This document shows, piece by piece, positions 1 to 23,940 of a stretch of 23,940 bases of DNA; position 1 is the stretch's first letter, and each line of letters begins with the position of its first letter. Where the stretch lies: positions 1 to 23,940 of IMG/VR virus record IMGVR_UViG_3300030451_002715. One strand, 5' to 3'. The DNA is from a virus. A program made the position numbers and the translations under genes. The notes below the pieces were generated by a model. It was given only the letters and a program-made list of their open reading frames with translations, had not been told where the DNA came from and made no database searches.

Positions 1-2304
1 GGATCTAAATTAGAGTATGCAACTTTTGTTAGAGAGAGCGATTCTTTTCGGATCGTTGGATCGAGCGGCTCTCCGAATGTTTCATTTGATACTGACGATC
101 TTCCCGTCGACGTAAGCGATACTTTTGACGCGACTCTAGAGCCTTCGACGAATGGAAACTATTATATACATCCGAGATTTCCCGAACTCGTAAACTCCGA
201 CGGACGTTTATTCCCTGAATCGATGTCATCAACTGGATTGACATACGATAATAATAACGTAGCAAATTATAATACTCTCTTCGCTTCGATCGGATCCTCT
301 TCAACTCGAAGAGTAAAAGTCCGAACTCCTCGCGGCGAGATTAAGTCCTTTCGTATAACGAGCGGAGTTCAACGATTCCCCGAAATTATCAACTCGATTC
401 TTGATTCAAATACAACGGGACTCTCGACAGGAACCGACGGAAGCTTCGTCGACTTCTCGATCTCTGACAATCGATCGCTAGTCGTTCGAGCGAATACGAA
501 TAAAGATACTGCAGAATGTGTTCTTGCTTTCTTCTCATCGTCCGAATCGAAAACATTACTTGAACAAACTTATGGTCTCCCTCCGATGGGTATATGGAAC
601 GATGATTCAAACGGAGGATATCCGACTGCCGATCTTGAAAGATTGTTTTTTCCGATTGATGTGTGGACGGGCCTCGGTCCCTTTCCGGTCGACCCGATTT
701 CTCAAAACGGATCTTCTCAAGAAATCGTTTATCAAGGGAGATATGTTCCTCTTGCTGCTCCCAATCGAAAAGGGCAAGCAATGACGCAAGGAGTCCCTGG
801 AGGAATCGCTCTCGGATATTATCAGAATGGAGAGTCGAAGATCTTAGTAAAAGATAATCTCGGACTTCCGACTTCATTTACAACTGGAATCGTCTTCGAT
901 CTCGAAGTATCATATTATGATAAACGACTCGAACAAATGTCGACTCAAACTTTCCCAATTACTCATCAATCGACTGCGACGTATTCAGGGAGCGACATCG
1001 GATATTTACTCCATATTCTTCAACCGTTTTCATCGAATCTTCGATCGAGCTTCGGAGACTTCGACGGATTCGAACCCGCGAAACTCTATCTTTCATCTCG
1101 ATTAAGATTTCAGCGTCCGGGAGTAGCACTTCTTAAGCTACTCCAAAGCGGAGGAGGATCGAAGATCAATGGAAACTTTGATCTCTCTTCAATCGGTTTA
1201 AATATTGATCAATCAGAGATCGACATCGATTCCTTTATTCAATATGAATCGATCCCGAATATCATGATCAACTTAGATTTAAGAAGTGAAGGAACTGACT
1301 TTCGGTCGATCGTTACTCCACTCCTTCAAGCGATGGGAGCGGTTCTCGTTATGCGACGATCTCAGGATGGACGATGCAAGATCGCTCTCCAACCGATCGG
1401 ACTCGAACAAGCCGCAGCGGCCGCGTTGACTATAAATAACGGCGATTGGTTCTCGGACGATCCTCCTTCTTGGTCGGTATATGAAGACATCGTAACTCAA
1501 GTCGAGATCAACTTCGACTATGATGTCGTCGAACAAAAGTTAAGAACGAAACGAGTCTTCAATAATCAAGAAGCGATCAATCGATACGCGGGAGAAACGA
1601 ACAAAATTCAACTGGATCTCTATGGAGTCTCGTCGGATCAAATCGGAGGAACGGCGGGAGACTCTTTCTCCTTCTTTCTTCCCATCGTTCAAAGAATCTT
1701 TAATCTCCTCTCAAATCCAATTCGACTTTGGAGAGGATCGATCGGCAGCGGTCAATCCTCTTTAGTCGACGCGGGTCGATATGCGATCGTAAATTCTCCT
1801 TTACTAAAAGGATATACTCCCGAATACGGAGTCTCAAACGGAGTCGGATTCATTCGATCGATTCGTCAAGAACTCATGAGCGAAGGAACTGAACTAGAGA
1901 TTATTCATATCGGAACTAAGACTGCTTCATGGAATGATTCCGCGAAAGTTTTAGCAGTCACTTCATCGACGATAGTGACGATCGATCAAGATGTTTTTTC
2001 GAACACGGATCTTCTCGGAGACTCTGTCAAAGACTCCTCCTTCTTCAAAGCGGGAGATGTCGTCGATTATGTCTTCGAGGGAGATCATGATAATTCGACA
2101 ACTGGATTGACGATTCAATCAATAACAGATCTCGGATCAACTGCTAAAATTACATTTACGGCCGCTCATGGAATACTCGCTCCAGGCGGTACATTAGAAC
2201 CAACGATTTACACTTCGGCGACTGCGGATCAAAAGATCGATGCTTATATAGCGAATGCATCGGGAGTCCTCGGATCGTCTGACGAAGGGAAAGAATACGG
2301 ATGA
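1..2304 (+). CDS. Tail-tip/baseplate-like structural protein, 5' truncated
   Basis: The frame is open from base 1 to the TGA at 2302-2304, so the gene starts upstream of the window; 767 codons are visible. The Met at 223 is internal and has no convincing Shine-Dalgarno site. The protein is rich in Ser, Asp, Ile and beta-forming residues, with no membrane segment and no enzymatic motif I recognise. A central stretch (about 1270-1400) with DLRSEGTDFRS followed by LLQAMGAVLVMRR looks like the hub or tip proteins of siphovirus-type tails, which are large and lie just before the fibre and lysis genes. The next gene, the endolysin, overlaps its stop by four bases (ATGA), implying translational coupling. 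The tail-tip role is inferred from size, position and composition; a different large virion protein is possible. Confidence 0.6.
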   Translation, partial: GSKLEYATFVRESDSFRIVGSSGSPNVSFDTDDLPVDVSDTFDATLEPSTNGNYYIHPRFPELVNSDGRLFPESMSSTGLTYDNNNVANYNTLFASIGSSSTRRVKVRTPRGEIKSFRITSGVQRFPEIINSILDSNTTGLSTGTDGSFVDFSISDNRSLVVRANTNKDTAECVLAFFSSSESKTLLEQTYGLPPMGIWNDDSNGGYPTADLERLFFPIDVWTGLGPFPVDPISQNGSSQEIVYQGRYVPLAAPNRKGQAMTQGVPGGIALGYYQNGESKILVKDNLGLPTSFTTGIVFDLEVSYYDKRLEQMSTQTFPITHQSTATYSGSDIGYLLHILQPFSSNLRSSFGDFDGFEPAKLYLSSRLRFQRPGVALLKLLQSGGGSKINGNFDLSSIGLNIDQSEIDIDSFIQYESIPNIMINLDLRSEGTDFRSIVTPLLQAMGAVLVMRRSQDGRCKIALQPIGLEQAAAAALTINNGDWFSDDPPSWSVYEDIVTQVEINFDYDVVEQKLRTKRVFNNQEAINRYAGETNKIQLDLYGVSSDQIGGTAGDSFSFFLPIVQRIFNLLSNPIRLWRGSIGSGQSSLVDAGRYAIVNSPLLKGYTPEYGVSNGVGFIRSIRQELMSEGTELEIIHIGTKTASWNDSAKVLAVTSSTIVTIDQDVFSNTDLLGDSVKDSSFFKAGDVVDYVFEGDHDNSTTGLTIQSITDLGSTAKITFTAAHGILAPGGTLEPTIYTSATADQKIDAYIANASGVLGSSDEGKEYG

Positions 2305-2999
2305 GTAAACATACTAAACGCGAACTCGAAGAGCAGCTCGACATCTTACAACATGAGAACCGACGATATCGTCGAGCGTTAAATCAACTCAGTATCGATA
2401 TCGACGCGACTGTAGACGTCAATGTAAATGTCGACATCGATCGAAAGGTTCGACCTAACGAGCGGATCCTTCGAGTCTTAGATCGAGCCGAAAGAGAATG
2501 GAATCTAAACGTAACAGAGCCGGGAGAAGGTGGAGACTCTTCTCGGATCTCGTATTATATTAAATCGAAGGATTGTCTCGGATGGAGTTGGGAAGATGAT
2601 TACGCTAGAAACGGGCAGTTCGCTTGGTGCGGAGCGTTCGCGGCGGCTTGTTATTCGAATGATATTCTCTTCAATATTCGCAAGAATACATTTGCGTCTT
2701 GCTATCGAATGAATCGCGATTGGGGAAACTCTTCGCGAGTTCAAGCAGTCGATTCGATTCTTCCCGGTGACATCGTTATTATTTATACTTCTTCAGAGCG
2801 TTCTCCTTCTTACGGAAATCACATCACGATCGCTCGTTCGATCCCTGATTCCGAAGGCGAGTTTCATACAACCGAAGGGAACGCTCACGGAGTCGGACCC
2901 GATCAAACTTGGAGAGAAGGAGTCGTAAAACGATCTCGAAACGTCTCCGAAGTCGCTCGCGTTTATCGATTACTAGACGAAGATTATTCTCATGAGTGA
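2301..2999 (+). CDS. CHAP-like cysteine peptidase/amidase endolysin
   Basis: A 232-residue protein that probably cleaves host peptidoglycan at lysis. The C-terminal part has the layout of a CHAP/NlpC-P60-type cysteine hydrolase: candidate nucleophile Cys110 in FAWCGAFAAAC, then a Gly-Asp turn (PGDIVIIY, about 156-162), candidate His174 in YGNHITIARS, and a polar third residue in TEGNAHG (about 191-197). The N-terminal 50 residues are charged and helical, followed by a low-complexity Asp/Val run (about 32-47) that looks like a linker. I see no signal peptide, so export would depend on the holin encoded next door. It overlaps the preceding gene by ATGA and the holin-like gene by eight bases. 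A virion-associated peptidoglycan hydrolase of the tail is the alternative, given the upstream tail gene. Confidence 0.75.
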   Translation: MSKHTKRELEEQLDILQHENRRYRRALNQLSIDIDATVDVNVNVDIDRKVRPNERILRVLDRAEREWNLNVTEPGEGGDSSRISYYIKSKDCLGWSWEDDYARNGQFAWCGAFAAACYSNDILFNIRKNTFASCYRMNRDWGNSSRVQAVDSILPGDIVIIYTSSERSPSYGNHITIARSIPDSEGEFHTTEGNAHGVGPDQTWREGVVKRSRNVSEVARVYRLLDEDYSHE

Positions 3000-3228
3000 A
3001 GATAAAAAAGACGACGAAAAGCGAACGATGCTTAAACGATTGGGAGGACGAAAGGCGATGGCCTTTTATGCGACTCTTTTAGTTTTATTTATTCTTGCTA
3101 TAATAAACAAAGCACACGCGGAAATAATATCCGCGATCGACTCTCTTTTCTTGATCTTCGCTGGATCGAACGTCATGAAAGGGAGAACTCAGGACACCAA
3201 AGAACCAACCAAGGAGGAATCCAAATGA
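2992..3228 (+). CDS. Holin-like small membrane protein
   Basis: A 78-residue protein with a charged N terminus (MSEDKKDDEKR), one clear membrane segment at about residues 24-42 (FYATLLVLFILAII), a second weaker hydrophobic stretch at about 45-60, and a charged C-terminal tail rich in Lys, Glu and Thr. This size and charge pattern fits a phage holin, which permeabilises the inner membrane and releases the endolysin. The start overlaps the end of the endolysin gene by eight bases, which supports a lysis pair. No family-specific motif is visible, so the holin call rests on topology and position. Confidence 0.6.
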   Translation: MSEDKKDDEKRTMLKRLGGRKAMAFYATLLVLFILAIINKAHAEIISAIDSLFLIFAGSNVMKGRTQDTKEPTKEESK

Positions 3229-3590
3229 GTTTAAATGTTACCGATCCAATTATCGCGGGATCGATCCGCGGAGTGTATAATGCTTCTTCTGTAAATAATA
3301 CCGATTGGAATGATCTCTCCTCTTCCGATTTCGTCGATTCTGTAACAGGATCCGCAGTCGCTTCGGGATTGTCTTTCGCTTTTCTTGCAGTCGTTAATAA
3401 GGGGACGAATCTCGCTTATATTAAATATCGAGCGAGGACGGGAGCGGGAGACGCTGTAACGAATGAGCTTCCTATCGATTATTATTATTCTGACGATATC
3501 GGAACGATCAATACTACAGTCTCGACGATCGCATATAAGAAGGCCGCGGGATCCGACACGTTCTATTTAATCGCTGGATTCTCAAAGTAA
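3225..3590 (+). CDS. Small virion-associated protein, unknown function
   Basis: A 121-residue soluble protein preceded by a strong Shine-Dalgarno site (AAGGAGG at about 3210-3217); its ATG overlaps the holin-like stop by four bases. It is rich in Ser, Thr, Asp, Ala and Tyr with predicted beta strands and has no Cys and no membrane segment. The opening (MSLNVTDPIIAGSIRGVYNA) resembles the start of the following tail-fibre gene (MSLDIRPNPSATGSVTGGLE), so both may share a short N-terminal virion-attachment segment. A tail-fibre accessory or adaptor role is plausible from position only. Confidence 0.55.
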   Translation: MSLNVTDPIIAGSIRGVYNASSVNNTDWNDLSSSDFVDSVTGSAVASGLSFAFLAVVNKGTNLAYIKYRARTGAGDAVTNELPIDYYYSDDIGTINTTVSTIAYKKAAGSDTFYLIAGFSK

Positions 3591-3600
3591 GGAGTCAATC

Positions 3601-5352
3601 ATGAGTTTAGACATTCGTCCAAATCCATCCGCGACGGGATCCGTAACGGGCGGCCTTGAATATAAAGGAAGTTATAACGCTACGACTAACAGTCCCGATT
3701 TAACTTCATCTGAAAAAGGGGACTTTTATATCGTCTCCGTTGGAGGAACTCTCGCGGGAGTAACTCTCGATGTCGGAGATCATATCGTATTTAATCAAGA
3801 CGCATCTTCTCCGATCACTTCTGCAATGTTTGATAAAATCGATAATACCGACGCAGTCGCAAGTGTCAACGGACAAACTGGACCCGTCGTTCTCGATACT
3901 GATGACATTTCCGAAGGAGTAGGAGCAACGAATCTTTATTATACGGACGGTCGATTTGATACTCGATTCGCTGCGAAAAATACGGGAGACTTGACCGAGG
4001 GATCAAATCTCTACTATACGAATGCACGATTTGATACCCAACTCGGAACAAAAGATACGGACAATCTCTCCGAAGGCAGTTCGAACTTGTATTATACGAA
4101 TGCTCGATTTGATACTCAACTCGGAACGAAGACAACTGATAATCTGACCGAGGGCAGTTCGAATCTGTATTATACGAACGCTCGGTTTGATGCACGTTTC
4201 GACACTCAACTCGGAACTAAAACGACTGATAATTTAACCGAGGGAAGCTCGAATCTCTACTATACGAATGCTCGATTTGATACTCAACTCGGAACAAAAG
4301 ATACGGGGGATCTAACCGAAGGATCGAACTTATATTATACGAATGCTCGATCGGATGCACGAATCGCAGCCGCAAATATGACAGATCTTAACGATGTCAA
4401 TTATACAGCGGGAGCGGGAATCGATGGACAGTTCCTTAAATATGTAAATGCGAATAATCGATGGGAAGCGGCGGCCGTTCCTGGTGGAGTGAGTTCCGTA
4501 AATGGAGACGCGGGTCCGAATGTCGTTCTCGATACTGACGATATATCCGAGGGATCTTCGAATCTGTATTATACGAATGCACGTTTCGACACTCAACTCG
4601 GAACGAAGACGACTGATAATCTGACCGAGGGAAGCTCGAATCTCTACTATACGAATGCTCGATTTGATGCTCGATTTGATACCCAACTCGGAACTAAAAC
4701 GACTGATAATTTAACCGAGGGAAGCTCGAATCTCTACTATACGAATACTCGATTCGATACTCAACTCGGAACGAAGACGACGGACAATCTAACCGAAGGA
4801 TCCTCGAACTTATATTACACGAACGCTCGATTCGATACTCAACTCGGAACGAAGGACACGGGAGACTTAAGCGAAGGCTCGAACTTGTATTACACGAACG
4901 CGAGAGCGGACGCGAGAATCGGAGCGGCGAATCTTACCGATCTTAACGATGTCAATTATACAGCGGGATCGGGTATCGATGGATATGTTTTAGAATATGT
5001 TCATGCTAATAATCGATGGGAAGCGAAGGAAGCGACGGGAGGAGGAGGAGGATCTCGTCCGACTGTAACAGAAATTACAAGCACACCATACACGATTTCG
5101 AATCCTTCGGCGTCGACATTAGAAGAGATTTATATGTGTGATACAGGAGCTTCGGCAGTAACTCTTCCAACTGCAATCGGAAACGAGGGAGTCAAGATTC
5201 AGGTCAAGAATAGAATCTCCTCTGCGATTACAGTAAGCGCACCAAATCCAGGAACTCAACAAACGATCGACGGTTCGAACTCTGTTTCGATTACGAGTCA
5301 ATATGAGAGTTTAACGTTCGTCTCTGATAATACGAATTGGAATATCATCTAA
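3601..5352 (+). CDS. Tail fibre with tandem NLYYTNAR repeats
   Basis: A 583-residue fibre-type protein preceded by AAGGAG. Residues 1-85 form an N-terminal part likely to attach to the tail. Residues about 86-475 are two copies of one module: SVNG...VVLDTDDISEG, a run of about 26-residue repeats centred on EGS(S)NLYYTNARFDTQLGTK, then TDLNDVNYTAG and NNRWEA. I count eleven NLYYT repeats, six in the first module and five in the second. NLYYT/DAR repeats are known from many phage tail-fibre shafts. Residues about 485-583 form a non-repetitive beta-rich C-terminal head (TVTEITSTPYTIS to NTNWNII), probably the receptor-binding or trimerising end. The stop overlaps the next ATG. Confidence 0.8.
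   Translation: MSLDIRPNPSATGSVTGGLEYKGSYNATTNSPDLTSSEKGDFYIVSVGGTLAGVTLDVGDHIVFNQDASSPITSAMFDKIDNTDAVASVNGQTGPVVLDTDDISEGVGATNLYYTDGRFDTRFAAKNTGDLTEGSNLYYTNARFDTQLGTKDTDNLSEGSSNLYYTNARFDTQLGTKTTDNLTEGSSNLYYTNARFDARFDTQLGTKTTDNLTEGSSNLYYTNARFDTQLGTKDTGDLTEGSNLYYTNARSDARIAAANMTDLNDVNYTAGAGIDGQFLKYVNANNRWEAAAVPGGVSSVNGDAGPNVVLDTDDISEGSSNLYYTNARFDTQLGTKTTDNLTEGSSNLYYTNARFDARFDTQLGTKTTDNLTEGSSNLYYTNTRFDTQLGTKTTDNLTEGSSNLYYTNARFDTQLGTKDTGDLSEGSNLYYTNARADARIGAANLTDLNDVNYTAGSGIDGYVLEYVHANNRWEAKEATGGGGGSRPTVTEITSTPYTISNPSASTLEEIYMCDTGASAVTLPTAIGNEGVKIQVKNRISSAITVSAPNPGTQQTIDGSNSVSITSQYESLTFVSDNTNWNII
3895..4920 (+). repeat. Tandem repeats coding for the fibre shaft
   Basis: Eleven units of roughly 75-90 bp, each coding for DNLTEGSSNLYYTNARFD-type sequence, lie inside the fibre gene. 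They sit in a higher-order duplication: 3856-4470 and 4489-5025 are two versions of the same module and differ in length by 78 bp, one repeat. Some units are nearly identical in DNA (for example around 4213-4281 and 4692-4756), which suggests recent copying or homogenisation, while others differ at synonymous sites. Confidence 0.85.
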
Positions 5353-5846
5353 TGACTTATTTAACGACAACATTGACAGATCAGAAAACTAATCTCAGTT
5401 TTCAAAAAACGACTGTCACCTCGTCTCAAAATGTGACGACGACTTACACTTTGGTTGAAGGCGGTCAAATGACTTATACTCCGACTTCGGCAAGTGCAGA
5501 GATTATGATTGAGTTCTCGACTGCTTTCGGACGACGAGATCCCGACAATTCGATTTTATTTCGAGTTCAAATCGGAGATACTGTCGGAACCCTTGGAGAT
5601 GTGGTAACGAATAATACTGATTACTTTAACGCCTTCGCGGGAACCACAACTGCGAACATCGTTAACACATCCGACATGATCACTTTGAAATATAAGTTGA
5701 GCGGATGGACGGGAGCGAAGATCATCCAAATTCAATGTAAATGCATTTCGGGAACTCGCGAGAGTATTGTTAACGCCAATAAATTGATAGCGACGACTGC
5801 AGATCTTCTCTACAATCCGACCATGATCATGTATGAAGTGAGTTAA
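5352..5846 (+). CDS. Putative tail-fibre tip/accessory protein, MTY paralogue 1
   Basis: A 164-residue protein starting at the ATG that overlaps the fibre stop (TAATG). An in-frame TTG lies 15 bases upstream, but the ATG is preferred because the two downstream paralogues also begin MTY. It is beta-rich, with no membrane segment or enzyme motif. An SSQNVTTTYTLVEGGQMTYTP segment is followed by a strand like IMIEFSTAFGRRDPDNS, a pattern repeated in the next two genes, and it ends near MIMYEVS. This looks like a small beta-sandwich virion protein; a receptor-binding or fibre-tip role is inferred from position. Confidence 0.6.
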   Translation: MTYLTTTLTDQKTNLSFQKTTVTSSQNVTTTYTLVEGGQMTYTPTSASAEIMIEFSTAFGRRDPDNSILFRVQIGDTVGTLGDVVTNNTDYFNAFAGTTTANIVNTSDMITLKYKLSGWTGAKIIQIQCKCISGTRESIVNANKLIATTADLLYNPTMIMYEVS

Positions 5847-5848
5847 AA

Positions 5849-6361
5849 ATGACGTATCAAATCCAAAGCTCATTCGATGAGAACTTTAAAATTTTATCAA
5901 ATCTTGATCCTTCCGCTCTTACATTAACGACGACTTATCAAGAAGTCCCTGAATCTTATATCGATTATATACCCTCTCCTTCTTCTGCTCATGTTGTTTA
6001 TCAGTTTAGCGCGTATTTCGCTTCGAACCTTGGAGGAGATACGGGAATCTTAGAAGTAAACTGCTTTTTCAAATTACAGTACTCTGACGATAACGGCTCG
6101 ACTTGGAGCGATTGGGGAGATAATACGGAATGTTATATAGGATCCGCGGCATCCGATGTCTCACAACGTTCTACAGTTGATTTAAAATGGACTCTATCTG
6201 CGAGCGGATGGACTTCGGCGAAACGTCTTCGAGTGCAATCGAAACAAGACACGGGATCAAATACGATCCTCCATCAACTCGAAACGTTTTTTGATAGCAC
6301 GGGCGAACGAACTGATACGAATAAATATGGAACTTCGGTCTCTTGTTATTCAGTCGACTAA
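5849..6361 (+). CDS. Putative tail-fibre tip/accessory protein, MTY paralogue 2
   Basis: A 170-residue beta-rich protein that starts two bases after the previous stop. It shares the order of features with its neighbours: start MTY, a TTTYQEVPESYIDYIPSPSS block, a strand block VVYQFSAYFASNLGGDTG, and a Tyr-containing C terminus (SVSCYSVD). A GSTWSDWGDN loop and a LSASGWTSAKRLRVQ segment match the KLSGWTGAKIIQIQ segment of the gene before it, so homology is likely despite low identity. No catalytic motif is seen. Probably a variable surface virion protein. Confidence 0.6.
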   Translation: MTYQIQSSFDENFKILSNLDPSALTLTTTYQEVPESYIDYIPSPSSAHVVYQFSAYFASNLGGDTGILEVNCFFKLQYSDDNGSTWSDWGDNTECYIGSAASDVSQRSTVDLKWTLSASGWTSAKRLRVQSKQDTGSNTILHQLETFFDSTGERTDTNKYGTSVSCYSVD

Positions 6362-6370
6362 GGAGCAAAT

Positions 6371-6823
6371 ATGACGTATTTAAGAAGACGTAAGATTCAA
6401 AATCTTGATACTGTATTTACAGCGAACACAAGTTCACAGACGATTAGTACGACCGTCCTCGATGTAAGTAATTCAGAGATAACATTTACCCCCCCAACGG
6501 GAAACTTTAATTTCGTCGTTTTTGAGTATACTGTTCAATATCATAACGATCCTGATAATAATAATAATCTGAATTATGAACTCCAAGAAAAGATCGGGGC
6601 GGGATCTTATGCGGCTCTCGGAAGCGGATATCGAGTTCAAGAAATAACGAGAACAGTTCAATATCAATCAACGATCACGGGTCGATTTATGATTCCGATT
6701 TATTCGGGATCTCGGACGTATAAATTAACGATACGAGCAAGTGCAACGAATCGAGAAGTTACGCTAAACGAAACGAACGAACCTCAAGTTTACTCACCCA
6801 TCTATCAAATGTACTGTATATAA
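6371..6823 (+). CDS. Putative tail-fibre tip/accessory protein, MTY paralogue 3
   Basis: A 150-residue protein with a good Shine-Dalgarno site (AAGGAG at about 6360-6365). It begins MTYLRRRK and follows the same plan as the two upstream genes: SSQTISTTVLDVSNSEITFTP, then VVFEYTVQYHNDPDNNNN, and a Tyr-rich end (SPIYQMYCI). The strand-turn-strand spacing is conserved while the sequence has diverged widely. Function unknown; the structural-protein call rests on the paralogues and on the location between the fibre and the spanin-like genes. Confidence 0.6.
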   Translation: MTYLRRRKIQNLDTVFTANTSSQTISTTVLDVSNSEITFTPPTGNFNFVVFEYTVQYHNDPDNNNNLNYELQEKIGAGSYAALGSGYRVQEITRTVQYQSTITGRFMIPIYSGSRTYKLTIRASATNREVTLNETNEPQVYSPIYQMYCI

Positions 6824-6825
6824 TT

Positions 6826-7167
6826 ATGATTAATTTAGATTTAAAAAACGCGAGCGATTTAATCAACTCGCCGATCGGCTATATCACGATCGCAGTCTCC
6901 TCGATCCTCCTCGCGTTCCTCTTTGGAGCGTCCATCGGATCAACTAAAAAAGAAGACGTATGTAAAGAAGAATTGAACTTGATCGAAGTTCAGGTCGAAC
7001 AGCTCGAACAAGTGGAGATTCAGAGAATCAAGGCCGTCTCCGAAGGTGAGACTCGATGTATCGAGCGAGAGCAGAAAGTCTGTCGAGTTCAAAAGGAAGA
7101 GATCAAGACGAACTGTAATAACTTGATCAAACAGATCTTCCCTGAAAGCGGAGCATCTCTCGAATGA
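6826..7167 (+). CDS. Membrane-anchored coiled-coil protein, i-spanin-like
   Basis: A 113-residue protein with one N-terminal membrane segment (about 17-37, IGYITIAVSSILLAFLFGA) followed by a charged, helical, coiled-coil-prone region (about 42-103) containing four Cys (46, 78, 86, 97). This is the topology of inner-membrane spanins (Rz-like), which reach across the periplasm and help disrupt the outer membrane. The next gene overlaps its stop by ATGA, as expected for a coupled spanin pair. Sequence similarity to known Rz proteins cannot be shown by eye, and any small membrane-bound coiled-coil protein would look alike. Confidence 0.5.
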   Translation: MINLDLKNASDLINSPIGYITIAVSSILLAFLFGASIGSTKKEDVCKEELNLIEVQVEQLEQVEIQRIKAVSEGETRCIEREQKVCRVQKEEIKTNCNNLIKQIFPESGASLE

Positions 7168-7580
7168 TTTATTTAGTTTTTCCTCTTCTCTTAAATGTTC
7201 TCTCTGCGTCGATTACTCTCGACGATGGACACAAAATCTCTGCTCCGTTTGTCCTTCAAGGGACTCTCGCGAATGATTCGGGATTTCTCGTCTCGGTTGG
7301 AGACATGGCAGACATTCAAAGCGGTCTGCATGGGAACTCCTGTTTAATTCGAGTAAGTGAAATTAAACATCGATTCGAGATCGAGTCGATCCAGCAGATC
7401 AAGAGATGCAATGATCGACTTAATACTTTTAGAACATCTCTTGACGAATCCAAATTATTGAATGAAACTCTTTCTAAAGAATTGAAAAAAGAGAAGCGAT
7501 ATTCAGAGCGCCTTCTCTATGGATCGATTCTCGCAACCGTCGCTTTATCTGCGACGAGTATATATTTCGCTACAAAATAG
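7164..7580 (+). CDS. Exported protein with C-terminal membrane anchor, spanin-like
   Basis: A 138-residue protein with an N-terminal hydrophobic signal (YLVFPLLLNVLSA, about 3-15, plausible cleavage after LSA), a short beta-rich region (about 17-65), a helical coiled-coil-prone region (about 68-115) and a C-terminal membrane segment (about 117-135, LLYGSILATVALSATSIYF). N-terminal export plus a C-terminal anchor resembles unimolecular spanins, but there is no lipobox Cys at the signal cleavage site, so it is not a standard lipoprotein spanin. It overlaps the i-spanin-like gene by four bases. A role in the last step of lysis is inferred from topology and pairing. Confidence 0.5.
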   Translation: MIYLVFPLLLNVLSASITLDDGHKISAPFVLQGTLANDSGFLVSVGDMADIQSGLHGNSCLIRVSEIKHRFEIESIQQIKRCNDRLNTFRTSLDESKLLNETLSKELKKEKRYSERLLYGSILATVALSATSIYFATK

Positions 7581-7591
7581 AAAGATTTATC

Positions 7592-9592
7592 ATGCAGAAT
7601 GAAATCCTTGGACGAGTCGCGTTCGCGGCTCAATATGCTCGACCGAACTCTAACGGCCGCGAGAGTTGGGAAGAAGCAGTCGAACGTGTCGTCCGAATGC
7701 ATAAAAAGAAATATCCGATGTTCCTGGATGAGATCGATCAAGCGTTCTCTTTAGTAAAGCAGAAACGAGTCGTCCCTTCTCAAAGATCGATGCAGTTCGG
7801 AGGAGTCGCGATCGAGCGTCGAAACATGAGACTTTATAACTGTACATATTCACCCGCGGATCGTCCTCGATTCTTCTCCGAGATGTTTTGGCTATTGCTG
7901 TGCGGATGCGGAACAGGATTCTCAGTTCGTCGACGCGATATCAAAAAGCTGCCGCGAGTGATCATCGAATCTCATTATACGAATCGACGGACGATGACGT
8001 ATCAAGTTAAAGATTCGATCGAAGGATGGGCAGAAGCTCTCCAAGCGTTGATCGATTCCTACTTCTTCACAGATTACTTTGATCACGCTTACGATTACGA
8101 ACTTGAGTTCGACTATTCTCGAATCCGTCCGAAAGGTTCTCCCATCTCTTCAGGAGGTCGGGCTCCTGGATACGAACCCTTGAAGACGTGTCTCGAATCA
8201 GTTCGATCTCTCCTTCGATCTCGCGAAGGTCAAAAGCTTCGATCGATTGATGTATTCGATTTGTGTATGAATCTCTCCGCGGCCGTCCTTTCAGGGGGAG
8301 TACGTCGATCAGCTTCGATCTGTTTATTCGATAATAATGATTCTCTCATGTTGAATGCTAAAGTAGGCGACTGGTGGAGAAGTCATCCGAATCGAGCGTA
8401 CGCGAACATCTCTGCGACGATCCCAACGGACGGGAGCGAACTTAAATCGATGACTGATCGAGTCATTAAATTGAATAAGCAGTGGGGAGAACCTGGATTA
8501 TATTTTACTGACTCTCCCGACTTCGGAACGAATCCATGTTGCGAGATCGGTCTATATCCTTTTCTCGTCGAGTCCGCTCTCGGAACTCATCAAACCGAGA
8601 TTCCTTTGACGATCTCTCGAAATCGAGACAAGCTAGAGCAAGGCGGATGGACTTGGAGAAGCGGTTGGGCAGTCTGCAATCTAACCGAGATCAATATGGA
8701 GAAGAATCGAACCGAAGAAGAGTTCCTCGAAGCATGCGACGCGGCCTCTTTTATCGGAACTCTACAAGCTGGATATACTGACACGGGATATCTCGGAGAA
8801 GTCTCGCGTCGAATCATTGAGCAAGAAGCATTGATCGGAGTCTCGTTGACGGGAATGTATTCGAATCCTGAACTCTCATTTAATCCCGAAGTACTTCGCG
8901 AAGGTGCCGAAATGGTACTCGATACGAATCGGAACGTCTCTCGTCATATTGCAATCAATTACGCTTCGAGATTGACGTGTATCAAACCAAGCGGAAACAC
9001 GTCGACGGTTCTCGGAACTTCCGCGGGTATTCATCCATTTCACGCGGAGAGATATATTCGAACGATGCGGATCTCGAAGGTGAATCCGATATGGGATCTC
9101 ATCAAAGAGAATCTCCCTGAAGCCGTAATCGATCTCGATGGAGATACGGGGATTATTCAATTCGCTTGTTACGGAGCGGGAGTCATTCGAGAAGATATCG
9201 ACGCTCGAACCCATCTCGAAAACGTCGCTCTCGTCCAATCGAATTGGGTAGAGTATGGATCGAGGGATTCTCGAATCGAGGGATTAAATCATAACGTCTC
9301 GAATACTTGTACAGTCAAGGAGAATGAATGGAACATGGTCTCCGATTGGTTATGGAAGAATCGAAGGAACGTCCGCGGAGTCGCTCTCCTCTCCGACTAT
9401 GGGGACACGGCTTATGAGAACGCACCTTATCAAACGGTTCATCCAGGTACCAAGCAAGAAGAGTTATGGACTCGACTCTCGGAACTCGATTGGAACTCCA
9501 TCGATTTAACTTCGGTCGGAGGAGATAATGATTCGATGTTAGTTGGAGGATGCGACGGATTGAAATGTGAACTCAATCTATCAAAATCTTAA
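7592..9592 (+). CDS. nrdJ: Adenosylcobalamin-dependent ribonucleoside triphosphate reductase (class II)
   Basis: A 666-residue monomeric-type class II ribonucleotide reductase that makes dNTPs for phage replication using B12 radical chemistry. Landmarks of the Lactobacillus-type enzyme are present: Cys84 in LYNCTYSP and Cys362 in VCNLTEIN (the redox-active pair), Cys316 with Asn314 and Glu318 in TNPCCEIGLYP (thiyl radical and base), and a C-terminal Cys654-x4-Cys659 pair that re-reduces the active site. GGVRRSASI (about 235-243) is also typical. The usual spacing between the radical Cys and the second redox Cys is about 11 residues in the Lactobacillus enzyme and a little longer in many phage enzymes; here it is 46, so there is an extra loop of about 25-35 residues. 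The 3' end overlaps the convergent gene on the other strand by 20 bases. Confidence 0.93.
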   Translation: MQNEILGRVAFAAQYARPNSNGRESWEEAVERVVRMHKKKYPMFLDEIDQAFSLVKQKRVVPSQRSMQFGGVAIERRNMRLYNCTYSPADRPRFFSEMFWLLLCGCGTGFSVRRRDIKKLPRVIIESHYTNRRTMTYQVKDSIEGWAEALQALIDSYFFTDYFDHAYDYELEFDYSRIRPKGSPISSGGRAPGYEPLKTCLESVRSLLRSREGQKLRSIDVFDLCMNLSAAVLSGGVRRSASICLFDNNDSLMLNAKVGDWWRSHPNRAYANISATIPTDGSELKSMTDRVIKLNKQWGEPGLYFTDSPDFGTNPCCEIGLYPFLVESALGTHQTEIPLTISRNRDKLEQGGWTWRSGWAVCNLTEINMEKNRTEEEFLEACDAASFIGTLQAGYTDTGYLGEVSRRIIEQEALIGVSLTGMYSNPELSFNPEVLREGAEMVLDTNRNVSRHIAINYASRLTCIKPSGNTSTVLGTSAGIHPFHAERYIRTMRISKVNPIWDLIKENLPEAVIDLDGDTGIIQFACYGAGVIREDIDARTHLENVALVQSNWVEYGSRDSRIEGLNHNVSNTCTVKENEWNMVSDWLWKNRRNVRGVALLSDYGDTAYENAPYQTVHPGTKQEELWTRLSELDWNSIDLTSVGGDNDSMLVGGCDGLKCELNLSKS

Positions 9593-9917
9593 TCTCCTTC
9601 TTGATCTCTTCTTCAGAGAATCCCATATTTCGCAATGAGATTATAAACTGCTTTCGGATCTCCTCTCGATATTCTTTTTTGATCGTCGCGACTTTTACTT
9701 TCTTTTGATAGCCTTGCGGTGTTTTTTGATCCCACGGATTTCGAATCCAGAACTTGATATTCTTCAAAAGAAGTTTTTGTCCGTTCGGCTTTCGATATCC
9801 TTTTCGAGTCAACTCTTCGAGGATCTCTTCAGGAGTCATACCTTCCTTTAATCGTTCGACGATCATCGGTTTTAGTCGACTACTTGTCAATCGTTTAAGA
9901 ACCAAGCTCGACTCCAA
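9573..9917 (-). CDS. Small HTH-like protein, unknown function
   Basis: Up to 114 residues, last gene of the leftward operon. The most upstream start is a TTG at 9917 overlapping the end of the RecT-like gene; a TTG four codons later has a GGAG six bases upstream, and the first ATG is at 9866. The middle (GMTPEEILEELTRKGYRKP, about 26-44, then KNIKFWIRN) has the spacing of the helix-turn-helix found after the catalytic core of large serine recombinases, though no catalytic domain is present. The rest is Lys/Glu-rich helix. A DNA-binding accessory to recombination is a guess from position. The 3' end overlaps the RNR gene tail to tail. Confidence 0.6.
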   Translation of the reverse strand: MESSLVLKRLTSSRLKPMIVERLKEGMTPEEILEELTRKGYRKPNGQKLLLKNIKFWIRNPWDQKTPQGYQKKVKVATIKKEYREEIRKQFIISLRNMGFSEEEIKKEIKILID

Positions 9918-11097
9918 TTTGTTTACAGATTGTGAAGAATGTTCCTCCGACCGGAGAATCTGTGATTGCTTTCTCGAACATATTGAACGTTTTTTGATCG
10001 ATGAGATTCTCGTTTAATTGTTTACGAAGCATAAGCATCGCTTCAGTCCATGTAGGTTCTTTGCTCATCTCATAAACGCGAAAGCAATAATCGACGAAGT
10101 CTTTGTCCGAGTTGGGATCGAATGATGTTCCGTAAAACACGTCGAACAATCCAGATAAGACAGAGAGTTGAGCGGAGTCCATAGATCGGAAACCTTCGAA
10201 AGAGAGATCGACTTTTCCGTTTTGTAACATGACTCGGATCGGATTGACTCCGACGGCATAGAAGAGTTTTTCGAGTTCATAACTCCAGCATTGATTCAAT
10301 GGTTTTTGTGAATACGTCTCCATAGCGACGAGAGCCGAATCGATGTCCGCTCCCTCCTTCTTTAGTTCCTCTATCGTCGAATTGATATCATGAAAGTTCC
10401 GGAGCGGATTATGTGAGATCTGCTCTTCGGCTTTCGGCTCTTCGACTTTCTTCGCTTTGGATTTCGCCTTCGCTTTTACTTTAGTTTTTTTTTTCGGCTC
10501 TTCAGGAGGAGGAACGGCCGCGGGAATGTTTGAAGGAACTCGTTCTGCCTCGACAGTATTAAATACGATCTGATCTCGTTCGTTCTCATCTTTGATCATG
10601 ACTTCGGCGAGTTCGTCGGGAGAACAAGCAGTCCCGATGATCTCAGGAAACGCGAGACGAAGAAGAGCAGTCAAGGCTCGTTTATGCATCATTACCTTCG
10701 GCATCGTCTTCCAAGCGCGCTGATTTAGAGTTCCGCGGAGTCGTGCATCTTCGAGAGTATACGTCCAGGACTTCGGCTTAACTTCGATTCCGAACTCTTT
10801 AGATAATTCCAATTCATCTCGACGAAGAGCGAAGACAGTTACAGAGTCGGAAGAGATCTCCTCCCAAATCATAGCACATACTTTTTTTCCATCCTTCCCT
10901 ACATATCGACGAACCGCACCGGCCATAGCGTCGGCATTTAACGCGGGCTTTCCCTGAATGCAATATGTATGAGCGAGAGTCACTGCAATGTTAAACTCGA
11001 AGAGATGTCCGAAAGTTAAGAACGCCTTGACGTTGTCTTCGAAGTCGCGTTGAGTTGAGAGATTCTGGATCGTTTGGATTTGTTCATTAGATAACAT
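9895..11097 (-). CDS. RecT-like single-strand annealing protein with C-terminal extension
   Basis: A 400-residue protein. Residues about 1-170 fit the RecT/Red-beta superfamily: a KPALNADAMAGAVRR segment (50-64), W111 in SWTYTLEDARLRG, W129 in NQRAWKTMPKVMMHKRA (125-141) and LAFPEIIGTACSPDELAE (148-165), matching the RecT pattern of W, MPR, KRA and FPE...SPDELAE. Such proteins anneal complementary single strands during phage recombination. Residues about 187-225 are a Pro/Lys/Ala/Glu-rich linker (KKKTKVKAKAKSKAKK), and about 228-400 are a second helical domain I do not recognise. The start has an AAAGGA site upstream. No exonuclease partner is visible nearby. Confidence 0.75.
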   Translation of the reverse strand: MLSNEQIQTIQNLSTQRDFEDNVKAFLTFGHLFEFNIAVTLAHTYCIQGKPALNADAMAGAVRRYVGKDGKKVCAMIWEEISSDSVTVFALRRDELELSKEFGIEVKPKSWTYTLEDARLRGTLNQRAWKTMPKVMMHKRALTALLRLAFPEIIGTACSPDELAEVMIKDENERDQIVFNTVEAERVPSNIPAAVPPPEEPKKKTKVKAKAKSKAKKVEEPKAEEQISHNPLRNFHDINSTIEELKKEGADIDSALVAMETYSQKPLNQCWSYELEKLFYAVGVNPIRVMLQNGKVDLSFEGFRSMDSAQLSVLSGLFDVFYGTSFDPNSDKDFVDYCFRVYEMSKEPTWTEAMLMLRKQLNENLIDQKTFNMFEKAITDSPVGGTFFTICKQIGVELGS

Positions 11098-11129
11098 ATT
11101 AGTTTTTCCTTTTGTGAAGAGGGGAGAGT

Positions 11130-11318
11130 TTAGTCTTGCATCGCTCGAATGATCGAGACTTGTTTAAGGATTGAAGGGTTTACTTTCTCGATTCCGCTTG
11201 GAGTCGACGTTCGATCTCGGAAATCCTGATGAATGAAATAGACTGTAATCATTCCGGCGATCATTAGATAAAAAGCATTTCGCTCTAAGAAGTTCGGTTT
11301 TCGTGGATGTTGTTTCAT
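11130..11318 (-). CDS. Small single-pass membrane protein
   Basis: A 62-residue protein with a basic N terminus (MKQHPRKPNFLERN), one membrane segment (about 15-29, AFYLMIAGMITVYFI) and a polar C-terminal half. It starts one base after the stop of the preceding paralogue gene and uses that gene's last codons (AGGAATGTAA) as its ribosome binding site. No family recognised; a membrane-acting early or superinfection-related role is possible but unsupported. Confidence 0.5.
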   Translation of the reverse strand: MKQHPRKPNFLERNAFYLMIAGMITVYFIHQDFRDRTSTPSGIEKVNPSILKQVSIIRAMQD

Positions 11319-11319
11319 T

Positions 11320-11586
11320 TTACATTCCTAGCTCGAAGTACACGTCTTCGATCGCTTCGATAATTTCGGATTTATTGAAATCAATAATTGAACAGTAATA
11401 AACATAGCAGTCGTTCCCGCGTGGTATTTCAAGATCATCTGCCAATTGATTGTCTGCAGTCGTCCATACATGAATCGTTAAATGTTGAAAGTCGACTCTA
11501 AACTGCGACGATGAGAGTTTATCCAAATGTCGAGCGAGTTTAATCGAGTCGTATGAGTTGATTGTTGATTCGAGAAGTCGTTTCAT
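11320..11586 (-). CDS. Small early protein, paralogue B of the HTH-flanking pair
   Basis: An 88-residue acidic protein of unknown function, clearly related to the 73-residue protein two genes upstream: both open MKRL(L/K)EST, have a helical N-terminal third, a beta-rich centre and an ending of the form (S)xIIEAIEDVYFELGM. The ATG overlaps the HTH gene stop by four bases, and an AGGAG lies just upstream. The shared ends with a variable middle suggest duplication followed by divergence of the core. Confidence 0.6.
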   Translation of the reverse strand: MKRLLESTINSYDSIKLARHLDKLSSSQFRVDFQHLTIHVWTTADNQLADDLEIPRGNDCYVYYCSIIDFNKSEIIEAIEDVYFELGM

Positions 11587-11795
11587 TTCATGTACTCCTG
11601 GAAGTCGTTCGTTGTAAAAGTGGATCCAGTCATATTATTGACAGTCGCACAGAGTAAGAAGATAAAGGGCTTCGATGCTTTGTTTTTCTTGTTTAAGACG
11701 TTCGAGAGATGAGTTAAAGAATATCCCATATTGTCTGCAAGATGAGTTAAGTTATATCGATTCGATTTCAAGGCTGCTCGGATTTGATCTTTCAT
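11583..11795 (-). CDS. Small HTH regulator-like protein
   Basis: A 70-residue protein with a helix-turn-helix at about residues 15-35 (LTHLADNMGYSLTHLSNVL), the spacing of Cro/CI/XRE-type DNA-binding domains. The remaining half is a short helix plus polar tail, with room for a DNA-binding domain only. It sits between two paralogous genes in an operon transcribed away from the replication initiator, the position where phages keep Cro-like regulators. It may control the divergent promoter region at 12019-12176; this is inference. Confidence 0.6.
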   Translation of the reverse strand: MKDQIRAALKSNRYNLTHLADNMGYSLTHLSNVLNKKNKASKPFIFLLCATVNNMTGSTFTTNDFQEYMK

Positions 11796-11796
11796 A

Positions 11797-12018
11797 TTAC
11801 ATTCCTAGCATTTCATAACAAGCTTCGATGCACTCGATTAAAGAACCTCGATCAATAGAACAAGAATGATAATAGGATCCGTCGTTATCAAGCTCGAAGA
11901 TCGATCCAGTTACAATTCGATAAGGAGAATCCCAAAATTGACAAAGCAAGTTTTCAAGATGATTGAGAAGTTGAGAGTTCGAGTAAGATTTAACAGTTGA
12001 TTCTTTTAGACGTTTCAT
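11797..12018 (-). CDS. Small early protein, paralogue A of the HTH-flanking pair
   Basis: A 73-residue protein, first gene of the leftward operon, related to the 88-residue protein at 11320-11586: MKRLKESTVKSYS start, central Tyr/Ser/Cys-rich strand (YYHSCSIDRG) and LIECIEACYEMLGM end. The shared N and C termini against a shorter middle account for the size difference. It has an AAAGGAAATCGA ribosome site upstream. Function unknown; it could be a protein partner or antagonist of the HTH regulator encoded between the two copies. Confidence 0.6.
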   Translation of the reverse strand: MKRLKESTVKSYSNSQLLNHLENLLCQFWDSPYRIVTGSIFELDNDGSYYHSCSIDRGSLIECIEACYEMLGM

Positions 12019-12066
12019 TTCGATTTCCTTTCGAAGAGTTGATAAGCGGTCGATGACCTTGAATCG

Positions 12067-12095
12067 TTTATCTCATATCGTTTTTCTTTTGTCAA
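12067..12095 (-). promoter_or_regulatory. Leftward early promoter, sigma70-like
   Basis: On the minus strand TTGACA (12095-12090) is followed by a 17-base spacer and GATAAA (12072-12067), a perfect -35 and four of six -10 matches. It points into the operon starting at 12018, giving a leader of about 40 bases. Confidence 0.55.
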
Positions 12096-12125
12096 ACTTT
12101 TTTTTGAAATAATTTTAAATATAAT

Positions 12126-12154
12126 TTGAAATGAGTTTAATTATAATATATAAA
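12126..12154 (+). promoter_or_regulatory. Rightward promoter for the replication operon, sigma70-like
   Basis: TTGAAA (12126-12131), 17-base spacer, TATAAA (12149-12154), followed within about ten bases by AAAGGAGG (12164-12171) and the initiator ATG at 12177. The region is very A+T-rich, so other -10-like hexamers (TATAAT at 12120 and 12142) exist without well-spaced -35 partners. TTTGAAAT occurs twice, 22 bases apart (12103 and 12125), and could be a regulator site. Confidence 0.4.
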
Positions 12155-12176
12155 GGAATCATGAAAGGAGGAACTC

Positions 12177-12902
12177 ATGAAAGAATATGAAGTTCGAAAG
12201 CAGATCATGAAATCTGCTTTAACAGCGTCCGAGAAACTCGTTTTACTTGCGATCGTCTTAAAGGTCGACTGGACGACGTTCGAGGGGAAAGTCTCCGCAA
12301 AGGACATCTCTGAATTAATCTCGACGGGAGAGAGATCGATCAAACGAACGCTCTCCAAATTGACGAAGATCGGGGTCTTGAATCGAAGCTCGAAGAGGAT
12401 CGGACCCGAAGCGAACGAATCCGCTCTAACTAAAATCAACGTGTCATACCTTCCCTTACCTAGTGTTAAAGTTGACACTAGTGATAAGGTTGACACTAGT
12501 GATAAGATTGACACTGCCCCTAGTGATAAGATTGACACTACCCCTAGTGATAAGATTGACACTACCCCTAGTGTTAAAGTTAACACTACCCCTAGTGATA
12601 AGATTGACACCCGTATTAACAATAGTAACAATAATAATCAATATACTATCAATAATAACACGCGCGGAAACTGGATCGGATGGGGAGCAGTTCGAGAAGA
12701 GCAGAGAGAGGAAGAGAAGGAGACGAGTCTTCAAGGAAAGAAAGTTTACTCGTTTACATATCAATCGTCGATCAAGGATCCCGAAGAGCGTCTCCGAGCA
12801 GAGAATCATGTAAAGAAGAATTATCATAGACTCACTCGAAGCGATCGAGATAGACTCTTGAATCCCGATTTCACAAAGCCACTAATCAAAGCGAATCGAT
12901 AA
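12177..12902 (+). CDS. Replication initiator with N-terminal winged-helix domain and in-gene origin
   Basis: A 241-residue protein preceded by AAAGGAGG. Residues about 13-72 form a winged-helix DNA-binding domain (LTASEKLVLLAIVL, then ISTGERSIKRTLSKLTKIGVL), as in phage O-like initiators and Rep helix-turn-helix proteins. Residues about 96-145 are a tandem repeat (S-D-K-I-D-T-T-P), the translation of DNA iterons. Then come an Asn-rich stretch (about 147-161) from an A+T-rich tract and a basic C-terminal part (about 165-241), which may recruit the helicase loader encoded next. It probably binds the repeats in its own gene and opens the origin, as lambda O does. I infer the role from domain order, repeats and the following DnaC-like gene. 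Confidence 0.75.
   Translation: MKEYEVRKQIMKSALTASEKLVLLAIVLKVDWTTFEGKVSAKDISELISTGERSIKRTLSKLTKIGVLNRSSKRIGPEANESALTKINVSYLPLPSVKVDTSDKVDTSDKIDTAPSDKIDTTPSDKIDTTPSVKVNTTPSDKIDTRINNSNNNNQYTINNNTRGNWIGWGAVREEQREEEKETSLQGKKVYSFTYQSSIKDPEERLRAENHVKKNYHRLTRSDRDRLLNPDFTKPLIKANR
12461..12612 (+). repeat. Seven dyad iterons, candidate replication origin
   Basis: Seven 20-bp units with consensus TAGTGATAAGATTGACACTA start at 12461, 12479, 12497, 12521, 12545, 12569 and 12593. Spacing is 18, 18, then 24 bp four times, the longer units being separated by CCCC. Each unit is an imperfect palindrome (TAGTGTTAA / TTAACACTA is clearest in the unit at 12569). Units 1-3 overlap by two bases; unit 7 ends in CCC instead of CTA. 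All periods are multiples of three, so the reading frame is kept. They lie inside the initiator gene, as the O-binding iterons do in lambda. Confidence 0.85.
12616..12660 (+). other. A+T-rich tract beside the iterons, candidate unwinding element
   Basis: Directly after the last iteron, about 45 bases are almost only A, T and single C or G (TTAACAATAGTAACAATAAT and on), coding for an Asn-rich stretch. In lambda an A+T-rich tract next to the iterons is where strands first open; the same function is inferred here. Confidence 0.55.
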
Positions 12903-12928
12903 GATCGACTGCAAAAAAGGAGAACGCT

Positions 12929-13918
12929 ATGCAGAATCTAAACGAATCATTACAATCCCTACTCCATGCAATCAAAAAGAAATCCGCGGGAGGGGAACCA
13001 ACCGACATCCAGGAACCGACTCCGATTCACTCGTTTCAACTCGAAGCAGAAAACCTCTTAATCAAGGAGGTCGTGATGGGAGTCCCGAAGGTGAAGATCA
13101 ACTTTCTTCCTTCCTGTAATTACAACGGATGCACCGATTCACACTCTCACATTCATATTCGGCAAGAGGAGAAGTTTTTCGATGATCTCCGAGAGTATGT
13201 ACCAAAGATGATTAAAAACGACGATGGAGAGGAAATTGAAGACGTTTCCGCTCGTCCCTTCGGATTGATTGAAGACGGCGGCCTATGGGAACCGATCAAG
13301 ACTCGATATACTTTCGCGGTTCCTTGTCCATACTGCGGATTAACAAATCAGTATCTTCTTCGATTCCGAAGTTCTGGATTGACTGCCCAAGCGATCGATA
13401 AACATCTCGGAAACTATGATTTCGAAGACGGCCTTGAATCTCTCGCTCATCGATTCGCGGACGGGAAAGTTCGAGGAGGATTGATTCATGGACATACGGG
13501 AAATGGAAAAACTCACCTCCTCGCTGGACTTGCTAGGGAGATGATCTGGAGAGGGAAACGAGTTCGTTATGTTTCGCATCAATCCCTCCTCGAACGAATC
13601 AAACAATCATTCGACGATAAATCGGACGTTAAAGATCCTCGGTATACTTGGCTTGATAAAGTCGACGTGGTGTTCTTCGATGAGTTGGGATTCTTTAGAG
13701 CTAATGAATGGGGAACTCAAACGACGAACGAATTGATCCATGCTCTTTACGAATCCGGAGTTCAAGTCCTCTTCGCTTCGAATCTCTCTCCGCGGGAAAT
13801 GAAACGACGCTTTCTTGATATTCGATCGCAGTCGAGACTCGCGGAGATGTGCGGAGAGTTCCTCTTCGAGATGAAAGGACGAGATCGAAGAGGGAATGTC
13901 GAAGGGTTCTTCTCATAA
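12929..13918 (+). CDS. DnaC-like AAA+ helicase loader
   Basis: A 329-residue protein with AAAAAGGAG upstream. The C-terminal half is an AAA+ ATPase of the DnaC/IstB type: Walker A GHTGNGKT (188-195), Walker B VVFFDELGF (247-255, Asp251-Glu252), sensor I Asn285 in FASNLSPRE, and a candidate arginine finger near Arg303 (RSQSRLAEM). The N-terminal part has Cys63, Cys68, several His (72-76) and a CPYC pair (133-136), suggesting a bound metal. It should load the host or phage replicative helicase at the origin in the preceding gene. No helicase gene is seen here, so the host DnaB is the likely partner. The gap from the initiator stop is 26 bases. Confidence 0.88.
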   Translation: MQNLNESLQSLLHAIKKKSAGGEPTDIQEPTPIHSFQLEAENLLIKEVVMGVPKVKINFLPSCNYNGCTDSHSHIHIRQEEKFFDDLREYVPKMIKNDDGEEIEDVSARPFGLIEDGGLWEPIKTRYTFAVPCPYCGLTNQYLLRFRSSGLTAQAIDKHLGNYDFEDGLESLAHRFADGKVRGGLIHGHTGNGKTHLLAGLAREMIWRGKRVRYVSHQSLLERIKQSFDDKSDVKDPRYTWLDKVDVVFFDELGFFRANEWGTQTTNELIHALYESGVQVLFASNLSPREMKRRFLDIRSQSRLAEMCGEFLFEMKGRDRRGNVEGFFS

Positions 13919-13920
13919 AA

Positions 13921-13960
13921 TAACGCCGATCTTGAAAAAGGAGAAACAAGATCGGCGTTA
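13921..13960 (-). terminator. Strong hairpin, likely terminator of the leftward 88-residue gene
   Basis: A perfect 14-bp inverted repeat (TAACGCCGATCTTG at 13921-13934, CAAGATCGGCGTTA at 13947-13960) with a 12-base loop. On the minus strand it is followed by TTTTATG; on the plus strand no T run follows. It therefore fits intrinsic termination of leftward transcripts arriving from 14300. It may also protect the 3' end of the helicase-loader mRNA, whose stop codon is two bases away. Confidence 0.55.
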
Positions 13961-14009
13961 AAAACAAGACGGATCACCCCCCTTCACAAGAGATAATCTG
14001 ATTTATTTT

Positions 14010-14053
14010 AACACGCTCAATCGATTCAATCAATCATTTCGGTTGAACGTGTT
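14010..14053 (+). terminator. Possible rightward terminator
   Basis: AACACGCTCAA (14010-14020) and TTGAACGTGTT (14043-14053) form an 11-bp stem with one mismatch and a 22-base loop, ending in a TTTTT run on the plus strand. It lies downstream of the helicase-loader gene, inside the 3' end of the opposing gene. The long loop makes this call weak. Confidence 0.3.
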
Positions 14054-14300
14054 TTTGAATCGTCTCAACTGCTGTCAATCTCTCTCGAATCGAATTGACC
14101 TCCGTCCAAATGTCAACACGTCCAGATCTGCAGGCTTGATGTTGCTCTTCGAGATTCTTTTGAAGAGTATCGATTGCTTTCGATAGTCGCTCGATTTGTT
14201 CGACTGTTCGACCGAAGGTTCTCGCTCCGTAAAAAATAAGAGATCCGATCGACGCAAGAAGTCCGACGATGTGCCAAATTGAATTAAAATCAATACTCAT
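14034..14300 (-). CDS. Small membrane-anchored coiled-coil protein
   Basis: An 88-residue protein with an N-terminal membrane segment (about 8-25, WHIVGLLASIGSLIFYG) followed by a helical, heptad-like region (about 30-85, TVEQIERLSKAIDTLQKNLE). It has a GGGAG ribosome site and its own promoter on the minus strand. It is the only leftward gene in the right half of the window, so it is regulated separately. The shape resembles small phage membrane proteins such as XhlA-like or spanin-like proteins, but no family motif is visible; early expression and superinfection exclusion are possibilities only. Confidence 0.6.
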   Translation of the reverse strand: MSIDFNSIWHIVGLLASIGSLIFYGARTFGRTVEQIERLSKAIDTLQKNLEEQHQACRSGRVDIWTEVNSIRERLTAVETIQKHVQPK

Positions 14301-14325
14301 AATATTCTCCCTGAGTTTTTATTTC

Positions 14326-14353
14326 ATTATATTCAATTTCTCTATTTACTCAA
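14326..14353 (-). promoter_or_regulatory. Leftward promoter, sigma70-like
   Basis: On the minus strand TTGAGT (14353-14348), 16-base spacer, TATAAT (14331-14326), with the start codon of the 88-residue gene about 25 bases further on. The -10 is perfect and the -35 matches four of six. Confidence 0.55.
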
Positions 14354-14371
14354 ATGATAATAAGAGATAGT

Positions 14372-14388
14372 ATGTTATATTATATCAT
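14372..14388 (+). promoter_or_regulatory. Extended -10 promoter element with overlapping dyad operator
   Basis: ATGTTATATTATATCAT is a near-perfect 17-bp dyad (one mismatched pair besides the centre). It contains TGTTATATT, an extended -10 (TG-N-TATATT), 21 bases before the start codon of the ribbon-helix-helix gene. A repressor bound here would block that promoter. No good -35 is seen. Confidence 0.4.
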
Positions 14389-14408
14389 GTGATATGGTGG
14401 AGATAATT

Positions 14409-14567
14409 ATGATTAAGAAAGATATTATCGTTCGAGTTCCGCTCGAAATGTATGACAATTTAAATGAACTCGCGAAACGAGAGAACCGTCCTCGATCAAC
14501 TATCATGAGAGAGTTTCTTCAACGCGGAATCGAATCGAAGAGGGAGAAAAATAATGGGAGTAAATAA
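14409..14567 (+). CDS. Ribbon-helix-helix (Arc/CopG-type) DNA-binding protein
   Basis: A 52-residue protein: MIKKDIIVRVPLEMYDNLNE, then a turn and a second helix (RPRSTIMREFLQRGIES), the classic ribbon-helix-helix layout with an alternating beta strand (DIIVRVP, about 5-11) for major-groove contact. A GGTGGAG site lies upstream and the 3' end overlaps the SSB start by 14 bases. Such small dimers usually repress their own operon. The AT-rich dyad over the promoter just upstream is a plausible site, making it a candidate regulator of the SSB-packaging transcript. Confidence 0.8.
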   Translation: MIKKDIIVRVPLEMYDNLNELAKRENRPRSTIMREFLQRGIESKREKNNGSK

Positions 14568-14868
14568 TATTACTATTTTGGGAAATATCGGGAAAGATCC
14601 AGTTAAGAGAGAGACATCAAGCGGGATGACGATCGCCGCGTTCTCAGTTGCAGTCTCTGAAAAGATTAAGGGAGAAGAATCGACGACTTGGTTTAATTGC
14701 ACTGCCTTCGGATCAAAAGCAGAGTACATTCTTCGATCGTGTCAAAAGGGTTCGGGAGTATTCGTCGAAGGTCCCCATCGTAAAGAGATCTATCAAGAAA
14801 AAGAACGATGGACGATTATGGTCAATAACATCGTCGTTTATAATAATCGGAAAGAGAGAACATTATGA
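14554..14868 (+). CDS. ssb: Single-stranded DNA-binding protein (OB fold)
   Basis: A 104-residue SSB: VNNITILGNIGKDPVKRETS (3-22), AAFSVAVSEK, TTWFNCTAFGSKAEYI (44-59) and GSGVFVEGP are the conserved strands and loops of bacterial and phage SSBs. It coats single strands during replication and recombination. It is much shorter than the Escherichia coli protein (178 residues): the OB domain is followed by only a few residues (NNRKERTL), with no Gly/Pro-rich tail and no acidic DDDIPF-like tip, so host partners that dock on that tip would not be recruited. The start lies within the ribbon-helix-helix gene and the stop overlaps the next ATG. Confidence 0.9.
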   Translation: MGVNNITILGNIGKDPVKRETSSGMTIAAFSVAVSEKIKGEESTTWFNCTAFGSKAEYILRSCQKGSGVFVEGPHRKEIYQEKERWTIMVNNIVVYNNRKERTL

Positions 14869-15056
14869 AAAAATTTATTGATAAACTGCCGCGGCGATTT
14901 CAATTTACAATCCATAATGTTCTCGCTCACCCGCTCATGGAGTTATTTTATCAACTCGGATTTGGTTCGATTGCGACGTTCATTCATGAGAGCACTTGTC
15001 CAAGTGATCCAGATCAGACATTATCCGAAGGAGAATCAGATCATGCCAAAAACTAA
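14865..15056 (+). CDS. Small conserved phage protein (HNVxAHPLME motif)
   Basis: A 63-residue protein whose centre, FTIHNVLAHPLMELFYQLGF (14-33), followed by IHES, resembles a small family I recall from phages with an IHNVxAHPLME signature; its function is not known to me. The second half is polar. It overlaps the SSB stop by four bases and the next gene by 14 bases, so it is translated within the same operon. Confidence 0.65.
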   Translation: MKKFIDKLPRRFQFTIHNVLAHPLMELFYQLGFGSIATFIHESTCPSDPDQTLSEGESDHAKN

Positions 15057-15219
15057 AAGCGGATATCGTTCGAAGAAGAAACTCGCTATTGAGACGATCG
15101 ATCTCTTTCTACAAATTGGAGAGGTCCTCTTGAAAGATTATCCCGAAATCTATTCAGAGATCGAGAGCCATTTAAACAAAAAGATCGAGGAGATTCTCCT
15201 CTCGGATTCGGAGTCGTAA
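15043..15219 (+). CDS. Small helical protein, unknown function
   Basis: A 58-residue basic-then-acidic helical protein (MPKTKSGYRSKKKLAIETID to LLSDSES). The frame is open further upstream to 14878, but the ATG at 15043 has a clean GAAGGAG site about ten bases before it, while the longer form would overlap the preceding gene almost entirely. No motif recognised. It ends two bases before the TerS start, so it may be an accessory of the packaging operon. Confidence 0.55.
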   Translation: MPKTKSGYRSKKKLAIETIDLFLQIGEVLLKDYPEIYSEIESHLNKKIEEILLSDSES

Positions 15220-15221
15220 AG

Positions 15222-15716
15222 ATGGGGAAGAAGAGGAAATCAGATCTCGAAGGACTCGCCGCGAAAGATCAAATGATTCAAGCGTTAAACGGTGCAAATG
15301 ATACAAAATCAACACGCGGGAAATATACGACGATTCTCGCTCATAAGATCTGCGATCATATCTCGAATGGAGTTCCATTGATCGCCGCGGCCGTCGCTTC
15401 AGGGATCTCGAATACAACGATCCATCGATGGAGACGAGAGAAACCTGAGTTTAACGAAATGATCGAACAAGCGATCGGCGTTTCCGAAGCTCGACTTGCG
15501 GAAGCGATCGCAACGTATGACGATTGGAGGGCGAAAGCCTGGATCCTCGAACGTCGGTTCCCTGAGCGATGGAGTAAGCGAGAGCAGATTGATATGAATG
15601 TTTCAAAGTCGGAGGGACTCGAAGAGATCAAGATGATGATGAAACAAACGGACAAGCTACTCGGAATAGAAAACAGCGATCAAGAACGCGAGAATCGTCC
15701 AGATTGTAATCAATAA
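15222..15716 (+). CDS. terS: Terminase small subunit
   Basis: A 164-residue protein with a basic N terminus, a helix-turn-helix at about 50-72 (PLIAAAVASGISNTTIHRWR) and a helical core containing AKAWILERRFPERWSKRE (about 104-121), a pattern I associate with phage small terminase subunits (W-x-LERR-x-P-x-x-W). TerS recognises the packaging site and hands DNA to TerL. TerL lies two genes downstream, with a nuclease-like gene between. The C-terminal 30 residues are charged and probably contact TerL. Confidence 0.75.
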   Translation: MGKKRKSDLEGLAAKDQMIQALNGANDTKSTRGKYTTILAHKICDHISNGVPLIAAAVASGISNTTIHRWRREKPEFNEMIEQAIGVSEARLAEAIATYDDWRAKAWILERRFPERWSKREQIDMNVSKSEGLEEIKMMMKQTDKLLGIENSDQERENRPDCNQ

Positions 15717-15763
15717 CATTTGAGTTTCTGACATAAGCTCAACTCCAAAAAGAAAGGGATGTT

Positions 15764-16675
15764 TTGAGACAAAGAGAATGTATACATAACTTGAGTCTTT
15801 CGCAATCATTCGAGAGGCTCGTCGGAGCTGTAATCTACGGATCGGATATGTGTAATTGGGTAAAGTACGCCGGTCCTCGATATTTTCATCAAGGAGTCCA
15901 AGGGAAGAGCGACGGGACATTAATTATCAATGAAGAGATCAAGATGGAAGTCGAATGTAAAGTCGTCGACTGTTCAAAGCGAAATGAAGAGGACGCTTTA
16001 AAGAGTCTCTTTCAACCCGCGTTTCGGACTTATGGATACTTGAATCGATATCGAACCGACGAGACTCCGATCCTTCGAGTTCTTGTTATTGGGATTCATA
16101 AGGAGGATAAGACGGAAGCTTGGAGGAAGATCGATCCATCGATTTATAAAATCATCGTCGTCGCGTATAAGGGGGAGAACTTCTCCGATGTCGATAAGGT
16201 CGTTCGACATTATGAAACTTTCGACGATTTCGCAGAAGACCTTTGGGATGCATCTTGCGATCAAGAGTATTTCGATAATCTTCAGGGATCGACTTTAGTT
16301 AAACGTCATCTCGGAATCTATCAACTCGGACATTTTGAGATCTTGCAGTTTCGAATCTTCAAACGATTGACGGAGATCTATCCAAAGTGGATCCATGAAA
16401 GGCTCGCTCTCGATGCATTCATTCAAGAACAAGTTAGAGTCGGTCTTTCGAATCCGATCGAGAACAAGAAGAAGATTCTCGAAGAGCATGGATTGACGAC
16501 ATCGAGGAACTTAACAGATCATTTCGAGGGAAAAGAATGGATAGTGAATAATGGAGAAAAAGGAAGCAAAAAGAAATATTTCGTCCAAATCAAAAAGATT
16601 ATCCACGACATCTGGGATGGAGGACATAAAGCGAAGACAGAATCATTTATTAACAAGTACGGACTCCCTTCTTGA
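15764..16675 (+). CDS. PD-(D/E)XK nuclease-like protein
   Basis: A 303-residue protein starting at a TTG with AAAGGG a few bases upstream; the nearby ATG at 15759 runs straight into a stop. Residues 10-120 follow the restriction-endonuclease fold: helix with Glu17 (SQSFERLVGAVI), strand, Asp50 in GKSDGTLIIN, strand with Glu64-x-Lys66 (MEVECKVVD), helix FQPAFRTYGYLNRY, then strand LRVLVIG. The D...ExK residues would bind a metal and cleave DNA. Residues about 190-300 are helical and basic, possibly DNA-binding. The gene splits the terminase pair. It could be a restriction-type enzyme paired with the downstream methyltransferase, a resolvase or a packaging-related nuclease; its target is unknown. 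Confidence 0.6.
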   Translation: MRQRECIHNLSLSQSFERLVGAVIYGSDMCNWVKYAGPRYFHQGVQGKSDGTLIINEEIKMEVECKVVDCSKRNEEDALKSLFQPAFRTYGYLNRYRTDETPILRVLVIGIHKEDKTEAWRKIDPSIYKIIVVAYKGENFSDVDKVVRHYETFDDFAEDLWDASCDQEYFDNLQGSTLVKRHLGIYQLGHFEILQFRIFKRLTEIYPKWIHERLALDAFIQEQVRVGLSNPIENKKKILEEHGLTTSRNLTDHFEGKEWIVNNGEKGSKKKYFVQIKKIIHDIWDGGHKAKTESFINKYGLPS

Positions 16676-16689
16676 TCAATGGTTAAACT

Positions 16690-18057
16690 ATGGATTTAAA
16701 ACTCAATGAACTTCAGAAGAATATAATCGCTCGAATCCGTCGAAGGGACAAAGTGATCGCCGCTCGATGCGGATGGGGAAGCGGAAAGACGAGCGGACTC
16801 GTATTCGCTCTATGGTTTATTAGTCGGATTCGTCCGGGGACATCCTCTCTTCTGATTACGGACACGTCTCCTCGTTATCGATCGGTTCTTGGTCCTGAGT
16901 TGGAGAAGTGGTTAGGTCCTCTCGGATGGACTTTCAACGCTTTAGAGTCGAAGTGGACTTGTCCGATCACGTCTTCCTCGATATGGTGTCGATCATACTT
17001 CCGTCCAGGGACGAGAGAAGCAACTCACAATCCGCTCGAAGGATTGAACATAACGAGCGGAGTCGCGTTGATCGATGAATGTCAAACATTCCGATCCGAC
17101 GAAGTTGCTCAAAAAGCTTTAGGTCGTCTTCGAAGCGGACCTTCTCCGATTCTGATTCTCGTCGGACTTCCCGTCGCGGACGCTTGGTGGTGTCAACTCG
17201 CTGAAAAAGCGGAATACGATCCTCTCCTCTTTACGTCATACGTCAACGAAGACAACCTTTCCGAAGAGTGGTTTGAAGCGACAAAACTTCTCCCCGAAGA
17301 AGAGCGGCTCGCGATGGTAATGAATAAGCCACGTCCTCCAAGCGGATTGATTTATAACGATTGGACGGAGAGTCACGTCATCGACGATTTCAAATACAAA
17401 GAGAGTATGTCGGGACGGATCGCGATCGATTGGGGATTCAGGAAGCCGTCCGTTTTGATCATGGTATACGACGAAGAGCGAGAAGCGACGATCATCGTTC
17501 ATGAGATCAATCCCCAAGAAGTCACGATTAAAGAACTCGCTCGAATGATTCTCTTAATCGCTTGGCCTCGATCCCTGAAAGCGTCCGCTCCTTCGAACCG
17601 AATATGGTTAGATAGTGGGATTGCGGATAAAGCGGGAAACGCTCGAAACGATCAAACAGGGAGAACGGCCTTTCGGGAAATCATGAAGAGACCCGAAGAA
17701 GGAGGAATCGGACTCCCGATTCGATATACAACCGATCCAGTTTTGACGAACGTCTTGAACGGAATCCAAAAAGTAAAACGAGCGATCTCTCGAAGAAAGT
17801 ATCTATGCACTCGCGAAGTGTGGATTCAGGGAGAACGAGCAATCGGGAACTCATTCCGAAAAGCTATCCTCTCCTACGGTTGGAGCGAGACGAAAGACGA
17901 ACCGAAGAAAGACGGAAGAGAAGATCCGCTCGACGCTCTTCGATACGATTGTATTATTCATTACTGGAGTGATCTCTCGACTCCATCATACACTCCAAAA
18001 CGAACTCGATCGACGGAAAGAAAAGGTCGACGAATTGGAAGAAAGGTCGACTTTTGA
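16690..18057 (+). CDS. terL: Terminase large subunit
   Basis: A 455-residue packaging motor. The ATPase domain has Walker A GWGSGKT (28-34), Walker B VALIDE (125-130) and a coupling-type segment LILVGLP (155-161). The nuclease domain is RNase H-like, with candidate metal ligands Asp247 (IAIDWGFRK), Asp308 (IWLDSG) and Asp412/415 (EDPLDALRYD). It cuts concatemeric DNA and drives it into the prohead through the portal encoded downstream. The length is normal for the family. The C terminus is very basic (TRSTERKGRRIGRK), as expected for DNA or portal contact. Its stop overlaps the methyltransferase TTG start (TTGA). Confidence 0.92.
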   Translation: MDLKLNELQKNIIARIRRRDKVIAARCGWGSGKTSGLVFALWFISRIRPGTSSLLITDTSPRYRSVLGPELEKWLGPLGWTFNALESKWTCPITSSSIWCRSYFRPGTREATHNPLEGLNITSGVALIDECQTFRSDEVAQKALGRLRSGPSPILILVGLPVADAWWCQLAEKAEYDPLLFTSYVNEDNLSEEWFEATKLLPEEERLAMVMNKPRPPSGLIYNDWTESHVIDDFKYKESMSGRIAIDWGFRKPSVLIMVYDEEREATIIVHEINPQEVTIKELARMILLIAWPRSLKASAPSNRIWLDSGIADKAGNARNDQTGRTAFREIMKRPEEGGIGLPIRYTTDPVLTNVLNGIQKVKRAISRRKYLCTREVWIQGERAIGNSFRKAILSYGWSETKDEPKKDGREDPLDALRYDCIIHYWSDLSTPSYTPKRTRSTERKGRRIGRKVDF

Positions 18058-19286
18058 AATTAATTAATGGAGATTCATTCGAAGTATTAAAGGAACTCGA
18101 AAGCGATTCGATCGATTCAGTCGTAACCGATCCTCCTTACGGATTGAGTCAAGTCTCGTCGAAAGCGTTTAACGAATGTATGTTAAAGTGGTGTACGAAC
18201 GACCGCTCCTTTATGCCAAGAGTCAAAGGGTTTATGGGGAAGAGTTGGGATGCGTTCGTTCCTCCTCCTTCATTATGGGATGAAGTGTTTCGAGTATTGA
18301 AGCCTGGAGGACACGCTCTCGTCTTCGCGGGATCAAGAACGCAAGATCTTATGGGATTAAGTCTTCGGCTTTCAGGGTTCGAGATTCGAGACTGCATTCA
18401 ATGGATTTACGGAAGCGGTTTCCCGAAGTCATTGAATATCGGAAAAGCGGTCGATAAGATTCAAGGGAACGAGAGAACGTCTTTCGGGAGGAGTCCAAAC
18501 AGTCGAGAGAACTGCGATAAATCAAACACGTTATATAAAAGCGGAACGGTCGGGAAAACTTTCCAAATCACAAAAGGCGAATCGAAGTGGGAAGGATGGG
18601 GAACCGCTCTCAAACCCTCCTTCGAACCCGCGATCCTAGTACGAAAACCGTTTCGAGGATCCGTCGCTCAGAACGTCCTCGATCATGGAGTCGGAGGGAT
18701 TAATATCGACGGATGTAAAATTCATGCCGACGATGTTCCCGAAGGTAGATCAAGAAACGGAGGAGGGTTAATAAACGGATTTAGCTTTCAACTTCCTGAT
18801 AGTAAATCTTATATGTCCGCGGGTCGATGGCCTTCAAACGTCCTCCTCTCCGAAGACATCAAAGAAGAGTGGACAAGGTTCTTCTATTGTCCGAAAGCGT
18901 CGAGAGAGGAACGAGAGATGGGACTCGATGGATTCGAGAAGAAAAAAGCGGGAGCGATGAGAGGAGAAGAGACTCGTCCAAATAAACCGAGTAATCATCC
19001 AATAAGAGCGAACATTCATCCAACCGTAAAACCGATCGATCTAATGAAGTACCTTTGTCGATTAATCACTCCTCCAGGGGGAACCGTCCTCGAACCGTTT
19101 ATGGGGAGCGGATCGACGGGAATCGGAGCGATCAAAGAAGGCTTCGACTTTATCGGAATCGAAAGAGAGGAAGAGTATTTCGAGATCGCGAAAGCAAGAA
19201 TCGAATACTGGACGTCGATCGATCTGACTTATGAAGACAACGAGGAGAAGGTCGTCGGAGAGCAGCTTTCTTTATTTGGGAATTAA
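18054..19286 (+). CDS. DNA N6-adenine/N4-cytosine methyltransferase with clamp-binding-like C-terminal motif
   Basis: A 410-residue amino-methyltransferase that modifies phage or host DNA with S-adenosylmethionine. The catalytic motif DPPYG (26-30) precedes the cofactor motif EPFMGSGSTG (347-356), the beta-class order. Between them lies a large recognition region (about 100-310) including IYGSGFPKSLNIGK, common in phage enzymes. The last residues are EQLSLFGN, matching the QL(S/D)LF consensus for binding the bacterial beta sliding clamp, after an acidic linker. The start is TTG overlapping the TerL stop, with a GAAAGG site. It may protect phage DNA from host or phage nucleases; specificity cannot be read from sequence, though GATC and TCGA are frequent here. 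Confidence 0.9.
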   Translation: MKLINGDSFEVLKELESDSIDSVVTDPPYGLSQVSSKAFNECMLKWCTNDRSFMPRVKGFMGKSWDAFVPPPSLWDEVFRVLKPGGHALVFAGSRTQDLMGLSLRLSGFEIRDCIQWIYGSGFPKSLNIGKAVDKIQGNERTSFGRSPNSRENCDKSNTLYKSGTVGKTFQITKGESKWEGWGTALKPSFEPAILVRKPFRGSVAQNVLDHGVGGINIDGCKIHADDVPEGRSRNGGGLINGFSFQLPDSKSYMSAGRWPSNVLLSEDIKEEWTRFFYCPKASREEREMGLDGFEKKKAGAMRGEETRPNKPSNHPIRANIHPTVKPIDLMKYLCRLITPPGGTVLEPFMGSGSTGIGAIKEGFDFIGIEREEEYFEIAKARIEYWTSIDLTYEDNEEKVVGEQLSLFGN

Positions 19287-19632
19287 GCGGACACAAAAAA
19301 ACGCCGCGGATCCCGTATATAAAATCTTCAAAATCTTTACTCTCTCTCTACCCTTTTTATATAAAATAAAATAGTTAGAAAAAAAAGAAAATGGGACGCG
19401 ACGTTTCTTCGTTGTTATATTCATCAATCCTTGCGAACCAATGAGAGGACGCCGAAAAAAATAAACCTCTATGAACCTTTTCAAAATCTAGCACTAGATA
19501 AAATAAAAAAAAGTTAAAAATAAATCGCGACGTCCAAAGCGGTTCTATAATATCTTGCGTAATCCGTCAAGGTGAATTATAATTCATTAAGAGAGAAGTA
19601 TATTGACTTATATTTCACTCAAGGAGAAAGCG
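19287..19632 (+). other. 346-bp A+T-rich non-coding region before the portal gene
   Basis: No credible gene is seen; a 70-codon frame on the minus strand has low-complexity composition and no ribosome site. The region holds many A and T runs, a direct repeat CGCGACGT (19397-19404 and 19526-19533), a short dyad ATCTAGCACTAGAT (about 19487-19500) and the promoter below. As the largest gap in the window, between terminase/methyltransferase and head genes, it could carry the packaging site, but nothing proves that. Confidence 0.6.
19555..19583 (+). promoter_or_regulatory. Promoter of the head operon, sigma70-like
   Basis: TTGCGT (19555-19560), 17-base spacer, perfect TATAAT (19578-19583), about 50 bases before the portal ATG. 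The -10 lies in the palindrome GAATTATAATTC (19574-19585). The -35 is weak (three of six), so an activator or phage factor may be needed. Confidence 0.45.
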
Positions 19633-21054
19633 ATGCAAAACGAAGACGAGCGAATCCCCGATCATATGAAGGCTATGTTTCCTCGATTCCGAACCCGCGG
19701 AATCAGCGGAACTCAAATCAGCGGCGGGAAGATCACGGGTAAAGAGCAGAACTCGAAGCTAACTGGATTGAATTGGATCCAGGAAGCGGAGAATATGTTA
19801 GCGACCGATCCCGTCGTTCGTCGATCTTGGCATCTCCTCCGTCAAACTTTACTCTCTGCGACTTGGAGATTTATCCCCGGCGTCGAGAACGATCCAGTCT
19901 CCGAGGAACTCGCTCGATATGCGAATGAGTGTTTCGGCTTTGATGGGTACGCGGGACAAATGTCAATCTCCTTCGAAGAGCAGCTCTCTTATCTTTGGGA
20001 GTTCGTTCCATTCGGTTATCGATACGCGGAGGAGATCTATCGAGTCGGACCCGATTCGCAAGGTAAAGTCCGAGTATGGTTGGATTATTACGCAGATCGA
20101 GAGCCGTCCGCTCATAATCGTTGGTTAAGTCGAGACGGTCAACATCTCGACGGAGTTCTTCAAAACGTCGTCGGATATACATACACTCCCGAACCTATAC
20201 CCGCGAATAAACTTCTCCTCCTTACATTGAATCGAACGGGATCAAACTTCGAGGGGATCGGAATGCTTCGTCCGATTTGGTGGTGGTGGAGAACGAAACA
20301 ACGAGTCTCGAATCTAATGTGCGTCGGTCTTGAGCGATGGGCGTTACCGACTCCGAAAGTAAAAGTCGATCGAAGTCAAGCCGAAATGCAAGGATTAAAC
20401 GACGCCGATCTAAACGTAATGATCGAGGAGGCCGCGGAACAAGCGGAAGCATTCCTCTCGACAGAGCTTTCTTATCTCGTCGAGTCTCCCGTCATTACTT
20501 TCGATTCTTACGGATTGACACCGAATCTTTATTCTCAAGGCCCGCTCGACATAATCAAAGAATGTGATAACCAAATCAGTCAAGCTTTCCTCGCTCAATT
20601 CGCGAATCTCGGAATCTCAGATACTGGATCGAGATCCGTTGGAGAGATTCACCTTTCAGTCTTCCGACGAGCCGCGATCAATCTATGCGATATCGTCGCA
20701 AGTCAGATCTCAGGAATGGATCGACGAGGAGGAGGAACGATCGGACGCTTGATCCGATGGAATTACGGAGCGATCGACGCATCCAAGCTTCCTCGATTAA
20801 CTCATACAGGTCTCGATACTGACGATCTCGCTGAATCTCTCGGAATGCTTCCTGGACTTGTTCAATCAGGTCTACTCACTCCCGACAACGATCTCGAAAG
20901 AGCAATCCGAGAAAGACTCGGAGCGGGATCTCTCCCTGAAGACGCCGAACGATCTCCACTTGATCGAGCGTCTAGTGGTAAAGGAGGAGGAGTCGCTTCT
21001 TTCGCAGAAACTCTCATGAGAAGAAAGGGTCGAGATTATGGTCAAGAAGATTAG
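19633..21054 (+). CDS. Portal protein, Mu gp29/DUF935-like
   Basis: A 473-residue portal, the dodecameric gate for DNA entry and exit. I chose the ATG at 19633 because AAGGAG lies eight bases upstream; a TTG ten codons earlier has no ribosome site. Family features include ATDPVVRRSWHLLRQTLLSA (about 47-66), EEQLSYLWEFVPFGYRYAEE (about 101-120), the LLTLNRTGSNFEGIGMLRP to WWWWRTKQR block (about 193-220) and LERWALPTPKV, which resemble the Mu gp29-type (DUF935) portals: a RP..WW..K core followed by LERxxxP. The Ser/Gly-rich C terminus (SSGKGGGVASF) is flexible. It overlaps the protease gene by 17 bases. Confidence 0.85.
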   Translation: MQNEDERIPDHMKAMFPRFRTRGISGTQISGGKITGKEQNSKLTGLNWIQEAENMLATDPVVRRSWHLLRQTLLSATWRFIPGVENDPVSEELARYANECFGFDGYAGQMSISFEEQLSYLWEFVPFGYRYAEEIYRVGPDSQGKVRVWLDYYADREPSAHNRWLSRDGQHLDGVLQNVVGYTYTPEPIPANKLLLLTLNRTGSNFEGIGMLRPIWWWWRTKQRVSNLMCVGLERWALPTPKVKVDRSQAEMQGLNDADLNVMIEEAAEQAEAFLSTELSYLVESPVITFDSYGLTPNLYSQGPLDIIKECDNQISQAFLAQFANLGISDTGSRSVGEIHLSVFRRAAINLCDIVASQISGMDRRGGGTIGRLIRWNYGAIDASKLPRLTHTGLDTDDLAESLGMLPGLVQSGLLTPDNDLERAIRERLGAGSLPEDAERSPLDRASSGKGGGVASFAETLMRRKGRDYGQED

Positions 21055-23071
21055 AGTCAAGAAGAAGAGGACGGAAGCTCAAACCCCGGCCCCTCCAAAG
21101 GATCGAGTAACAGGATCGAAGAAGAATCCAAAGGGAGCGGCGAGCGGATCAAGAGGAGGAATCAAGGTTCCTGAAAAGTCATTAAAAACTCTTGAGAACT
21201 ATCGAGACGAACATAATAAAAAGTACACTGCCAAATCGAAAAAGGTTGATCTCGGAACTCTCAAAGCGGTATATCAACGCGGAGCGGGAGCGTTCTCTGC
21301 TTCCCATAGACCGCAAGTTACATCGAGAGAACAATGGGCTTTAGCAAGAGTAAAAGCATTCTTAAAACTCGTCGGAACTGGAGAGCGAAAGAAGTCTTAT
21401 ACGACGGATCTCGATCTCTTACCGAAGGGACATCCGCAACGATCCGAAGCAAAGAAGAAAGCCGAACTCCTCGCCGTTCCGAAGAAGTACTCTCACATCG
21501 ATTTCACTCCCCCCAAAGGAGTACAAGAGGCCGCGAAACGGGGTTTAGAAATCCGACGAAGTAAACCCGAATCCCAAAGAGGAGGAACGGAAATCGGAGT
21601 CGCTAGAGCGAGAGATCTCGCGAACGGTCGAACTCTATCTCCCGAAACCGTTCGACGAATGTATTCATATTTCTCTCGACATGAAGTCGACAAAAAAGGA
21701 TCGACTTGGAAGGATCAAGGAAAAGGCTTCCAAGCTTGGTTACTTTGGGGGGGAGATCCTGGATTCGCTTTTTCGAAGAAGGTCGTAAATCAAATGAATA
21801 AAGCAGACGAAAAGTCAAACACTCTTCGAGCGTACGCGGAAGCGTCCCTCCTCGGAGAAGTTAATCCGACGTATGAGATTCCCGACGGACTCACGATCGG
21901 AAAACCTTTTAAAACTCTTTCCCTTGGTCAAGTCTCATCTCGAATGAATGGAGACAACATCGGAAAAGAGATCGATCAATCCCTCCTCGAAGAGATGGTC
22001 CGCGTATTCAGGGAACGCAAAGAAGCGGATCCCGTGATCATTGATTGGCAACACGCGACGAGTCCATTCCAAGGAGGATCTCCCGCTCCTCCCGAAAGCG
22101 GAAACGCTCTCGGATTAATCGTCGATCTTGATCTCCGAGACGACGGTCTTTATGCGATTCCCGCTTATAACGAGCGAGGCCTTCAAGTCGTAAAAGACGC
22201 GGGAGGAATACTTTGGAGTTCTCCAGAGTATTTACACGGAGAAATCTTTACGCGAGACGGTGGAGAGAAAGTCGGAGACGCTCAACTTTTAGCGATCACT
22301 TTGACTCCTCGACCCGCTCAACAATCTAACAAAATCGACCGAATAACCTTAAAGGAGGCTATAATGGTTAATGAAGCAGATCTTCGCGGAATGTCTCACG
22401 ATGATCTCATCGATCTCGCTATGCAGAAAGACGCAATGGTCCGAAGCTTAGAGGCAAAGATCAAAGAGATGAGTCAAGAGAACGAAGCTAAAATCAACAA
22501 AGACTCGGAACTTGCCGAACATGACGACGAGAAGAAAATGAAAGAAGACGATAAGTCCGAACTCGCTGAACATGACGATAAAAAGAAGATGAAAGAGGAC
22601 GACAAAGAAGAGAAGATGAAAGAGGACGACAAGGAAGAGAAGAAGAAAGAGCATTATAAAATGTCTGAATCTCTTCCGAATCCTCAACTCCTCTCCGAGA
22701 TCCAAGCTCTTCGAGAGCAAGTACAGTCTCTCCAAAAAGAGAAACTCGACGCCGAACGTCGCGAAGCAGTCGGATCTCTTCTTCGAGAAGGAAAGATCTC
22801 TCCAGCCGAAGAGAACGCTGCGAATAAAGCCTTCGATCTTAAGAAGAGCGGAGACGATACCTTCTGGATCATGTTCTCCGATCGTCCTTTAAACTCTGTC
22901 GTTCCTATGACTCAAATCGGACACGGAGCAAGTGGTCAAGAGATCACCAAAGAAACCATTAATCAAAAGATTCAGTCGCTCTCTAAGGAGAAGGGATTGA
23001 CTTATTCACAAGCTCTTTCAGAGTTTCGACAAAGCAATACCGAAGAGTATTTGAAAGCGTACGGAGTATAA
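21038..23071 (+). CDS. Prohead protease-scaffold fusion with extra N-terminal domains
   Basis: A 677-residue head-maturation polyprotein. Residues 1-50 are basic and disordered. About 70-125 (GTLKAVYQRGAGAFSASHRP, then ALARVKAFLK) and 158-250 (RGGTEIGVARARDLANGR, SPETVRRMYSYFSRHEVDK, AWLLWGGD) are two domains seen attached to other phage head proteins. About 265-425 is a Mu gpI-like serine protease: His339 in IIDWQH, Ser394 or Ser395 in LWSSPEY and the LLAITLTPRPA ending are candidate active-site marks. About 443-677 is a scaffold with a charged repeat (SELAEHDDEKKMKEDDK, about 492-540) and coiled coil. The protease should remove the scaffold after shell assembly. It lies between portal and capsid genes, the usual place. 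Confidence 0.85.
   Translation: MVKKIRVKKKRTEAQTPAPPKDRVTGSKKNPKGAASGSRGGIKVPEKSLKTLENYRDEHNKKYTAKSKKVDLGTLKAVYQRGAGAFSASHRPQVTSREQWALARVKAFLKLVGTGERKKSYTTDLDLLPKGHPQRSEAKKKAELLAVPKKYSHIDFTPPKGVQEAAKRGLEIRRSKPESQRGGTEIGVARARDLANGRTLSPETVRRMYSYFSRHEVDKKGSTWKDQGKGFQAWLLWGGDPGFAFSKKVVNQMNKADEKSNTLRAYAEASLLGEVNPTYEIPDGLTIGKPFKTLSLGQVSSRMNGDNIGKEIDQSLLEEMVRVFRERKEADPVIIDWQHATSPFQGGSPAPPESGNALGLIVDLDLRDDGLYAIPAYNERGLQVVKDAGGILWSSPEYLHGEIFTRDGGEKVGDAQLLAITLTPRPAQQSNKIDRITLKEAIMVNEADLRGMSHDDLIDLAMQKDAMVRSLEAKIKEMSQENEAKINKDSELAEHDDEKKMKEDDKSELAEHDDKKKMKEDDKEEKMKEDDKEEKKKEHYKMSESLPNPQLLSEIQALREQVQSLQKEKLDAERREAVGSLLREGKISPAEENAANKAFDLKKSGDDTFWIMFSDRPLNSVVPMTQIGHGASGQEITKETINQKIQSLSKEKGLTYSQALSEFRQSNTEEYLKAYGV
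22351..22366 (+). promoter_or_regulatory. Internal ribosome binding site and start for a scaffold-only product
   Basis: AAAGGAGG (22351-22358), five-base spacer and ATG (22364-22366), in frame with the protease gene and exactly at the protease-scaffold boundary. It is one of the strongest ribosome sites in the window, as good as those of true gene starts. Confidence 0.75.
22364..23071 (+). CDS. Capsid scaffold protein made from internal start
   Basis: A 235-residue product in frame with, and nested in, the protease-scaffold gene, starting MVNEADLRGMSHDDLIDLAM. It carries a leading coiled coil, a Lys/Glu/Asp-rich repeat, a second coiled coil (LLSEIQALREQVQSLQKEKL) and a C-terminal helical part likely to bind the capsid protein. 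Lambda makes C and Nu3, and Mu makes I and Z, in the same nested way, giving excess scaffold over protease. The nested product here is inferred from the internal ribosome site. Confidence 0.7.
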   Translation: MVNEADLRGMSHDDLIDLAMQKDAMVRSLEAKIKEMSQENEAKINKDSELAEHDDEKKMKEDDKSELAEHDDKKKMKEDDKEEKMKEDDKEEKKKEHYKMSESLPNPQLLSEIQALREQVQSLQKEKLDAERREAVGSLLREGKISPAEENAANKAFDLKKSGDDTFWIMFSDRPLNSVVPMTQIGHGASGQEITKETINQKIQSLSKEKGLTYSQALSEFRQSNTEEYLKAYGV

Positions 23072-23072
23072 A

Positions 23073-23474
23073 ATGCAAACTCAAAATATCGTAAAATCAT
23101 ACGTCGCCGCGTCAACTATTAGCGAGTTCGATCTTGTTAAGTTCGATGCAAATGGGAAGATCGCTCAATGCGGAGCAGCCGATTCGACTTCCGCTCTTAT
23201 TCTTGGAATCGCTCAACGCGGCTGCGCGGCCGGAGAAGTTACCGACGTTCTTGTTTATGGAGTAAGTCGCGCGAAACTCGGAGCGATCACAGAGTTCGAG
23301 ACGGGCGGAAGTTGTTTATTGACAGCGATCGCAAGCGGAAAACTCGACACTGCAACTCAAAACGATTTCGTTGTCGCTCGGATTCTTCCAAATATCAACT
23401 CAACTGCGACTGCGGATAACGATCAAGCGGAAGTCTTGTTCTTTGGTCCGATCACTATCAAATCGAATGCATAA
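23073..23474 (+). CDS. Head decoration (capsid cement) protein, DUF2190-like
   Basis: A 133-residue beta-rich protein just before the capsid gene. Its pattern, VAASTISEFDLVKFDANGKI (about 11-30), ILGIAQRGCAAGEVTDVLVYG (about 43-63) and alternating small residues, fits the small decoration proteins that stabilise expanded capsids. It has no Shine-Dalgarno of note and starts one base after the scaffold stop, so translation is probably coupled. Identification rests on position and general pattern. Confidence 0.7.
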   Translation: MQTQNIVKSYVAASTISEFDLVKFDANGKIAQCGAADSTSALILGIAQRGCAAGEVTDVLVYGVSRAKLGAITEFETGGSCLLTAIASGKLDTATQNDFVVARILPNINSTATADNDQAEVLFFGPITIKSNA

Positions 23475-23484
23475 GGAGTAACTC

Positions 23485-23940
23485 ATGGCATCTTCATATA
23501 GTAATCTTCATCCCGTCGATCAGATTTTAACTAATCTTGCGATCGAAGCGATTCCTAGCGATAATCAACTCATCGCCGATCAAGTTTTTGAGAAAGTAAA
23601 CATCCCTGAACGAAGCGGAACTCTTCTCATCGAAAACACTCGTAATTTTATGGGAGCGACTGATCTCGATTTAGAGCGGGCTCCTGGATCAAGTCGAGCG
23701 ATGATCGGTTCTTTCGATCGAACCTCTTTGACTTATAAAGCTAAGATCTATTCTGCAAGCGACTCGATCGCAATGGAAGACATCTTCGACTCTCAATACC
23801 CCGGAAGCGAAGAAGCTCGAATCGTTCGTAAAGTAGCTCGAACTATGAAACTCGCTAAAGAGAAACGAGCCGCGGATCTTCTTTTTAGTACTGCGAACTT
23901 CACTAATAACGCAGCTGTAACAGGTCTTCCCGGAGGAACG
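23485..23940 (+). CDS. Major capsid protein, 3' truncated by window end
   Basis: The first 152 codons of a gene preceded by ATAAGGAGTAACTC. The visible part (MASSYSNLHPVDQILTNLAI, VNIPERSGTLLIENTRNF, DLERAPGSSRAMIGSFDRTS, then MKLAKEKRAADLLFSTANF) reads like the N-arm, E-loop and spine-helix regions of an HK97-fold capsid protein. The gene order protease/scaffold, decoration, capsid supports this. The frame is open at the window end. Confidence 0.8.
   Translation, partial: MASSYSNLHPVDQILTNLAIEAIPSDNQLIADQVFEKVNIPERSGTLLIENTRNFMGATDLDLERAPGSSRAMIGSFDRTSLTYKAKIYSASDSIAMEDIFDSQYPGSEEARIVRKVARTMKLAKEKRAADLLFSTANFTNNAAVTGLPGGT

Follow-up and report, generated by a model that had tools for sequence, protein, structure and literature searches.

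In phage lambda, the initiator O binds four iterons that lie within its own gene, and the adjoining A+T-rich tract opens on binding (PMC5043065, PMC7466680). In work that reaches us through its citation in PMC7466680, the two iterons nearest the tract were sufficient in vitro. How the binding energy of an iteron array is converted to strand opening is still described as an open question (PMC5043065). A related organization is known from the Bacillus phage SPP1, the oriL origin of which comprises repeats and an A+T unwinding element in the initiator gene 38, with the loader gp39 acting together with gp38 (PMC6316719). In iteron plasmids such as RK2, F and P1, the repeats that bind the initiator lie beside an A+T tract, a position that the repeats of the locus described here also have, and the plasmid tract may hold conserved short repeats (PMC4081077).

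We analysed one IMG/VR contig, 23,940 bp in length, from an uncultured bacterial virus (the window). It contains what is very probably a lambda-type phage replication origin located inside the gene of its own predicted initiator (Table 1). As in lambda, P22 (gene 18), mEp213 and mEp043, inverted-repeat iterons lie midway along the initiator gene, an A+T tract follows downstream and a loader or helicase gene comes next. The lambda group also shares with the family of the window a homologous N-terminal winged helix, short-then-long gaps between the iterons and the presence of copies in different reading frames. Unlike that group, the window has seven copies rather than four, a different dyad, no detectable C-terminal homology, a DnaC-like loader where lambda has P, and a tract that holds WCAAT boxes at intervals of about 10 bp. 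The lambdoid phage mEpX1 resembles the window in that its O-type initiator gene contains iterons and stands directly before a gene with the annotation of a DnaC loader, but it has four iterons of another sequence and a 123-bit Pfam match, whereas the match of the window is below threshold. Compared by description only, SPP1 is similar in having an origin inside an initiator gene together with a helicase loader, and differs in that its repeats are direct and that it has an additional origin, oriR.

Table 1. Coordinates of the features of the candidate origin region in the window
Feature	Position	Strand	Basis or remark
Initiator gene, lambda O-like, 241 aa	12177..12902	+	ORF, Pfam/PHROG and profile comparison
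N-terminal winged-helix DNA-binding domain, aa 1-88	12177..12440	+	AlphaFold, Foldseek
Iteron 1, TAGTGTTAAAGTTGACACTA	12461..12480	none	
Iteron 2, TAGTGATAAGGTTGACACTA	12479..12498	none	
Iteron 3, TAGTGATAAGATTGACACTG	12497..12516	none	
Iteron 4, TAGTGATAAGATTGACACTA	12521..12540	none	
Iteron 5, TAGTGATAAGATTGACACTA	12545..12564	none	Same letters as iteron 4
Iteron 6, TAGTGTTAAAGTTAACACTA	12569..12588	none	Nearest to a perfect dyad, 8/9 pairs in the 18-bp core
Iteron 7, TAGTGATAAGATTGACACCC	12593..12612	none	Adjoins the A+T tract
A+T-rich tract, predicted unwinding element	12613..12660	none	
Four WCAAT boxes (12619, 12628, 12638, 12649)	12619..12653	+	Gaps 9, 10, 11 bp
C-terminal helical domain, presumed loader contact	12774..12881	+	Modelled helices; co-inheritance with loader
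DnaC-like AAA+ helicase loader	12929..13918	+	PHROG 50, 9e-35

The array consists of seven 20-bp imperfect dyads at 12461-12612, the successive starts of which are 18, 18, 24, 24, 24 and 24 bp apart. Neighbouring iterons 18 bp apart have a CTAG in common, and those 24 bp apart are separated by an added spacer with CCC. Between 5 and 8 of the 9 positions pair in each 18-bp core, mostly 6. When the whole 23,940-bp record was searched with the core pattern at up to three mismatches, 9 matches were found against a mean of 0.12 in shuffled sequence; these comprise the seven iterons and two opposite-strand palindrome echoes of iterons, with no further copies outside the array. The coordinates and this search confirm the palindromes and their 18-then-24 spacing as an earlier note on this DNA had described them, and the order that it gave, with the array inside the initiator coding sequence followed by the A+T tract and then the gene for a DnaC-like loader, also stands. 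The iterons of the window contain TTGACA, and iteron 7 forms with an AACAAT in the tract a sigma-70-like pair (12604-12632, 10/12 positions). The minimum of GC skew was discarded as an origin marker, as the cumulative skew climbs almost steadily along the record and does not turn at the array.

The N-terminal part of the initiator matches the Pfam family Phage_rep_O (PF04492) with 24.2 bits (5e-5) and is missed at the cut-off of 28.7, although two PHROG replication-initiation families match at 7e-10 and 8e-8. Phage_rep_O is matched at E<=0.01 by 16 of 24 family members. In a profile-profile comparison (hhalign) of the family with 12 lambdoid O proteins, residues 5-84 align over 80 columns with a probability of 96.9% and an E-value of 1.6e-10; the C-termini give no alignment in the same comparison. 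On this profile evidence the N-terminal domain is homologous to that of lambda O, and the initiator, which shares this domain, would work as O does, although we stop short of assigning it to PF04492 in the strict sense. The AlphaFold model of the domain (block pLDDT mostly 85-94) has the order helix-helix-strand-helix-helix-strand-strand, and its best Foldseek matches are MarR-like winged helices. The confidence of this model and the match to the lambdoid profile uphold the winged-helix initiator proposed from the sequence. In the model, residues 97-187, which are encoded by the array and the A+T tract, are predicted to be disordered, and C-terminal helices follow at 202-214, 221-228 and 230-233. 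In the loader, Bac_DnaA and IstB ATPase domains pass the Pfam cut-off, and identity to 12 aligned relatives is 59-77%. The loader is of the DnaC/IstB/DnaA AAA+ type and is not homologous to lambda P (Pfam PF06992).

With the initiator and the loader as queries, we recovered from other contigs 24 further initiator genes that are readable over all or almost all of their length; a repeat array and an A+T tract could be assigned in every one of them. There is no close relative in the annotated phage collection, and searches of genome contigs, phages and plasmids for the identification of a host gave only distant matches to the ATPase domain. The arrays fall into four dyad types: A, that of the window (AGTG..CACT); B (TGACAA..TTGTCA); C (GTATCA-4-TGATAC); and D (GTGTCA-4-TGACAC), of which L070 has the most degenerate array. 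The final copy in the type B array of L012 (TGACAGGATGGTCC, 24 bp downstream) was missed by the automatic assignment and seen on inspection. Identity between N-terminal domains of the same type averages 73-77% (types A, B and C); across types it is 39-50%. Eight GTATCA-4-TGATAC (type C) dyads, one of them out of frame, also lie in an initiator gene at 5440-5626 of L104. This unrelated phage fragment encodes a DnaD-like initiator followed by a DnaC-like loader, and the terminal gaps of its array are 24, 23 and 22 bp; the arrangement therefore reaches beyond the family of the window.

What is conserved in these arrays is the DNA. In types C and D, dyad copies occur in two reading frames of one gene, at gaps of 16, 17, 22 and 23 bp; in an array with gaps of 17, 16, 23, 22 and 24, for example, one DNA word encodes either GIKSDT or VSKPIP. 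Lambda iterons likewise shift frame, every copy in types A and B lies in a single frame, and the encoded peptides vary widely among relatives. As a test of synonymous constraint, we scored third-position mismatches at residues conserved between two phages. In type C the mismatch is 0.354 in the N-terminal domain (n=557) versus 0.012 in the dyad arms (n=166), a roughly thirty-fold reduction, and 36% of all positions differ in the dyad centres. For the window and its type A relatives the values are 0.494 (n=162) and 0.089 (n=45), a roughly five-fold reduction. All seven Ser codons in the array of the window are AGT, whereas elsewhere among its genes this codon accounts for 10% of Ser (P 8e-8). 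Within a single array, some of the codon uniformity could stem from tandem duplication, which does not, however, explain conservation between phages.

Against a codon-resampling null, perfect dyads with 6-bp arms are in excess in the window (P 0.006), in types C and D and, within type B, in L012; the rest of type B and most of the type A relatives show no excess. In these type A and B arrays dyad symmetry is therefore weak, and repetition and codon constraint carry the case. The perfect-arm count is too strict for imperfect dyads to serve as a general test, and the synonymous-site test was used instead. Taken on the sequence comparisons, selection is preserving the repeated DNA and not the encoded protein repeat. 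The earlier note had held the peptide repeat SDKIDTTP to be a by-product and had proposed, as a check, that related phages be compared for repeats kept as DNA with synonymous change suppressed. Both points are borne out: frame changes break the peptide repeat and leave the dyad, and the mismatch falls from 0.49 to 0.09 in the type of the window and from 0.35 to 0.01 in type C. When we looked for homologues that keep the peptide repeat but lose the dyads, we saw the reverse, with dyads kept while the peptide changes.

Four pairs of natural recombinants separate the two ends of the initiator. Identities in the N-terminal domain, the C-terminus and the loader are 46%, 100% and 100% for L060/L012, 35%, 96% and 98% for L003/L068, 41%, 97% and 98% for L059/L066, and 48%, 97% and 100% for L069/L070. 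The dyad type switches with the winged-helix domain in all four pairs. At the DNA level, the members of a pair are about 60% identical in the N-terminal domain and 47-59% in the array, and identity rises again to 97-100% in the part that encodes the C-terminus. Each recombinant, taken singly, could have arisen by chimeric assembly; the combination in L060 was found again in a second metagenome (L061). Such co-switching is what one would expect of an N-terminal domain that recognizes the dyads and a C-terminus that engages the loader.

The A+T tract is 80% A+T across 50 bp and is the least stable 50 bp in the initiator gene. Among 40-bp stretches of the whole record it ranks fourth, the least stable being 12113-12152, immediately upstream of the initiator gene. 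That stretch, between divergent genes, holds a near-perfect 22-bp tandem (TTTGAAATAAGTTTAAATATAA, two copies, 12103-12147), which is a possible operator or promoter. The tract itself contains a tandem of period 9 (12617-12660). ACAAT-like boxes are present in the tracts of all family members, and in types C and D they lie at offsets 3, 13, 24 and 34 from a conserved CATACA. Third positions of the first two boxes differ at 0 of 409 sites, compared with 50% in the C-terminus, among pairs with diverged C-termini. The box pattern was noticed post hoc, and the count of the word ACAAT against synonymous resampling gives modest P values of 0.003 to 0.5.

At the level of sequence, these comparisons establish the array, its conservation as DNA, its co-inheritance with the N-terminal domain, its fixed position beside a constrained tract and the joint inheritance of C-terminus and loader. 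The lambda-type origin in the initiator gene that the earlier note proposed thus gains support from DNA conservation, from the recombinants and from homology to lambda O. From lambda we infer how it may work. The winged-helix domain would bind the seven dyads, probably as one dimer on each, and the bound array would bend or twist the DNA such that the adjoining A+T tract opens on supercoiled DNA (PMC5043065). The opened strand would then pass from the C-terminal helical domain to the DnaC-like loader, the loader would load the host replicative helicase, and replication would start at the array.

The dyads could instead form an autoregulatory operator, at which the initiator or a repressor blocks transcription of its own operon while replication starts elsewhere. 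The kinship of the initiator fold to MarR repressors would suit such a role, as would the TTGACA in type A repeats and the -35/-10-like pair across the last repeat and the tract. However, promoter-like matches are not in excess (3 versus 3.2 expected from shuffles), the seven spaced copies sit 285 bp inside the gene, and comparable arrays in the lambda precedent are origins. Nor would an operator explain why the A+T tract is fixed and why a helicase loader is linked to the array, and we consider this reading highly improbable.

Selection for SDKIDTTP as a flexible linker rich in Asp, Ser and Thr, with the DNA repeat incidental, would fit the predicted disorder of the segment and the single frame of all type A and B copies. 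This reading is contradicted by the two-frame copies of types C and D, which encode unrelated peptides, and the near-frozen third positions and the wide peptide differences among relatives also speak against it, so that it is extremely improbable. Centromeres can also be iteron arrays, and the array might accordingly be a partition centromere, or else a recombination or packaging site. This we find scarcely credible, given that no convincing partition or integrase protein was seen among the ORFs scanned, that the array co-varies with the initiator N-terminal domain and that the terminase genes are 3 kb away.

Returning to the array as an origin, we compared its spacing with that of other O-type systems. 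The change from 18 to 24 bp, which the earlier note took to be unusual, is not: short gaps followed by gaps of 22-24 bp are common, being found in lambda, P22, mEp043, mEp213, Edno5 and all four dyad types. The gaps are 20, 24 and 23 in lambda (iterons as annotated in the record), P22, mEp043 and mEp213, which have four different iteron sequences; the P22 values come from a separate reading, as the regular-expression search for gaps misses most copies in P22 and PhiR12_1. The gaps are 20, 24, 24 in mEpX1, 19, 24, 23 in PhiR5_1, 18, 24, 23 in Pmp10 and 17, 18, 24, 24 in Edno5. Within the family, they change from 18 to 24 in type A, from 15 to 24 in type B and from 16-19 to 22-24 in types C and D. 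Exceptions are the flat gaps of HK225 (21, 21, 21) and its Klebsiella relative, L060 (first gap 24) and Tr60_Ab31 (33, 23). The conserved spacing may in part reflect descent.

A gap of 18 bp corresponds to 1.71 helical turns and one of 24 bp to 2.29, deviations from two turns that are equal and of opposite sign. The geometric rule would be that gaps far from the tract are under two turns and those on the tract side over two turns. If bound dimers were aligned on one face, the far part would be overwound and the tract-side part unwound, and the WCAAT boxes, which number four and follow each other at intervals of about one turn, might be a sequence-specific element for opening or strand capture. 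With low confidence, we propose that a sequence-independent rule for O-type origins (15-20-bp gaps far from the tract, 22-24-bp gaps beside it) acts, in the family of the window, together with such a WCAAT element to produce local unwinding on binding. The sufficiency of the two tract-side iterons of lambda fits fixed gaps beside the tract. We found no description of the gap rule in the literature searched, the coverage of which excludes older subscription papers, and claim no priority. When the four natural domain swaps and the four dyad types are compared on their common scaffold, dyad sequence, peptide and copy number are free, and the tract-side gaps of 22-24 bp and the WCAAT boxes are fixed. 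These free and fixed features suggest concrete mutants and provide a signature for locating origins in uncultured phages.

Elsewhere in the record, two similar small proteins (MKRLLEST.. and MKRLKEST..), neither of which has a Pfam family, lie on either side of a small HTH protein on the minus strand at 11320-12018. The gene at 3601-5352, which has 78/90-bp tandem repeats (SSNLYYTNARFDTQLGTKTTDNLTEG), likely encodes a tail fibre, and a phage-encoded ribonucleotide reductase (PHROG 367, 8e-103) lies at 7592-9592. An N6/N4-type DNA methyltransferase (PF01555, 1e-26) lies at 18054-19286, between the terminase and portal genes.
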